Of a stretch of DNA of 64,000 bases, positions 1-64,000 are shown piece after piece. The position numbers and the translations under genes are program-made. Source of the stretch: Deltaproteobacteria bacterium (GTDB lineage Bacteria; Desulfobacterota; Desulfomonilia; UBA1062); NCBI GenBank assembly GCA_015486075.1, contig WFSG01000032.1, positions 77,794 to 141,793 of the forward strand. Reading direction: 5' to 3'. The notes under the pieces were generated by a model. It saw only the letters and a program-made list of their open reading frames with translations. It was not told where the DNA came from and ran no database searches. Positions within the stretch are counted from its first letter, which is position 1. Each line of letters begins with the position of its first letter.

Positions 1-1348
1 CAAGGGCCTTCCTGAGCGCATTGTCAAGGGCATTTACTGGGCCATTACCCATTGCGGCTGTATGTTCTATTTTGCCGTCAACCTCTATCATTATTGTTGC
101 CTCTGACATAGGCTCCGTGTCGTCGCTTCTCTTGTCAGCTATGACCCTGAAACCCTTGAGCGAGAAAAAACGTGTATGTGATCCCATGGCCCTCTTCATG
201 AGTAATTCAAGAGATGCATCGGCACCCTCGAACTGGAATCCACCAGCCTCGAGATCTTTTATAATCTTTACTATCCTTTTGGCAGCTGTATCATTCTTGG
301 AAAGATCTATGTTGAATTCCCTTGCCTTGTAAATGATATTGCTTTTTCCTGATTGCTCTGATACCAGGACCCGCCTGCTGTTCCCTACCTTTTTCGGGTC
401 TATGTGCTCGTAAGTCACTGGATCCTTCATGACTGCACTTACGTGAATGCCGCCTTTATGTGCAAATGCTGATTCTCCCACGTACGGCATATGCTTGTTG
501 CGTCCAAGGTTGGCTACCTCATCTACGAACCTCGATATATCAGTGAGCATGTTCATTTTGTCAGTATCTATGGTCTGATGACCCATCTTTAGACTTAAGT
601 TTGGTATGATAGAACACAGGTTCGCGTTACCACATCTTTCCCCTATTCCATTGATTGTACCCTGTACATGATCGATACCCTCTTCTACAGCGGTTATCGT
701 GTTTGCAACTGCTACCTCGCTATCATTATGACAGTGAATTCCCAAGGGGACCTTTGTCTCTTTCTTCAGCTGTCTTATTATATCTTTTAGCCTACCGGGC
801 AGCATGCCGCCGTTAGTATCACATAGTACCACGCGGTCTGCACCTCCCTTGGCAGCTGCTTTGACGGTAGCAATTGCGTAGTCCTTGTTCGCGATAAAAC
901 CGTCAAAGAAGTGCTCTGCATCGTAGAAAACAAACGGAAAGATGCCTTTGAGGTACCTTACGGTGTCCGCTATCATCCTTAGATTCTCTTCCAGACTGCA
1001 TTTTATAGCTTTCTTGACGTGCACGTCCCAAGACTTGCCAAATATCATGACCCCGTGTGGTTTGGCATTCACAAGCGCCTTAACACCGCTGTCATCCTCG
1101 GGTTTGATACCCGGTCTTGAAGTGCTACCAAATGCAATAACCCTTGCATGCTTTATGTCCAGGTCCCTTATTTTCTCAAAGAGCTTATCATCCTTGGGGT
1201 TTGCCCCGGGCCAACCTGCCTCTATGTAGTCCACGCCAAGCCTGTCGAGTCTTTCCACGATTTGGTATTTATCCTCCATGGAAAAGGATATGTCCTCTGA
1301 CTGGGCACCATCTCTTAACGTGGTATCGTAAATCTCTATCTTAGCCAA
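1..1348 (-). CDS. cimA: (R)-citramalate synthase, partial (3' end outside window)
   Basis: Translating the minus strand from a TTG at 1348 gives a protein of about 449 residues that runs off the window at its C-terminus. It starts with the HMGL-type motif YDTTLRDGAQSE and continues with GWPGANPKD, a metal-binding GIHCHNDSEVAVANT segment and GTINGIGERCGN. This pattern is typical of citramalate synthase, which condenses pyruvate and acetyl-CoA as the first step of threonine-independent isoleucine synthesis; the shape fits cimA better than the leuA-type isopropylmalate synthase. The start is chosen because a GGGGGAT Shine-Dalgarno lies just upstream and the TTG sits one base after the stop of lysC, so the two are probably translationally coupled. 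The regulatory C-terminal domain (the last 70 or so residues) is missing here only because the window ends. Confidence 0.9.
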   Translation of the reverse strand, partial: MAKIEIYDTTLRDGAQSEDISFSMEDKYQIVERLDRLGVDYIEAGWPGANPKDDKLFEKIRDLDIKHARVIAFGSTSRPGIKPEDDSGVKALVNAKPHGVMIFGKSWDVHVKKAIKCSLEENLRMIADTVRYLKGIFPFVFYDAEHFFDGFIANKDYAIATVKAAAKGGADRVVLCDTNGGMLPGRLKDIIRQLKKETKVPLGIHCHNDSEVAVANTITAVEEGIDHVQGTINGIGERCGNANLCSIIPNLSLKMGHQTIDTDKMNMLTDISRFVDEVANLGRNKHMPYVGESAFAHKGGIHVSAVMKDPVTYEHIDPKKVGNSRRVLVSEQSGKSNIIYKAREFNIDLSKNDTAAKRIVKIIKDLEAGGFQFEGADASLELLMKRAMGSHTRFFSLKGFRVIADKRSDDTEPMSEATIMIEVDGKIEHTAAMGNGPVNALDNALRKAL

Positions 1349-1349
1349 C

Positions 1350-2576
1350 TTATCCCCCTGACTTGTCTAATTCAAATGCATCATGCAGGACCCTTACTCC
1401 GAGTTCTATATACTTCTCATCTATAATGCAGGATATCTTTATCTCTGATGTGGATATCATCATTATGTTTATGCCTTCCCGTGAAAGCGTATCAAACATT
1501 TTTGCTGCCACACCGGCATGGGAACGCATGCCTACTCCAACTATGGAAAGCTTTGCAATAGTGGTATCCCCGAGCACGTCACGTGCATTCAACGTATTAC
1601 CCTGTGCCTTTACAATCTGCATGGCCTTGGCAAAATCATTTAGACTAACGGTAAAGCTTATGTCAGCAAGTTTGCCGTCTGCTGACACGTTTTGTATTAT
1701 CATATCTATGTTTATATTATTCTGGGCAAGTACATTAAAAATACTTGCCGCAACACCTGGCCTGTCAGGTATGCCCAGAAGGGTTATCTTGGCCTGGTCC
1801 TTATCAAATGCAATACCTGAAACAACAACACCTTCCATATCGCTATCCTCCCTGGTTACCAACGTTCCCCCATTATCCTCGAAGGTAGACCTTACAAGTA
1901 CTGGTACATTATACTTCTTAGCAAACTCAACAGACCTTGTCTGTAATACCTTTGCACCGAGGGATGCCATCTCCAGCATTTCGTCGTAGGATATTCTATC
2001 TAGGCGCCTAGCCTTGTCGTACAGGTGTGGGTCCGTGGTGTAGACACCATCAACGTCCGTATATATCTCACATACCTCTGCATTTAATACAGCCGCTAGT
2101 GCAACGGCTGATGTATCTGACCCACCTCTGCCCAGTGTTGTAATTTCCTGGTCCTCGGTAACACCCTGGAACCCAGCTACAACACCTACTTCTCCCGCAT
2201 CCAGTACCCTTTGTATAGACTGTACCTCTATGTCAAGTATTCTCGCCTTGTTAAAGGCATCATCTGTCTTGATCATGACCTGATGCGCCAGCAATGACCT
2301 GGCTGGTACACCCATGTCCTTCAACGCCATGGCAAGGAGAGCAACACTGATCTGTTCACCAGTTGAGACAAGTACGTCAAGTTCTCTGGGATCAGGCCTC
2401 GGGGTCATCTCATTTGCTAGCTCTATTAGTCTATCTGTCTGGCCTGCCATGGCAGAGACAACCACAGCTATCCTATTGCCATCCTTGTACCTATTGGCAA
2501 CTTTTTGTGCTACATACCTTATTTTATCAATGGTACCCACCGATGTGCCGCCGTATTTTTGTACAATAATGGCCAT
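1350..2576 (-). CDS. lysC: Aspartate kinase (monofunctional, two ACT domains)
   Basis: This 408-residue protein is the usual length for a monofunctional aspartokinase. It phosphorylates aspartate as the first committed step to lysine, threonine and methionine. The N-terminal kinase domain begins VQKYGGTSVGTID and contains TTLGRGGSDTSAVALA and the ATP-site segment EIYTDVDGVYTTDP. The C-terminal third holds two ACT domains (around residues 265-340 and 345-405), including ITLLGIPDRPGVAASIF and LSIVGVGMRSHAGVAAKMF, which normally bind lysine or threonine for feedback inhibition. A GGAGC ribosome site precedes the ATG. It lies directly upstream of cimA with one base between them, linking aspartate-family and isoleucine synthesis in one transcript. 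Confidence 0.96.
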   Translation of the reverse strand: MAIIVQKYGGTSVGTIDKIRYVAQKVANRYKDGNRIAVVVSAMAGQTDRLIELANEMTPRPDPRELDVLVSTGEQISVALLAMALKDMGVPARSLLAHQVMIKTDDAFNKARILDIEVQSIQRVLDAGEVGVVAGFQGVTEDQEITTLGRGGSDTSAVALAAVLNAEVCEIYTDVDGVYTTDPHLYDKARRLDRISYDEMLEMASLGAKVLQTRSVEFAKKYNVPVLVRSTFEDNGGTLVTREDSDMEGVVVSGIAFDKDQAKITLLGIPDRPGVAASIFNVLAQNNINIDMIIQNVSADGKLADISFTVSLNDFAKAMQIVKAQGNTLNARDVLGDTTIAKLSIVGVGMRSHAGVAAKMFDTLSREGINIMMISTSEIKISCIIDEKYIELGVRVLHDAFELDKSGG

Positions 2577-2616
2577 TTCTCAAAAGCTCCGTTTACATCT
2601 TATACTGTATATTATA

Positions 2617-3075
2617 CTACCCACTTTGCCCATTATCTGACAATATATCTATATCACCCTTGATGAAAATCTTACGCTCTCCTTGTCCCGCATATACGAG
2701 CTGAACATCAATCACGGGCTGTGGCAGGATCTCACTTAATGCCCCACCCCATTCTACTATTATTACGTGCTTGTCATCCATGTAGTCTTCCAATCCGATT
2801 GTCCATACTTCATTAACATCAAGCCTATAGAGGTCAACATGAACTATGTCAAGCCTTGCTTTGTATACGTTGACAAGCGTAAAACTTGGGCTGACCACAG
2901 GTGTATCTGGATCTATGCCCAGGGATAACGCTATGCCCTTGGTGAATACAGTCTTGCCTGTGCCAAGACCACCTGTAAGGAGTATAGATTCTCCGCCCTT
3001 CAGGTGAGAGCCCAATATTCTACCAACATAGATGGTCTCCTGAGGACTCTTGGTCAAAAATTCTCTGTAGTACAC
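2617..3075 (-). CDS. tsaE: tRNA threonylcarbamoyladenosine synthesis ATPase TsaE
   Basis: The 152-residue protein is the standard TsaE length. TsaE is the small P-loop ATPase that works with TsaB and TsaD to form t6A37 in ANN-decoding tRNAs. The Walker A motif GGLGTGKT lies near residues 35-42, followed by the family motifs SPSFTLVNVY, HVDLYRLD and VIIVEWGG. The start is a GTG preceded by an AAGG site. It sits between acpS and lysC in a same-strand run that goes from ftsH to cimA, with about 40 bp on each side. The identification is firm from motif order; tsaB and tsaD are not in the window. Confidence 0.93.
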   Translation of the reverse strand: MYYREFLTKSPQETIYVGRILGSHLKGGESILLTGGLGTGKTVFTKGIALSLGIDPDTPVVSPSFTLVNVYKARLDIVHVDLYRLDVNEVWTIGLEDYMDDKHVIIVEWGGALSEILPQPVIDVQLVYAGQGERKIFIKGDIDILSDNGQSG

Positions 3076-3122
3076 CTTGGATTAGTACCCTTTTTATCTA
3101 TATAATAGTGTAGCATTAGCGC

Positions 3123-3497
3123 TTATTTTTCAAGTATCACTACTGCAACAGCTTGGCCTCTCTCGTGGCTGAGGCTTAGATATATACCAACTACGCCCAT
3201 TTTCAAGGCTTGGTCTTTTGCTTTTCCAGTTAATATTATGCGCGGTTGAGCACTGCTTCTTTCAACGTCTATATCCTTGAAGGATATCCCACCTGAGAAT
3301 CCTGTTCCTAATGACTTGACAAGTGCCTCCTTGGCGGCAAACCTTGCAGCCAGCGAAGGTACAGGGTCCTGTTTTTTAAGGCAATATGTTATTTCTCCCG
3401 GAGTAAAGATCCGTTTAAAGAACCTTTTGCCATGCCTTTTGTAGATAGACCTAATACGGCCCACATCAACTATATCTATGCCTATACCTAGTATCAT
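3123..3497 (-). CDS. acpS: Holo-[acyl-carrier-protein] synthase
   Basis: This 124-residue protein is a full-length AcpS. It transfers 4'-phosphopantetheine from CoA to a serine of acyl carrier protein, making ACP active for fatty acid synthesis. The N-terminus GIGIDIVDVGRI contains the first Mg-binding aspartate, and FAAKEALVKSLGTGF carries the second metal and CoA-binding glutamate and lysine. A late LSLSHERGQAVAVVIL completes the fold. Its ATG overlaps the folP stop by four bases (ATGA), which implies translational coupling. In many bacteria acpS sits next to pdxJ or alr; here it is embedded with folP and tsaE. Confidence 0.94.
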   Translation of the reverse strand: MILGIGIDIVDVGRIRSIYKRHGKRFFKRIFTPGEITYCLKKQDPVPSLAARFAAKEALVKSLGTGFSGGISFKDIDVERSSAQPRIILTGKAKDQALKMGVVGIYLSLSHERGQAVAVVILEK

Positions 3498-4673
3498 TGG
3501 CTATACATTACGGATCTCAGCATATCCCTTACCCTTAGTGCATTTCTTACGTTGTGAACACGTACCATATGTACGCCCTCCAGGGTTGACCATGCGGTCA
3601 TGGCATCAGTACCTTGTTCCCTGTCATTTACAGGTGTATCCAGCACTGCCCCGATAAATGATTTCCTCGAATATCCCAGGACCACAGGCATGCCCAGGTC
3701 CATGAACTCGTAAATATGCTTGAGGATTGCAAGGTTACCTTCCACGTCTTTTCCAAAACCAATCCCGGGGTCTATCATTATACTTGTATTAAGGATGCCA
3801 GAATCCAGGCATAACTCTACCCTGCGCTTCAGGAAGGTATGTATATCGTCTATGAGATCGTCGTAGAATGTGTTTTTCTGCATGTCGGAAGGTGTTCCCC
3901 TCATGTGCATAAGTACAACCCCTGCTTTTTTTTCCTTTACCACATCCAGCATGCGAGGGTCAGTTCTAAGTGCACTTACATCGTTTACAATGCATGCACC
4001 TGAATCAATAGCATTACGGGCTACAACAGACTTCTGAGTATCTATGCTTATGGGTACGTTATTAATGGATGACACTATCTTCTCTATGACTGGAATAACC
4101 CGGCTTAGTTCCTCTTCTTCGCTTACAGGCTTTGATCCTGGCCTTGTGGATTCACCGCCCACGTCTATTATCTGTGCCCCCTGTTCCACCATTTCCATGG
4201 CATGCTCGTATGCCTTTTCTGGATCTCTCCACAGCCCACCGTCGGAGAAAGAGTCGCTTGTTATGTTGAGGATGCCCATTATTACAGGCTTTTCATCCCA
4301 GCTGAACCTTTTTCCGCACAGATCCAGCACCAGTCCATCTTCTTCTTTGAAGATCTTTTCCTTCATAGTAGAGCAGAGGCTGCTGAAACCGGGTTGGTTG
4401 TCTAACTTCTCAAGTAGCCTCCTGTAGTGTCGCAGATCACCTATAACAAGGCAGTCGCTCCTTTCAACCTTGCCAGATATTACATCTTTGTGTACGGCCA
4501 CGTCACCACCAACAGATAGCATGGTCTGCTTGAGTATGTTTGCCATGTACGGTTTTATCCCCTTCAAAAGGAGAAACCTTTGCATGGTTTTTGGCAGGAG
4601 AATATCTACGGAGCGAGGATCCACACCAATATCCAAGAGAGTTTTCTTGTCAGGCTGCTTTAGGACGCGTACA

Positions 4674-6480
<1,807 letters not shown>

Positions 6481-6491
<11 letters not shown>

Positions 6492-7122
6492 GTTGTATAG
6501 CCCCTTTAGGCTTATTCATATCACTCAAGTATACTTGAGCCAAGTACTTGTACTGCCCGGTTATCTTCTTTAAAACGTCTTTTGCTTCCGAGTTCTTACC
6601 CATATCCTTCAATACAATACCCTTGTAGAAAAGCGCCTGGTCTTTAATGCTGCCTGGTGCAGATTCTATGCACTCATTAAGGAGATCAACTGCTTTATTT
6701 GTGTCTCTGCTGTCAATGTAGTTACAGGCGAGTATTAGTAATGCTTCATAATGGAATATATCTTTTTTGGCCCATTTGTTCAGGAATTCCTGGGCCCACT
6801 TTTCTGTGGCCTTGGAGTCTCCCCTAGAATAAGAGTAAGCTGCCAAGTTAAGCATTGCCAAACGGCCGGCGGTTGTATCTGGATACTTTTCAACGAGCAC
6901 GTCTTTTGACAATTTATTGCTGAAGAACATCTCGAATGCCTGCATTTGCCTGTGCGTCTTCCAAGAGTAAAATCCCAATGAAGCAACAACAAGCCCCGTA
7001 GCAATTATGACTGTAATAATAAAGGCCTGCATATGAGCCTTTATCCATTTAAGCAAGGTGTCCATGAATGCTTTAAACTCATCCGGTGCCTTGAGCAGAT
7101 CTTTCCTGGTCTCTTTTGCCAT
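6481..7122 (-). CDS. TPR-containing membrane-anchored protein (YfgM-like)
   Basis: The protein has 213 residues from the chosen start. A short charged N-terminus precedes one membrane segment (about 31-52, [21 protein letters not shown]), and the rest is helical with tetratricopeptide-like spacing ([45 protein letters not shown]). It resembles YfgM/YbgF-like periplasmic TPR proteins that assist envelope protein folding; function is inferred only from this architecture. The start at 7122 is preferred because AGGGAGG lies just before it; an in-frame ATG eight codons upstream overlaps the -10 box of the promoter at 7145-7174. It is the first gene of the run through ftsH, folP, acpS, tsaE, lysC and cimA. 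Confidence 0.8.
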
Positions 7123-7144
7123 CTGTCCTCCCTCTCTGGTACCC

Positions 7145-7174
7145 ATAATAGTAGGTATAGTCTTTACATGTCAA
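7145..7174 (-). promoter_or_regulatory. Sigma-70-type promoter for the TPR-ftsH-folP operon
   Basis: On the minus strand a perfect -35 TTGACA (7174-7169) is separated by 18 bp from a -10 TATTAT (7150-7145). Transcription would start near 7138, giving a leader of about 16 nt that includes the GGGAGG site of the first gene. Predicted from sequence only. Confidence 0.6.
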
Positions 7175-7261
7175 CGTAGATTTAGTGCTTAACATAGTAG
7201 AGGTATGGTATAAGGATACTTTTAATTGGTGGGGTCATTCTAAGGATTAAAAGGCAATAAA

Positions 7262-7298
7262 GGCCATGTCTTAAGGTACACTGATTTAAGACATGGCC
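7262..7298 (-). terminator. Hairpin terminator after pilQ
   Basis: A perfect 13-bp stem (GGCCATGTCTTAA at 7262-7274 pairing with 7286-7298) encloses an 11-nt loop, about 30 bp beyond the pilQ stop. On the minus strand it is followed by TTTATTGCCTTTT, a broken T-tract. It fits a terminator for the pil operon. Confidence 0.65.
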
Positions 7299-7329
7299 AT
7301 ATCTTAGAATTCATACATCACATGGTTTC

Positions 7330-9177
7330 TTAGAGATTCATGGGCTCTATCACGTGAGGTGTGATGAATATAAGTAATTCCTTTTTCTGTATCTCGTCTT
7401 TTCTTCCCTTGAATAGGTAGCCTATAAAGGGGAGCCTCCATAGACCCGGCACCCTGTTTTCATTTTTCTGGACCACGTTTTCTATGATACCTCCTATGAC
7501 GCTTGTCTCTCCGTCCTTTACAAGTACCTCTGTTTGGGCTTCCCTTGAGGCTATACTGGGGTCACCAAGGGAATTCGTGTACGCACCTATCGCGTTTCTT
7601 CTTACAGATATTTCCATATCAACGCTTTTGTCAAAGGCTACCCTTGGTGTTACCTCGAGCACAAGTTCCATGTCCTTAAGCTCAGTGGAAAGTTCGCCTT
7701 GTTGATTCCTAACTATGTATGGATATTTTTCGCCTTGTTTTATTGTGGCCTTTTTATTATCGAGTGTTACTACTCTAGGCCTTGCTATCACGTGTGTCTG
7801 CCCCGTAGTTTCTCCGATATCGAGCCTTAAATCAAGGTCCAGCATGCTATTACCGAGCCTTCCGAATGTAATACCAATACCGGCTGCCTGGTTCATGGGG
7901 AAGTTTACAGCAAAAGAAGGTGAGGGTACAACAGTTGTTGAGAACAAGGGTGCACTTGAATAAGTGGGACTAGATGTCTCGAACAGATTTCTCGCATCAC
8001 CGGTAGTTACTCCTGAGAGTCCAAAACTATATCTGGAAGACTGGTTCCTGAATGCACCACCCCATTGAACACCAAGGCCACGTACCCAGTCGTTATCTGC
8101 CTGAACTATCCTGGCTTCTATGAGGACCTGTGGCGTTGGCTTGTCAAGACGTTTTACCATTGCGTAAACTGCATCTACGTTCTTTTTTATATCTTTTACT
8201 ATAAGAACGTTTGTCCTGTCCTCTGCTGTTATGCTTCCTCTCTTTGATATCATGGATAGATTTTTGCCTTTTATTGTCTTTGCAATATCTGATGCCTTTG
8301 CAAAGTTGACAGGTATTATAGATGTGATTAAAGGCTCGAGTTTTTCCTTTGTCTTTATGGATTCGAGCTCTCTTTCCTGCGCTGCCTTTATCTTATCTGC
8401 AGGGGCTATTCTAACGACGTTCCCTATTTGCATTTTGCCGAGGTCCTTACTCGCGAGTACCACGTCCAGCACCTGGTCCCATGGCACATTCTTTAACCTA
8501 AGAGTTACTCTACCCTTCACGTCATCAGATGTAACAATGTTGAGACCGCTTACATCTGCTATTATCCTAAGGACGTTATGTATATCAGCATTTTGAAGAT
8601 CCAGGGAGATCTTTTTACCAGTATACTTGGGCGCTCTCTCGGTTGCAACTACAGAGGAGGAAAGGGTAGATGCCTTTGCCATGGCTAGAGTGCTCTTGGT
8701 CTTTGATGTGCTTATTTGTTTTGCCTCTGGTCTTGATATGTTTTTTGTAGGCTTGTTGGATGGTAACTTTACGGGTGTTTTTTCTTTTGACATAGCCTTC
8801 CTGATGTCTTGGGGTATGTCGAAATCCATGAATACTATGTCCTTGTCCTGAGAGACAAAATACGGGCTCATCTCCTTCATGTATATCTTAAACAGTACAT
8901 CGTTACCTGCCTGTAACGGGATGAAATGCTCTATAGGTGTTATGAATTCTTTTGTTATATAGGGACGTGCTAGGTTTTTAGGAATATGTGTGTTTACAAG
9001 ACGAAGGAGGACCCTTGTACCTTTTACTTCCACATCGTACGTCACCTTTGAGCTTACTCCAATCTGTATACGGGACTTATTCTCAAGATTGATGAAATTG
9101 ACACTTTTTATCCTTGCCCCGTAGCTAGGCAAGGCGATCGAACAAACGATTAAGATTAATAATATCCTGCGTTTCAT
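7330..9177 (-). CDS. pilQ: Type IV pilus secretin PilQ
   Basis: This 615-residue protein forms the outer-membrane pore through which type IV pili pass. It begins with a signal peptide (RRILLILIVCSIALPSYGA) and an AMIN domain (about 25-125) thought to bind peptidoglycan. A low-complexity Ser/Thr/Lys linker follows. The STN/N0 domain is near 190-255 (ISLDLQNADIHNVLRIIADVSGLNIV), the N1 domain follows, and the secretin core fills the C-terminus (VLIEARIVQADND, ARPRVVTLDNKKATIKQGEKYPY, VPGLWRLPFIGYLFKG, ELLIFITPHVIEP). It is the last gene of pilMNOPQ, with a single base separating it from pilP, and is followed by a hairpin terminator. Confidence 0.96.
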   Translation of the reverse strand: MKRRILLILIVCSIALPSYGARIKSVNFINLENKSRIQIGVSSKVTYDVEVKGTRVLLRLVNTHIPKNLARPYITKEFITPIEHFIPLQAGNDVLFKIYMKEMSPYFVSQDKDIVFMDFDIPQDIRKAMSKEKTPVKLPSNKPTKNISRPEAKQISTSKTKSTLAMAKASTLSSSVVATERAPKYTGKKISLDLQNADIHNVLRIIADVSGLNIVTSDDVKGRVTLRLKNVPWDQVLDVVLASKDLGKMQIGNVVRIAPADKIKAAQERELESIKTKEKLEPLITSIIPVNFAKASDIAKTIKGKNLSMISKRGSITAEDRTNVLIVKDIKKNVDAVYAMVKRLDKPTPQVLIEARIVQADNDWVRGLGVQWGGAFRNQSSRYSFGLSGVTTGDARNLFETSSPTYSSAPLFSTTVVPSPSFAVNFPMNQAAGIGITFGRLGNSMLDLDLRLDIGETTGQTHVIARPRVVTLDNKKATIKQGEKYPYIVRNQQGELSTELKDMELVLEVTPRVAFDKSVDMEISVRRNAIGAYTNSLGDPSIASREAQTEVLVKDGETSVIGGIIENVVQKNENRVPGLWRLPFIGYLFKGRKDEIQKKELLIFITPHVIEPMNL

Positions 9178-9178
9178 C

Positions 9179-9709
9179 TCACATTTCCCCCTCTTCTTTC
9201 CTTAGCCTCAGCACCACTTCCCTTGTATTTATCCTTCCCATGTAGTCCTTGAAGTGTTGTTCTATGGTAATCCCATTAGGAGATATGCGCGTTACTACAC
9301 CAGAATTTTCTCCAAGTAATGTACCCTTTTTTATTATGTAACCCATACCTGATGTGTCCTCAATCAGCGCGCGTTTTTTTGCCCCCCAGATTATGCCTAC
9401 CAATTTTACCTGGGAAAGAGATAGCCTTTGCAGGGGGTCCAGGATCTTTTTCTTGCTTTTCTCTGACGCCACCTTTGCTTCTTCTGTGTTAAGCTCAAAT
9501 GGTTTGAAAGGGTCCCTTACACCCATAAGGACATACTGATGCTCATTCTCCTTGTTTTTTTTAAATACTGGTTTTACAAGTTTGGGCTTATTATGGTGTA
9601 TAAACCTTTTATGGGTGTAAACTACGTGAGAGGTGTTGCCCTGATCACCTGAACATCCACTCACCAATCCGAGCAATATAAAGATAGCTATGTATATACA
9701 AGTTCTCAT
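9179..9709 (-). CDS. pilP: Type IV pilus lipoprotein PilP
   Basis: This 176-residue protein has an N-terminal lipoprotein signal with lipobox LVSGC (Cys19). Its disordered middle is followed by a beta-rich C-terminal PilP domain (RDPFKPFELN, LSLSQVKLVGIIWGAKKRALIEDTSGMGYIIKKGTLLGEN). PilP links the inner-membrane PilNO complex to the PilQ secretin. The ATG overlaps the end of pilO by four bases and the stop lies one base from pilQ, so the five pil genes are clearly one operon. Confidence 0.93.
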   Translation of the reverse strand: MRTCIYIAIFILLGLVSGCSGDQGNTSHVVYTHKRFIHHNKPKLVKPVFKKNKENEHQYVLMGVRDPFKPFELNTEEAKVASEKSKKKILDPLQRLSLSQVKLVGIIWGAKKRALIEDTSGMGYIIKKGTLLGENSGVVTRISPNGITIEQHFKDYMGRINTREVVLRLRKEEGEM

Positions 9710-10287
9710 TTCTTCTTTGCCCCTTCTATGAACTTATAGGTGGTGGCATTACAGGTGGTTGTTAGGATTATCCCGCCTGATGCACTCTTCCTAGGTGAAG
9801 TCATGACAATGTTGGATATGTTAACTATCCTTGGCATCCTTGATACCTTGTAGAAGAAGTTCAGGATGTCAGCGTACCTGCCTTGCACCTTTATATTAAC
9901 CGGGATCTCGGCGTAGAAATTCCTGGGGACCTCTTTCTTTGGCCTGAAGAGAGTGAACTCAAGGCCAGATGCCTTTCCCAGGGCTGATACATTTTCCAGT
10001 AGTGCAGGTATCTCGCTTTTGTCAGGCAGCTGTTTAAGGGCTAATATAAGCTTGCGCCTTGTCTCCTTTAATTCAGCCTCGTACTTGGGTTTTTCCTTTA
10101 TAATCTCTCTCTTTGTAGATAACTCGGCCTTAAGCCTTGCGAGTTCAGGCTCCATGTTGTTTATATCCTGAACAAGCGGTCTGTAAAAGAACTGCCAGTA
10201 TACACCAAGTACACCTACCAATATCGATGCAAGTATCAGTAACTTAATACCTGGGCTAAATCTTAAAATTCTGTCCGCAAAGTTCAT
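9706..10287 (-). CDS. pilO: Type IV pilus inner-membrane protein PilO
   Basis: This 193-residue protein has one N-terminal membrane span (about 14-33, IKLLILASILVGVLGVYWQF). A long coiled coil follows (about 35-85, rich in Lys/Glu/Leu), then a ferredoxin-like PilO domain with KASGLEFTLFRPKKEVPRNFYAEIPVNIKVQGRYADILNFFYKV features. PilO pairs with PilN to form the periplasmic alignment complex for pilus extension. It lies 8 bp after pilN and overlaps pilP by 4 nt. Confidence 0.93.
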   Translation of the reverse strand: MNFADRILRFSPGIKLLILASILVGVLGVYWQFFYRPLVQDINNMEPELARLKAELSTKREIIKEKPKYEAELKETRRKLILALKQLPDKSEIPALLENVSALGKASGLEFTLFRPKKEVPRNFYAEIPVNIKVQGRYADILNFFYKVSRMPRIVNISNIVMTSPRKSASGGIILTTTCNATTYKFIEGAKKK

Positions 10288-10295
10288 CTTTCACC

Positions 10296-10829
10296 TCAAG
10301 AAGGTATTTTTACCTTGCAGTTTATTACGAACCTATGCCTATTTTTTGCCTGCCTGCTGTAAACCAGGACCACGTCGGTGAAATAGGGAGATATCTCCAG
10401 ATTCTTCATAAATTGAGCTATGGTTGGATTGTCCACTGCAGAACCGTGCAGAACAAGGGAAGAACCTGTGTTGTTCAGAGACGTAAGCCATGCCTTCTCT
10501 GGTATGATCAATCTTAACTGGTCGAGTATCTCCACGGGGCCTGTTTTCTTTTTCCTGAGGTTTTTTATTATGCCGAGCTTGGTCTCAAGCTCTTGCCTGT
10601 GTTTCTTGAATGCCTCTATCTGTCCGGCAATGGCGGTCAACTTTTTTATTTCCAGTTTGGTTGAAACTATTTCCTGCTGGATGGCTTCTTTCTTCTGGCG
10701 CACAGAGCTCTGGACAAAGGTAACACCAATGATAAGGAGAATGACAGTAAGTATCAGGAACACTATGTGCTCAGCTAGTGCCTTGCGCTTGAGTTCGGCT
10801 TTTATTGGGAGAAGGTTTATCTTTACCAT
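10296..10829 (-). CDS. pilN: Type IV pilus inner-membrane protein PilN
   Basis: The 177-residue protein starts with the short cytoplasmic PilM-binding motif MVKINLLPI, the hallmark of PilN. One membrane span follows (about 23-42), then a coiled coil (45-95) and a PilN periplasmic domain. It anchors the cytoplasmic PilM ring to the PilNO periplasmic complex. It overlaps pilM by 7 nt at its start and is 8 bp upstream of pilO. Confidence 0.94.
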   Translation of the reverse strand: MVKINLLPIKAELKRKALAEHIVFLILTVILLIIGVTFVQSSVRQKKEAIQQEIVSTKLEIKKLTAIAGQIEAFKKHRQELETKLGIIKNLRKKKTGPVEILDQLRLIIPEKAWLTSLNNTGSSLVLHGSAVDNPTIAQFMKNLEISPYFTDVVLVYSRQAKNRHRFVINCKVKIPS

Positions 10830-11881
10830 TTGTAGTCAGCCCTCCTTAATGCAAGGCCAATTGCCACCGCCATCTGTGGGGCTATCTGTGCCATGTATTT
10901 GGGGTCAAAAGATTTCTCGTCCCAATAGATATTGTTGAATGGGTTAATCATCTCGACAGGCACTTCAACCTGTTTCTCCAGGGCGGATGAGAGTCCAGGA
11001 AGCCTGGCAGAGCCACCACTTAGGTATATACGCTCTATATTTTCGTTTACCATTGTAGAAAGAAAGAAATCAAGGGTCCTGCGGATTTCCTGGACGTATG
11101 TCTCGGCTGCCATCTTGAATATGTAATTTATCCTCTCAAGGTCAATGCCACCTACGTCCGAGCCTGCCTTTATGTTTTCTGCCCTTTCATAGCTTACCCC
11201 GAACTCCCTCTGTATACGTTCCGTAAGTTGTCTGCCTCCCATTGAAATATCCCTGGCAAATATAGATATACCATCCTTAATTATATTTATGTTTATCATG
11301 GATGCACCTATGTCTACGAGTGCCACTATGGTCTCAGGTGCGTCAGCATAGTTCGCTTGATACATAGTTTCTAATGCAAACACGTCTACGTCCACGACCA
11401 TTGGTTTAAGTCCTGCGTTGCGAAGAGCGGATGCGTAGTCATCTACCATTTCTTTTTTTGAGGCCACGAAGAGTACATCCATCATGTCAGAACGCTCGAG
11501 ACTCTCACCCAGAATGAAGAAATCGATGTATACATCGTTTATATCAAAAGGGATGTATTGCTCGGCCTCTACTTGTAGTGTCTGCTCCAGCTCTGCCGAT
11601 GACATCAGGGGAAGCTCTGCCTTCTTAACAATAACAGAATGTCCGGATATGGCAGTTGAGGCGTTTCTCGACCGTATCTTGAGATTCTCCCTAAGGTTTC
11701 TAATGGTTTCCACTACTGTCTCCGAGTCCATGATGTCCTTGTCAACGATGCACTCGGAAGGGATCATACCGAGCCCTAGCGATTTGAGTACATACCTACC
11801 CCTTGTCTTGGCTAGGTCGACTATCTTGATGGAATGGGAGCCTATGTCTACACCTAGGAGATTCCGTTCTTTAAGCAACAT
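10823..11881 (-). CDS. pilM: Type IV pilus assembly ATPase-like protein PilM
   Basis: This 352-residue actin-like cytoplasmic protein binds the PilN N-terminus and couples the pilus motor to the envelope complex. Actin-fold nucleotide motifs are visible: LLGVDIGSHSIKIVDL near the start, ALVDIGASMININII in the middle and IYLSGGSARLPGLSSAL late. The length matches the PilM family. It is the first of the five pil genes, 15 bp after ftsB, and overlaps pilN. Confidence 0.95.
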   Translation of the reverse strand: MLLKERNLLGVDIGSHSIKIVDLAKTRGRYVLKSLGLGMIPSECIVDKDIMDSETVVETIRNLRENLKIRSRNASTAISGHSVIVKKAELPLMSSAELEQTLQVEAEQYIPFDINDVYIDFFILGESLERSDMMDVLFVASKKEMVDDYASALRNAGLKPMVVDVDVFALETMYQANYADAPETIVALVDIGASMININIIKDGISIFARDISMGGRQLTERIQREFGVSYERAENIKAGSDVGGIDLERINYIFKMAAETYVQEIRRTLDFFLSTMVNENIERIYLSGGSARLPGLSSALEKQVEVPVEMINPFNNIYWDEKSFDPKYMAQIAPQMAVAIGLALRRADYKW

Positions 11882-11896
11882 ACTCTAACTCCATGG

Positions 11897-12184
11897 TTAC
11901 TTCTTTCTTTTTTTGAAAATAATGACAATGTCCCCGGGTCTTACCATGTTTAATTCCTTTATGATTGTGTGTTCTATATAAGGCTTGTCCTTTTTCAATA
12001 ATGATGCCTTCATGGCAAGTTTTTCGTTCTCTTGCTGTAGTAAGATGTTTTTCTTTTCCAGCCTCACTAGTTGTTGATGCAGGTGATAGGTACTCACGAG
12101 GCCCTTCTCTCCAGGCACGGTGAAGAGCGTAAATAAAAGGATAATTATGATAATCCCGATTCCGATTACTCTCGATATATTCAT
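11897..12184 (-). CDS. ftsB: Septum formation initiator family protein (FtsB/DivIC)
   Basis: The 95-residue bitopic protein has one N-terminal membrane span (about 5-24), a short coiled coil (HLHQQLVRLEKKNILLQQENEKLAMKASLLKKD) and the FtsB-type ending (YIEHTIIKELNMVRPGDIVIIFKK). FtsB bridges FtsL and FtsQ in the divisome and stabilises septal peptidoglycan synthesis. It lies between a rhomboid gene and pilM on the same strand. A longer overlapping frame exists but has no family features. Confidence 0.88.
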   Translation of the reverse strand: MNISRVIGIGIIIIILLFTLFTVPGEKGLVSTYHLHQQLVRLEKKNILLQQENEKLAMKASLLKKDKPYIEHTIIKELNMVRPGDIVIIFKKRKK

Positions 12185-12280
12185 ATAGAGATTTCCCTAG
12201 CCTCGCTTCTATAGTACCAGAACTTTCTTTTACAATCCACATAGTGTTACTATCGGAGCCTGGGCTATTAAGCTTTACAT

Positions 12281-12958
12281 TTATCTCTTGTGACTGAGTT
12301 TATGCCTGGTATGCCACTTAAATCTCGCACTGAAGACAAGCCCCATGGTAAAGCCACCAATATGTGACCACCACGCTATGTGGGTTGTGCCTTCTATCCT
12401 CGCGCAGCCATTTGCCCATTGGAGGATAAACCAACCAAGCATGAAAAATACTGCTGGAACCTCTATAATCTCGATAAAAAATATGATGGGAACAATAGTG
12501 ACTATCCTTGCCCTGGGATAAAAGATCAAGTAGGCACCCATGACTGCTGCTATGGCTCCAGATGCACCTATGATAGGTATGTGGGAGACTGGATGCACTA
12601 GGCAATATGTATAAAAGGAGACAAAAAGTGCTGCTGTATAGAAAAGCACATATCTTGTCACCCCGAATGCCTTTTCTACTGCAGGCCCGAATACGTATAA
12701 AAAAAGCATGTTAAAGAAGATATGTATGTATCCTCCGTGTAAAAATCCGGACACGAATATTGCCTTGTGTAGTTCAAAGAACGAGCCAGTACCATTAACG
12801 AGATATGTGTAGATATCATATGGACTAACGCTGAACTGGAGTATAAACTGCTGGCCAGATTTAACTTCCCGATAGAAGAGGGCAAGGTTTGCCATGATGA
12901 TACTTATGGTCGCAAACGGTATTCCCTTGGAAGCCACAGTGTCCTTTACAGGGATCAT
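12281..12958 (-). CDS. Rhomboid family intramembrane serine protease
   Basis: The protein has 225 residues and six predicted membrane helices, the minimal bacterial rhomboid core. The catalytic dyad is visible: Ser133 in the GASG motif of TM4 and His199 in the last helix (WWSHIGG). The accessory H79-x3-N83 motif lies in TM2 (HIFFNMLFLYVFG). Rhomboids cleave single-pass membrane proteins in or near the bilayer; the substrate here is unknown. An arginine-rich loop (FYPRARIVTIVP) is typical of the RseP/AarA-like soluble-loop group. It heads the transcript containing ftsB and the pil genes, and a candidate promoter lies at 12985-13013. Confidence 0.92.
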   Translation of the reverse strand: MIPVKDTVASKGIPFATISIIMANLALFYREVKSGQQFILQFSVSPYDIYTYLVNGTGSFFELHKAIFVSGFLHGGYIHIFFNMLFLYVFGPAVEKAFGVTRYVLFYTAALFVSFYTYCLVHPVSHIPIIGASGAIAAVMGAYLIFYPRARIVTIVPIIFFIEIIEVPAVFFMLGWFILQWANGCARIEGTTHIAWWSHIGGFTMGLVFSARFKWHTRHKLSHKR

Positions 12959-12976
12959 GTTTTCCCCTCAAACTCC

Positions 12977-13151
12977 TGGCCTGTATAATACTTCCCCTCA
13001 AGCTTGACCGCAAACATTCCTTTGTGCATAGAGTTTGGTATTGCGGCTAATATACAGGCTTGCTATATTACTGTTCAAGGTAAAATGCGTTGATATAAAT
13101 ATATAAAGCACAGTATACGGGATTATCCTTGGCGGTTGGCCTGTATATTAC
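12977..13151. repeat. Three copies of GCCTGTATAWTA in the rhomboid/DUF2905 divergent region
   Basis: Direct copies TGGCCTGTATAATAC (12977-12991) and TGGCCTGTATATTAC (13137-13151) differ by one base. A third copy, GCCTGTATATTA, lies inverted at 13048-13059. All are confined to the 233-bp gap between divergent genes, which suggests a regulator-binding motif or shared -10 elements. Confidence 0.5.
12985..13013 (-). promoter_or_regulatory. Candidate promoter for the rhomboid-ftsB-pil operon
   Basis: On the minus strand TTGCGG (13013-13008) and TATTAT (12990-12985) are separated by 17 bp. The -10 lies inside one copy of a repeated motif (12977-12991), so a repressor or activator could act here. 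Predicted from sequence only. Confidence 0.4.
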
Positions 13152-13191
13152 AGGTTTTTGCTGCCCGGGATTTTTGGTAGAGGTGTGAGAC

Positions 13192-13401
13192 ATGAGAGAT
13201 ATGGGTCTTTTGTTGGTTGCGCTTGGCATCTTTATCCTGGTGGTTGGTATTGCCATATTGCTTGGAGGTCACCTGGGCCCGCTCGGACGCCTTCCAGGGG
13301 ACATAAGGGTGGTAAGACATGGTATGACCATATACTTCCCCATAACAACCTGTATACTCATAAGCGTGGTCCTTACACTTATCTTATCCATGTTCAGGTA
13401 G
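13192..13401 (+). CDS. DUF2905 family small membrane protein
   Basis: The 69-residue protein has two membrane spans (about 4-24 and 46-66) flanking a conserved GPLGRLPGDIRVVRHGMTIYFPITT hairpin. That central motif is the signature of DUF2905, a family of unknown function found in many bacteria. An AGAGG site eight bases before the ATG supports the start. The next gene begins 20 bp after its stop, so they are probably co-transcribed. Confidence 0.85.
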   Translation: MRDMGLLLVALGIFILVVGIAILLGGHLGPLGRLPGDIRVVRHGMTIYFPITTCILISVVLTLILSMFR

Positions 13402-13421
13402 GCGCAAAAGAGAAAAACAGA

Positions 13422-14672
13422 ATGCGAGTAGAAGATTTCATAGCATGGTTTCTTAGGCTCAAGGCCAAGGATTACCTATCATTCAAGGACTTTGGTGATA
13501 TACCTATACCATCTCCACCTAATCAGGATATAGAGCTTTACATACATATACCCTTTTGCGAGCAGCTTTGCCCGTATTGTTCTTTTCATCGTTTCTTGTA
13601 TCGTGAGCCACAGGCTCGCGTATATTTTGATGCGCTGAGAAAAGAGATCAGCATGTACAAGGATCTAGGATATAAATTCGGAGGGGTATACGTGGGTGGT
13701 GGTACCCCTACAATACTAGTGGATGAATTGCTCAAGACATTGGAATTAGTGAATGATCTTTTCTCTCCAGCAGAGATATCGGTTGAAACAAATCCCGACC
13801 GTCTGCAGGTAGATATCTTGGAAGATCTCGTATCCGTGGGGGTAAAACGGGTGTCTGTGGGTATACAGAGCTTCGATGACGACCTTCTTAAGAAAATAGG
13901 GAGGTATGGCAAGTATGGGGGCGGCGGAGAGTTAAAGCATAAGGTGATGGACGCTATGGGAAAGGTGAAGACCCTCAATCTAGACATGATTTACAACTTC
14001 CCTGGGCAGACTAGGGACATGCTAGATAAAGACATAGATGCCATTTTTGAAATAGAGCCGGACCAAGTAACGTTTTATCCCCTCATGATATCTGACTCTA
14101 CTCGAAGAACAATGGAGTCTCTTATGGGTACGGTTGATTACAGGAAAGAGGCATTTTTCTATTCTATTATACGGGACAGGCTCTCAGCTTTATATGCACC
14201 AAGCACGGCATGGTGCTTTTCCAGGTCGGATTCAAAGATGATAGATGAGTACATAGTAAAATATGACCAGTACGTCGGGGTGGGAAGTGGCTCGTTTGGC
14301 CTCTTAGGTAGGGCCATATATTCTAACACCTTCTCTTTGGACGAGTATGTTGGAATGCTGGACAAGGGTAGACTACCCTTGAAGACCCTGAAGGTCTTTT
14401 CTAACAAGGAGATGGCTCGGTATTTCTTTCTTATGAGCCTTTTTGGCCTGAAGCTTGATAGGTATGCCTTCAAGGACAAGTTTGGAGAGGACGTGTGCAA
14501 GATGCTCTGGCCTGAATGCGTGTTCTTTATGCTCTCTGGAGGCATGAGTATAAAGAATGGAAGGCTAGAGCTTACGCGCAGGGGAGAATACTACTGGGTA
14601 GTTATGATGAGGGAATTCTTTATAGGTGTGGATAATTTCAGGGATCAGGCTAGGAAGGGTATTGGGCTATAA
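13422..14672 (+). CDS. HemN/HemW-like radical SAM protein
   Basis: This is a 416-residue protein from the ATG at 13422. The radical SAM cluster motif is C46-x3-C50-x2-C53 (HIPFCEQLCPYCSFHR), followed by GGVYVGGGTPTIL, SVETNPD, VKRVSVGIQSF and LDMIYNFPGQT. These elements occur throughout the coproporphyrinogen III dehydrogenase (HemN) / heme chaperone (HemW) superfamily. Which activity applies cannot be decided from sequence alone. A heme synthesis operon with the alternative ahb route lies elsewhere in this window, so this protein is more likely a HemW-type heme chaperone or another methyltransferase-like member than a classical HemN. The open frame extends upstream, but the start matches the end of the DUF2905 gene. 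Confidence 0.82.
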   Translation: MRVEDFIAWFLRLKAKDYLSFKDFGDIPIPSPPNQDIELYIHIPFCEQLCPYCSFHRFLYREPQARVYFDALRKEISMYKDLGYKFGGVYVGGGTPTILVDELLKTLELVNDLFSPAEISVETNPDRLQVDILEDLVSVGVKRVSVGIQSFDDDLLKKIGRYGKYGGGGELKHKVMDAMGKVKTLNLDMIYNFPGQTRDMLDKDIDAIFEIEPDQVTFYPLMISDSTRRTMESLMGTVDYRKEAFFYSIIRDRLSALYAPSTAWCFSRSDSKMIDEYIVKYDQYVGVGSGSFGLLGRAIYSNTFSLDEYVGMLDKGRLPLKTLKVFSNKEMARYFFLMSLFGLKLDRYAFKDKFGEDVCKMLWPECVFFMLSGGMSIKNGRLELTRRGEYYWVVMMREFFIGVDNFRDQARKGIGL

Positions 14673-14774
14673 ACTGCTCTGTGACAACTTAGCCTTTTGT
14701 GCGTTATGGTTGAAAAGGGAATTTAAAAAACAAAGATTTTGAACTGGTTTTGATAACCTGAAAAAGCTGTATCG

Positions 14775-16112
14775 TTATATTTTGGATACGTCTAGCCTCT
14801 CGATAAGGAAGTCTATGTCTCTTCTTACCTTGAGGTTAGCCTTGTAGCTTGTATCTATGACCTCTAGGGAATGTATGATGGAGGAGTGTCTCCTTGAAAA
14901 GGATTCTGCTATTGTGCTCAAGGACTCTCTCGTATAACGTCTACACAGAAATATCGCTATCTGTCTTGGATAGACTACCTTGCGTTTCCTCGAGGGTGAG
15001 ACAAGGTCTTCCTTGCTAAGGCCAAAATTTTTGGCCACAATGTTTTGTATAAAAGGAATGTTTACCCTATGCTCTTTCTCAATGGTTCCTTCCAGTAGTT
15101 CATGGGCCAGTTCAAGGGTTATATCTCTCTTCATGAGGGAACTCATTGCGCCTATGGTAAGAACGGCGCTCTCTAGTTCCCTTATATTGTTTTTTATGTT
15201 CTCGCTCAGAAACTCCACTACATCTGGACCTAGCACTATCCCCTCGTTTTCTGCCTTTTTCGCAACTATCTTTGCCCTTGTGTCCTTGTCTGGTCTTTTT
15301 ATGTCTATCACCAGGCCAGAGGAAAACCTTGACTTGAGGCCCTTGTCCATATTTTGTATAGATGATGGTGCATGAAATCCCGAGAAAACAACTTGTTTAC
15401 CCCTATTCATTAGTTCGTCTATGATGCAACAAAGTTCCATCTGTGTCTTCTCCTTGTTTTTCAGAAGGTGAACGTCATCTATGAAAAAGAGGTCAAAATT
15501 AAATGAATAGTTTTTTTTGAAGCGGTCGATTGCATTGTTCCTTACTGAGTAAACATACTCCTGCGCAAAGTCATTAGCCGTTGTGTACTTTACTTTTACT
15601 GGATTTCTGCTCCTACTGCTCTTGAGTATCTTGTTACCGATGGCATGGGCAATGTGGCTTTTGCCCAGACCTATATCAGAATAAAAATATAGGGGATTGT
15701 ACCTGTTTAGCATTTCTTCGGATACAGCCAAGGCTGCCTCGTACGCAAATGCGTTGCACCTTCCCACTACAAACTCATCGAATGTAAATCTGGGATTAAG
15801 TCCGTCTTGGCTTGCAGAATAGCTTGGGAGCACCATCTGCACTGGCTCTTGGTAGCTATTTTTTTCCTCTTTATCGTTATGTTTCTTTAGGTCGAACACC
15901 ACTTCGATGTTTTCTCCCAATACCTTTTTAAGATTTTTTACGATTAGATCCTTGTATTTGCGCTGTATGTAAGCAAGTGTAAACACATTAGGACAATATA
16001 CGATTGCAACGTCATGATCCTTTTTTATATCTATCTGATTAATCAAAACCCTCTCTGAAGGACCACCTACCTCCCTTGATAATACCTCTTTTATTAAGTG
16101 CAGATTACCCAC
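14775..16112 (-). CDS. dnaA: Chromosomal replication initiator protein DnaA (divergent)
   Basis: This 445-residue protein has the DnaA order: a short N-terminal domain I, a linker and an AAA+ domain with Walker A GLGKSH at 148-153. The Walker B segment is LFFIDDVHLLKNKEKTQ, with the arginine-finger region LKSRFSSGLVIDIKRPD. The C-terminal helix-turn-helix is YPRQIAIFLCRRYTRESLSTIAESFSRRHSSIIHSLEVI. That last motif departs from the usual RDHTTVLHA signature (RRHSSIIHS), so its DNA site may differ. The start is GTG with GGAG upstream. dnaN does not follow, and no TTATNCACA box was found in the 459 bp upstream, so this could be a second, non-oriC DnaA. Confidence 0.88.
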   Translation of the reverse strand: MGNLHLIKEVLSREVGGPSERVLINQIDIKKDHDVAIVYCPNVFTLAYIQRKYKDLIVKNLKKVLGENIEVVFDLKKHNDKEEKNSYQEPVQMVLPSYSASQDGLNPRFTFDEFVVGRCNAFAYEAALAVSEEMLNRYNPLYFYSDIGLGKSHIAHAIGNKILKSSRSRNPVKVKYTTANDFAQEYVYSVRNNAIDRFKKNYSFNFDLFFIDDVHLLKNKEKTQMELCCIIDELMNRGKQVVFSGFHAPSSIQNMDKGLKSRFSSGLVIDIKRPDKDTRAKIVAKKAENEGIVLGPDVVEFLSENIKNNIRELESAVLTIGAMSSLMKRDITLELAHELLEGTIEKEHRVNIPFIQNIVAKNFGLSKEDLVSPSRKRKVVYPRQIAIFLCRRYTRESLSTIAESFSRRHSSIIHSLEVIDTSYKANLKVRRDIDFLIERLDVSKI

Positions 16113-16571
16113 CTGTATACTCTCCTTTAGTTTTTAAATTAACACGGGCAAAGGTTACTTAATTACATGTGCTACATATTGTTCCCTTTGCTTAAAAAGA
16201 TCAAAGCCAGATTAAAGCAATTTTCTGCAACAGTTAGCTTTTACGTATTTCGCAGTATAATCAATGAGTTAGATTAAGATTGACCATGTTGTCTGTGTTG
16301 ACTGGTCTTAATTACTATCTCGGTTATGCTTTGCATAGTCTGCATTTATAGAGTTTTCTACATTTTGTAGAAAATGTACTGCTTTAATAATCTAACTATT
16401 TCTCAAAAAAATGGAGATTTCTTTCAGGTGGTTAAGCGGATGCAGCTGTGGCCTGTATCTACATGTTTTGCAAAATTTTTATGGCAGTTATGAGCAGTTA
16501 GGAGTACTTGCCTTTGAAATACTTACTTGGGAAAACGAGCCGAGGAAGCATTGATATAGTAAGTGGAATAC
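16113..16571. other. 459-bp gene-free region upstream of dnaA
   Basis: The stretch is AT-rich and has no credible ORF. No DnaA box of the TTATNCACA type was seen on either strand, so it is not supported as a replication origin. Its main structure is the 9-bp inverted repeat at 16354-16374. It should carry the dnaA promoter. Confidence 0.7.
16354..16374. repeat. Perfect 9-bp inverted repeat upstream of dnaA
   Basis: TTTTCTACA (16354-16362) is followed by a 3-nt TTT centre and its exact reverse complement (16366-16374). It lies about 240-260 bp upstream of the dnaA start. The tiny centre favours a protein-binding operator over a terminator. Confidence 0.6.
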
Positions 16572-18284
16572 TTAACTCTGGATTGTTACTTTTAAACCCC
16601 TCATCCTATTTATTGCTGCTGCTATCTCGAATATTCTTGGTCTGGCACAGTCTGGCATTCTCTGGCCGAGAAGGTAGTCCAAGCCTTTTGTGTTCAAAGC
16701 ATCCATTATTTCTCCCAGGCCTTCTGAGAGCCCTATGTTCTTCTTTGCGTAGTGCAGGGCATAGTAGTATATAAGCTCGGCAATGGCCCTGGTTTGGGAG
16801 GGATCTACTATTTGCTCTACAAAGGTAAGATCGATTTCTGTTGTACCGAAGAGGATCTTCTTTAGCCCCTTTGCACCTATTTTGACCTCCCTCCTACCTC
16901 TGCTCGGATCAAAGCTTGATGCACTTGGTATCCGTTGCCTTAATTGTCCGAAATGGTCGCCACCTTCTCTGCTTCGGTGGCTTGCGAACCTTTTTACTAC
17001 GTCCTTGGCCTTTTCCGTTACATCCGAGGGGAGGTAATTATCCATCATTATTACACAAGTAGCGACGTCAAAGTAGTCGCCCGAACCACCTGTTACAAGT
17101 ATTGTAGAGCACCTGAGGCCAGTATAGAGCTGTTCCACTTTATCCACAAATGGTGTTATAGGTTCCTTTTCCTTTGCCACTAGGGCCTGCATCCTTTCGT
17201 CCCTTATCATGAAATTCGTTGCTGACGTGTCTTCATCTATGAGGAGTAGCCTAGAGCCGACCTCTAGGGCCTCCATTATATTTGCTGCCTGTGAGGTAGA
17301 TCCCGAGGCATTATCCGTGGAGAATCCGATGGTATCTTTTCCACCTGGTAGATTTTTAATGAAAGGTGATATGTCAACCTTTTCCACGTACCTTCCGTCC
17401 TCGGAGCGCACTTTCACTGCATCTGGCCTAGTTACCACCAGCTCTCTTCCATCACCGGGCACGTGGTTGTAGACGCCCCTTTCTATGGCCCTCAATAAGG
17501 TGGACTTCCCATGGAATCCGCCTCCGGTAATAAGCGTGATGCCCTCTTTGACTCCCATACCTGTTATTCTTCCCCGATGCGGTGTTTCGAGTTCCACCCT
17601 TAAGCCTTCAGGAGAAATAAATCTCACGGTGTCTTGTGTCATCATGGGCCTATCATCTATGCCTGATCTCCTTGGGAGAATAGAGCCATCAGCTATGAAT
17701 GCCACAAGGCCTTGCTTGGCAAGCAACTCATCGCGTATGTAATCTTGGTCTTCGTTGGCATCAACATGCAGTCTTAATGAGGTCTCGTCTGTATTCTTGA
17801 GGTAGAGTGACCTGCTTACGATGTCAGGGATCTCGATAAAGAACATGTCAATTGCTTCCTGGGCCAAGATTGTCCTGCCCTGTGCTGGTAGGCCCATGAA
17901 GAACCTTATTTCTATAGAGTCGGATTCGATTACACAGGATGTCCTGTCGAGTATCTCCTGCCCAGGGTTGTCGATCTGTATTTGTCCGCTTTTCCCCACA
18001 CCTCTTTTACCTTTTATTACCTTTGTTATAGCCTCCCTGAAGCTACGAGTGATGAAGTCTCTGAAAGCGATCTGCCTGCTCTTATTAGAGATGTAGTAGC
18101 TAGGAAACCCTGACTCTTTAAGGCTGACCTGTACGTACAGCCTTGACGGAGATGCAAACGGATCCCCTTGTACATGATCAACAAAAAGCCTGAAGCCAGG
18201 AAAACTATATACGCCCTTTATTCCCTTGTAGGCCTTGTAACCCTTGCGGTCTATCCTCGATAGGATCTGCTTTAACCTGTCCAT
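16572..18284 (-). CDS. ABC-class predicted ATPase (PF09818-type)
   Basis: This is a 570-residue soluble protein starting at MDRLKQIL. A P-loop occurs as GGGFHGKST (in LITGGGFHGKSTLLRAI), followed by SGSTSQAANIMEALEVGSRLLLIDEDTSATNFM, an ABC-like signature and Walker B. The order fits the predicted ATPase of the ABC class, a family of unknown function that lacks membrane domains. An in-frame extension of 33 residues upstream exists but overlaps the divergent archease start and has no better start. The gene is head to head with archease-rtcB (98 bp between starts), and lies on the same strand as dnaA. Function is not known. Confidence 0.85.
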   Translation of the reverse strand: MDRLKQILSRIDRKGYKAYKGIKGVYSFPGFRLFVDHVQGDPFASPSRLYVQVSLKESGFPSYYISNKSRQIAFRDFITRSFREAITKVIKGKRGVGKSGQIQIDNPGQEILDRTSCVIESDSIEIRFFMGLPAQGRTILAQEAIDMFFIEIPDIVSRSLYLKNTDETSLRLHVDANEDQDYIRDELLAKQGLVAFIADGSILPRRSGIDDRPMMTQDTVRFISPEGLRVELETPHRGRITGMGVKEGITLITGGGFHGKSTLLRAIERGVYNHVPGDGRELVVTRPDAVKVRSEDGRYVEKVDISPFIKNLPGGKDTIGFSTDNASGSTSQAANIMEALEVGSRLLLIDEDTSATNFMIRDERMQALVAKEKEPITPFVDKVEQLYTGLRCSTILVTGGSGDYFDVATCVIMMDNYLPSDVTEKAKDVVKRFASHRSREGGDHFGQLRQRIPSASSFDPSRGRREVKIGAKGLKKILFGTTEIDLTFVEQIVDPSQTRAIAELIYYYALHYAKKNIGLSEGLGEIMDALNTKGLDYLLGQRMPDCARPRIFEIAAAINRMRGLKVTIQS

Positions 18285-18381
18285 ATGACTGCTATCAACT
18301 TTATTTTTTATCGATCCCCAATGACTTCTATACAGTATTGTAGTAAATGTAAATAAAAAGCTTTGTTGGGATAAAAGACCC

Positions 18382-18783
18382 ATGCCTTACGAGGTTATAG
18401 ATCATACTGCAGACTTGGCAATCAGGGTGGTGGCAAAAGATCTAAAGCTCCTATTTGAAGATGCGGTACGCGCCGTGGTGGATATAATGGGTGCACGGGC
18501 AGACGTTCCAAGAGAGACCATAGACGTATTTGTTGATGGTATTGATATGAATGATGCCCTGGTAAGGTGGTTACAGGAGATTATATACAGGGTGGACGCA
18601 GAGGGGTTCAGGTTGTTTGATGTAACCGTGAACCTTATAGAAGGTTCACAGGCCTATGGCATTATAACCGGAGACTACCTTTTCTCTGAGCTTGATACTG
18701 CAATTAAGGCCGCAACCTACCATGGCCTAAGCATAGAGAAGATAGGTGGTCTTTACAAGGCAACAATTACCTTTGATACGTGA
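18382..18783 (+). CDS. Archease (RtcB ligase activator)
   Basis: The 133-residue protein matches archease throughout: MPYEVIDHTADLAIRV at the start, FEDAVRAVVDIM, DALVRWLQEIIYRVDAEGFRLFDV and a late HGLSIEKIGGLYKATITFDT. Conserved Asp/Glu residues form its metal site. Archease is a cofactor that helps RtcB guanylation and turnover. It is directly followed by rtcB with 7 bp between, the standard partnership for RNA ligation and repair. Confidence 0.94.
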   Translation: MPYEVIDHTADLAIRVVAKDLKLLFEDAVRAVVDIMGARADVPRETIDVFVDGIDMNDALVRWLQEIIYRVDAEGFRLFDVTVNLIEGSQAYGIITGDYLFSELDTAIKAATYHGLSIEKIGGLYKATITFDT

Positions 18784-18790
18784 GTAGGTC

Positions 18791-20233
18791 ATGGAAGCGT
18801 TGAGGGTAGAAAGGATTGATCCTTACAGGCTGAAGATCCCCATGCAGTCATGTATGAGGACGTATGGCATGGTATATGCCGATGCCCTGATAGAGAAATG
18901 GCTTTACACGGATGATGCCCTGGTACAGGTTGCCAACGTGGCATGCCTTCCAGGTATTATAGGTCCCTCAATTGCCATGCCAGATATACACATGGGCTAT
19001 GGATTTCCCATAGGAGGGGTGGCGGCCTTCGGCAAAGATGATGGTGTTGTCTCGCCAGGTGGTGTTGGTTATGACATAAACTGTGGCATACGTTGTGTGC
19101 TAACCAATATAAAGATCGAAGAGATGGCCCCTCTAAAAGATCGGATTATAGAGAGTATATTTAAAAGTGTGCCGACAGGTGTGGGTTCCAAGCATAAGAC
19201 ATTAAGATGCACGGATAGGGAATTCCATGATGTTATTACACAGGGAGCAGGATGGCTGGTGAGGAAAGGATTGTGTCCAGAGGTAGAGCTTGAGTGTTAC
19301 GAAGACCACGGTATGTTGTCTTGTGCTGATCCTGGCGGGATATCTGATAGAGCAAGGCGTAGGGGATTGCCTGAGCTTGGTACGCTTGGTTCCGGGAACC
19401 ACTTTATTGAGATAGATGTTGTTGATTCAATAGTGGACCAAGATACTGCCGAGGCATTCTCTCTCTTCGAGAATCAGATTGTGGTATTGATACATACAGG
19501 CTCTCGTGGTTTTGGACACCAGGTATGCGACGATTATATACATGCTATGCTTAAGGCCTTGCCAGACTATGGTATTGAGTTGCCCGATAGGCAGCTGGCA
19601 TGTGCACCCTTGTCACATCCTGATGCACATATGTATCTCAGCGCAATGGCAGGGGCTGCAAACTTTGCTTTTGTGAACAGGGGAATTATAACTTACCTCG
19701 TTAGACATGCCTTCGAGGATGTTTTAGGAAAATCCTGGGAATCCATGGGCATGTATCTCTTGTATGACTGTTGCCACAATATTGCCAAGATAGAAGAGAT
19801 CCCATCAGGAGACAGGCACGTGGAGGTTTGCATTCACAGGAAGGGAGCTACGAGGGCCCTGCCTCCAGGTGACAAAAGGCTTCCCCCTAGGTTCAGGAAG
19901 ACCGGTCAGCCCGTGATAGTACCAGGTGACATGGGAAGGTCGTCTTACATACTGGCCGGACAAAAGGGTTCTGAGAAGACCTTTTTCAGTGCCTGCCATG
20001 GAGCGGGTAGGCTCATGTCTAGACATAAGGCGAGAAAGCAGGCAAAGGGCAGGTCTATCTCGGATGAACTTTCTAGAGATGGTATCTACGCCCTGGCAGC
20101 AAGGGGTTCCACCCTTGCCGAGGAGATGCCAGAAGCATACAAGGATGTCTCACATGTTGTTAATACGATATCTGGAGCCGGGATTGCAAGTATTGTTGCC
20201 AGGATGAGACCAATAGGGGTGGTGAAAGGATAG
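18791..20233 (+). CDS. rtcB: RNA-splicing ligase RtcB
   Basis: This 480-residue enzyme joins RNA 2',3'-cyclic phosphate or 3'-phosphate ends to 5'-OH ends, using GTP and Mn2+. Visible motifs include the metal-binding GYDINCGIRCV, GSGNHFIEI, VVLIHTGSRGFGHQV, NFAFVNRGII and the C-terminal GRLMSRHKARKQ, plus QPVIVPGDMGRSSYIL. The length is the norm for bacterial and archaeal RtcB. It forms a two-gene unit with archease. Its stop faces that of rplY with only 3 bp between the two genes. Confidence 0.96.
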   Translation: MEALRVERIDPYRLKIPMQSCMRTYGMVYADALIEKWLYTDDALVQVANVACLPGIIGPSIAMPDIHMGYGFPIGGVAAFGKDDGVVSPGGVGYDINCGIRCVLTNIKIEEMAPLKDRIIESIFKSVPTGVGSKHKTLRCTDREFHDVITQGAGWLVRKGLCPEVELECYEDHGMLSCADPGGISDRARRRGLPELGTLGSGNHFIEIDVVDSIVDQDTAEAFSLFENQIVVLIHTGSRGFGHQVCDDYIHAMLKALPDYGIELPDRQLACAPLSHPDAHMYLSAMAGAANFAFVNRGIITYLVRHAFEDVLGKSWESMGMYLLYDCCHNIAKIEEIPSGDRHVEVCIHRKGATRALPPGDKRLPPRFRKTGQPVIVPGDMGRSSYILAGQKGSEKTFFSACHGAGRLMSRHKARKQAKGRSISDELSRDGIYALAARGSTLAEEMPEAYKDVSHVVNTISGAGIASIVARMRPIGVVKG

Positions 20234-20236
20234 TCT

Positions 20237-20881
20237 CTATTCCTCTGTTGTCTTTTCTTCTTCCCTCTCTTCGGCTTCCTCTTCTTCTGCCTCTTCCTCG
20301 ACTTTTTCCTCGTAGATCTGTTTTGTAACGCTTGCTATGACTGATGTCTCGTCTGTCATGCTCGAAAGTTTTACCCCTTCCGGTAGCTGTATATCAGATG
20401 CATGTATGGCCTGGTTTGTCTTCTCCAGACAAGATATATCAACCTCTATCTCGTGTGGAATCTGTGTGGGCAAGGCCTTTACATGTATATACATCATGTC
20501 CTGCATAACCTGTCCAATGCCGGATTCCTCTACAGGTGCTTTACCTGTGAGTACCACAGGTACCTCCACGGTAACAGGTTTTGAGAAGTCAACCTTGAGA
20601 AAATCCGCGTGAAGGATCTTGTTCGTGAGCGAATCTCTCTGTACTTTTTGTATTAATGTACCTACTGGCTTCTTGTCTCCTTTGATCACCAGATTAATTG
20701 GTGAAGTTCCACGTACTCTCTTGTATACCTGCCTGAAATCCTTGTAACTTACTTGTATTGGGATTGGCTCCAGGCCCTTACCATACACAACACCAGGAAT
20801 CATACCCTGTGCCCTTAGTCTTTTTACTTTCTTACCTAAAACTGATCTTCTAGTTGCATCAAGCGACTCCATGACTGCCAT
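20237..20881 (-). CDS. rplY: 50S ribosomal protein L25/Ctc
   Basis: The protein has 214 residues and is the long, Ctc-type L25 that binds 5S rRNA. The N-terminal RNA-binding domain covers about 1-95 (RRSVLGKKVKRLRAQGMIPGVVYG) and is followed by the TL5/CTC C-terminal beta domain. A strongly acidic tail of repeated Glu ends the protein. The start at 20881 has GGAGG nine bases upstream and leaves out 12 codons of a longer in-frame reading. pth, its usual downstream neighbour, is absent here. Confidence 0.94.
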   Translation of the reverse strand: MAVMESLDATRRSVLGKKVKRLRAQGMIPGVVYGKGLEPIPIQVSYKDFRQVYKRVRGTSPINLVIKGDKKPVGTLIQKVQRDSLTNKILHADFLKVDFSKPVTVEVPVVLTGKAPVEESGIGQVMQDMMYIHVKALPTQIPHEIEVDISCLEKTNQAIHASDIQLPEGVKLSSMTDETSVIASVTKQIYEEKVEEEAEEEEAEEREEEKTTEE

Positions 20882-21016
20882 AACTAATACCCTCCGTATC
20901 TTGAGCTCAGATAGCACATATATAGGTATATACCGTTCATGTCAATGGCCATGAGGTTTTCTTTTAAATGACCACGCTAGCTGGTGTGGTGTATTGGATA
21001 GGACCATAGGCTTGGT

Positions 21017-21045
21017 TTGACACTTGTGGTAAAACCTTTTATAAG
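21017..21045 (+). promoter_or_regulatory. Sigma-70-type promoter for tatAC
   Basis: TTGACA (21017-21022) and TATAAG (21040-21045) are separated by exactly 17 bp. Transcription would begin at about 21052, one base before the tatA ATG, which predicts a leaderless or near-leaderless mRNA. Predicted from sequence only. Confidence 0.6.
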
Positions 21046-21052
21046 TAGTGCC

Positions 21053-21373
21053 ATGTTTGGCATAGGTGGGCAGGAGCTGCTGTTAATCCTTATACTAGGG
21101 CTTATTATACTAGGTCCAAAGAGATTGCCAGAGCTTGCCCGTTTCCTGGGTAAGGCCATGGGTGAATTGCAAAGGACTGCAGATCAGATAAAGAGAGATA
21201 TTGATGTCACTATTGAACCTGATGACAAGGGCACAAATCATGATGCCTTGGATCTTGAGGCTAGCGAAGGCTCTAGTAACGGGAAACATAGCCAAAATTT
21301 AAGTGGAGCCACTGTTGGGTCCTCTGGAAGCGATAGAGGTGACGCCTATAACCCTGATGACATAGAGGTCTGA
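21053..21373 (+). CDS. tatA: Twin-arginine translocase TatA/TatB family protein
   Basis: The 106-residue protein has one N-terminal membrane helix (about 6-22, QELLLILILGLIILGPKRLPELAR), the Tat hinge FGP-like GPKRLPE and an amphipathic helix (LGKAMGELQRTADQIKRDID), followed by a polar tail. TatA/B proteins form the channel or receptor for folded proteins with twin-arginine signals. TatA versus TatB cannot be settled by eye. The annotated start MFGIGGQE is typical of the family; an upstream TTG would lie within the promoter. It sits 3 bp before tatC and close to the Tat-dependent formate dehydrogenase. Confidence 0.9.
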   Translation: MFGIGGQELLLILILGLIILGPKRLPELARFLGKAMGELQRTADQIKRDIDVTIEPDDKGTNHDALDLEASEGSSNGKHSQNLSGATVGSSGSDRGDAYNPDDIEV

Positions 21374-21376
21374 GCC

Positions 21377-22105
21377 TTGGAAAGCGAAGATCGTATGCCC
21401 CTTACAGAGCACCTTGAAGAGTTAAGGTGGAGGATAATAAAGTGTATTATAGCCATAGCCATTGGGTTTGCGTGTTCCTATGCCTTTTCAAAGAGGATAT
21501 TTGAGTTTATTATCTCCCCGTTAATAAAGGTAATGCCCCCAGGTGGACATCTCATTTATACCTCCCTGCCCGAGGCTTTCCTGACATACCTTAAGGTTTC
21601 ATTTCTCTCTGGTTTTGTGCTGGCAGTACCTGTTATATTATACCAGTCGTGGAAGTTTGTCATGCCGGGTCTGTATGAGAACGAAAGAAAATACGTCTTA
21701 CCTTTTGTCTTTGTTGCCACCATTTTTTTTATTGTTGGGGCTGCATTTGCCTTCTTTGTTGTATTCCCTTTTGGCTTTAAGTTTTTCCTGGGTTTCTCTA
21801 CCGACAAGATAACGGCTTTACCATCCTTGAGGGAATATCTAAATCTTGTGACAAAACTGATCATTGCTTTTGGCATTACCTTTGAGTTGCCTGTTATTGT
21901 ATATTTTCTCGCAAGAATGGGTATTGTTACTTATTCCATGCTTGCAAGGAAAAGACAGTATGCTGTCCTTGTAATCTTTATAGTTGCGGCCATACTTACA
22001 CCGCCCGACGTAATCAGCCAGATACTTCTTGCAGTGCCACTACTTTTGCTTTACGAGGTCAGCGTGTGGGTTGCATATGCGGTTGGTAAGGATCGCAAGG
22101 GATAA
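21377..22105 (+). CDS. tatC: Sec-independent protein translocase TatC
   Basis: This 242-residue, six-helix membrane protein is the signal-peptide receptor of the Tat system. The N-terminus MPLTEHLEELRWRI carries the conserved HLEELR motif that recognises the twin-arginine signal. FELPVIVYFLARMGI and ILTPPDVISQILLAVPLLLLYE are further TatC signatures. The start is taken as the TTG at 21377, with GAGG upstream, six codons before the ATG. The stop lies 17 bp from the convergent fdhE. Confidence 0.95.
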   Translation: MESEDRMPLTEHLEELRWRIIKCIIAIAIGFACSYAFSKRIFEFIISPLIKVMPPGGHLIYTSLPEAFLTYLKVSFLSGFVLAVPVILYQSWKFVMPGLYENERKYVLPFVFVATIFFIVGAAFAFFVVFPFGFKFFLGFSTDKITALPSLREYLNLVTKLIIAFGITFELPVIVYFLARMGIVTYSMLARKRQYAVLVIFIVAAILTPPDVISQILLAVPLLLLYEVSVWVAYAVGKDRKG

Positions 22106-22122
22106 GATAAAAAAGTTAGTCC

Positions 22123-22857
22123 TCAGGCTTTGAAACCTTCTTTTAATGCTAGGTTGTCCATCTCAAGACTCAGTATGTCATCGGTCTCAGGATCAAGGGC
22201 TCTTCTTTTTCTTGTGTCTATGGACTTTATGTAGTACATACACTTTTTACAGAAGTACACTCGTATACCATTAATACCGTCTGCCTCAAAGTAGCCCAGT
22301 AGGTTGTGATCGGTGTTGTTGCAGTAGGGGCATTTCAGCCTTGGAAATCTCCATGAATACTCGCAGATCGGGCAGCATAGCTGCCTACCTGCCTCTGAGT
22401 CATATGCCAACCTAGGATAAGTCCCGCAAAAAGGGCACCTACCATGGGACCATGTTCTTGGTAACACGTCATTGTTTGCTTTTCTTAAAAAGGTCATGGC
22501 CTCTATTGTAACATTGTGCACAATCATCTCTATTTTATTTTCCTTGCGTGCAGACTCTATGTTGCCAAAGGGTGAAAGCATGTTCCCAATTGTCTCCCTT
22601 GTGCTCTCTGGCAAGTCTCCTCCAAATACCTTTTCCCATGCCCTGAGGCAAATAGTTTCTATTATATCTAATATCTCTGAACGAACTGAGTCTTGCTCGA
22701 GTATAGAAATTTCAGTATCATTGTACCTAGATGTTGATAACCTGATCTCCGAGTATTTTCTTTGAATGATATTGAGTGTAATCTTCCGTATTTCCTTGGC
22801 CTTTAGTATATCTTCCTTACTTTTGGGATGGGCCTTTATGATCTTGTCCCATTTCAT
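22123..22857 (-). CDS. fdhE: Formate dehydrogenase accessory protein FdhE
   Basis: The 244-residue cytoplasmic protein has a helical N-terminal half and a C-terminal half with four CxxC zinc or rubredoxin-like motifs: CPFC, CPIC, CPYC and CKKC. FdhE binds the formate dehydrogenase catalytic subunit before Tat export and is needed for its maturation. The gene is divergent from fdnG, with about 200 bp between their starts, and convergent with tatC. The placement between the Tat genes and the enzyme supports the role. Confidence 0.88.
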   Translation of the reverse strand: MKWDKIIKAHPKSKEDILKAKEIRKITLNIIQRKYSEIRLSTSRYNDTEISILEQDSVRSEILDIIETICLRAWEKVFGGDLPESTRETIGNMLSPFGNIESARKENKIEMIVHNVTIEAMTFLRKANNDVLPRTWSHGRCPFCGTYPRLAYDSEAGRQLCCPICEYSWRFPRLKCPYCNNTDHNLLGYFEADGINGIRVYFCKKCMYYIKSIDTRKRRALDPETDDILSLEMDNLALKEGFKA

Positions 22858-22995
22858 GGAGACACATATTATTCGTTGTATTGACCGGAGTCAAGGATTT
22901 CCTTTCGAGTTTGTTAAATATTCTACAGTCATCATCTTATATAAGCAAGTTTAATTTTCAATGCATAAGCCATTAAGAAGGGCATTAAATTTTTG

Positions 22996-23025
22996 TTGCA
23001 ATTGGATATTAACTTATTGTATACA
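22996..23025 (+). promoter_or_regulatory. Candidate promoter for fdnGHI
   Basis: TTGCAA (22996-23001) and TATACA (23020-23025) are separated by 18 bp, about 34 bp before the fdnG start. The match is moderate, and the region holds other AT-rich candidates. No sigma-54 motif was seen here. Confidence 0.35.
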
Positions 23026-23058
23026 TTTATATGTAAATTAATTAACAGGAGAAGAGCT

Positions 23059-26000
23059 ATGGACATAAGCAGGCGCGGTTTCTTAAAGCTTACGGGTGGT
23101 ACTTTGGCGGCAACAGGCATAGGTGTAGGCGTTGGTATCCATCCTGTGTTTGCGCAGCCTAGGAAGCTGCGCTACGCAAAGGAGGTGCCATCTATCTGCC
23201 CATATTGCGCGGTTGGATGTGGAGTTATCGTCCATGTAAGGGAGGGCAGGGTGATAAATGCCGAGGGAGATCCAGATCACCCTATAAGTAATGGATCGCT
23301 TTGTTCCAAGGGAAGTGCCCTGTATCAGATTGCAAACAACAAGAGGCGTCTCAAGAAACCGCTTTACAGGGCCCCGGGTGCCAGTACTTGGAAACAGGTA
23401 ACCTGGGACTGGGCGCTGGACAGGATTGCAAACAAGGTTAAGGAAGCTAGGGACAAAGGTTTTACTCACAAGAATGCTAAGGGCCAGGTAGTAAACAGGG
23501 TTGAGAACATAGCTTGCCTGGGTGGTGCATCCCTTGACAATGAAGAAGTCTATCCCCTGGTAAAATTTGCCCGTGCACTAGGCCTGGTGTATATAGAGCA
23601 CCAGGCGCGTATCTGACATAGCTCCACGGTCGCCGGTCTGGCGAACTCATTCGGTCGCGGGGCAATGACCAACCATTGGATAGATATCAAGCATTCAGAT
23701 TGCATAATGATAATTGGTTCCAATGCTGCAGAAAACCACCCTGTTTCCTTCAAGTGGGTCAATGAAGCAAGGGCTAAACGCGGTGCAAAACTGATATGCG
23801 TTGATCCGAGGTTTACACGTACCGCTGCAACTGCTGATTATTATTGTCCGATAAGGTCAGGCACGGACATAGCCTTTATAGGTGGCATGATAAATTATGC
23901 TATTGAGCATAACAGGATACACTGGGACTACGTTAGGAACTATACCAACGCATCGTTCCTTGTTGATCCCAGGTTCAAGACGGCCACGGATCTGGATGGG
24001 ATATTTTCAGGACTTGAAGATGGTAAATACAATAAGAAAACATGGCAGTATCAGCTTGATGAAAACGGTAACCCCAAAAGAGATCCTACACTTAGTGACC
24101 CACACTGCGTGTTTCAGCTCCTGAAACGGCATTATTCTCGCTATAATATCGAACACGTCTCAAACGTAGTAGGTTGTGGTGACCCCAAGGCCTATGAGAG
24201 GGTGTGCGATCTCTTTACTTCTACCTGCAAGCCAGAGAAGTCAGCCACGATAATGTATGCCATGGGTTCAACACAGCACACATACGGATCACAGAATGTT
24301 AGGGTATACGCCATTCTCCAGCTGCTTTTGGGTAACATAGGAGTTGCGGGCGGTGGGATTAATGCCTTGAGGGGAGAAAGCAATGTTCAGGGTTCTACCG
24401 ACCACGCAGCCCTTTTCCACATATTACCAGGATATCTTAAGACTCCAAAGGCTTCTCAGCAGACCTACCAGAGGTATCTGGAGGATTGTACCCCTGTAAC
24501 CCATGATCCTAAGAGTGCAAACTGGTGGGCTAATTATCCCAAGTATGCATCAAGCCTGCTGAAGGCCTTCTGGAGGGACGTTGATCTTGAAGAGGCATAT
24601 GGCTATCTTGGAAAGATAGACGATGGCAAGAACTATTCATTTATTCCCATATTTGAACGAATGGCACATGGCGAGATAAATGGGCTATTCTGCTGGGGCC
24701 AGAACCCCGCTGTTGGCGGTCCGAGTTCGCGGTTGGAAAGAAGGGCCCTTGCCAAACTGGACTGGCTGGTAGTAGTTGACCTATGGGAGACCGAGACAGC
24801 AAGTTTCTGGCAAAAGGATGCAGGGGTGGACCCAAGCGTAATAGAAACGGAGGTATTCCTGCTTCCAGCTGCAGCATCTGTAGAGAAAGAGGGATCCATA
24901 TCAAACTCTGGCAGGTGGGCACAGTGGAGGTACAAGGCAATTGACCCACCAGGCGATGCCAAGGATGATCTCTCTATTATCACTGAACTTGTATACAGGC
25001 TAAAGGATCTTTACAGGACCAAAGGCGGTGCACTTCCAAAGAGCATACTTAACTTAAGCTGGGATTACGGTCTCAAGGACGTGGATGGCAGGATACATCA
25101 TCCATCTACAAGAGAGGTCGCGAAGGAGATAAATGGGTTCTTCCTCAAGGACAAGATTGTAAAGGGGAAGCTATTCAAGGCAGGGTCCATGGTACCGAGC
25201 TTTGCATACCTTCAGGAAGACGGATCTACCTGCAGTGGGAACTGGCTGTACTGTAACTCAGTGTCCGACACAGAAAACAAGATGATGAGAAGGAGCACCT
25301 CTGATCCAAGAGGCCTAGGCTTTTACCACGAGTGGTCGTGGTGTTGGCCTGTAAACCGGAGGATACTTTACAACCGGGCCAGCGTGGATGATAAGGGAAG
25401 ACCATGGGCAAACGATAAACCAGTTATATGGTGGGATAGAATAGCAAAAAAATGGCAGGGGGATGTCCCTGATGGTGGATGGCCACCTGGAACAAAATAT
25501 CCTTTCATAATGCTTCCTCATGGTCATGCAAGGCTTTTTGCCCCAGGTCTTGCAGACGGTCCCTTCCCCGAGCATTATGAGCCACTTGAATCCCCTGTAA
25601 AGAACTTCATGTCTTCTCAACAGGTATCACCTGTCATTGTACGTTGGGATAAGCTGACACACAGAGAGATAACATGTGACCCCATGGTTGTGGAAGGTTG
25701 TGTTGCGGCTCTCTACGGCACCGAGGCAGCTAAGCGTTTTCCGATCATTTGTACAACCTACCGCCTGACCGAACACTGGCAGACTGGCCAGATGACAAGG
25801 TGGCTACCCTGGTTGTGCGAGCTGATGCCTGCCCTCTTTGTGGAGATGAGTGAAGAACTTGCTAAGATTAAGGGTATAAAAAACGGGGATAAGGTTAGGA
25901 TTAGTTCCATAAGAAATCAAGAGGGTATCGTGGCGTACGCGCTTGTTACCAAGAGGTTCAGACCTTATAAAATACAGGGTAACTTGTATCACCAGATTGG

Positions 26001-26142
26001 CCTTCCTTGGCATTTCGGTTACAAGGGGTTGATTAAAGGGGCCATTGCCAATGATTTGACCCCGTTTGTGGGAGACGCAAACACGATGATACCGGAGTAT
26101 AAGGCATTCCTAGTGAATGTAAACAAGGTACAGGGAGAGTAA
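23059..26142 (+). CDS. fdnG: Formate dehydrogenase catalytic subunit, selenocysteine-containing, Tat-exported
   Basis: Read through the TGA at 23614-23616, this is one frame of 1027 residues. The N-terminus has a twin-arginine signal, SRRGFLK at residues 4-10. The iron-sulfur motif CPYCAVGCGVIVHV with a later GSLCSKG follows. The catalytic residue is selenocysteine 186, within ARI-Sec-HSSTVAGLANSFGRGAMTNHW, aligned to the E. coli FdnG motif. A SECIS hairpin lies directly downstream (see 23614-23654). The rest shows the molybdopterin guanine dinucleotide-binding fold of the DMSO reductase family. It oxidises formate to CO2 in the periplasm and passes electrons through FdnH and FdnI to quinones. 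The start at 23059 has AGGAG upstream. A naive caller would split it into two ORFs. Confidence 0.96.
23614..23654 (+). promoter_or_regulatory. UGA codon and bacterial SECIS element in fdnG
   Basis: The TGA at 23614-23616 is followed, after 18 nt, by apical loop GGTCT (23635-23639) between CGCC (23631-23634) and GGCG (23640-23643). This is the same distance and the same loop as in the E. coli fdhF SECIS that SelB recognises. It supports selenocysteine decoding rather than a stop. Confidence 0.9.
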
Positions 26143-26145
26143 GCT

Positions 26146-26946
26146 ATGGCCGAACATATGATGCTTATAGATCTGACCAAGTGCACAGGTTGTAGGGCAT
26201 GCCAGGTTGCATGTAAGGAATGGAACAGTCTTCGTGCAGAGAAGACCGTATTCAATGGTACATACCAGAATCCGCCCGATCTGTCGTATGACACGTGGAC
26301 GTTGGTGCGTTTCGACGAGATGAAGTCTAAGGACAGGCTTAAAAAGGTGAAATGGCTCTTGAGGAAAGAGGGATGCATGCATTGCGAGGATGCCCCCTGT
26401 GTCCAGGCGTGTCCTTCACCAGGTGCCTTGGTCAAGACACCCGAGGGTGCAGTTGTCCACAACCCCAAGTATTGTATAGGATGCAAGGCTTGCGTTGTAG
26501 CGTGTCCCTTTGACATTCCGAGGTATTCTCCCAAGGATGAGAAGATCGCAAAATGCACACTGTGCTACGACCGAATAACTGAGGGCAAGGTCCCCGCCTG
26601 TGTCGAGGCGTGTACAACGGGTTGCCTAGAGTTCGGGCCCAAGGAAGACATTCTCGCCAGGGCCATGGCTAGGGTAAAAGAGGTGAATGGTAGCCTTTAT
26701 CCGAACAATGGGTACAAGACCCATGTTATGTACATAATACCTGATTACGCCAGGATAGAAGAATATTCCCATCTGAATCCTGATCCGAGAGTGCCGGCAA
26801 CCGAGCTTTGGTGGAAAAACCTTTTCAAGCCTCTGACCCTAATAGGTATGGGTGGAGTTGCAGGTCTGGCAGTGCTTCACTACCTTATAAAGGGCCCCCA
26901 TAAGGTAGAGGATAAGGGAACCGAGGGAGGTGATAACAATGCATAG
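26146..26946 (+). CDS. fdnH: Formate dehydrogenase iron-sulfur subunit
   Basis: This 266-residue electron-transfer subunit has four [4Fe-4S]-binding segments: CTGCRACQVACKEW, CMHCEDAPCVQACPSPGAL, CIGCKACVVACPF and CTLCYDRITEGKVPACVEACTTG. One C-terminal membrane helix (about 222-243) anchors it to the periplasmic face. It passes electrons from FdnG to the cytochrome b subunit. It follows fdnG by 3 bp and overlaps fdnI by 8 nt. Confidence 0.96.
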   Translation: MAEHMMLIDLTKCTGCRACQVACKEWNSLRAEKTVFNGTYQNPPDLSYDTWTLVRFDEMKSKDRLKKVKWLLRKEGCMHCEDAPCVQACPSPGALVKTPEGAVVHNPKYCIGCKACVVACPFDIPRYSPKDEKIAKCTLCYDRITEGKVPACVEACTTGCLEFGPKEDILARAMARVKEVNGSLYPNNGYKTHVMYIIPDYARIEEYSHLNPDPRVPATELWWKNLFKPLTLIGMGGVAGLAVLHYLIKGPHKVEDKGTEGGDNNA

Positions 26947-27559
26947 TAACGTAGATATGGTAAAGCTAACGGATGTACCGGAAAGAATAACCCACTGGAT
27001 ACTTGCAGGAAGTTTCCTTGTCGCCCTCGTAACTGGTCTGGGTTTGATGTATCATCACTGGAGCGTCATACCTACTATATTTGGTGGTTACTATGCAAGC
27101 AAGTGGATTCATATATTCTCAGGACTAATGTTTGGTCTTTCACTGGTTGTTGCGATACCTATGTGGTGGAAAGACTGCCTGTTTGTCGAGGGTGACGGTA
27201 AGTGGATTATGAAGGCCGGTGGATATCTATGGGAGGCAGAGGATCTTCCTCCTGCAGGTAAGTTCAATGCAGGTCAGAAGGTCTTCTACTGGTTCGTGGT
27301 AGCGTTTGGCATCCTTTTAGTAGCTACCGGTCTTGTTATGGCCAATGCACTTGTTTTTCCAGTTGTCCTGGCACGTTGGGCGTTTATGCTACACGCCATG
27401 AGTGTTTTTGTATTGGCATCTTTCCTTATGGTGCATATCTATCTTGGTACAATTGGTAATCCAGGCACTATACAGGCTATGCTTTATGGCTGGGTAACAA
27501 GGGCATGGGCCAGGGTACATTGCCCCAAATGGCTTGAAGAGAAGATGGACAATATTTAG
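26939..27559 (+). CDS. fdnI: Formate dehydrogenase cytochrome b subunit
   Basis: The protein of about 206 residues has four membrane helices, with histidines that can ligand two b hemes (for example ERITHWIL, MYHHWSV, WIHIFSG and LHAMSVF...MVHIYLG). It is the membrane subunit that reduces quinone. The start at 26939 is chosen for the GGAGG eight bases upstream; it overlaps fdnH by 8 nt. The downstream inverted repeat ends the operon. Confidence 0.94.
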   Translation: MHSNVDMVKLTDVPERITHWILAGSFLVALVTGLGLMYHHWSVIPTIFGGYYASKWIHIFSGLMFGLSLVVAIPMWWKDCLFVEGDGKWIMKAGGYLWEAEDLPPAGKFNAGQKVFYWFVVAFGILLVATGLVMANALVFPVVLARWAFMLHAMSVFVLASFLMVHIYLGTIGNPGTIQAMLYGWVTRAWARVHCPKWLEEKMDNI

Positions 27560-27588
27560 GCCGGCTCAGTAGGCTATTATAGGTAAGT

Positions 27589-27624
27589 AAAAGGGCATTC
27601 TGGTTATCGTCAGTATGCCCTTTT
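27589..27624. terminator. Bidirectional-looking terminator after fdnI
   Basis: A perfect 10-bp stem (AAAAGGGCAT at 27589-27598 with ATGCCCTTTT at 27615-27624) encloses a 16-nt loop. A-rich and T-rich arms suit termination of fdnGHI and of the converging gene at 27689. Confidence 0.7.
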
Positions 27625-27688
27625 AAGTTTATACCATTTCCCAGGTAAGGCCTTCATGACTGCTTTAGGCCTATGTCTCTCTTAATTC

Positions 27689-29317
27689 TTACAATTGTAC
27701 CACCATGCAGGTAATAAACCTGGGGTCAATGTCTTCTGCTCTCTTTATCCTTGTTGTTTCTTCGATTAGCCTTTCCTGCAAGTAAAAAGAAATGTCATTG
27801 AGTAAGCTGTTTCCTACAACAGGGTCAAGTTCTTTCAGGAGTACTTTTAGATCCTCTGAGAGTCCGGTCTTGATGCTTCTATATCCTTCATGGTTGATGT
27901 AGGTTGTTGCGTTTATAAACGATACCATCTCGTCTTTTGTTATAGGCCTGAAATACGTCTTTGATTCGGAGAAGTTGACCGCGGATGCAGTTATGATTAT
28001 GTTTTCCATGTCCAGGGAGTGTATTGACTGAATATTTGTCTTGTACAGCTTATCTCGTTGTCTCTCCCATCCTAGGCTTTTGGCCATGTTCATCATGGTG
28101 ATGAGCCTGTCAATGCTTCTTGAGACTAATTCTAATTCTTCACTCGAGGATATAAGGGGCTTTTTACTAACTGGTGCCTTTTTTAAGAGGTCTTCAACCA
28201 GGACTCTATCCCTCGGAGGTATTACATCAATACCTGCGTCTCTTAGTAGTCTTTTCACCCTGTTTTTGAGCTCTATCATAAGGCTATTACCCACTCGAAA
28301 GAGGTTCTCTGCATTGATTTTGTTTAGAATAGATATAGCGGACATACCGTGCCTCCTGCTGAGGTACGATAGTCCGAGTGATGCCAAGTGCTTTGCCTTT
28401 TCCATTGCCACCTTGATGTTATCAGGGTCATCTAAGGGCATGAAATCAGCCATTATAATCTTGTTTGCTAGATAGACCATTTCCGTGCTTACTCTTTCTT
28501 TTGTGTAATCATCTACCTCGTTAAGTACAGATGCAATGAGTTCGCCCCCCTTAGAGAGATGCCCTGTGTAAAGGGTGGGTAGATAATAGTCTCCGCTCAA
28601 GACCGGCGTTTTTAATGTGTCCAGATCAAGTGTTATGCTCTCTGGCTTCGTGTACTGGTATATGTCCAGGGACTCGTTTGATGGGGGAAAGCCTAGTTCG
28701 ATGAGCCGAATCTCTCTTCTTTGGTATGCACTTTCTTCCATCGAGGACTTGAATTCCCATTCAATGCCTTCCATGATAGAATAATAGAGCTCCTGGTTAT
28801 TGGCCAGCACTAGGTGCAAGAGGTGTTTAACGACCTGGTTTTCCTCGCTTTCCTTTATAAACCTGAAATAGTAAAGATTGTCCAGCGTATCAAAGCCCGC
28901 ATCCATGAGGTCAGGTGCATTCTCGTCAGTGGGAGACATTTGGACTACCTCGATGAATTCCTTGAACATCAAGATAATAAGCTCTTGGTCTAACTCGCCC
29001 ACGGTTTTTATAAATGTCTCTATGGATGCATCCATGAGCGTGCTAAGCCAACTGAACAGGTTATCTATAGACAGATTGTCCTTGTCCCAGCACTCGATGT
29101 CAATGAAACTGAGTATCTTTTTCACAGGCATGTAGTGCAGGAGAATCTCGCTGTTGCCACCCCAGGAGTTTTTTATGATAAAGTATAACTCCTGGTCAGG
29201 TAATGCATCTAACAGCATGCGGACATTTGGAGAGTTTATCAAGTGATCGGCCCGCTTATCCATACTCAGGCTGAGCAACTGATTTATTTCATCCTGTATT
29301 GTGTCTGGTAGTCCCAT
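27689..29317 (-). CDS. DUF6178 family protein
   Basis: This 542-residue soluble, mostly helical protein appears to belong to DUF6178, a family of unknown function that I recall from Deltaproteobacteria. Features include an early LLDALPDQELYFIIKNSWGG motif and repeated Leu/Ile-rich helices; no catalytic motif, signal peptide or membrane span was recognised. A C-terminal LQERLIEETTRIKRAEDIDPRFITCMVVQL is typical of the end of the family. It lies 66 bp after a DUF1015 gene on the same strand, so these two unknowns are probably co-transcribed. The family assignment rests on recollection of pattern and should be treated as moderate. Confidence 0.65.
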   Translation of the reverse strand: MGLPDTIQDEINQLLSLSMDKRADHLINSPNVRMLLDALPDQELYFIIKNSWGGNSEILLHYMPVKKILSFIDIECWDKDNLSIDNLFSWLSTLMDASIETFIKTVGELDQELIILMFKEFIEVVQMSPTDENAPDLMDAGFDTLDNLYYFRFIKESEENQVVKHLLHLVLANNQELYYSIMEGIEWEFKSSMEESAYQRREIRLIELGFPPSNESLDIYQYTKPESITLDLDTLKTPVLSGDYYLPTLYTGHLSKGGELIASVLNEVDDYTKERVSTEMVYLANKIIMADFMPLDDPDNIKVAMEKAKHLASLGLSYLSRRHGMSAISILNKINAENLFRVGNSLMIELKNRVKRLLRDAGIDVIPPRDRVLVEDLLKKAPVSKKPLISSSEELELVSRSIDRLITMMNMAKSLGWERQRDKLYKTNIQSIHSLDMENIIITASAVNFSESKTYFRPITKDEMVSFINATTYINHEGYRSIKTGLSEDLKVLLKELDPVVGNSLLNDISFYLQERLIEETTRIKRAEDIDPRFITCMVVQL

Positions 29318-29383
29318 GACTATCTGGTTATCATATGTTAAGATGCGTGATCAAGCCTGGCCTGATCGCACTTGGAATGTGCC

Positions 29384-30667
29384 TTATTCAAGTGGATTGA
29401 AGACAAGGCCAGTTGGTATCTTGGGATAAAAGTAAGTTGATTTGTGTGGCATTTTCAGGCCCTGTTTCGCAACATTCATTATCTCTTGCATAGAGCTGGG
29501 GTTCATAAGAAAAGCAGCATCTGCATCTCCTTTTTCTACCATGCTAATTGCTTCCTCGGCCAGACTGGTATACAGTATGCGGCCTTGGCTGACAAGGTTG
29601 TCGATTCCAAGGATTGGTTCAATTATACACTCGTGGAGGATAGTGACATCCAGTTTCCTGAGTAATGGATGCATGCTCGCCGGCATGTACTTGTCTATTG
29701 CCTCCTCATCAATGGGTTTTAAAAGGTAGTATCTAGGTATGCCTGATACTAGCAGTCCAAAATGTCCCTTGCCACTTTTTTTAAGCATATTGAGGAAGGT
29801 ATTCCTATTGTCATAAGGTATCATATTAAAGAGTTCTTTTATCCTGTACTCGAAGTCTACAAGGCCTATGCCCATGCTGTCCACTATCACCCTGTGTGTT
29901 GGGAGTATGCTGAGTTCTTCATCTATGTTTGCAAGGTACATCATAACATAGTCAAATGGCTGTAGCCCATCTTTTTTGCCTGTGACTGTTCTCATACGAT
30001 CGCGATAGGTCTTTGCTGTCTCATAACGGTGATGGCCGTCCGCTATGAGTATGGTCTTATCAATTAGCATGGAGGAGACCATGTCTATTATCTCGGGAGA
30101 GTCTATTATCCATACTCTATGCGATTCACTAGATACATGGAACTCCACATGGGGTTCTTCTAAAGGAGGTTTTATTAGCGATGTAATCATCCTTGAAGGA
30201 TCTGAATAGATCCCGAAGATAGGGCTAAAGTTGGCTTTTACCTCGGTGAGCAGACGAAGGCGGTCAAGCTTTGGGCCCTTGTATGTATTTTCATGGGGGA
30301 GTATATCTTTCTTCTTGCCTTCACTGAGTCGTACAGTTACAATAATACCCGACCTTGTGTAAGATCTTTCACCTATTGTATAGCTATGTTCATGGTAATA
30401 TATGCTAGGTGACTGATCCCTTATGAGTACCCCCTCTTTTTGCCATTTAATCCAGAGTTCCCTTGCACGCGTGTAGCGGTTATTAGTCTTTGAATCCCTG
30501 GAGTGCTGTTTGCCGAGTATAAGCCTTATGGCGTTGTATGGGTCTTTGGAGTGTAATTCTTCGCTCTGCTCTGGAGTTATTACATCATAGGGTGGGCATA
30601 TCACGTTCTTCATTTCAACTCGGTTAGGATTATACCTAACTCCCCTGAAAGGCCTTATCTGTGGCAT
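29384..30667 (-). CDS. DUF1015 family protein
   Basis: The 427-residue protein begins MPQIRPFRGVRYNPNRV and contains NVICPPYDVITPEQ, PYNAIRLILGK, the central LIADGHHRYETAKTYRD and YVMMYLANIDEELSILPTHRVI. These conserved blocks define DUF1015, a widespread family of unknown function. The start at 30667 has AGGAG upstream; 16 more codons are open before it. It is probably the first gene of a two-gene unit with the DUF6178 gene. Confidence 0.9.
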   Translation of the reverse strand: MPQIRPFRGVRYNPNRVEMKNVICPPYDVITPEQSEELHSKDPYNAIRLILGKQHSRDSKTNNRYTRARELWIKWQKEGVLIRDQSPSIYYHEHSYTIGERSYTRSGIIVTVRLSEGKKKDILPHENTYKGPKLDRLRLLTEVKANFSPIFGIYSDPSRMITSLIKPPLEEPHVEFHVSSESHRVWIIDSPEIIDMVSSMLIDKTILIADGHHRYETAKTYRDRMRTVTGKKDGLQPFDYVMMYLANIDEELSILPTHRVIVDSMGIGLVDFEYRIKELFNMIPYDNRNTFLNMLKKSGKGHFGLLVSGIPRYYLLKPIDEEAIDKYMPASMHPLLRKLDVTILHECIIEPILGIDNLVSQGRILYTSLAEEAISMVEKGDADAAFLMNPSSMQEIMNVAKQGLKMPHKSTYFYPKIPTGLVFNPLE

Positions 30668-30837
30668 GCAACAACTCCTTATCTGATTAGTTGTGGGTTC
30701 AAAAACAAGAACCACGTATGTTTACTACATAAATGAATCAGAATTCAATACCCATTTGATCCATGTTGGATAGCACAGCTAAAGTCTTGAATTAAGTTTA
30801 AAGTTTTGGCTCCTCGTTCCCGATCAACTGCATTGGT

Positions 30838-32208
30838 ATGGCATATATACTCGTAGTGGAAGATGACATAGAACTCGGACAGGTTTTATTACGCCAACTT
30901 AGGGAAAAAGGGCATGATGTAGAGTTGGTGGGGGACGCAGAAGCGGCTATAGCGAGGACTAATAGGTATATATACGACCTGATATTAACGGACCTAAAAC
31001 TTCCAGGGATGGATGGTATTGAGCTATTGAAGAGGATAAAGGCCCTAAATACCACTACCATCGTGATTGTAATGACGGGTTATGCATCCGTAGACACAGC
31101 TGTGATAGCGATGAAGACGGGTGCACAGGACTTCATCCAGAAGCCTTTTGGCTTTGATGACTTGATTCGCAAGATAGATGATGCGCTGGCTATAAGGAGG
31201 CTAAAAAATGAGGTGGACTACCTTCGACACCGCCAGACTGATATCATCTATAGGACTTCTGATATAATCGGCGTGAGCAAAGAGTTAAAACATGTTTTGA
31301 ATATGGTAACCAAGGTGGCTGGATCAGATTCCACTGTGCTCATAACAGGTGAAACAGGCGTTGGAAAAGGTCTGATCGCGGGTGCTATACATCACAATTC
31401 ACCTAGGTCTGAGAACAACTTCGTACAGGTTAATTGTGCTGCTTTGCCTCAAAATCTTCTCGAAAGCGAGCTTTTTGGTCATGAGAAAGGTGCTTTCACT
31501 GGTGCTGTAAAGGTAAGGATAGGGAGATTCGAGCAGGCAAATATGGGGACCATTTTTCTAGATGAGATAGGTGATATGGACCTGTCTTTGCAGGCAAAGG
31601 TGCTTAGGGTGCTGGAGGATAGGGAATTTGAACGTCTTGGAGGAAACAGAACCATAAAAGTTAATGTAAGGGTGATAGCAGCTACTAACAAGGATATAGT
31701 AAGCCTTGTTAAGGATGGTAGCTTCAGGGAAGATTTGTATTATAGGATAAATGTTTTTAACATACACATACCACCGATAAGGGTACGGAAGGATGATATA
31801 GGACCCCTTGTACATTACTTTATCAAGAAGTATTCTATCGAGTTCAATAAGCCTGTTTCTGACATCTCGCCTGTGGCACTTAACATCATGATGCGCTACG
31901 ATTGGCCTGGTAATGTAAGGGAGATAAGAAATTGTATTGAAAGGGCTGTGCTTTTGGCTGAATCAGATACAATAACACCGGCAGAGCTTTCCATAGTTAA
32001 TGCTAATCAGGTAGATGATGATATAGATCAAGAATCCAGCCTTTCTTCGCTAGAGCTCAAGGAAAAGGAAATGATTCTTGATGCATTGGAAAAGAGCGAT
32101 TGGATACAGAAAGATGCCGCTGCAATGCTTGGGATCAGCAAGAGAGTGATCCATTACAAGATCAAAAAGTACGGGATAACCCATCCAAGGTGGATCAAGA
32201 ACAGATAA
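30838..32208 (+). CDS. Sigma-54-dependent response regulator (NtrC family), orphan
   Basis: This 456-residue activator has a receiver domain with phospho-acceptor Asp52 (DLILTDLKLPGMDG). A AAA+ sigma-54 interaction domain follows with Walker A GETGVGKG, ESELFGHEKGAFTGA for sigma-54 contact, and the DEIGDM Walker B. The C-terminal Fis-type helix-turn-helix is DWIQKDAAAMLGISKRVIHYKIKKYGI. It should bind upstream sites and activate sigma-54 promoters after phosphorylation. No histidine kinase is adjacent. Its last 14 nt overlap, tail to tail, the end of the degenerate HD-GYP gene. Confidence 0.94.
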   Translation: MAYILVVEDDIELGQVLLRQLREKGHDVELVGDAEAAIARTNRYIYDLILTDLKLPGMDGIELLKRIKALNTTTIVIVMTGYASVDTAVIAMKTGAQDFIQKPFGFDDLIRKIDDALAIRRLKNEVDYLRHRQTDIIYRTSDIIGVSKELKHVLNMVTKVAGSDSTVLITGETGVGKGLIAGAIHHNSPRSENNFVQVNCAALPQNLLESELFGHEKGAFTGAVKVRIGRFEQANMGTIFLDEIGDMDLSLQAKVLRVLEDREFERLGGNRTIKVNVRVIAATNKDIVSLVKDGSFREDLYYRINVFNIHIPPIRVRKDDIGPLVHYFIKKYSIEFNKPVSDISPVALNIMMRYDWPGNVREIRNCIERAVLLAESDTITPAELSIVNANQVDDDIDQESSLSSLELKEKEMILDALEKSDWIQKDAAAMLGISKRVIHYKIKKYGITHPRWIKNR

Positions 32209-34063
32209 TATCCATGTACACGGATGTGATATCAGGGTCTATAATATGTTGCTCAGATAACCTTTTTAACTCATCGACAGCGCTTTCATGTGGCAGGCCC
32301 TGGCGGTAAAGCCTTGGCGAGGTAATGGCGTTGAATGTATCCACTAATCTGTATGCCCTAGCGCCCAGTGGGATCTCTTCGCCTTTCAGTCCCCTTGGAT
32401 ATCCGCTTCCATCTAAGTTCTCATGATGATATTCGACAATTTCTCGGTCAAGGTCTAATAATATTGGTAAGTCCTTTATCATTGAAGATGAGATTATGGG
32501 ATGTTTCCTTATGCTGGATGTATCGAAGTAACCCACCTTTGTCTTTGTGAACAAGGATGTGGGTATACCTAGGTAGCCTATATTAGCGGCCAGAGACGAT
32601 ATTGCCCACCTGTTAGCAACCGGTTCTTTCATGCCAAGCTTTTTTGCAAGCGTATACATGTGGTCGGAAACCCTTAAGGAATAACCCATTGGATAGGCTG
32701 CCCTGATGTCAGATAGGAGTGAGGCAATGATCATTATAGATGTGTACCAGTTGCGTATGTCATTGTCTAACCTTTCTGCCACTGCCCATGCAGGTGTTAA
32801 GTAGGTGACGATCCAGCCATACACCTCATCGGATAGACCTTTTATGAGGAGGTAGCCCATGATTTTGTTTTCCCACTTTATTACTCTTCCGGGCGGATGC
32901 TCTTTTATAGATATCTCCGACGCCTGAGTTTGTAGCTTTATAATATTTAGTAAGCTGTTCAATTCATTAATGGTAGGCACCGAGCACAGTAATCTTTTTA
33001 CCTCGAGCTCCAGTGATTGGTTTAGTGGGTCCATTATGCCAGTGTCACTGAAGGATACACAGTCTGATCCGTTTTTCTTGGCATGGGATAAAGACTGGAT
33101 TACTGCGTTGTGAAGTGCCCTCGAGTCCTGAGCCTCAATAGGGAAGGTAGCGATTCCAGATAGTATATTGTTAGATGTGCCTTCTCCAAGGCTATGCATG
33201 GCATTCTTCACCACGGCCTTTGCCTGGTTCGTAGAACATCCTGGTAGTATAACGAAGAAGCTGCTTTCGTCGTACCTGATGACCTTGTCGTAGCACCTGA
33301 GATTTGCCTTTAGTTTTTTTGCAAGTAGCTTGAGTGTTCGTGCCCCAGCGTTCGTATCAAGCGAAAGGCCGAACTTATATAGATCCCTAATTGCGATAAG
33401 TGCAACACTCAACTCGTACGACAACCTTCTTGCCTGCTCTTCATACTGGTGCAGGATATCAAGTATAATACTTTTTTGGGGTGTATCTATTCGGATATCC
33501 AGGGTGTTGTCTATGGACTTGCCGAACTCAAGGGAATCTATAAGGGCTTTCTCGGAGTACAGTATTAGGTTTTTTGTAAGAACAAGATCGTCGAAATTAA
33601 AAGGTCTACCCTTTTTTCGGTATAGTTCGACACAACCTATGCTTCTTGTGTCTATGTATATGGGAAGGCCTATCATGGATGAGAAATCTAGGGGAAATTC
33701 CTCTTTGGGGATGTCTAGTGTATTGGAATCTGTGATAAGAAGTGGTTGCATGGTATCTCTTAAGAATTTTGTAAACATATTGCCGGTTTCTATATTGGAA
33801 GGTATTCTTTCTTCTATGCCCCTACAGAACCAGCGTTTCCTCGGTTCCCAGATATAAAGCAAACCAGTATCATAGGGGACAATACGCTCAAGCAGATAGA
33901 AAAAGATATCTGGCAATTTATCTATGCTGATGTCTAGACTGGTTACGAGGGCAGCCTGGAAAAGTTGCTGGACTTCTTCGGGATTCTTCTTGATTATCCC
34001 TGGTGATAGTTCTAGGGGCTTATCAACACTAAAAGGAAAAAGTTTTCTGTTATTATACCACAC
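32195..34063 (-). CDS. GAF - degenerate GGDEF - degenerate HD-GYP protein
   Basis: The protein has 622 residues. A GAF-like sensor covers about 35-170. A GGDEF-like domain follows (about 215-345), with RYDESSF at 263-269 in place of the active-site RYGGDEF. The C-terminal HD-GYP domain (about 455-620) retains HP (521-522), HHE (546-548) and GSGYPRGLKGEEIPLGARAYRLVDTF. Its catalytic His-Asp pair is replaced by Ala493-Asn494 (LAANIGYLGI where the family has LLHDIGKIGI), and the usual FDA is FNA (Asn578). It is therefore likely a catalytically inactive c-di-GMP-related sensor, not a working cyclase or phosphodiesterase. It overlaps the convergent response regulator by 14 nt. Confidence 0.86.
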   Translation of the reverse strand: MWYNNRKLFPFSVDKPLELSPGIIKKNPEEVQQLFQAALVTSLDISIDKLPDIFFYLLERIVPYDTGLLYIWEPRKRWFCRGIEERIPSNIETGNMFTKFLRDTMQPLLITDSNTLDIPKEEFPLDFSSMIGLPIYIDTRSIGCVELYRKKGRPFNFDDLVLTKNLILYSEKALIDSLEFGKSIDNTLDIRIDTPQKSIILDILHQYEEQARRLSYELSVALIAIRDLYKFGLSLDTNAGARTLKLLAKKLKANLRCYDKVIRYDESSFFVILPGCSTNQAKAVVKNAMHSLGEGTSNNILSGIATFPIEAQDSRALHNAVIQSLSHAKKNGSDCVSFSDTGIMDPLNQSLELEVKRLLCSVPTINELNSLLNIIKLQTQASEISIKEHPPGRVIKWENKIMGYLLIKGLSDEVYGWIVTYLTPAWAVAERLDNDIRNWYTSIMIIASLLSDIRAAYPMGYSLRVSDHMYTLAKKLGMKEPVANRWAISSLAANIGYLGIPTSLFTKTKVGYFDTSSIRKHPIISSSMIKDLPILLDLDREIVEYHHENLDGSGYPRGLKGEEIPLGARAYRLVDTFNAITSPRLYRQGLPHESAVDELKRLSEQHIIDPDITSVYMDIICS

Positions 34064-34120
34064 CCCTCACACCCACTTTCACCTGAAGGCAGTCATTGTG
34101 ACACACCCTTGGCGTAAAGA

Positions 34121-34240
34121 TCAGGATTGAACGCTATCCCAGTATGCTTCGAACTCTCTGCAGGCCTTCTTTAGGGCACTGATTGTCCTGATGCCCATCC
34201 TTTCGAGTTCTTCGAGGATCTCTCTACGAGTAAGTTTCAT
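34121..34240 (-). CDS. Possible 39-residue small protein
   Basis: A short frame encodes MKLTRREILEELERMGIRT followed by SALKKACREFEAYWDSVQS, an amphipathic, charged helical peptide. AGGAG lies 12 bases upstream, and a nearer GGGGG may serve as well. It is 57 bp upstream of the HD-GYP gene on the same strand. A longer reading would add poorly supported N-terminal residues. No family was recognised, and the protein could be spurious. Confidence 0.45.
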   Translation of the reverse strand: MKLTRREILEELERMGIRTISALKKACREFEAYWDSVQS

Positions 34241-34474
34241 CGAAACCCCCATCTCCTGATCTTTATTTTTCTTTATTGTTTTAAGCAAAGCAAAGTTAAT
34301 GCCATAGTAAGCCTTATTATAATGCATTGATTTCATTGTTTTATTATGATGAGAAAAAATTATGGTTCAGAAATTTACAAATTCGAGCACAAAATGGGAA
34401 ATAATTGGTAACTTATTGGGTAAGTTTTTTCCATCAGGCAAGATAAAATTTTCTACTATGATTTTGTTTTGACC

Positions 34475-36001
34475 CTAATAATGATCAGTTCTGATACCCA
34501 TAAGCCATGCACATGTGAAGTATATTAAGGCTCCACCAAGGATAGACGCGACTAGGAATGAAAGACTAGCAATGGTTAATCCCTTCTTCCAGAAATGGAC
34601 ATGCACAGCTGGTATTAGGCATATGAGCATAATTATTCCTGATATAGACATCTTTGCCAGTCTAATGTATGAACTTGCCGAGATGACGACTCCTCTTCTG
34701 TGTAGGAGGTATTGAAGGATAGCAACCTGTATTACAACTGATAGAGATGTGGCAAGTGCCAGTCCAACATGCCCCATGTATGGCATCAGCGCGAGACTCA
34801 ACACAAGGTTAATACCAAGGGTAATCCAAGCCACCTTGACCGCTGTACCCGCGTTTTGCATGGCATAAAACGCCTGGGTGAGTATTCTTGATATACCTAT
34901 TGCCCACAGACCAAGGGCATACATCCTTAAGGCCTTTGCAGTAAGTAGGGCGTCGACCTGTTGGAATTCTCCCCTTACAAAGAGGAGTGATACTATGGGT
35001 TCGGCTAGGACAAAAAGTCCAATGGATGAAGGGACAGTGAAAAAAAGTATGGTGTCAGTTGCCTTTTCCACAAGGCTAGACATCTCCTTCATCTCAACCC
35101 TGGCAGATGCCTGGCTCATCACTGGGAGCATGACATTACCCACGGCAAAGGCAAATATACCGAGTGGCAGTTCTACTAACCTGTTAGCATAGTAAAGGTA
35201 GGACACGCTCCCACGAGGAAGGAAAGATGCAAGGATCGTCCCAGTAAGTACGTTTATCTGGTATACAGAGGCTCCTATAGCTGCTATACCCATGAGTTTT
35301 AGGACCTGCTTTACCCTATTGTCCATGAAATTAAAGGAGGGTCTTATGGGTACCTTGTGCGATCTTAAGGGGCCTAGTTGTAGTACTATTTGCATAAGTC
35401 CGCCCAAGAGCACTGACCATGCAAGTGCATCCGCAGCCGTTTTAAAGAAGGGTAAAAGTATATAGAAGAAGATAGGGATGCCTATCATGGAGATGTTCAG
35501 TAGTATTGGGGCTGCTGCCGGTGCAGCAAAGTGCCCAAGTGAGTTAAGTATACCCATGAATATAGCCACGATGCTTACAAGTAGTATGTAAGGAAACATG
35601 ATCCTGGTAAGGTGCAGGGCAACGTTGAATGTATTCGTGTTGACAAAACCCGGGGCTATGGCGGTTACTATGGCAGGGCTTATTATCTCGCCGGTTATGA
35701 CTATAAGTCCTAGGGTAATAACCATGAGTGTTAAGATCTTTCTGGACAGAAGAAAAGCCCTATCCATGCCTTCCTTCTCCATAGTCTCGTTGAATACGGG
35801 TACAAATGCTACGTTGGTTGCGCCTTCTGCGAGTAACCTTCGAAGGAGGTTCGGAATCCTGAAGGCCACGAAGAATGCGTCTGCTATTGGTCCTGCACCT
35901 ATAAGCCAGGCAATTACCGCGTCTCTTAAGAATCCTAGACCTCTGCTGAAGGCCGTAAGTGTTCCCACCAGGGCTATGTTTTTATTGACCTTATGATTCA
36001 T
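34475..36001 (-). CDS. murJ: Lipid II flippase MurJ (MviN)
   Basis: The 508-residue polytopic membrane protein has about 14 helices, the MurJ pattern. The N-terminal conserved block SRGLGFLRDAVIAWLIGAGPIADAFFVAFRIPNLLRRLLAEGATNVAFVPVF holds the Arg/Asp/Glu residues of the transport cavity. Further motifs are LRMYALGLWAIGISRILTQAFYAMQNAGT. MurJ flips lipid II across the inner membrane for peptidoglycan synthesis. It lies 18 bp after the DUF1573 gene on the same strand. Confidence 0.95.
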   Translation of the reverse strand: MNHKVNKNIALVGTLTAFSRGLGFLRDAVIAWLIGAGPIADAFFVAFRIPNLLRRLLAEGATNVAFVPVFNETMEKEGMDRAFLLSRKILTLMVITLGLIVITGEIISPAIVTAIAPGFVNTNTFNVALHLTRIMFPYILLVSIVAIFMGILNSLGHFAAPAAAPILLNISMIGIPIFFYILLPFFKTAADALAWSVLLGGLMQIVLQLGPLRSHKVPIRPSFNFMDNRVKQVLKLMGIAAIGASVYQINVLTGTILASFLPRGSVSYLYYANRLVELPLGIFAFAVGNVMLPVMSQASARVEMKEMSSLVEKATDTILFFTVPSSIGLFVLAEPIVSLLFVRGEFQQVDALLTAKALRMYALGLWAIGISRILTQAFYAMQNAGTAVKVAWITLGINLVLSLALMPYMGHVGLALATSLSVVIQVAILQYLLHRRGVVISASSYIRLAKMSISGIIMLICLIPAVHVHFWKKGLTIASLSFLVASILGGALIYFTCAWLMGIRTDHY

Positions 36002-36019
36002 GCATGTATGGTTCTATCT

Positions 36020-36733
36020 CTAGTTTATATTTCTCTGCACATGTGCATAGATGTGCACCACAACCTTTGAAGGATAATCTAAGTCCGTTTTGAAGACCGC
36101 TGCCCCGTAAATGAAGCCGTTCTTTACCAACTTTGGTTTGAATGTAAGCGTAAAGGTCTTTATACCACCTGGAGAAAGTACAAAGGGTCCTACATGGTTC
36201 AATTCTATTTGCGTGAAGGGGGTGATTGTCATATTGGTTACTTGTATCGTTTTCTTGCCTTTGTTCAGAAGTGTTATTGTCTTTTTATATTCCTCACCTT
36301 CAAGGACCGTCCCAAAGTTGATATACTTAGGGTTTACAACCAGGGTCTCGATGACCTTCATGCTTATACGTAGACTTATATCCTTTGCCGAGGGATCATT
36401 TGTGTGGACATGAATAACCTTTCTTAGAATTCCCTTTCTGTTCCTTGTTGAGACCTTAACCCTTATCCTTGTGTATTTCCCACTTGCTATTACATGCCCT
36501 CCCGGGACATCTATGGAGACTCCTCATGTATGTCCAATATCAAGGATGAGTGGTTTGTCACCTGTGTTCTTGATAGTAAACTCGTGAATTACGACCTTAC
36601 CCTGGGGGATGATGCCTGCGTAGAAGTCTCTGTGATGGATGACGGCATGTGGAGCAGCAGACGCGATGGTAGCCAAAAATAGAAATAGAAGAGACAAGGT
36701 AAAGCATATTGTGTAACCTTTTCTGTAAACCAT
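36020..36733 (-). CDS. Secreted DUF1573 protein with in-frame TGA (candidate selenoprotein)
   Basis: From the ATG at 36733 (GGAGGTG five bases upstream) the frame is continuous to 36020 except for one TGA at 36526-36524. Read as selenocysteine, this gives 237 residues. It has a signal peptide (about 1-27), then two Ig-like DUF1573/ASH domains: the first with GKVVIHEFTIKNTGDKPLILDIGHT-Sec70-GVSIDVPGG and later VHTNDPSAKD, and the second starting near VVNPKYINFGTVLEGEEY. Sec70-Gly-Val falls where the family has Cys-Gly-Cys, so the TGA sits at the first cysteine. A hairpin 20 nt downstream fits a bacterial SECIS. The downstream half has no ribosome site of its own. The alternative is a nonsense-mutated pseudogene. 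Confidence 0.62.
36494..36526 (-). promoter_or_regulatory. Candidate SECIS element in the DUF1573 gene
   Basis: Twenty nucleotides after the TGA (36526-36524) the minus strand can fold ATG (36510-36508), bulged T507, CCC (36506-36504), loop GGGA (36503-36500), GGG (36499-36497) and CAT (36496-36494). A bulged U below a loop starting with GG matches known bacterial SECIS features. The stem is short. Confidence 0.55.
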
Positions 36734-37001
36734 GCGAACACCTCCATACATAACATGGTATATCTGGATTATTATGTATTCCGCGATTGTTTGTCAAAGT
36801 ATTAAAATGTGTTGCTATTGAACAAAGGTCGTTTTGTTATTACTTGAAGGCTGGATTAAATGTTTTTTTATTTTTTTTATATCGAGAGTTTTATCCTTAA
36901 CACGATTTGCCGTATAGTTCTTAAGATACACCCTGAAGCTAGGACAGACAATGGGAGGATATGGTTGACTTTTCTTTGCCTAGATAATACTCTATGTCTC
37001 C

Positions 37002-38147
37002 ATGAGAGGTAAGCTTGAATATCCAAGCGGGCTGATAGAGCTGGTATCGGTAGAAGTGGAGATGATTGATCCTGAATACAGGGAATTATGGCTCGGATAT
37101 AACTACACTTGCCCGGGTGGTGAGTACAAGTCGACCATGGTAATACCCATTACTGATTCAGTTGGCATGGCTCATCATTTCTTCGAAGAGCTGGTGGAAG
37201 AAGCTAGGCGTTTGTCAGAGATAGACGGAGGATATTCAGAAGGTCCGGGCTTTTTCCTTTCGAACAAGTCAGGTACGTTTTTCCTGATAAAGAATCTATG
37301 CCAGCAGGTAATAAATGTTCTCTCAATGGAGGGTCCATTGGAAGAAAATAGACTTTACATTGACCTAAGCACAACAGGTATACATTTCAAGGACCCAGCC
37401 AAGAGCCTAACTGGAATGGACTTTGATCAAAGGCTCAAGGTCTTTATGACAAGGGCAAAGGAAAAGATATCTCAGGGGTTTTATACTCTGGCTGCAGATG
37501 ACCTTGAGAAGGCAAGGGCACTATGTTCTAACAGCCCGATAGTTTATAAGTTGCTTGGTATCTGTCACAGGGAGCTAGGTCACCTAGATCTTGCCTTGGA
37601 GATGTTCTCAAAGGCCATGGACATAGATGACAGGGATAAGGACACGTTTCTTTACCTGGAAGAAACAGGATTTTTCCTGGATGACATGGAGTTTTGCGAG
37701 AATATACTGGAAGAGATGCTAAGCCTGTATCCTGATGATATAAGGGGGCTTGTAGAGCTCGCTAATGTAAGGTACCAGATGGGTAGGGATTACGTGGATA
37801 TACTGGACAAGGCATTTTCTATTGATAGCAAGGAGACAAAAGAGGTTATCCTGCAGACCTTTGTCTTCAAGCGTTCCAAGAGCCATAACCCCGATCCAAA
37901 GTTGATTTCAGCTAGGGATGTCTCGACCATAATGGGTGTGTCCCTTGAGACTATCAAGGGCCTTGTGAAGTTGAACAGAATACCTTCAAGGGAGACAGAG
38001 GAAAGAAGTGGTTTTGTGTTTGATGAGGATGAGCTCAAGGCTTGGATTGACGTGTACACTAGATATGGGCTAATGGACAATGAGATCGAAAGAGCTACAG
38101 ATAAATTCAACGGGAATTCAGATCAAGGCATGGCTCTTCTCACCTGA
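37002..38147 (+). CDS. TPR protein with C-terminal excisionase/MerR-type HTH
   Basis: This 381-residue protein has no signal peptide. The first 130 residues match no family known to me. TPR-like helices (about 145-285: KISQGFYTLAADDLEKARALC, YKLLGICHRELGHLDLALEMFSKAM) follow. The C-terminus holds a DNA-binding-like helix-turn-helix SARDVSTIMGVSLETIKGLVKLNRIPSR and FDEDELKAWIDVYTRYG, similar to MerR/excisionase 'HTH_17' modules. No Shine-Dalgarno precedes the ATG, but an in-frame stop lies shortly upstream. Its end overlaps the next gene by 68 nt. Function unknown; a scaffold linking protein contacts to DNA is inference. Confidence 0.75.
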   Translation: MRGKLEYPSGLIELVSVEVEMIDPEYRELWLGYNYTCPGGEYKSTMVIPITDSVGMAHHFFEELVEEARRLSEIDGGYSEGPGFFLSNKSGTFFLIKNLCQQVINVLSMEGPLEENRLYIDLSTTGIHFKDPAKSLTGMDFDQRLKVFMTRAKEKISQGFYTLAADDLEKARALCSNSPIVYKLLGICHRELGHLDLALEMFSKAMDIDDRDKDTFLYLEETGFFLDDMEFCENILEEMLSLYPDDIRGLVELANVRYQMGRDYVDILDKAFSIDSKETKEVILQTFVFKRSKSHNPDPKLISARDVSTIMGVSLETIKGLVKLNRIPSRETEERSGFVFDEDELKAWIDVYTRYGLMDNEIERATDKFNGNSDQGMALLT

Positions 38148-38841
38148 GGCTCTGGATAGGAGGCTCAGGCCTGTTGTGATTTTGTGTCATGGTATACCAA
38201 GCTCCGCGCCCGATCCTCAAGACAGAGGTTATACGCCGCTTATAGAGTCGCTGGTTGAGGCAGGTTTTCATTGTACCTTCTTTAATTTCAGGGGATGCGG
38301 GGAGTCCTGTGGCAATATTGATATGGATGGCTGGTATGAGGACTTGTGTTCAGTTATGGAAAAGATATACGGTATACCCGGTATTGATCCCTTCTCTGTG
38401 CATATACTAGGTTTTAGCGCAGGGGGAGCAATAGCCACAAAGATGGCTGCCTTGGATGAAAGGATAAGGAGTGTTATGCTAATGGCAACGCCGGCTGACT
38501 TCTCCATAATCCTGCCTCCTGATCCAGATTTCTTAAGACAATACTTCTTAGAGATAGGTCTAATTAAGGATAACTCTTTCCCCCCCGATATAAGGACCTG
38601 GTATGATACCTTTTTAGATCTAGACACTCCTAGATGGGTTCCCTTTCTCTCTCCCAGAAAAATATGCGTGGTGCACGGCGAGGAGGATACCTTAGTACCG
38701 GTGGAACATGCCAGGCGCATATTCTCTGCAGCGCTCAACCCCAAGAAGATCATTATATTAAAAGATGCCCCTCATCAGCTCAGGAAAGACCACAGGGTGG
38801 TGCCATTGATAAAGGAATGGTTGATGGAGGTTTCAGACTAG
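38080..38841 (+). CDS. Alpha/beta hydrolase
   Basis: The 253-residue protein is a compact alpha/beta hydrolase. The oxyanion motif VILCHGIPSS, the nucleophile elbow GFSAGGA (serine), a late VHGEEDTLVPVEHAR with the acid, and DAPHQLRKDH with the catalytic histidine form the triad. The family fits a peptidase S9/serine aminopeptidase-like or acyl hydrolase; the substrate cannot be read. The start gives a 68-nt overlap with the TPR-HTH gene, so a later start is possible, but the fold begins immediately. Confidence 0.82.
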   Translation: MRSKELQINSTGIQIKAWLFSPEALDRRLRPVVILCHGIPSSAPDPQDRGYTPLIESLVEAGFHCTFFNFRGCGESCGNIDMDGWYEDLCSVMEKIYGIPGIDPFSVHILGFSAGGAIATKMAALDERIRSVMLMATPADFSIILPPDPDFLRQYFLEIGLIKDNSFPPDIRTWYDTFLDLDTPRWVPFLSPRKICVVHGEEDTLVPVEHARRIFSAALNPKKIIILKDAPHQLRKDHRVVPLIKEWLMEVSD

Positions 38842-38875
38842 GTTGACAAGCAGGCTAGAATACACCCACGAGAAT

Positions 38876-39520
38876 ATGTATTACCCGGTTTTCCTCGATC
38901 TCAGGGATAAACTCTGTGTCGTGATAGGTGGTGGAAGGGTGGCTCAAAGGAAGGTGGAATCACTGGTAAGTGCAGGGGCAAGGGTGAAGGTCATATCAGG
39001 TGATATACTTGATGAGATCAGCTCTATTGATGGGGTTATACTTGAGAAGAGGAAATACGAGGATGGTGATCTTAAAGGGGCTTTTCTGGTTATAGCTGCT
39101 ACCGATGATCCCGATGAAAACCTTAAGATAACTAGGGAAGCCAAGGCCAGAGGTATTCTTTTGAATGTTGTTGACAAGATAGAGCTATGCAACTTTATTA
39201 TGCCTTCTGTAGTAGAAAAGGGGCCACTAAAGATCGCGATATCGACAGGTGGCTTTTCCCCTGCATTGGCAAGAAGACTACGCGTGAAGATTGGTAAATA
39301 TATAGGAGAAGAGTTTGAAATCCTGGCAAGAATTCTGGCAAGGATAAGGCCCATTGTTGTTGGAATGGGTGGTGATGCTAACATGCACAAGCGTATATTC
39401 GAAGTACTTATAGATTCTTCCCTTCTAGATGCAATCCGTGAGGGTAATAGGGAGCAGGTAAATGATATTATTTATCAGGCGCTGGGCATACAGATAGACA
39501 TCGGGGACTTATTATTATGA
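38876..39520 (+). CDS. Precorrin-2 dehydrogenase/sirohydrochlorin ferrochelatase (Met8/SirC-like)
   Basis: This protein of about 214 residues starts MYYPVFLDLRDKLCVVIGGGRVAQRKVESL, with the NAD-binding GGGRVA motif, and continues with IAATDDPDENLKITREAKARGILLNVVD and FIMPSVVEKGPLKIAISTGGFSPALARRLR. It converts precorrin-2 to sirohydrochlorin, and in some members inserts iron. The family usually starts at this MYYPVF, so the ATG at 38876 is chosen. A TTG at 38843 could add 11 residues. It is the first gene of the heme/siroheme operon, 35 bp after the hydrolase. Confidence 0.9.
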   Translation: MYYPVFLDLRDKLCVVIGGGRVAQRKVESLVSAGARVKVISGDILDEISSIDGVILEKRKYEDGDLKGAFLVIAATDDPDENLKITREAKARGILLNVVDKIELCNFIMPSVVEKGPLKIAISTGGFSPALARRLRVKIGKYIGEEFEILARILARIRPIVVGMGGDANMHKRIFEVLIDSSLLDAIREGNREQVNDIIYQALGIQIDIGDLLL

Positions 39521-40338
39521 GTATAATAACTATAACTAGTTTTCTATACATAGCCGCCTTAGCGGCGTTTGTAATTATGCTCCTAAGTAGAAAATCCCTG
39601 ATTTTGCTCTTTGCTAGGGCCTTATTCCTGGCATCGGTAGCGTCTCACGGCATACTGATGTTGATACTTTCCATTAATCTGCACGAGGTACCTTTAAGTT
39701 CCGTTCCCCAGGCAATTAACATGATGATATTTATCTCTTCTTTGGCATTTATACCCATTGTATTGAGTAGAAAGACATACCTGTTGGGTGTTTTCTTCCT
39801 GCCGTTTGCATCTTTTGCACTACTATGGGTCTTGCCAGACATAGGCCTTTCAGCGCCTGCCACTTTCCGTTTCCACACTTATTGGTATCCGCTACATACC
39901 CTGAGCGTTATAACAGGGGAGGCTATGTTTGTGGTGGCAGCCGTAACATCTATAGTATACCTTGTTCACGAACATATAATAAGAAAAGGGGATTTTCACT
40001 CATCGGTATCTTCATCCTTGCCTGCACTCACCCTGCTTGATAGGATCCTCTACATAAGCGTTTTAGTGGGGTTTCTGGCAATAACTTCTGGTATGATCAT
40101 GGGTACACTCTGGGCACAGAGCAAGGGGCTGCACTTATCCAAGATAATGCCCAAGATAATAGCAGGGGGCATTGTATGGATCATATTTGCCGTATGTCTG
40201 CACCAGAGATTTGCCATTGGCTGGAAAGGAAGACGTACGGCAATAGTCACGCTCATAGGATTTAGCTTGATGATTGTATTACTCTTCTTAATTAACATGT
40301 TATTTCCACACGCGCATGGACTAGGTCTGTTGCTATGA
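39517..40338 (+). CDS. Cytochrome c assembly protein (CcsA/HemX-like)
   Basis: The 273-residue polytopic membrane protein has about eight helices. The conserved region around FHTYWYPLHTLSVITGEAMFVVAAVTSIVYLV and the later GMIMGTLWAQSK correspond to the CcsA/CcmC/HemX family. Members either handle heme for cytochrome c maturation or, as HemX, sit upstream of hemA and affect its level. Position directly upstream of hemA (4-nt overlap) favours a HemX-like name, but the biochemical role is not settled. It overlaps the previous gene by 4 nt. Confidence 0.87.
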   Translation: MSIITITSFLYIAALAAFVIMLLSRKSLILLFARALFLASVASHGILMLILSINLHEVPLSSVPQAINMMIFISSLAFIPIVLSRKTYLLGVFFLPFASFALLWVLPDIGLSAPATFRFHTYWYPLHTLSVITGEAMFVVAAVTSIVYLVHEHIIRKGDFHSSVSSSLPALTLLDRILYISVLVGFLAITSGMIMGTLWAQSKGLHLSKIMPKIIAGGIVWIIFAVCLHQRFAIGWKGRRTAIVTLIGFSLMIVLLFLINMLFPHAHGLGLLL

Positions 40339-41642
40339 TAAGGATAGAGTGCATCAGCATAAATTACAGGCATGTGCCTGTAGACATACTGGAAAGGGTA
40401 AGGATACCTCCAGAGGCGGTTGTACCCATGTTACCCCCGGGTTCAGAGGCATATACCTTGAACACGTGCAACCGTGCCGAGATATACTGGACAGGCATGG
40501 AAAAGCAGGGTGTCTTTAACATGGTTTCCGGACTTATAGGAGTAGCACCAGGCTACCTTGACCGTATATCAGTGCATTTGAGAGGAGAAGACAGTGTTAG
40601 GCATCTTTTCAGGGTAGCGTCTGGCCTAGATTCTATGGTTCTTGGCGAACCCCAGATACTGGGCCAAGTGAAAGATGCTTACAAGGCTGCCCTAGATGAG
40701 CACATGGTTTCTATTATATTTAATAAGCTTCTTCACAGGGCCTTCAGGACAGCAAAGCGTATCAGAACAGAGACAGCCATAGGCAAGTTTCCTGTTTCCG
40801 TTGCATCTGAGGCAGTGGAATTGGCATGCCACGTGTTTGATGAGATCCAGGGAAGTCAGGTTCTTGTAATAGGCGCGGGAGAAATGGCCACGATAGCTGC
40901 AAAGAGGCTTAAGGACAGAGGGGTATCAAGGATATCTATCCTCAACCGTACCTTTGGACGCGCAAAGGAGTTGGCAGTAGAGCTGGGCGGTATGGCGCTG
41001 AGTTTCAGTGAGCTGCACGAGGCGGTGAGGACGAGTGACATTATAATCACCTCCACGGGTTCTCAGGAGCCTATAATAACAAAGGACATGATGAGCGAGA
41101 TAATGAAAGAGAGACATTATAGCCCTGTAGTAATGATAGATATTGCCCTACCTAGGGATGTGGAACCCGATGTGAGTAAAGTGTACAACTGTTATCTTTA
41201 TGACCTTGATTCACTGAAAAAGGTTGTTTCAGTAAACTTTACACAAAGGGAAAATGAGATTGAAAAGGCCGAAGAGATTATAGAATATGAAGTAGGAGTT
41301 TTCAGTAGGTGGTTAAAGGGGCTTAATGCTCATGGTACCATAAGGGATCTGTATAACCTGATGGAATACTACATATCAGAGCAATTGGAGGAAAAGGCTG
41401 CTTTGGTAGGAGAAAAGGAGAAGGCTATTCTAGAAGATGCTCTCAGGTCAATGGCTAAAAGGCTTTTTAACAGGCCTGTCTCCTTTATGAAGAGATATCC
41501 CAAGCTAGACTATATAGAACATACAAGGAGGATATTCCGTCTGGATGAAGACTATCAGGATAGGCACAAGAGGCAGCAAGCTGGCACTAGCGCAGGTAGA
41601 GATAGTAATAAGCTTGATGAGAAATATAGAGGAAAATCTTGA
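40335..41642 (+). CDS. hemA: Glutamyl-tRNA reductase
   Basis: The 435-residue enzyme reduces glutamyl-tRNA to glutamate-1-semialdehyde, the first committed step of C5 tetrapyrrole synthesis. The catalytic cysteine is Cys45 in YTLNTCNRAEIY. The substrate region is HLFRVASGLDSMVLGEPQILGQVKDAY and the NADPH-binding domain is VLVIGAGEMATIAAKRL. The last 98 nt also encode the start of hemC in another frame. Confidence 0.96.
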   Translation: MIRIECISINYRHVPVDILERVRIPPEAVVPMLPPGSEAYTLNTCNRAEIYWTGMEKQGVFNMVSGLIGVAPGYLDRISVHLRGEDSVRHLFRVASGLDSMVLGEPQILGQVKDAYKAALDEHMVSIIFNKLLHRAFRTAKRIRTETAIGKFPVSVASEAVELACHVFDEIQGSQVLVIGAGEMATIAAKRLKDRGVSRISILNRTFGRAKELAVELGGMALSFSELHEAVRTSDIIITSTGSQEPIITKDMMSEIMKERHYSPVVMIDIALPRDVEPDVSKVYNCYLYDLDSLKKVVSVNFTQRENEIEKAEEIIEYEVGVFSRWLKGLNAHGTIRDLYNLMEYYISEQLEEKAALVGEKEKAILEDALRSMAKRLFNRPVSFMKRYPKLDYIEHTRRIFRLDEDYQDRHKRQQAGTSAGRDSNKLDEKYRGKS

Positions 41643-42429
41643 TGTCGAGGTACGCAAGATACATACTACCGGAGACAGGCTTGTCAATGTATCCCTTGAC
41701 GAAATAGGTGGTAAGGGCCTTTTTGTAAAGGATATTGAGGAGCAATTGCTTGAAGGTGATATAGATATTGCAGTGCACAGCCTGAAGGATATGCCAGCAG
41801 ACCTTCATGAGGGTCTTTATCTAAGTGCGTTTGTTAAGAGGGACGATCCCAGGGATATGCTTTTTACAAATGGCAGTTACACACTTTATTCTTTACCCAA
41901 GGATTCTGATTTAGGCACATCTAGCTTGAGGAGAAAGTACCAGGTAAAGTCGGTAAGGCCTGACGTGAATATCGTTAATATCAGGGGTAATGTAACTACC
42001 AGGTTAGACAAGATCGGTAAGAGTGTAGATGGTGTGATACTGGCTGCTGCAGGCATAAAACGCCTAGGATTAAGGGCCGGTGTACCACTGGACATCAGGA
42101 CCATAATTCCGGCTCCTGGACAGGGTGTAATAGCCTTGGAGACAAGGAAAGATGACAAAGATATAATAAATTTTACAAAGAACCTTGACCACGGTGCAAC
42201 GAGGTTATGTGTTGAGACAGAAAGGGCATTTCTCAAGACCCTGGGTGCTGACTGCAACTTTCCAGTTGCCGCACATGCCCTTCTTGAACATGCTGATATC
42301 ATTCTGCACGGCATGCTTGGGGACATGAACAGACCATACCTGATGGTACGGAAAACAGTAAGGGGTAAAGATACGTCTATAGGTAGTATTCTTGCTGAGG
42401 AACTTGTTGAAGAACTGGAGAGAAATTGA
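41545..42429 (+). CDS. hemC: Hydroxymethylbilane synthase (porphobilinogen deaminase)
   Basis: This 294-residue enzyme polymerises four porphobilinogens. It begins MKTIRIGTRGSKLALAQ, the standard family start, so the 98-nt overlap with hemA is real. Other motifs are LKDMPADLHEGL, DLGTSSLRRKYQVKSVRPDVNIVNIRGNVTTRL and the cofactor-bearing Cys237 (GADCNFPVAAHA). It overlaps the next gene by 4 nt. Confidence 0.96.
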   Translation: MKTIRIGTRGSKLALAQVEIVISLMRNIEENLDVEVRKIHTTGDRLVNVSLDEIGGKGLFVKDIEEQLLEGDIDIAVHSLKDMPADLHEGLYLSAFVKRDDPRDMLFTNGSYTLYSLPKDSDLGTSSLRRKYQVKSVRPDVNIVNIRGNVTTRLDKIGKSVDGVILAAAGIKRLGLRAGVPLDIRTIIPAPGQGVIALETRKDDKDIINFTKNLDHGATRLCVETERAFLKTLGADCNFPVAAHALLEHADIILHGMLGDMNRPYLMVRKTVRGKDTSIGSILAEELVEELERN

Positions 42430-43916
42430 ACAGGACAAAGGTATACCTCGTTGGCACAGGACCTGGGGACCCTGAACTCCTTACCCTGAAGGCAGAAAGG
42501 GTTATCAGGACTGCGGACGTTCTTGTGTACGACGACCTAATACCTCCCGAGGTTATGGGCCTTGTTGGAAAGCACGCTCTGACCATATATGTGGGCAAGA
42601 GGGCTGGCAAGCACAAGATGGGACAGGAGGAAATAAACGGTCTTATGGTAAAACTGGCCCTGGAAGGAAAGACCGTGGCAAGGCTTAAGGGCGGGGACCC
42701 TTGCATATTTGGAAGGTGCGGGGAAGAAGCAACTTATCTGAAGGAACATGGTGTAGATTTCGAGATCATTCCAGGTATAAGTTCAGCAACAGCAGGACCA
42801 GTCTCGGCAGGTATACCACCTACCCACAGGCAACTGTCTTCGTCTCTCAGGATAGTTACTGCACACGAAGATCCCACGAAGAAAGATAGCCTCTTGGACT
42901 GGGAGAATTTGGCCCGGGATAAGGGCACAATTATATTTCTCATGGGTGCATCCCGCATAGGTGCCATTGCAAAGAGGCTCATTAAAGAGGGCATGGACGG
43001 GGATAGACCATGTGCTCTTATACAGGATGCAACCACGGGTTCCCAGAGGCATGTTTTATCTACCCTGGAAAAAGTAGCTGAGGATGCAGCTTTGGCAGGT
43101 ATTGCTTCCCCATGTATAATGCTGGTCGGTAACGTGGCAGTTCTTGCACGAGATCTCTTCAGACCAGCCAAGCTTCCCCTTGAGGGAAGGTCTGTGCTTA
43201 TAACTAGGCCCGTTCATCTCGCCTGGGAGTCTGCCCTTCTATTCTCTTCCCGCGGTGCCAAAGCATACGTATACCCGCTCATAGAGATCTCTAAGCTCGA
43301 TTTTGATATACCTAGGATAGACTCCTATGACATGTTTATTTTTACATCCCAAAACGCTGTTACTATTTTCATGGAAAGACTTTTCAGTGCTGGCCTGGAT
43401 GCTAGGGTATTTGGAGGCAGGGAGATTGTGGCCATAGGACCAGGCACCACGGGCGCCCTGAATAAATACGGCATTAGGGTTGATACTATAGCTGGGACAT
43501 ATACTGCAGAAGGGATAGTGGATGCCATTGGCATGAAAGACCTTAAGGGTCGATTTATATGCATTCCAAGGGCAAAGGGCGCAAGGCCTTATTTGGTTAA
43601 GGCCTTGGAGGGTATGGGTGCATATGTGAGAGAGATCTTGGTATACGAAAGCAGGATGCCGGCTAATGCATGTAAGGAAAGTTTCTACCGCGTGCTCTCT
43701 AAAGTGGAATCGGTTATATTCACTAGCCCTTCGGGTGCAAGTAATGCTTTTAAGCTTCTTGGAAAGGATACAATACACATTCTTGCCTCGAAGACAGTTA
43801 TTGCTATTGGACCTGTAACAGCCAATTTTCTTAAGGCCTCGGGCCTTGAGCCGGACTTGTCAGCAACTATACATACAGATATGGGTATTATTGAAGCCAT
43901 GAAAGGAGCAGCATAG
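42426..43916 (+). CDS. Uroporphyrinogen-III C-methyltransferase/uroporphyrinogen-III synthase fusion (CobA-HemD)
   Basis: This 496-residue fusion has a SUMT domain at about 1-245 (VYLVGTGPGDPELLTLKAERVI, VARLKGGDPCIFGRCGEEA, PGISSATAGPVSAGIP, VGNVAVL) and a HemD domain at about 255-496 (RSVLITRP..., IFTSQNAVTIFMERL, VAIGPGTTGALNKYGI, VIFTSPSGASNAFKLL, VIAIGPVTANFLKASGLEPD). HemD makes uroporphyrinogen III, and SUMT methylates it to precorrin-2. One protein therefore takes hydroxymethylbilane to the siroheme branch, feeding the neighbouring dehydrogenase and AhbC. The start is TTG, overlapping the hemC stop by 4 nt. Confidence 0.95.
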   Translation: MNRTKVYLVGTGPGDPELLTLKAERVIRTADVLVYDDLIPPEVMGLVGKHALTIYVGKRAGKHKMGQEEINGLMVKLALEGKTVARLKGGDPCIFGRCGEEATYLKEHGVDFEIIPGISSATAGPVSAGIPPTHRQLSSSLRIVTAHEDPTKKDSLLDWENLARDKGTIIFLMGASRIGAIAKRLIKEGMDGDRPCALIQDATTGSQRHVLSTLEKVAEDAALAGIASPCIMLVGNVAVLARDLFRPAKLPLEGRSVLITRPVHLAWESALLFSSRGAKAYVYPLIEISKLDFDIPRIDSYDMFIFTSQNAVTIFMERLFSAGLDARVFGGREIVAIGPGTTGALNKYGIRVDTIAGTYTAEGIVDAIGMKDLKGRFICIPRAKGARPYLVKALEGMGAYVREILVYESRMPANACKESFYRVLSKVESVIFTSPSGASNAFKLLGKDTIHILASKTVIAIGPVTANFLKASGLEPDLSATIHTDMGIIEAMKGAA

Positions 43917-45094
43917 TGATAGGCATATCAAAACTTTATTGCGGAACAGTGGAGGCATCAGACCCCATAAGGTATGGGAGGCGTTCGAGGGCCCTCCCCG
44001 CGCACCTTTTACAGTTCTCCGAGGATAAGAAGCCTGTTATAGTCTGGAATATAACTAGCAGGTGTAACCTCAAGTGTATTCATTGTTATGCCTCTGCAGG
44101 TGGAGGTCAGACTAAGGAACTAACCACGGAACAGGGGCTTGGTCTTATTTCGCAGCTAAAGGATTATGGCGTACCTGTTATACTTTTCTCTGGGGGAGAG
44201 CCCTTTATGAGACAGGACTTGGTACAGCTTGTGAGGTCAGCTGCAAATAGTGGTATAAGGGCAGTTATATCAAGTAATGGGACCCTGATAACAAGGGATA
44301 TGGCAAACAGACTTGCCGACGTTGGCCTATCTTACATAGGTGTGAGCCTGGACGGGATGGAGGGAGTTAATGACAAGTTTAGGGGAGTGCAAGGTGCATT
44401 CAAGAAGGCGATGAAGGGTATGCAGAATGCCATGGCAAGCGGCATAAAGGTAGGCTTAAGGTTCACGATGAACAAGAGGAATTATACTGAAATCCCGGCT
44501 ATATTTGACCTCATGGAAGCAGAGGGTATACAGAGAATTTGCTTTTATCACTTGGTTTATACGGGACGGGCGCGAGATTTAATGGCAGAGGACCTTACGC
44601 ATGAAGAAACGAGGAAGACCCTTGATCTTATAATGGAGAGGACAAGAGAGATGATAGAGAAAAAAGGCATTGATGTTGAGGTCTTGACCGTTGATAATCA
44701 TGCCGATGGTCCCTACCTATATCTTCGCATGTTAGAGGAGGGTAATAAAAGAGCACCTGATGTGTTGGACTTGTTAAAGATGAATGGCGGTAATTCAAGC
44801 GGCCTGGGTATAGGATGCATAAACTGGGATGGAGATGTGTATCCTGATCAGTTTTGGCGTAACCACAAGTTGGGGAATATTCTGGAGAAAGAGTTCAGCG
44901 AAATATGGGAAGACAGGTCTAATGAGTTTCTAATGAAGCTCAAGAACAAGAAGCTTCATATTAAGGGTAAATGCCAGAGATGCAAATGGCTTGATGTATG
45001 TGCTGGTAATTTCCGTGCAAGGGCAGAGGCGGCGACAGGTGATCCATGGGGGGAAGATCCCGCCTGTTACCTGACGGAAGAGGAGATTAGTTAA
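43916..45094 (+). CDS. ahbC: 12,18-didecarboxysiroheme deacetylase, radical SAM (AhbC)
   Basis: The 392-residue radical SAM enzyme has the cluster motif C50-x3-C54-x2-C57 (SRCNLKCIHC) and begins MIGISKLYCGTVE. Near the C-terminus, IGCINWDGDVYPDQFW and CQRCKWLDVCAGNFRARAEAATGDPW form a SPASM-like auxiliary cluster region. The sequence resembles Desulfovibrio AhbC along its length. AhbC removes two acetates from didecarboxysiroheme to give iron-coproporphyrin III in the alternative, siroheme-based heme route. The start is GTG, sharing one base with the previous stop, with AAAGGAG upstream. The remaining ahb genes (A, B, D) are not in the window. A strong terminator follows. Confidence 0.94.
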   Translation: MIGISKLYCGTVEASDPIRYGRRSRALPAHLLQFSEDKKPVIVWNITSRCNLKCIHCYASAGGGQTKELTTEQGLGLISQLKDYGVPVILFSGGEPFMRQDLVQLVRSAANSGIRAVISSNGTLITRDMANRLADVGLSYIGVSLDGMEGVNDKFRGVQGAFKKAMKGMQNAMASGIKVGLRFTMNKRNYTEIPAIFDLMEAEGIQRICFYHLVYTGRARDLMAEDLTHEETRKTLDLIMERTREMIEKKGIDVEVLTVDNHADGPYLYLRMLEEGNKRAPDVLDLLKMNGGNSSGLGIGCINWDGDVYPDQFWRNHKLGNILEKEFSEIWEDRSNEFLMKLKNKKLHIKGKCQRCKWLDVCAGNFRARAEAATGDPWGEDPACYLTEEEIS

Positions 45095-45158
45095 TCTTAT
45101 TATATTGATTTGAATGTAATCTTAATTAAAGGTATACAGATTAATGGTTTAAACTGGT

Positions 45159-45201
45159 AGTAGCCACCCCTTGTTTTTATGCAAGGGGTGGCTACTTTTT
45201 T
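45159..45201 (+). terminator. Strong terminator after ahbC
   Basis: A 14-bp GC-rich stem (GTAGCCACCCCTTG at 45160-45173 pairing with 45182-45195, plus one A-T) encloses an 8-nt loop and is followed by TTTTTT. It is textbook intrinsic-terminator form for the heme operon and lies between converging genes. Confidence 0.9.
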
Positions 45202-45202
45202 A

Positions 45203-46519
45203 TCATGGATCTACAATCTTGTCTTCGTCGTAATGTTTGGCGGCTTCCTCGGCCTCGGGTGGTACTTCTGCATCAATTGAACGCGTTATGCCCCTTGCAA
45301 GTAGCGTGGATATTAAGAAGAGCAATATTACTGCTACGACAAGGATTATAATGATCGTGCTAATCCATGTCTGAGCTTCTTTCTCTATCTTCTTTGATGT
45401 CTTCATTGCTTGTTCCTGGAACTTTTCTATATCCACGCCAAGTCCAACCCATCCAAAGCCACCGGGAGGAGGATAATCTTTTGAGAAGAAAGGTATTGGG
45501 GCGTATGCAACAAACTTTGTGTGACCCTCAAACTTGTATAGCTTGATGCCAGAGTGTCCTGCCGATGCATCTTGATCAACCCCGTATAGGGCTGGATTGG
45601 TATGCCTCAGAAGCCTGAGGTTGAGTACTTGTTCGCCTTTTTTAGCCATCTCGTTACGGTTTTCCTTTGTGACAGGTGGGACTCTTTTACCGTTCTTGAG
45701 TAGTCCCTCTATGAAGTAGTCATTGGGATGTGATATGATAAAACCCCTGTTATCGACCATATATGCGTAATTTCCCGTCGACGCGTTAGCCTCAAGGACG
45801 CGTTCAGGCTGTGTGGGTATTATGTTATCCGTGAACTTGGCAAGATGCCTGGCGTCTAAGGCTAGTTCAATTACCCCTGCAAAACCATTTTTGTTGAAAA
45901 TTGGCGTTGCAAACCTTATTACGCCCAAAAAACGTTTTCCCTTTTTGAAATCGAACTTGTTTACGTACCAGCCAGTGACATGAGATATATAGACCTCTCC
46001 CTTGGAGAGGTTCTTGGCCTTGAGGAAATAATCTTCTGATTTGTAGGTGGTATTCAAGGGGTTACTTACGTTTACCAGTTTCTCTTTAGGCACTATCTTG
46101 CCATTTACTATTTTTATCAGCTCGTTTCCCTTTTTATCTATCAGACTCATCTCCTTGTACAACGGTGCCTGTATCTTGAGGACCTTTGAATCTTTCTTCA
46201 CCCAGAGAGCTTTTCTGTTCTCGTTTACAAATTTTTTGTAAGCATCTGGATCTGGTGGTAAAATCGTTGCAATCAATACATCCCTTTGCCTTTCCTTAAG
46301 GAAGTCAGCTATATCCCCAGCTATGGACTTTGCCCTCAGGAGGATTTCCTCCTGGGACTTTTTGTCCAGTACAGTAATGGCTTGTTTCTTGGATGAGCTA
46401 CCCAGTTGAAATATACTGAAGGCAATAAGGGAAGATATCAACAGCAAGGGGATGACAACGAGCAGGAAGAACAGTCTCGCTACAGTGAAAAATCGTCTAG
46501 CTTTTTTGCTTTCAGCCAT
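45203..46519 (-). CDS. Membrane-anchored Cache sensor protein without output domain
   Basis: The 438-residue protein has one N-terminal membrane span (about 12-35), a large periplasmic Cache-type region (about 40-385; ATPIFNKNGFAGVIELALDARHLAKF, NYAYMVDNRGFIISHPNDYFIEGLL, KFVAYAPIPFF, GFGWVGLGVDIEKFQEQA) and a second span (about 386-410). It ends after a 28-residue tail, LARGITRSIDAEVPPEAEEAAKHYDEDKIVDP. No HAMP, kinase, methyl-accepting or cyclase domain follows. It looks like a stand-alone ligand sensor. It lies near atpE and the Cache-PAS kinase at 47654, with which it may interact. Confidence 0.86.
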   Translation of the reverse strand: MAESKKARRFFTVARLFFLLVVIPLLLISSLIAFSIFQLGSSSKKQAITVLDKKSQEEILLRAKSIAGDIADFLKERQRDVLIATILPPDPDAYKKFVNENRKALWVKKDSKVLKIQAPLYKEMSLIDKKGNELIKIVNGKIVPKEKLVNVSNPLNTTYKSEDYFLKAKNLSKGEVYISHVTGWYVNKFDFKKGKRFLGVIRFATPIFNKNGFAGVIELALDARHLAKFTDNIIPTQPERVLEANASTGNYAYMVDNRGFIISHPNDYFIEGLLKNGKRVPPVTKENRNEMAKKGEQVLNLRLLRHTNPALYGVDQDASAGHSGIKLYKFEGHTKFVAYAPIPFFSKDYPPPGGFGWVGLGVDIEKFQEQAMKTSKKIEKEAQTWISTIIIILVVAVILLFLISTLLARGITRSIDAEVPPEAEEAAKHYDEDKIVDP

Positions 46520-46574
46520 TCCCTACCCCCCTGACTTTTTATTGTTTTCTTGAAAACATCTAAGACCAACTTGA

Positions 46575-46949
46575 TTAACCAAATAGAAATGTTTTGTAGG
46601 GGTTGACGTAGAGAAGTATAAGCGCAATGACAAGTGCGTAGATGGCAATTGACTCTGCCATTGCCATACCTACCATCATAGTCATCATGATCTTCCCCTG
46701 TACACCAGGGTTTCTTCCAACCGCTTCTGATGCACCAGCCGCTGCATTACCGATACCTGCACCTGCGCCTATTGCTCCAAGCCCCATAGCAAGACCTGCT
46801 CCCACCATGGCACCTACCGAGAAGATAACCTTTATCAATGGGTCATTCTCTGTTATGGTTTCCGCTGCGAATAGGCTTGGTGAAATGCCTAGCACGAATG
46901 CAAAGACAGTGGTCAGAAACATCAATACTTTTTCGGTTTTCCGAAGCAT
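46575..46949 (-). CDS. atpE: F-type ATP synthase subunit c
   Basis: The 124-residue protein has an N-terminal signal-like hydrophobic segment (about 7-28). The helix-loop-helix c subunit follows: GAGLAMGLGAIGAGAGIGNAAAGASEAVGRNPGVQGKIMMTMMVGMAMAESIAIYALV. The proton- or ion-binding carboxylate is Glu99. The c ring rotates with the F-type ATP synthase. The ATG at 46949 has GGAGAG upstream; a longer frame of 24 extra residues has no support. atpB and atpF do not flank it, so this gene is separate from a normal atp operon. A sigma-54-type promoter lies 96 bp upstream. Confidence 0.95.
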   Translation of the reverse strand: MLRKTEKVLMFLTTVFAFVLGISPSLFAAETITENDPLIKVIFSVGAMVGAGLAMGLGAIGAGAGIGNAAAGASEAVGRNPGVQGKIMMTMMVGMAMAESIAIYALVIALILLYVNPYKTFLFG

Positions 46950-47044
46950 AACCTCTCTCCTTTCCTTATTTTTTATACGCACCTTTTGGATGCGCCTTTT
47001 TTCATAAATTTGCAAGAACATACACCAATTGCTGCCAGTCTTAC

Positions 47045-47060
47045 AGCAATAAATATGCCA
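47045..47060 (-). promoter_or_regulatory. Sigma-54-type promoter for atpE
   Basis: On the minus strand the sequence is TGGCATATTTATTGCT: GG (47059-47058) and GC (47047-47046) are separated by exactly 10 nt, as required for -24/-12 promoters. TGGCA and TTGCT match the consensus arms TGGCACG and TTGCW. Transcription would start near 47034, giving a leader of about 85 nt. Confidence 0.6.
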
Positions 47061-47153
47061 TGGCCTTGTCCACTTGGGTAGTAAGCATAATACACTGATT
47101 TCTGGACATATTTTAGATTATACTCCAAAGGACACGCTTGGTTCAATGCAACG

Positions 47154-47177
47154 TATCGTTAAATAATTTTAACGATA
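47154..47177. repeat. Perfect 24-bp palindrome, candidate activator-binding site
   Basis: TATCGTTAAA (47154-47163), a TAAT centre (47164-47167) and TTTAACGATA (47168-47177) form an exact inverted repeat. Its centre is about 131 bp upstream of the predicted sigma-54 start for atpE, the usual distance for an NtrC-type activator site. Confidence 0.65.
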
Positions 47178-47410
47178 TTTAATGAAAATTGAAACCACTG
47201 AAAGATGACCCTTGGACGTGTGGTTATATATTGAGGGTTTTTACCCTTTGCTTTTAACTAGTTGTCAGTTCTAGGCCCATTGATATTTGCGTTTATTTTA
47301 TTGAAAGTATATTGAGAATATAGGGATGTGCTTGTAGTATCATGGATATTAAGCTAAACTTTTATCGGATATGATAGATAGCTGCCTTGGCGGCCAGAGA
47401 AGGGTCTATT

Positions 47411-47581
47411 ATGAGAGAGATACTATCCGTGGCAACCTATCTTCTCGTATGGTTTGCTTGCCAGAGAGTGCTATGCATACAGAGCGGATTGACTAAGCTC
47501 ATTATCTCACTTAGTGCTGCTATACTGGTATACGTAATCGTGGTTTTGATGGACCGTGTACAGAACAACAAGGAAGAGTAA
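47411..47581 (+). CDS. Small membrane protein, 56 residues
   Basis: The protein begins MREILSVATYLLVWFACQRV and has two hydrophobic segments (about 6-20 and 29-47) with a charged C-terminus, DRVQNNKEE. AGAAGGG precedes the ATG at 47411 by six bases. No family was recognised. It is 72 bp upstream of the histidine kinase on the same strand and probably shares its transcript, so it may modulate or be sensed by that system. Confidence 0.6.
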   Translation: MREILSVATYLLVWFACQRVLCIQSGLTKLIISLSAAILVYVIVVLMDRVQNNKEE

Positions 47582-47653
47582 GTAATATAGAGTGTTCCTA
47601 TATCTCAGAGAAGTGTATATCACGGTGCAAGATTTATATTAAAGCAGTTAAGT

Positions 47654-50266
47654 ATGAAAAAGCATTTTTTCATGACTAATGTAAGGTTATCAATCTGGCT
47701 TGCAACAGTGGCTGTTATAGCCCTGATAGTTCTTTTAGCCATGACCATAAACTACGCTAGAGAGAAGGCCGTGGTAAGGCAGTTTGGCTTGCAACAACAA
47801 ACCATTGCGTTCGAGATAACCAAGGGTATCGAAAACCTCATAACCAGTGTAAAAAGGAACATGCTTATTATATCCGAGCTTCCTCCTAGGCTAGGTAATA
47901 GCAATAAAGAGAAATGTAAAATTATTGAATCCGTTTATAGGCATCTCGGGACAAACGTAGGTATTATTGGTTTCTTGGATTATAAGGGTAGGTTTATATG
48001 TGGGTCCCCTCCATTAAGAGGAAAAGAGTTCAAGGGGATTAATTTTTGGGATACCGTGTTATACAAGGAGAAGAGTGCTACGAGGAAGCCTGTCATTGAG
48101 CATGTTTATTCGCACTTGTTGGTAGGTCCTGAAGACAGATCAGGGTCAATACTAATTACAGTACCTGACTTTGATACATCTGGAGGATTGCTAGGGACTA
48201 TCTTTGCCTACATGCCACTTAGCATGATTGTTGATCAGTACGTAAAGACAGCTATTGTTAATCCCAGGAGTAGTTTCTTGATAGCAGATGAAAATGCTAA
48301 TGTAGCCGCAAGCTCAGTTACGTGGTGGATAGGAAGGAATGCTAGGTCTATTTTCTTCGGTACTGAGCATGGAAAACACCTAGAGGGCAAGGCACTGTTT
48401 AAAAAGGAGGGTTACAGCGAGTTTGTATTGAATGATTCCAAGGTGGTGACAAAGAAGGTTGTGGTTGCCTATTCCCCCCTTTATATTGGAGATAAGGCAT
48501 GGACTCTGGCAATAGTCACTCCGTACTACGTAGTAGTATCCATGATAAGGGGAACATTTCTTTACATTGTTGTTGGTACATTAAGCTTAGTCATATTGGT
48601 TACTATTACTGGTATGTCTATTGCCTCCTCAGCTGCAAAGAGGCTACGTATGGAAGAAGAACTCAAGAGACTCAAAGAAAGGGATACTTGGCAGAGGAGG
48701 ATACTCAGGGAAAAGAGGACAGTAGAGGGTATCATAGAGGGATCTCCTGTACCAACATTCGTTGTGAACAAGGATCACAAGGTGGTCTTTTGGAATAAGG
48801 CATGTGCTGAACTTACCGGTTATGCCAGAGAGAAAATGATTGGTACAGACGAACAATGGCGACCCTTCTACGGGGAGAAACGCCCGGTTATAGCGGATAT
48901 TATAATTGATAACGAGCCAGATGTACTTGCCAAGTACTATGCTGTCAAGGGAATCAAAAAGTCAGCCACTGTAAAGGGTGCATATGAAGCAAGGGATTTC
49001 TTCAAAAATCTTGGTGGTAAGGATAGACACTTGTACTTTCTTGCGGCCCCTATATACGACGAGAATGGCAAGATCATGTATGCCATAGAGACATTGATGG
49101 ATGTTACCAGGGAAGTCGAGATGGCGCGTAGTCTAAAGGAAAATGCAGAGATATTACAAAACGAGTTGAATGAAAACATAAGGCTCAGAAAGGAAAAAGA
49201 AAACCTGTATAATTATCTCCAGACAATAGTGGAGAGTCTACCTGACAAGATATTTGAGATCAGTCCAGAAGGAATAATCAGCTATGTAAACAAGGAAACC
49301 ATAGGAGAGGGAAGAACCGAATCTAGTAAGATGAAGGGTAAACATTTCACCGAGTTTGTAGACCCTGAACACAAGGAGTTTGTATTAAAGAAATGGGAGG
49401 ATGCCAAGAAAGGTATCTTTATGCCCTATGAGCTCAAGGTAACGGCAAGAGACGGAAGCAAGAGGGATTTATTGATAACCCCTAGGCCTGTAAAGGGTAC
49501 GAACCGTTACCTGTTAGTGCAGAGAGATATTACAGAGTTAAAGAAGCTTGAAAACAAGTACTACGAAAGCAAGCATCTAGCAGCTCTTGGGCAGCTTTCG
49601 GCAGGCATTGCCCACGAGGTAAGGAACCCACTCTCCTCCATCAAGATGAGCCTGAGGATACTGCAGAAGAGACTTAATCCGGTGGGAAACGATCTAAAAA
49701 GGTTCGAGATAGCCCAGAGAGAGGTAGAACACCTTGAAAGGCTGGTCAACGATGTGCTTATTTTTGCAAGGCCATCGGAGCCCAAGAAGAAGCCGTCTGA
49801 CATAGTCAATATCCTGGAGCAGGCGCTCTCAATGGTAGAACAGCCTATAGTGGATAAGGGTATAAAGGTTGAAAAGGTACTTGACAAGGCCATAGGTGCT
49901 GTGAACGTGGATCCAGTGATGTTGGAGCGTGCGTTTATAAACATATACCAGAATTCAATAGATGCAATGGATCAGGGAGGTGTGCTTACCATAACAGCCA
50001 GCAGATTAACCGATGATGGGGACTATGTGGTAATCGAGGTCAAGGATAATGGTTGCGGAATAGATAATAAGGACATGCCGTATTTATTTAATCCATTTTT
50101 CACAAGAAAGAGATACGGAACAGGCCTGGGGCTTTCCCAGGTTCAGAGGATTGTGGAACAACACGGTGGTAAGATAGAAGTATTAAGTAAGAAGGGAAGG
50201 GGTACGAGGTTTATAGTAACGCTGCCCTTAGGTACTACTAACAAGGGAAAAGCTACTGCCACTTAA
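47654..50266 (+). CDS. Membrane histidine kinase with Cache and two PAS domains
   Basis: The 870-residue sensor kinase has an N-terminal membrane span (about 10-31), a periplasmic Cache-type domain (about 35-290) and a second span (about 297-322). Two PAS domains follow (about 355-480 and 520-630), including VPTFVVNKDHKVVFWNKACAELTGYAR. The HisKA domain has His654 in LSAGIAHEVRNPLSS. The HATPase_c domain shows N-box AFINIYQNSIDAM, VKDNGCGI and GTGLGLSQVQRIVEQHGG. It should phosphorylate the sigma-54 regulator encoded 46 bp downstream. The first PAS domain is unusually long between GTDEQWRPFYG and ETLMDVTREV, which may reflect a PAS variant. The ligand is unknown. Confidence 0.94.
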   Translation: MKKHFFMTNVRLSIWLATVAVIALIVLLAMTINYAREKAVVRQFGLQQQTIAFEITKGIENLITSVKRNMLIISELPPRLGNSNKEKCKIIESVYRHLGTNVGIIGFLDYKGRFICGSPPLRGKEFKGINFWDTVLYKEKSATRKPVIEHVYSHLLVGPEDRSGSILITVPDFDTSGGLLGTIFAYMPLSMIVDQYVKTAIVNPRSSFLIADENANVAASSVTWWIGRNARSIFFGTEHGKHLEGKALFKKEGYSEFVLNDSKVVTKKVVVAYSPLYIGDKAWTLAIVTPYYVVVSMIRGTFLYIVVGTLSLVILVTITGMSIASSAAKRLRMEEELKRLKERDTWQRRILREKRTVEGIIEGSPVPTFVVNKDHKVVFWNKACAELTGYAREKMIGTDEQWRPFYGEKRPVIADIIIDNEPDVLAKYYAVKGIKKSATVKGAYEARDFFKNLGGKDRHLYFLAAPIYDENGKIMYAIETLMDVTREVEMARSLKENAEILQNELNENIRLRKEKENLYNYLQTIVESLPDKIFEISPEGIISYVNKETIGEGRTESSKMKGKHFTEFVDPEHKEFVLKKWEDAKKGIFMPYELKVTARDGSKRDLLITPRPVKGTNRYLLVQRDITELKKLENKYYESKHLAALGQLSAGIAHEVRNPLSSIKMSLRILQKRLNPVGNDLKRFEIAQREVEHLERLVNDVLIFARPSEPKKKPSDIVNILEQALSMVEQPIVDKGIKVEKVLDKAIGAVNVDPVMLERAFINIYQNSIDAMDQGGVLTITASRLTDDGDYVVIEVKDNGCGIDNKDMPYLFNPFFTRKRYGTGLGLSQVQRIVEQHGGKIEVLSKKGRGTRFIVTLPLGTTNKGKATAT

Positions 50267-50312
50267 GAGAAAGACAAAGTATTCGGTTTCTCGCGTAAAG
50301 AGGATATATTTC

Positions 50313-51689
50313 ATGTCAAGGATCCTTGTTATTGATGATGACCGGTCCATATGTGAGACATTAGAGCTTTACCTGGAAGAGGAGGGTTATGATGTCCAGA
50401 CAGCTTTGACCGGTACTGAGGGCCTGAGAAAATTCGTGGAGATTAGTCCAGACCTCGTGATTTTGGACATAAGGCTTCCTGATGTGGATGGTTTCAGGAT
50501 ACTGGAAGATTTGAAAGAGGAGGACGAGAACGTCAAGGTGATAATGATAACCGCTCACCATGACATGGCCTCTACGATAAGGGCCATGAAAGAGGGTGCG
50601 TTTGATTACATACACAAACCAATCGATATTGATGAACTTGAGATTGCCATTAAAAAAGCGCTGAAGGCATTGGATATGGAGAGAAAAATAGATGGCCTGC
50701 TAGGGGAGCCATTTCGCGATTTCAAGATGGGCGATATCATAGGTAGCGGCCCAAAGATGAACGAGATATTCAAGACAATTGGTGTGGTATCACAGGGCAG
50801 GGCCACTGTCCTCATACAGGGAGAAAGCGGTACAGGCAAGGAATTGATCGCAAAGGTCATACATAGTAATACTACTAGGGACGAGCCTTTTATAGCTGTC
50901 AATTGTTCGGCCATTGTCGAGACATTACTAGAGTCAGAGCTCTTTGGCCATGAAAAGGGCGCATTCACAGGTGCAGTGGCAAGGAAACCAGGCAAGTTTG
51001 AACTTGCACGTTATGGTACAATCTTTCTCGATGAGATAAGCGAGATGTCGTTAAACCTGCAGGCTAAACTTTTAAGAGTTTTGCAGGAAAGAGAATTCGA
51101 AAGGGTCGGTGGAAAAGACAGAATAAAGGTCAATGCCAGAGTAATAGCCGCCACGAACAAGGACCTCTGGGAGCTTGTGAAGCAGGGTAAATTTAGGGAC
51201 GATCTATACTACCGCCTGAACATAGTAACCATAAACATACCACCCTTAAGAGAAAGGAAGGAGGATATTCCTCTGCTTGTTGACTATCTTCTTAAGAAGA
51301 TAAACCATGACCTACATAAAAACATCGTAGGTGTATCTGACGAGATGATGGAAACCTTCTATAAGTACAACTGGCCTGGGAACGTGCGAGAACTGGAGAA
51401 CCTTCTTGTAAGGGCATCTGTTCTTGCAAGGGGCCATATACTAGGTCGGGAAGACTTTCCAGAACTCACTAGTCCCCCAGTGACAGCAGGAAAAGTTGAA
51501 ACTAAGGATGAAGCCCGCGATGAGTACGGAAGGTTCCTTACACTTGAAGAGGTAGAAGAAAGACACATAAGAAGGATAATTAACGAGACCAAGAAGAACA
51601 AAGGAGAGATTTGCGAGATATTAGGTATATCACGCCCAACGTTCGAAAGAAAGCTCGAAAAATACGGTATAAAGTTTGAAAGAGATTAG
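50313..51689 (+). CDS. Sigma-54-dependent response regulator (NtrC family)
   Basis: The 458-residue protein has a receiver domain with Asp52 (DLVILDIRLPDVDGF). The sigma-54 AAA+ module has Walker A GESGTGKE, sigma-54 loop GAFTGA, Walker B FLDEISEM and the VIAATNKDL region. A Fis-type HTH ends the protein (GEICEILGISRPTFERKLEKYGI). It is the evident partner of the kinase at 47654. Two sigma-54-type promoters flank the pair, before atpE and before the gene at 51983, each with a candidate activator site, so these are likely targets (inference). Confidence 0.95.
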   Translation: MSRILVIDDDRSICETLELYLEEEGYDVQTALTGTEGLRKFVEISPDLVILDIRLPDVDGFRILEDLKEEDENVKVIMITAHHDMASTIRAMKEGAFDYIHKPIDIDELEIAIKKALKALDMERKIDGLLGEPFRDFKMGDIIGSGPKMNEIFKTIGVVSQGRATVLIQGESGTGKELIAKVIHSNTTRDEPFIAVNCSAIVETLLESELFGHEKGAFTGAVARKPGKFELARYGTIFLDEISEMSLNLQAKLLRVLQEREFERVGGKDRIKVNARVIAATNKDLWELVKQGKFRDDLYYRLNIVTINIPPLRERKEDIPLLVDYLLKKINHDLHKNIVGVSDEMMETFYKYNWPGNVRELENLLVRASVLARGHILGREDFPELTSPPVTAGKVETKDEARDEYGRFLTLEEVEERHIRRIINETKKNKGEICEILGISRPTFERKLEKYGIKFERD

Positions 51690-51771
51690 TTAAGAACATT
51701 GACGATGAGCGCCTGAAAGACAGTTTTTTAAGTAGCGTACTTCTGCCTTGATGAGAATGAAGATATAATTT

Positions 51772-51815
51772 AACATTTCATTCAACATTTTATTAAAGAC
51801 TATTAACATTTCTTT
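51772..51815. repeat. Three AACATTT direct repeats, candidate activator site
   Basis: AACATTT starts at 51772, 51784 and 51805; extended copies read AACATTTCATTC, AACATTTTATTA and AACATTTCTTTT. They lie about 140-180 bp upstream of the predicted sigma-54 start near 51953. Spacing is 12 and 21 bp. The region is AT-rich, so chance cannot be excluded. Confidence 0.45.
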
Positions 51816-51926
51816 TAAAAATCTTATTTATTTTGATCTAGGCCGGGTTATCCTATCTAGGATCCTTTGCCAATAATACCTTTCAAAACAATTAGTTATA
51901 AATATTATCCTTGCTTTGTGCAAATG

Positions 51927-51942
51927 TGGCACGGTTATTTCA
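51927..51942 (+). promoter_or_regulatory. Sigma-54-like promoter upstream of 51983
   Basis: TGGCACGGTTATTTCA has a perfect TGGCACG -24 box (51927-51933), with the -12 box TTTCA at the right spacing but with TC in place of the usual GC. A start near 51953 would precede the ribosome site AAAAAGGAGG. The -12 mismatch makes this weaker than the atpE site. Confidence 0.45.
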
Positions 51943-51982
51943 TTACTATGGGTGAAGGTAAGAGAAAAAGGAGGTAAAGGTC

Positions 51983-52258
51983 ATGAAAAGAATATTCCAG
52001 ACATTGTTACTTACCGCTTTTGTGTTACTGACCACAGTATCTTTTGGCTATGCCGAATACATGGCAACGAATGCGGCTAATTTCCCCTATTTTCACCTCG
52101 GTTGCCTAATAATGGGTGGTCTAATCATAACCTCTTTAAAATACAGATATCCCAAGATGTATCTGAGTGAGGCAATTGGTTCCTTTGCTCTTTATGCAAT
52201 ACTCGTGGCCATATTCACTGCACCGGTAATTGACGCGATAAAGTCACTGGTCAGCTAA
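51983..52258 (+). CDS. Small secreted or membrane protein, 91 residues
   Basis: A signal peptide-like start (MKRIFQTLLLTAFVLLTTVSFGYA) is followed by two hydrophobic helices (about 33-52 and 63-85) joined by SLKYRYPKMYLSEA. No family was recognised. GGAGG precedes the ATG at good distance. It is 78 bp upstream of the AtpZ-like gene on the same strand and downstream of a sigma-54-like promoter. Its hairpin of two helices resembles accessory proteins of membrane complexes, but no function is assigned. Confidence 0.65.
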   Translation: MKRIFQTLLLTAFVLLTTVSFGYAEYMATNAANFPYFHLGCLIMGGLIITSLKYRYPKMYLSEAIGSFALYAILVAIFTAPVIDAIKSLVS

Positions 52259-52336
52259 TCGTAGTGTGGTACAGGTAGGGGGCGGTCGTGGGCTGCCCCC
52301 TAAAGATCCTTTAAGAGAAATAAGGAGGTGCACATC

Positions 52337-52573
52337 ATGACAGGCACTGGGAATAAGGCGCATGGAAAGCACAACAATATGCAGATCTTAATGATTAGTG
52401 CATGGGGCTTCACCATGGTAATATCTTCTTTCCTGTTTCTGTTCATAGGCCACTGGATTGATAACAAGTTCAACACAGAACCTAAGTTTATGACTGGCTT
52501 ACTGGCCTTGGCTGTGTTTCTGTGTATCTGGAGATTATACGAAGAGGCCATAAAGAAGAGCAAGAAGTGCTAG
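52337..52573 (+). CDS. AtpZ/AtpI-like small membrane protein
   Basis: The 78-residue protein has two membrane helices: WGFTMVISSFLFLFIGHWIDNKFNTEP in the first half and FMTGLLALAVFLCIWRLYEEA in the second. This shape, with the GHWIDNKF motif, matches the AtpZ/AtpI family (PF09527), whose members sit at the start of atp operons and assist c-ring assembly or ion supply. Here no atpB or atpE follows; atpE is 5 kb away. GGAGGT precedes the ATG. Assignment is by pattern. Confidence 0.75.
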   Translation: MTGTGNKAHGKHNNMQILMISAWGFTMVISSFLFLFIGHWIDNKFNTEPKFMTGLLALAVFLCIWRLYEEAIKKSKKC

Positions 52574-52925
52574 GAACTAGAAGTTCAGGTAGGTTAAATG
52601 GTAGGTTTATTGGGGTGCATGGCCAAAGATAAAGGTCTTAACGTATAAGTTACTGATTGTACAAAAGTATAAAAAACCTTCCCTGCGTGGATGCTACACT
52701 AATTTAGTCATAGTTAACCTAGAAATTAGTCTTTCTTCATTCAAGAATCTATGCATTGGGTTGAATGTTGTTTTGTATTGTTGCGTTTTTCTTTGATACA
52801 TAGTGTATTACAAATAATTGGTATCTAAATGCATTCGATTTATCTTGTTTTGATAAATTTACCTGTTGACAACTATACTCTCAGGTGAAAAATCATCTTG
52901 ATCTAAGGAACGCTAGAGGTGGTAC
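52574..52925. other. 352-bp gene-free region upstream of argS
   Basis: No ORF or RNA gene was seen. It is AT-rich and includes a TTGACA at 52865-52870, but no good -10 box at 16-18 bp. It presumably carries the argS promoter. A short inverted repeat (ATTTATC/GATAAAT) near 52840-52860 is of uncertain meaning. Confidence 0.6.
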
Positions 52926-54590
52926 ATGAAGTCAAGGATCGAGAAACTGTTGAAGTTAGCCGTTAATGAGCTTGCAGGTAGGGACGTACTTTCAGACCCA
53001 GGGATGGTAGATATTCTGGTGGAAAAACCTTCTAAGAAGGAATTCGGTGATTTTACAACCAATGTGGCCATGCTTATAGCTTCTGCAGAAGGTAAGCCAC
53101 CCAGGGATATCGCGTCCATGATAGTCAATACAATAAGAGATAGTCATGTTGATATATTCTCAAGCGTAGAGATTGCCGGTCCTGGGTTCATAAATTTCAG
53201 GGTTAGTCCTGCATACTGGGTAGGGGTACTTAAAGATATATTGAATAATAAAGACGACTACGGGAAGAGTGCCTATGGTAAGGGTAAGAGGGTACAGATA
53301 GAGTTTGTAAGTGCTAACCCAACAGGGCCGTTACATGTGGGACATGGTAGGGGCGCTGCTGTTGGAGATACACTGGCAAACATACTTAAGGCAACAGGTT
53401 TTCATGTTGAGACAGAGTATTACATAAATGACGTTGGCAACCAGATGAACACTCTAGGTCGATCTGTTTTTGCTAGGTATCTTGAGCTTCTTGGGAGGAA
53501 GTTAGATTTTCCTGAAGACGGGTACCAGGGGGATTACATAAAGGATATTGCCGAGGAAATAAGGAAAAGGTATCACGATGACTTGTTGCATTATTCAACA
53601 GATGAAGCTGTAGCACTGTGCAGGGACTTTGCTTCTGATGTTATACTAGAAGGAATAAAGGAAGATCTGGATTTGTTCGGCATAAAATTCGACAGGTGGT
53701 TCAGCGAGAAAGTCCTACATGAGGATGGTAAGATACAACAGGCCATTGACACCCTTGCGTCAAGGGATCTTGTTTATAACTCAGATGGTGCCCTGTGGTT
53801 CAGGTCAAGCAGGTTTGGAGACGAAAAGGACAGGGTTGTAAGAAAGAGGGATGGCACCCTTACCTATTTTGCATCTGACATCGCATATCACATGGACAAG
53901 CTGGCAAGGGGTTATGATACGATTATAGATATATGGGGTGCAGATCATCATGGATATGTTTCAAGGATGAGGGCAGCTGTGAAAGCCCTCGGCGGAAGTG
54001 AACGGAGCTTCCATGCCCTTTTGATACAGCTCGTATCCCTTGAAAGGGCAGGCAGGCCTGTGTACATGTCAACGCGGAAGGGTGAGTTCGTTACCTTGAG
54101 GGAGATCTTAGATGAGGTGGGAAAGGATGCTGCACGTTATTTTTTCCTAATGCGTAAATGTGATAGCCACCTCGTGTTTGATCTGGAACTTGCAAAGAAG
54201 AAGACAGAAGAGAACCCGGTGTTCTACATACAGTACGCGCATGCAAGGATATGCTCGATTCTAAGAAAGGCATCTGAGATGGGCATGGTACCCGATGTAG
54301 ATGGCGCTGACCTGGATTATGTCTCCAAGGGAGACGACCTTGAGCTTATCAAAGTCCTGGCAGGCTATCCCTCGCTTCTTGTCTCGTGTGCACGTAGCAT
54401 GGAACCCCATCATGTGTCCTTTTACCTGCTGGAGCTTGCAGGTCTTTTTCATAGGTTTTATAATAAGAACAAGGTGATATCGGATAACAAGGAACTCAGC
54501 CTGGCTCGACTTTGCCTGGTAGATGCAGTGAGACAGGTCCTGGTCAGCGGGTTGTCCATTATGGGCATAGATGCCCCAGAGGTTATGTAA
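52926..54590 (+). CDS. argS: Arginyl-tRNA synthetase
   Basis: This 554-residue class I aminoacyl-tRNA synthetase charges tRNA-Arg. The HIGH signature occurs as HVGHGRGA (in SANPTGPLHVGHGRGAAVGDTLANIL), and STRKGEF fills the KMSKS position (MSTRKGEFVTLREIL). ArgRS commonly has such non-canonical KMSKS. The C-terminal anticodon-binding domain ends with RLCLVDAVRQVLVSGLSIMGIDAPEVM, the family ending. It is followed closely by a SPOR-domain gene. Confidence 0.96.
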   Translation: MKSRIEKLLKLAVNELAGRDVLSDPGMVDILVEKPSKKEFGDFTTNVAMLIASAEGKPPRDIASMIVNTIRDSHVDIFSSVEIAGPGFINFRVSPAYWVGVLKDILNNKDDYGKSAYGKGKRVQIEFVSANPTGPLHVGHGRGAAVGDTLANILKATGFHVETEYYINDVGNQMNTLGRSVFARYLELLGRKLDFPEDGYQGDYIKDIAEEIRKRYHDDLLHYSTDEAVALCRDFASDVILEGIKEDLDLFGIKFDRWFSEKVLHEDGKIQQAIDTLASRDLVYNSDGALWFRSSRFGDEKDRVVRKRDGTLTYFASDIAYHMDKLARGYDTIIDIWGADHHGYVSRMRAAVKALGGSERSFHALLIQLVSLERAGRPVYMSTRKGEFVTLREILDEVGKDAARYFFLMRKCDSHLVFDLELAKKKTEENPVFYIQYAHARICSILRKASEMGMVPDVDGADLDYVSKGDDLELIKVLAGYPSLLVSCARSMEPHHVSFYLLELAGLFHRFYNKNKVISDNKELSLARLCLVDAVRQVLVSGLSIMGIDAPEVM

Positions 54591-54600
54591 GGGCCATGCA

Positions 54601-55137
54601 GTGAAGAGAAAACGCAGGAGAAAGCCTTATAACCAGCCTGTTATCGTTAACCTATTTCTGTTTTTTCTCTCTGTTACAGCGCTCATAGGTGCAGCACTAC
54701 TTTTTAATCATGCGCTAAATTCACCTGGAATACCCTTGAGGCTAGGTTCTTATGGCAAGGCCTCCGTGGGTGTGGATAAGGTTTTTGAGCACAATAAAGC
54801 TATTCGGAATGCTCCTCCTTCCAACAATGTATCTGACAAGGGAATAAGTAAAGCTGGCAAGTATGAATACAGCTTCTACGATATCCTTGCCCGGGAACAC
54901 AAGTTCTCGTCTAGTAATAATTACTGTATACAGATAGCAGCTCTAAAGAACAGGACATCTGCAAGGGCCATTGTGAGGAGGCTAAAGAAAAAGCACTTGC
55001 ATGCCACTATAAGGAAGCAAGGAGGATGGTATCTGGTACAATGGGGAAGTTTTCCCACGAGGAAGGCTGCCGAAAGGTATAAAAAGGAATTGTCTAAATT
55101 TCTAAAAAGAGAGTGCATCGTGGTAAGAATTTTATGA
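54601..55137 (+). CDS. SPOR-domain membrane protein
   Basis: The protein has about 178 residues from the GTG at 54601, whose KRKRRRK start is a positive-inside anchor. One membrane helix (about 16-37) and a linker precede a SPOR domain (about 105-178: YCIQIAALKNRTSARAIVRRLKKKHLHATIRKQGGWYLVQWGSFPTRKAAERYKKEL). SPOR domains bind septal, denuded peptidoglycan, so a cell-division role is likely. The GTG is preferred over an ATG 30 nt upstream because AAGGG lies just before it and the ATG would overlap the end of argS. Confidence 0.82.
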   Translation: MKRKRRRKPYNQPVIVNLFLFFLSVTALIGAALLFNHALNSPGIPLRLGSYGKASVGVDKVFEHNKAIRNAPPSNNVSDKGISKAGKYEYSFYDILAREHKFSSSNNYCIQIAALKNRTSARAIVRRLKKKHLHATIRKQGGWYLVQWGSFPTRKAAERYKKELSKFLKRECIVVRIL

Positions 55138-55243
55138 GATACTTTAATGCTGTGCTGCATTGTGGTCAGATAGCCAAGGCGAGGCTCCTACAACGATAAA
55201 TCCTGGATCCACAAACATCTTTGTGCTAGATTGAATTAGCCCT

Positions 55244-56302
55244 ATGGACAAGTACAATGTAATCCATATAGTTGGTGCCAGGCCACAGTTTATCAAGTTG
55301 TCCTCAGTACTAAGGGCATTTGACTCTAAGGACATACCGTGCAAGGTTATACACACTGGCCAGCACTATGATTACGAGATGTCATCATTGATGTTCGAGG
55401 AGCTGGGGTTAAGGGATCCAGAATACAACCTGGGTATTGGTTCATCGACACATGGGAGACAGACAGCAGAGATGCTCTCGAGCATAGAGAATGTATTACT
55501 CAAGGAAAAGCCACCCGTGGTTATCGTGTATGGGGATACAAATTCCACCCTCGCTGGGTCACTTGCCTCTGTCAAGCTGAAAATACCGGTTGCACACGTT
55601 GAGGCTGGGCTCAGAAGTTTTGAGAGGTACATGCCAGAAGAGATAAACAGGGTACTCACCGATCATATGTCTGAACACCTTTTTTGCCCCACTCTAAGGG
55701 CAGTAAAGCAGCTTGAGCTGGAGGGTCTAAAAGGTACTTTTACGGGCGATGTTATGGTGGATGCCATGAACATTTTTTCTGGGAAAAGTCCACCATGTCC
55801 TGTTGAGGGTGAGTTTGTACTTGTGACTATACACAGGCAGGAAAACACGGATAATAAGGATAGACTAGCCAAGATATTGGCAGGTATAGAGATGCTCTCG
55901 CACGAGCTAAAGGTTGTATTCCCGATACACCCCAGAACAAGGAAAGTCCTGGAAAACATGAAATTTTCTTTGCCAGAAGGCCTTTCATTGATCCATCCTG
56001 TGGGTTATTTGCACATGCTTTCTATGATAAGGGGAGCAATATGCGTTGTCACGGATTCAGGCGGGGTTCAGAAGGAGGCATTCATGCTAAAGACTCCATG
56101 CGTGACCGTGCGCAATAAAACAGAGTGGCCTGAGACAGTTGAAGCCGGATGGAATAGGCTTGTTGAAGCTGATGATGCCTCCATCTACGGTGCGGTGATG
56201 GACATGAAAAATATCCATCCGGGTCAAGGAGATGACATGCCCTTCGGCGACGGCAGGGCAAGTCACTACATAGCACAGTACATCAAAGAACACTGCCTCT
56301 AA
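55244..56302 (+). CDS. wecB: UDP-N-acetylglucosamine 2-epimerase (non-hydrolysing)
   Basis: The 352-residue enzyme interconverts UDP-GlcNAc and UDP-ManNAc for surface polysaccharide synthesis. Family blocks include VGARPQFIKL, HTGQHYDYEMS, VYGDTNSTLAGSL, PVAHVEAGLRSFERYMPEEINR, VTIHRQENTDN and VTDSGGVQKEAFML. It is slightly shorter than the usual 370 residues but has all motifs. It starts 106 bp after the SPOR gene; no wecC is adjacent. Confidence 0.94.
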   Translation: MDKYNVIHIVGARPQFIKLSSVLRAFDSKDIPCKVIHTGQHYDYEMSSLMFEELGLRDPEYNLGIGSSTHGRQTAEMLSSIENVLLKEKPPVVIVYGDTNSTLAGSLASVKLKIPVAHVEAGLRSFERYMPEEINRVLTDHMSEHLFCPTLRAVKQLELEGLKGTFTGDVMVDAMNIFSGKSPPCPVEGEFVLVTIHRQENTDNKDRLAKILAGIEMLSHELKVVFPIHPRTRKVLENMKFSLPEGLSLIHPVGYLHMLSMIRGAICVVTDSGGVQKEAFMLKTPCVTVRNKTEWPETVEAGWNRLVEADDASIYGAVMDMKNIHPGQGDDMPFGDGRASHYIAQYIKEHCL

Positions 56303-56368
56303 GTTTTTGTATCCTGGGCCTATTTGGTATGTACTCATGGGGTAATTTAGATAGTAAGGGGAGGTGTT

Positions 56369-57337
56369 ATGAAATGGACTGGTAAGCCAAGGTCAAAAAA
56401 GAAGGCCATTGATCCCAAGCAGATGTTACGGAGGGCTGAGAGAGAGGCAAGAAAGGGTAAAAAAGAGGACGCACTATGCCTGTTCACCAATTTGGTGGAT
56501 ATCTACCTAGGACAGGGAGCGGGTCTTAAGGCAATTGCAGTAGCCAAGAGTGCAAGGAGCATTCTTGGACCAGGACCCAAGACACAGGGAATGTTGATCA
56601 AGATATATTCCAATGTAGGTCTAAGGGGGGATGCCGAGAAAGAGTATAGGGAGTACTCGGGCCAAATGGCAAAGGATAACATCCCTGTTTTCTCTGGCAT
56701 GGGCTACGGAGAATTTGCAGACTTTATGGACATAATGGAGATTATAAGAACCAAGAAAGGAAACCTTATCATAAAACAAGGTCAATCTGGAGAGGATATC
56801 TACATAATAACCGAGGGCGAATTCGAGGTAATCAGGGATGGTAAAAGGGTTGGCATGCTCAAAGAAGGGGATTTATTCGGGGAGATAGGTTTTTTTCGCC
56901 ACAGACTAAGAACTGCGTCGGTAAGGTCAGTTGATAGTGGCGAGGTGGTAAGGTTACCCTCCGATCAATTGAGGGAACTGTGCGATAAGTACCCCCTTGT
57001 GGAACAAAGGTTGGAAGAACTTTACACAGAACGTGTTCTAAAGAAGGCAGGGGAAGATCTTATGCTTGGGCACTCACTTTCTAACTACCAGGTATCTCAC
57101 CTTAGTATAAGGAAAGGTGATGAACTACCCAATTTTTCAGATGCCACTGTAACAGTAGTCAAGAAGGGCACGATAGAGATAAACTATGACAAAGGTGGCC
57201 TAAGCGTAAAGAGATACATGGGGCCGGGTAGCGTATTCAGGTTTCCTGGGATAAGGGCACAGGTTAAGGCAGCAAGCGATGTTGAGATTGTACAGGCCGA
57301 GATTACTTTTCTAGAAGACCCGAAAGATATGCCATAG
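56369..57337 (+). CDS. Cyclic nucleotide-binding domain protein with N-terminal TPR
   Basis: The 322-residue cytoplasmic protein has TPR-like helices in residues 15-90 and a cNMP-binding domain at about 110-225 (KKGNLIIKQGQSGEDIYIITEGEFEVIRDGKRVGMLKEGDLFGEIGFFRHRLRTASVRSVDSGEVVRLP). A second, degenerate jelly roll follows (about 235-320, SHLSIRKGDELPNF, YMGPGSVFRFPGI). The first domain's phosphate cassette, GEIGFFRHRLRTAS, resembles that of CRP-type domains and might bind a cyclic nucleotide. There is no DNA-binding or kinase domain, so the output is likely protein-protein. Its 3' end overlaps the convergent methyltransferase by 35 nt. Confidence 0.85.
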   Translation: MKWTGKPRSKKKAIDPKQMLRRAEREARKGKKEDALCLFTNLVDIYLGQGAGLKAIAVAKSARSILGPGPKTQGMLIKIYSNVGLRGDAEKEYREYSGQMAKDNIPVFSGMGYGEFADFMDIMEIIRTKKGNLIIKQGQSGEDIYIITEGEFEVIRDGKRVGMLKEGDLFGEIGFFRHRLRTASVRSVDSGEVVRLPSDQLRELCDKYPLVEQRLEELYTERVLKKAGEDLMLGHSLSNYQVSHLSIRKGDELPNFSDATVTVVKKGTIEINYDKGGLSVKRYMGPGSVFRFPGIRAQVKAASDVEIVQAEITFLEDPKDMP

Positions 57338-57980
57338 CTATTCCAGCAGCAATGGCAACGTTTAGAGACTCTACCCCTGATATGGGTATGCTCACGCTTT
57401 CCTTGGATATTCTCATCAGCTCAGGGCTTATACCTGTGCCTTCACGGCCAAGGCATAATGCAATTCTGTCTGTTTGCTTGATCTCATCTAGGGATAATCT
57501 ACCGTAAGGAGTGAGGCTCAAGATGGCGTGAGGTATGGCCTTCAATTGTGAGATCGAAGCCCTTGCTATCTTAACACCAAGGCATGAGCCCATGGATGCA
57601 CGTACAGCCTTTGGCGAGAACGGGGATGCACTATCGCCCGTAACTATTACCATGCCAAATCCAAATGCCTCTGCAGTTCTCACTATGGTTCCAACATTGC
57701 CCGGATCCTGAACGCCGTCTAAAACTATTATCCTCTTGTAAAGCGAGGATTCCGATATTTGGGCCCAGGGTATGGGAACGAGAGCGATGATACCCTGTGG
57801 AGAATCTGTATCTGATAGCTTTTTGAATATTTCATCGCTCACAACTATACACGGGAATCCTGGTTCTCCATTTTTTCTTATGTAGGACGGTGTTATTGCG
57901 GATGCAATAGGTTCTATACCCCTTCTCAGGGCGTCTTCCACCAAGCGTTTCCCTTCAAGGACCAATAATCTGCGCGACAT
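57303..57980 (-). CDS. SpoU/TrmH-family RNA methyltransferase
   Basis: The 225-residue SPOUT protein has an N-terminal substrate-binding region (SRRLLVLEGKRLVEDALRRGIEP) and the SpoU motifs 1-3: VLDGVQDPGNVGTIVRTAEAFG, CLGREGTGISPELM and ISGVESLNVAIAAGIAMAYL. It 2'-O-methylates a ribose in rRNA or tRNA; target not determinable. The length is close to RlmB/TrmH members. Its end overlaps the cNMP-binding gene by 35 nt tail to tail. Confidence 0.93.
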   Translation of the reverse strand: MSRRLLVLEGKRLVEDALRRGIEPIASAITPSYIRKNGEPGFPCIVVSDEIFKKLSDTDSPQGIIALVPIPWAQISESSLYKRIIVLDGVQDPGNVGTIVRTAEAFGFGMVIVTGDSASPFSPKAVRASMGSCLGVKIARASISQLKAIPHAILSLTPYGRLSLDEIKQTDRIALCLGREGTGISPELMRISKESVSIPISGVESLNVAIAAGIAMAYLSGLLEK

Positions 57981-58061
57981 CTTAAGCCGTATAAGATCCT
58001 TAAAGGCCTTGTTGTGTGTGCTCCTTATGGGTACTGCTTTAGTCCTTGGTCTACCCAGATA

Positions 58062-58826
58062 CTATTCCCCTTTTTTAATCAGGGTTTTTATGTATGGGCT
58101 TACTATGTCAATGGGTAGAGGTACAATGGTATTGGTTGAACCCTCTGAAGACATCTCCCTTATGGTTTGTAAGAACCTCAGCTGGAGCGCGATAGGCTCC
58201 TGTGCAATGAGCTCGGCTGCATCGAGCAGTCTCCTTGCCGCCTGAAACTCACCCTCGGCATTTATGACCTTTGCCCTTCTTTCTCTCTCGGCTTCAGCCT
58301 GTCTTGCCATGGCCCTCTGCATCTCTTCCGGAAGGTCAATATGCTTGAGCTCGACCGCAGATACCTTTATACCCCATGGATCAGTCTGTCTGTCCAAGAT
58401 GCTCTGTATGTGAGAGCTTACTTCTTCCCTCTTGGAAAGCAGCTCATCCAGCTCTGCCTGGCCGCACACAGAGCGAAGCGTGGTCTGAGAGAGTTGGCTC
58501 GTTGCATAAAGGTAGTTCTCAACCTCTATAACTGCCTTCAATGGCTCGATAACCCTGAAATAAACTACTGCGTTCACCTTTACCGTAACGTTGTCTTTGG
58601 TTATCACATCTTGGGGGGGTACATCCTGTACCACGGTCCTAAGGCTTATCCTCACATAGCGGTCAATCAGAGGTACTATTATTATAAGCCCTGGTCCCTT
58701 TGGTGCTGATAGTACCCTGCCGAGTCGGAATACAACTGCCCTCTCATACTCATTTAGCACCTTGATCGCAGAGAACAGAAAAAACAGAATGATAACGACT
58801 ATAGTTATGCCTACATATCCGCCCAT
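58062..58826 (-). CDS. Slipin (SPFH/Band 7 stomatin-like protein)
   Basis: This 254-residue protein has one N-terminal membrane anchor (about 5-24). The SPFH domain follows ([65 protein letters not shown]), with a helical coiled region and a [14 protein letters not shown]-like stretch. Slipins assemble into ring complexes in the inner membrane and often work with NfeD proteases; no NfeD gene is in this window. The ATG at 58826 is chosen for GGGAGG five bases upstream; a GTG two codons earlier is possible. Confidence 0.92.
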
Positions 58827-58870
58827 ACCCACCTCCCTTTTAGAGTTTTTTAGAGATATCGAAATATATA

Positions 58871-60472
58871 TTAGATACCTTTGTTATCTGTGCCCATGGC
58901 CACGTTCAGGCTTTTGTCCTCGAGCATTGCCAGTCTCTTTGCCGCTACGTGCTTAAAAAAGGCAAGGTCTTCACCCTTAAGAGGAGGTCCTGCTACTGGT
59001 TTGAGCCTTAGTGGATTTATAAACCTGCCATTATGCCTTACCCTGAAATCTAGATGGGGACCTGTAGCCAATCCTGTCATACCTACATACCCAATTACCT
59101 GACCCTGATGTACATATTTACCTTTTGTGATCCCCCTAGCATACCTAGAGAGATGTGCATAGTAAGTGTAATAATTGTTCTTGTGTCTTATTCTAATACT
59201 ATTTCCATATCCGCGTATCCATCCCTTGTAAATGACCCTTCCATCGCCAAGCGCTACGATAGGGGTACCCATTGGGGCCGCGTAGTCCACACCGAGATGT
59301 GGTCTCCATACGTGTAGTATTGGGTGGAACCTGTGGTAGGTAAACCTAGATGAAATTCTGGTATATTTAAGAGGTGCTTTTAAGAACAACTTGTGTACAG
59401 GCCTTCCAGTCTCGTCATAATAGCCCTTCTTACCTTTGCCATCATCAAAGTAAATGGCAGTGAATTTCTTGCCCTGATTGACAAACCTTGCCGCCATTAT
59501 CCTGCCAAACCCCTTGAACTTGCCCTCAACATAATATTTCTCAAAAACCAGGGTGTAGCTATCCCCTGGTCTTATCTCCTTGAAGAAGTTTATATCCCAG
59601 GCAAAGATGTCAGCTAGAGACATTATTACTTCGGGCGTGAGTCCAGCGGTGATACCGGAGTCATATAGATTGTCCTTGATTACCCCGTGCGCCCGTGCAT
59701 AGCTTATCTCAACCTTGAGGTCTTTCAGCTCTGCTGCGTAGCTACCCTCTAATGGGGTTACGACCAGCCTCCTGAAGTCATCGACCTGGTACTCTAGCCT
59801 TCCAAGGCGAACAGGTATTGACACCGAAACCCATATGTTCATTTCATGCCCGGGTTTAACCCGTGACAGGTCAAAACAGGACTTTGCTGATTCTGATATC
59901 TCTTCAATCTGGAATGGAGATATTTTAAGATCTGAAAGTGTCTTGTACGCACTTTGTCCTTTTTTCAACTTCACGTTGACCTCTTTTAGTTTTCCAGCGA
60001 AATCAGGTGGAAGTACTGGATTTGTCTGTTCCATTACTGCGTTGATGTCTTCGCCATGTATTTCCATAACAAGTTTTTTGATCTCACTTACCTCATACTC
60101 AAGCCTTATGAGTGATTGATCCTTTCCCGAGAAGACGAGGACTACCTTGTGGGCAGGTAAGATCTTTGAAAGGTCGAAGTATTTTCTTGCTGCATCTACA
60201 ATCTTGTGTATGTCTGCATCGGAGACCCCGTTGTCCATAAGAATGGAGTATATGGAATTGCCTTTGTCAACGGTAAGAGTCCTTATTATTGGCTTTGGTT
60301 CAATACAAGATGTTGTTGCCATGTCTGAATAGCTAGTTCCCTGCGCTTTGCTTTCAGGTGGTGCATTATCCTTTGCATTGTCATGGCATGCGTACATAGC
60401 CAAGGGTAGTAAGGATAACAACAGCGTAAAAAAGATACTAGGAAGCCTACGGCTTCCACTACGCAACATCAT
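58871..60472 (-). CDS. M23 family metallopeptidase (murein endopeptidase-like)
   Basis: The 533-residue protein has a hydrophobic secretion signal with a weak lipobox (MYAC, Cys29). Two repeated OapA/LysM-like domains follow (about 63-150 and 165-245), then a linker and a LytM/M23 peptidase domain (about 360-500). The zinc site shows His392 and Asp396 ([10 protein letters not shown]), catalytic His440 ([14 protein letters not shown]) and the last motif as H473-L-D475 (GPHLDFR). The family usually has H-x-H there, so Asp475 replaces the second histidine ligand. It likely cleaves peptidoglycan cross-links, if the Asp variant is active. Confidence 0.9.
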
Positions 60473-60501
60473 GGCCTAGTTTATATAAATTAAAACTTGT
60501 T

Positions 60502-61185
60502 ATGGCAAGGTTTTTTCTGTTCTGGTACAAAACGCACATGTATGCATTTGTAGCTGATGTTCATATCAGGCCAGGCTTTGTTCAAGATGAGGATGATTTC
60601 CTTTTGTGGCTAGAAGCAATGCTTAGTAGGGCAGATGCCGTGTTCATACTGGGTGATTTATTCGATTATTGGTATACTGGCATGGAAAGGGATCACCAAG
60701 GCATGATGAATGCACTGAGTTCCCCCAAGGTTTATCTTTTCCCAGGCAACAGAGATTTCTTACTTGGAAATCATCCTTCGGCTAGGATAAATGTTTTTTC
60801 AGAGGAGCAGGTGCAACGCATATATGGGGAAGATGTCCTAATTTGCCATGGCCATACACTAACGGTACGCGACCCCGGGTTTAAGATACTCCACTGTTTT
60901 GGATGGCCTGTCATAGCATTTCTAGACAGGGTTCTCCCCGAGAAGGTCAAGCAGGCAATCTCAAGATTTCTCGTAAGGTCCTCGGCTCAAGTGAGAGCGC
61001 CTTCTGTATCCATACAACTAGACACGGCGTCAAGGCGGGGTGTTGACAGAGTGGTTTGTGGTCACCTTCATAGGGGTATCATGAAAGATGGGCTTATTGT
61101 TTTACCTAGCTTCCTAGACGAGGGTGCATGGCTTGAGTGGGACGAATATGGGCCTGTTTTCTGTAAAGGGACTATTTCAACATAA
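60502..61185 (+). CDS. lpxH: UDP-2,3-diacylglucosamine hydrolase-like metallophosphoesterase (LpxH-type)
   Basis: The 227-residue protein has the calcineurin-like set ADVH, GDLFDYW, GNRDFL, CHGHTLTV and GHLHRGIM, which coordinate two metals. The pattern GDLFDYW with PGNRDF fits LpxH, which releases lipid X in lipid A synthesis at the inner membrane. The family normally starts near VADVH; the ATG at 60538 would remove 12 residues that belong to no fold. The two starts are hard to separate because both lack a clear ribosome site. Its end overlaps the convergent TraB gene by 14 nt. Confidence 0.85.
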   Translation: MARFFLFWYKTHMYAFVADVHIRPGFVQDEDDFLLWLEAMLSRADAVFILGDLFDYWYTGMERDHQGMMNALSSPKVYLFPGNRDFLLGNHPSARINVFSEEQVQRIYGEDVLICHGHTLTVRDPGFKILHCFGWPVIAFLDRVLPEKVKQAISRFLVRSSAQVRAPSVSIQLDTASRRGVDRVVCGHLHRGIMKDGLIVLPSFLDEGAWLEWDEYGPVFCKGTIST

Positions 61186-62323
61186 TCCTTGCCAGCACAG
61201 GCATTGCAACTAGGGCGCCCAATGCACTACCAAGGTTCGCAAAGACTACCACCATAAGTATTCTCGTGATCGGGTTTTTCCAGAAACCTTTGATACTTGA
61301 AATATCGTCCTGCAAGGATTCGAAATCTGAGACCTTGGGTTTCCTAAGGTAGGCCTCACTCAGGCCAGCAAACCACCCGGCTGCAAGGGTTGGATTAAGT
61401 GACGTGATGGGGGATGCTATTGCTGCGATAAGTATACTGAGCGGATGAGCTAGGGCCAGGGTTGAACCTAGTGCAGCGAAAAAGGCATTGCTAAGGAGCC
61501 ACCACTTCATCATCTCGTATCCTTTTTCCCTGCCTCCGCTGAAGAAACCGAGTACAATTACAATACCAATAGCAAGTGGTATAAGATACTTTAAAATGTG
61601 CCTTCCACCCGGAGGAATCAGCTCCAGCCGTTCAATATTCTCGGGTACATGGTTCAAGTTTTTCCTGATGCCACCTATATGTCCTGCCCCGACTACGGCA
61701 ACCACCTTTCTGGATCTGATGTCAGAGATTTTTCTTGCCATGTACTCATCCCTCTCGTCCAGGAGTACCTTTTTCACGCTTGGCGCCTTCTCTGCCATTT
61801 CTTCAACAGCGAGGCTTATTACGTCTGTCCGCTTGAGTTTCTCTATCTCTTTCTCGCCCACTTCTTCTGTAGAGAACATGGTGCTTATCAGTGCCCAAAA
61901 CAGCCTCAAGCGTTCTTTAAAAGATAGCATCCTCCATAGGCGCTTCATGGTCACCTGGATATCCCTGTCCAGTAATGCCACTGGAATACCTTCCTTGTCG
62001 GCCTCCTCCACCGCAGCACTCATCTCTGCGCCCGGCTTAACTCCTAGCCTGTCGCCAATTCTTTTCTGGAAGGATGCTATAACAAGGTTTGCAAGGAGAA
62101 ATGCTGTTTTCTTTTCCTTAATCACGCTAAAGATATCGGTATCTTCCCAGGGCTGTGGATTTCTTAGGACATTATACCTTTTTTGGCATAGCTCGATACC
62201 AACTGTTTCTGGCCTGAACCTTGATATTGCTTCTTTTACCTCTGCCACGCTACTAGATGATACATGGGCGGTGCCTACAAGGAGGATTTCCTTGTTGTTT
62301 GTGGTTATGAGCTCTTCTGACAT
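61172..62323 (-). CDS. TraB/PrgY family membrane protein
   Basis: This 383-residue protein has a soluble TraB domain (about 1-235) with GTAHVSSSSVAEVKEAI, TVGIELCQKRYNVL, VALLDRDIQVTMKRL, DERDEYMARKI and VVAVVGAGHIGGI. The rest is a membrane part with several helices (about 245-380). The family includes PrgY, which reduces peptide pheromone, and eukaryotic TRABD; bacterial function is mostly unknown. A conserved His/Glu pattern suggests metal-dependent hydrolase activity, as in the Tiki group; this is inference. It has 14 nt in common with lpxH, tail to tail. Confidence 0.88.
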   Translation of the reverse strand: MSEELITTNNKEILLVGTAHVSSSSVAEVKEAISRFRPETVGIELCQKRYNVLRNPQPWEDTDIFSVIKEKKTAFLLANLVIASFQKRIGDRLGVKPGAEMSAAVEEADKEGIPVALLDRDIQVTMKRLWRMLSFKERLRLFWALISTMFSTEEVGEKEIEKLKRTDVISLAVEEMAEKAPSVKKVLLDERDEYMARKISDIRSRKVVAVVGAGHIGGIRKNLNHVPENIERLELIPPGGRHILKYLIPLAIGIVIVLGFFSGGREKGYEMMKWWLLSNAFFAALGSTLALAHPLSILIAAIASPITSLNPTLAAGWFAGLSEAYLRKPKVSDFESLQDDISSIKGFWKNPITRILMVVVFANLGSALGALVAMPVLARIMLK

Positions 62324-62467
62324 GGCATAACTAATACATGGGTGTATTGAGAGGAGTCAAGCATAGAAAATTATTAACACATTAATCTTGATCTAGCGTG
62401 TCCGTCAAGACGGAGTCCAGTTATGTATTGTTATGGAAGACTATATTAGAGCCTTAAAGAGGCTGTA

Positions 62468-63430
62468 TCAATACGCATGGCAGGCTACAAGATGTCCATC
62501 TTCCTTTTCCTCAAGGCGTGGCCTTGATTGGGAGCATATGTCCATTGCCATGTCACACCTCGGCAGATAGCTACAGCCTGTCCCACTGTATGCTAAGTAG
62601 TCCTTTTTGCTTGTGCAATTTATCCTTTTTTCTCGCTGGCCCACGCGTGGTATTGATGCAAGCAGGCAGCGGGTATATGGGTGCATAGGCGTGTTAATGA
62701 TGGTATCTGTTGGTCCCAGCTCAACGATTTTCCCCATGTACATTACAGCTATCCTATCTGATACGTAGTTTACCACGGATATATCGTGTGAGATGAATAG
62801 GTAAGAAAGTTTGAGCTTTTGTTGTAGTCCCACAAGAAGGTTTAAGACCTGTGCCTGTATGGAGACGTCAAGGGAGCTGACCGGTTCATCGCATATAAGC
62901 AACCTAGGTTCAAGTGCAAGTGCCCTTGCAATCCCTATCCTCTGCCTTTGTCCACCTGAGAATTCATGAGGATACCTGTTGGCCACGTCCAAGGGTAGTC
63001 CTACCAGTCCTAGCAGCTCTAGTGCTCTTTTCCTGATTTCTTTGCGGGATGCCACGGCATGTACTATAAGTGGTTCTTCAATAATGGATATAACCTTCTT
63101 TCTGGGACTCAATGAACCGAATGGGTCCTGGAATATAACCTGCATTCCCCTGCGCACATGTCTTATGGCTATCTTGTCCATGTCGGGCCTAAGTTCATAG
63201 CCATCAAACATCACCCTGCCGTAGTCTGGTCTTTCCAGCATCAGCAGGAGCCTTGCTAATGTTGACTTCCCGCATCCCGATTCTCCAACAAGGCCAAGCG
63301 TTTCATTTGGGTATATCTCGAGGTCAACTTTATCTACTGCCGTTATCCTACCAACTGATCTGTTCGTAAGGCCAGTCTTTATATGGTAATCCTTGTGGAT
63401 GCCTTTAACTGTTAGTATAGGTTCCCTCAT
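62468..63430 (-). CDS. Oligopeptide/dipeptide ABC transporter ATP-binding protein (DppF/OppF-like)
   Basis: The 320-residue ATPase has Walker A GESGCGKSTLARLL, the signature SGGQRQRIGIARALAL and Walker B LLICDEPVSSLD. The C-terminal oligopeptide-transporter motif includes PMHPYTRCLLASIP and two cysteines (CSYLPRCDMAMDIC). It energises peptide uptake with a partner ATPase. The ATG at 63430 has GGAGG five bases upstream, overlapping the end of the partner gene by 4 nt (63427-63430). Permease and binding-protein genes are not in view. Confidence 0.93.
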   Translation of the reverse strand: MREPILTVKGIHKDYHIKTGLTNRSVGRITAVDKVDLEIYPNETLGLVGESGCGKSTLARLLLMLERPDYGRVMFDGYELRPDMDKIAIRHVRRGMQVIFQDPFGSLSPRKKVISIIEEPLIVHAVASRKEIRKRALELLGLVGLPLDVANRYPHEFSGGQRQRIGIARALALEPRLLICDEPVSSLDVSIQAQVLNLLVGLQQKLKLSYLFISHDISVVNYVSDRIAVMYMGKIVELGPTDTIINTPMHPYTRCLLASIPRVGQREKRINCTSKKDYLAYSGTGCSYLPRCDMAMDICSQSRPRLEEKEDGHLVACHAY

Positions 63431-64000
63431 ACATGCCTCCAGCACCTTACCATGTGGGAACCCTCCAGTAAGGTAGCAGGTGGTTCTTTCTCAGAGCATA
63501 TGCTCATTGCAACCTCGCACCTATCGTGGAATGGACATCCTTTGGGTACATCTCTAAATGTTGGTACTGTACCTGGTATGGGTTTGAGCCTGTACGACTT
63601 GGCCGTTTTCCCAAGTACTGGCCTTGAACGCATAAGACCAATTGTATAAGGATGTAGTGGGTTAGAAAATAATGTGTCAACCTTGGATGACTCTACCACC
63701 TTTCCCATATACATAACCGATACGTCCTGGCAGGTCTCGGCAACAACACCGAGGTCATGGGTTACAAGTATTATGGATGTGTTGATTTCATCCTTTAACC
63801 CTTCCATAAGTTCTAGTATCTGTGCCTGGCTGGTTACATCAAGGGCAGTGGTTGGCTCATCGGCTATCATTAACTTTGGCTTGCAGGCGAGAGCCATCCC
63901 AATCATGACCCTCTGGCGCATACCACCGCTCAGCTGGTGGGGATAGTCCTTTATGCGTTTTTCCGGCTGTGGTATACCTACCATTGCCAGGACTTCTATG
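63427..64000 (-). CDS. Oligopeptide/dipeptide ABC transporter ATP-binding protein (DppD/OppD-like), partial
   Basis: This frame continues beyond the right edge of the window; about 190 residues of the C-terminal two thirds are seen. It shows the ABC signature [16 protein letters not shown], Walker [13 protein letters not shown] and the oligopeptide-type ending [18 protein letters not shown] with [14 protein letters not shown]. Walker A lies outside the window. It pairs with the DppF-like gene, which overlaps its stop by 4 nt. Confidence 0.92.

Follow-up and report, generated by a model that had tools for sequence, protein, structure and literature searches.

A DUF1573 gene beside murJ that almost certainly encodes a selenoprotein, and the apparently new subfamily to which it belongs

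Does an in-frame TGA in an exported DUF1573 protein end the protein, mark a broken gene, or specify selenocysteine (Sec)? The question arises in the 64,000-nucleotide stretch of DNA analyzed here, which we call the window, from a deltaproteobacterium. The first-pass annotation had described a 714-nt frame on the reverse strand (36733 to 36020) that is open except for one TGA at 36526-36524, and had proposed that this codon encodes Sec, as Sec-Gly-Val, at the first Cys of the family's Cys-Gly-Cys. Translation with TGA read as U gives exactly such a frame, with a single TGA in the context IGHT-U-GVSI. In an alignment with Cys-form DUF1573 homologues, the column of residue 70 holds the first Cys of their CGC, as the annotation had asked to be checked. 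From the comparisons below, we regard the status of the gene as a selenoprotein gene as near certain, and it is very likely both that the TGA directs Sec insertion and that the protein belongs in a separate subfamily.

The gene and its predicted product

With the TGA read as Sec, the protein passes the Pfam gathering cut-off for DUF1573 (PF07610; 59.4 versus 26.1 bits), the first Ig-like domain being the DUF1573 match, and it also matches the related HYDIN/VesB Ig family. The structure model (pLDDT 93.3, pTM 0.75) contains two Ig-like domains and places Sec70 in a loop between strands 62-66 and 72-75. Together with the signal-peptide-like helix, it agrees with the earlier description of an exported two-domain Ig-like DUF1573 protein. 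The product is predicted to be exported via its predicted signal peptide, with Sec70 in a first-domain loop. Within the predicted mature part, Sec70 is the sole Cys or Sec residue; the homologue in a same-genus relative (G001, MAG B14_G9, contig QMLJ01000002) has one distant Cys there. Features of the locus are collected in Table 1.

Table 1. Features of the locus and of the known selenoprotein gene in the window
Feature	Position	Strand	Details and basis
DUF1573 selenoprotein gene (near certain)	36020..36733	-	714 nt; 237 aa with Sec70; stop TAG
In-frame TGA, read as Sec70	36524..36526	-	same TGA in 26 homologous copies from 24 genomes
Putative bacterial SECIS hairpin	36494..36510	-	stem +17..+22 with +28..+33 (T of TGA = 1), 6 bp, loop CGGGA; covariation and bSECIS model
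Ribosome-binding site GGAGG	36741..36745	-	7 nt before ATG; direct reading of sequence
Predicted signal peptide	36655..36733	-	approx. residues 1-26, ending ASA-A; sequence reading, helix 2-23 in structure model
murJ (lipid II flippase)	34475..36001	-	18 nt downstream; neighbor kept in 23/24 genomes
Divergent TPR-repeat protein	37002..38147	+	neighbor kept in most of the 24 genomes
fdnG (formate dehydrogenase-N alpha subunit)	23062..26142	+	known selenoprotein; Sec codon 23614-23616, at the expected place; TIGR01553, 1310 bits

Conservation of the TGA and of a hairpin behind it

To collect homologues, 60 relatives were searched at the protein level, and 24 genomes of the same bacterial family were scanned with a profile. 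All 24 genomes contain a homologue with one in-frame TGA at the position of codon 70, and none of the orthologues at the murJ locus has a Cys codon in its place. Of the 24 genomes, 23 have murJ immediately after the gene, and the same divergent TPR gene usually flanks the gene on the upstream side; the other DUF1573 paralogues checked never occupy this place. The exception is one genome (G002), whose extra copies bring the total to 26: two tandem genes of the same type (G002:C96, L010 / L142) sit away from murJ, and a third (L056) is cut off by the end of a different contig. Selection does not stop at the TGA. When the window gene is compared with that of its same-genus relative, dN/dS comes to about 0.17 before the codon (dN 0.155, dS 0.89) and about 0.13 after it (dN 0.132, dS 1.05), and the downstream part is therefore under coding selection. 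This persistence and the shared TGA sustain the earlier reading that the downstream frame is intact rather than decayed.

Behind the TGA, all 26 copies have a hairpin that fits the bacterial SECIS model; the one in the window has a UGA-to-loop distance of 19 nt and a local minimum free energy (MFE) of -9.9 kcal/mol, and conforms to the published bSECIS constraints (PMC13188914). Across the copies, 94.0% of stem cells are paired, versus 30-63% (maximum 62.7%) with the partner shifted along the sequence. At four of the six stem pairs both sides have changed; double-change cells number 13, compared with 3.6 in shuffles, and none of 500 shuffles reached the covariation score of the hairpin. The window holds a single instance of the combined TGA and SECIS pattern, where shuffles predict 0.00. 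The loop includes a Pro codon, CCG, whose third base is invariant in all 26 copies, while CCG makes up 11% of the Pro codons in the window. Since the Pro-Gly-Gly motif encoded here is missing in four Cys-type paralogues, the protein probably keeps it because of the RNA signal. The exact register is uncertain: the MFE fold of the window sequence adopts a neighboring one, in which a U is bulged and the loop is GGGA, and this weighs against the counted register, whereas A at position 30 in three sequences favors it. Like E. coli-type SECIS elements (fdhF/fdnG), this is a coding-region hairpin 16-37 nt from the UGA with G in the first two loop positions; it differs in having a sequence of its own, and an Rfam search at gathering thresholds returned no hit anywhere in the window.

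The genome of the window also has what Sec insertion requires, with tRNA-Sec (77 bits, anticodon tca), SelA, SelB, and SelD all over their cut-offs. Use of Sec through fdnG, noted earlier, is borne out by that gene's Sec codon, and SelD itself has an in-frame TGA (GGGUGTK; G000:C41:95950-96858, L143). The marks of a bacterial selenoprotein are thus present: a UGA kept among homologues and aligned with Cys elsewhere, and the SelA, SelB, SelD, and tRNA-Sec machinery. SelA was found in 17 of the 24 family genomes; its absence from searches of the other seven, three of them near-complete, counts against our explanation, and each of those seven has tRNA-Sec and/or SelB. On the comparative evidence, SelB with Sec-tRNA(Sec) would bind the hairpin 19 nt past the UGA, and the ribosome would insert Sec at residue 70 rather than terminate.

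Error, decay, reassignment of the code, and two separate proteins were each considered and rejected on the conserved TGA, the selection, the hairpin, and the alignment with Cys. A lone in-frame stop does have the look of a nonsense mutation, and a misread base or a true stop in a decaying gene would produce one. Such an accident is exceedingly improbable when 24 independently assembled genomes share the same TGA, with low dN/dS on both sides of it, a covarying hairpin, and zero frameshifts. It is just as improbable that this lineage has a changed code in which TGA means an ordinary amino acid (Trp or Gly): that would account for an in-frame TGA, but TGA serves as an ordinary stop in the window, ending 7 of its 24 long open reading frames and the tatA/tatB gene before tatC at 21371, and here it is aligned with Cys in a genome whose tRNA-Sec has the anticodon tca. 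Only slightly less remote is a short first-domain product that stops at the TGA while an internal start or nonspecific readthrough supplies the second half. An ATG at 36361 does open a frame of 113 aa, but direct reading finds no Shine-Dalgarno-like sequence before it, as the first-pass annotation had said of the downstream part; in addition, the first Ig domain's strands in the model continue across residue 70, the codons right after the TGA are kept under SECIS constraint, and the Cys homologues are continuous.

A scan for the exact TGA plus SECIS pattern, using one genome per species from 84,980 species and blind to stricter or looser SECIS forms, returned 25 stretches, of which 21 were this gene. 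All 21 come from uncultured assemblies labeled 'Deltaproteobacteria', Thermodesulfobacteriota, or Syntrophaceae, on contigs matching the family genomes. The four other matches, in Xanthomonas, Prevotella, Azospirillum, and Thermoplasmatota, were dismissed as chance, having short frames whose translations lack DUF1573 homology.

A subfamily apart from the known UGC type

The earlier proposal that a DUF1573 selenoprotein would be new fails at the level of the family, because OS_HP2, with the motif UGC, was reported in 2007-2008; the reading as a selenoprotein gene stands, and novelty shrinks to a subfamily. OS_HP2 was reportedly first described from an Olavius algarvensis symbiont by Zhang and Gladyshev in 2007. 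It was covered in the GOS survey (PMC2398784), is listed as a selenoprotein, 'DUF1573 domain-containing protein, UGC' (PMC2398784, PMC9312934, PMC13188914), and has the NCBIfam model NF041425. The two groups share the DUF1573 domain, the Sec column, export, and an occurrence in Desulfobacterota-type bacteria, and some family genomes carry UGC-type proteins besides the type found here.

What separates them is motif, descent, SECIS sequence, and the place beside murJ, which only the subfamily of the window occupies. U-G-V/A is present in all 26 copies, nearly always as P-C-U-G-V/A and as H-T-U-G-V in the window protein and its same-genus relative, so that the window protein has U-G-V and lacks the U-G-C of NF041425. 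In a maximum-likelihood tree, the CUG type and four nested Cys-type paralogues form a clade with 100/100 support, separate from the UGC-type selenoproteins. The window protein (63.5 bits) and five relatives (57-81 bits) fall below the NF041425 cut-off of 100 bits, which both UGC-type members tested pass (131 and 107 bits). A literature search, with thin coverage of subscription journals, turned up no account of the CUG/TUG subfamily. With a known UGC sister group, the window protein is therefore a variant rather than a new kind of selenoprotein, and the apparent novelty is the subfamily marked by CUG[V/A] (TUGV in the genus of the window).

Cys-form DUF1573 proteins (PF07610) share the fold, export, and the loop, with Cys-Gly-Cys where this subfamily has Sec; they differ in having Cys for Sec, no TGA, and no Pro-Gly-Gly SECIS codons. 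Further DUF1573 proteins among 395 sampled genomes of the phylum have either CGC without a stop or a TGA, and the TGA-containing ones that we read are UGC; this shows that Cys and Sec have been exchanged repeatedly at the same site. The Sec-less paralogues nested in the CUG clade (G006, G009, and G020; L064-L067) have the patterns CESCNG, CGCGG, and CTCGG, which suggests Sec loss with rebuilding of the motif. Elsewhere, one homologue (G323:C38:11649-12305) has two in-frame TGA codons and is possibly a double selenoprotein, and homologues in two relatives of one genus (G284:C48 and G242:C153) have an in-frame TAA, through decay or otherwise.

A possible role in the envelope

Export, the Ig-like loop, and the vicinal Cys-Sec pair suggest either a redox selenol or a soft-metal ligand, and the redox or metal role proposed earlier for an exported Ig-like Sec is plausible. 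We consider an extracytoplasmic redox-active selenol the most likely role, by somewhat better than even odds. The main alternative accepts Sec and holds that this residue, joined in most relatives by the neighboring Cys, binds a periplasmic soft metal (Cu, Hg, or Cd) rather than taking part in redox catalysis. Soft metals are bound well by a vicinal Cys-Sec pair, His stands at -2 in the genus of the window, and we know of no recognizable catalytic pocket in DUF1573 Ig domains; metal-transport or resistance genes are nevertheless absent from the neighborhood, where the conserved neighbor is murJ, and metal binding seems the less probable role. A Foldseek search with the model gave generic Ig/ASH matches and no functional lead. 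The protein of unknown function 2QSV (Porphyromonas gingivalis) and the HYDIN/ASH Ig domains have the Ig-like fold in common with it, as judged from sequence profile and Foldseek, but their domain arrangement differs and no functional assignment can be transferred. To our knowledge, neither has selenocysteine.

The product is predicted to be an exported two-Ig protein with Sec in the loop where ordinary DUF1573 proteins have Cys-Gly-Cys. In most of the family, where the motif is Cys-Sec-Gly-Val/Ala, a redox-active Sec would pair with the neighboring Cys in a selenenylsulfide. In the genus of the window, that Cys is replaced by Thr, which argues against an obligatory intramolecular selenenylsulfide there; because the mature window protein has no Cys, its Sec would need a partner thiol, and any selenenylsulfide would therefore be with another molecule. 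We put forward, tentatively and at less than even confidence, that this unrecognized family-wide subfamily has Sec in an exported Ig-like loop and that the genus of the window dropped the resolving Cys, leaving a lone exported selenol that may act via a partner protein or a metal.

The finding adds a conserved selenoprotein subfamily that scores under the curated OS_HP2 model. Since the CUG type falls below its cut-off, current models probably miss these genes and annotate them as truncated. Presence throughout one bacterial family, at a fixed place before murJ, suggests a selenium-dependent function in the envelope, and the exchange of Cys-Sec for Thr-Sec in one genus offers a way to test what the neighboring Cys does.
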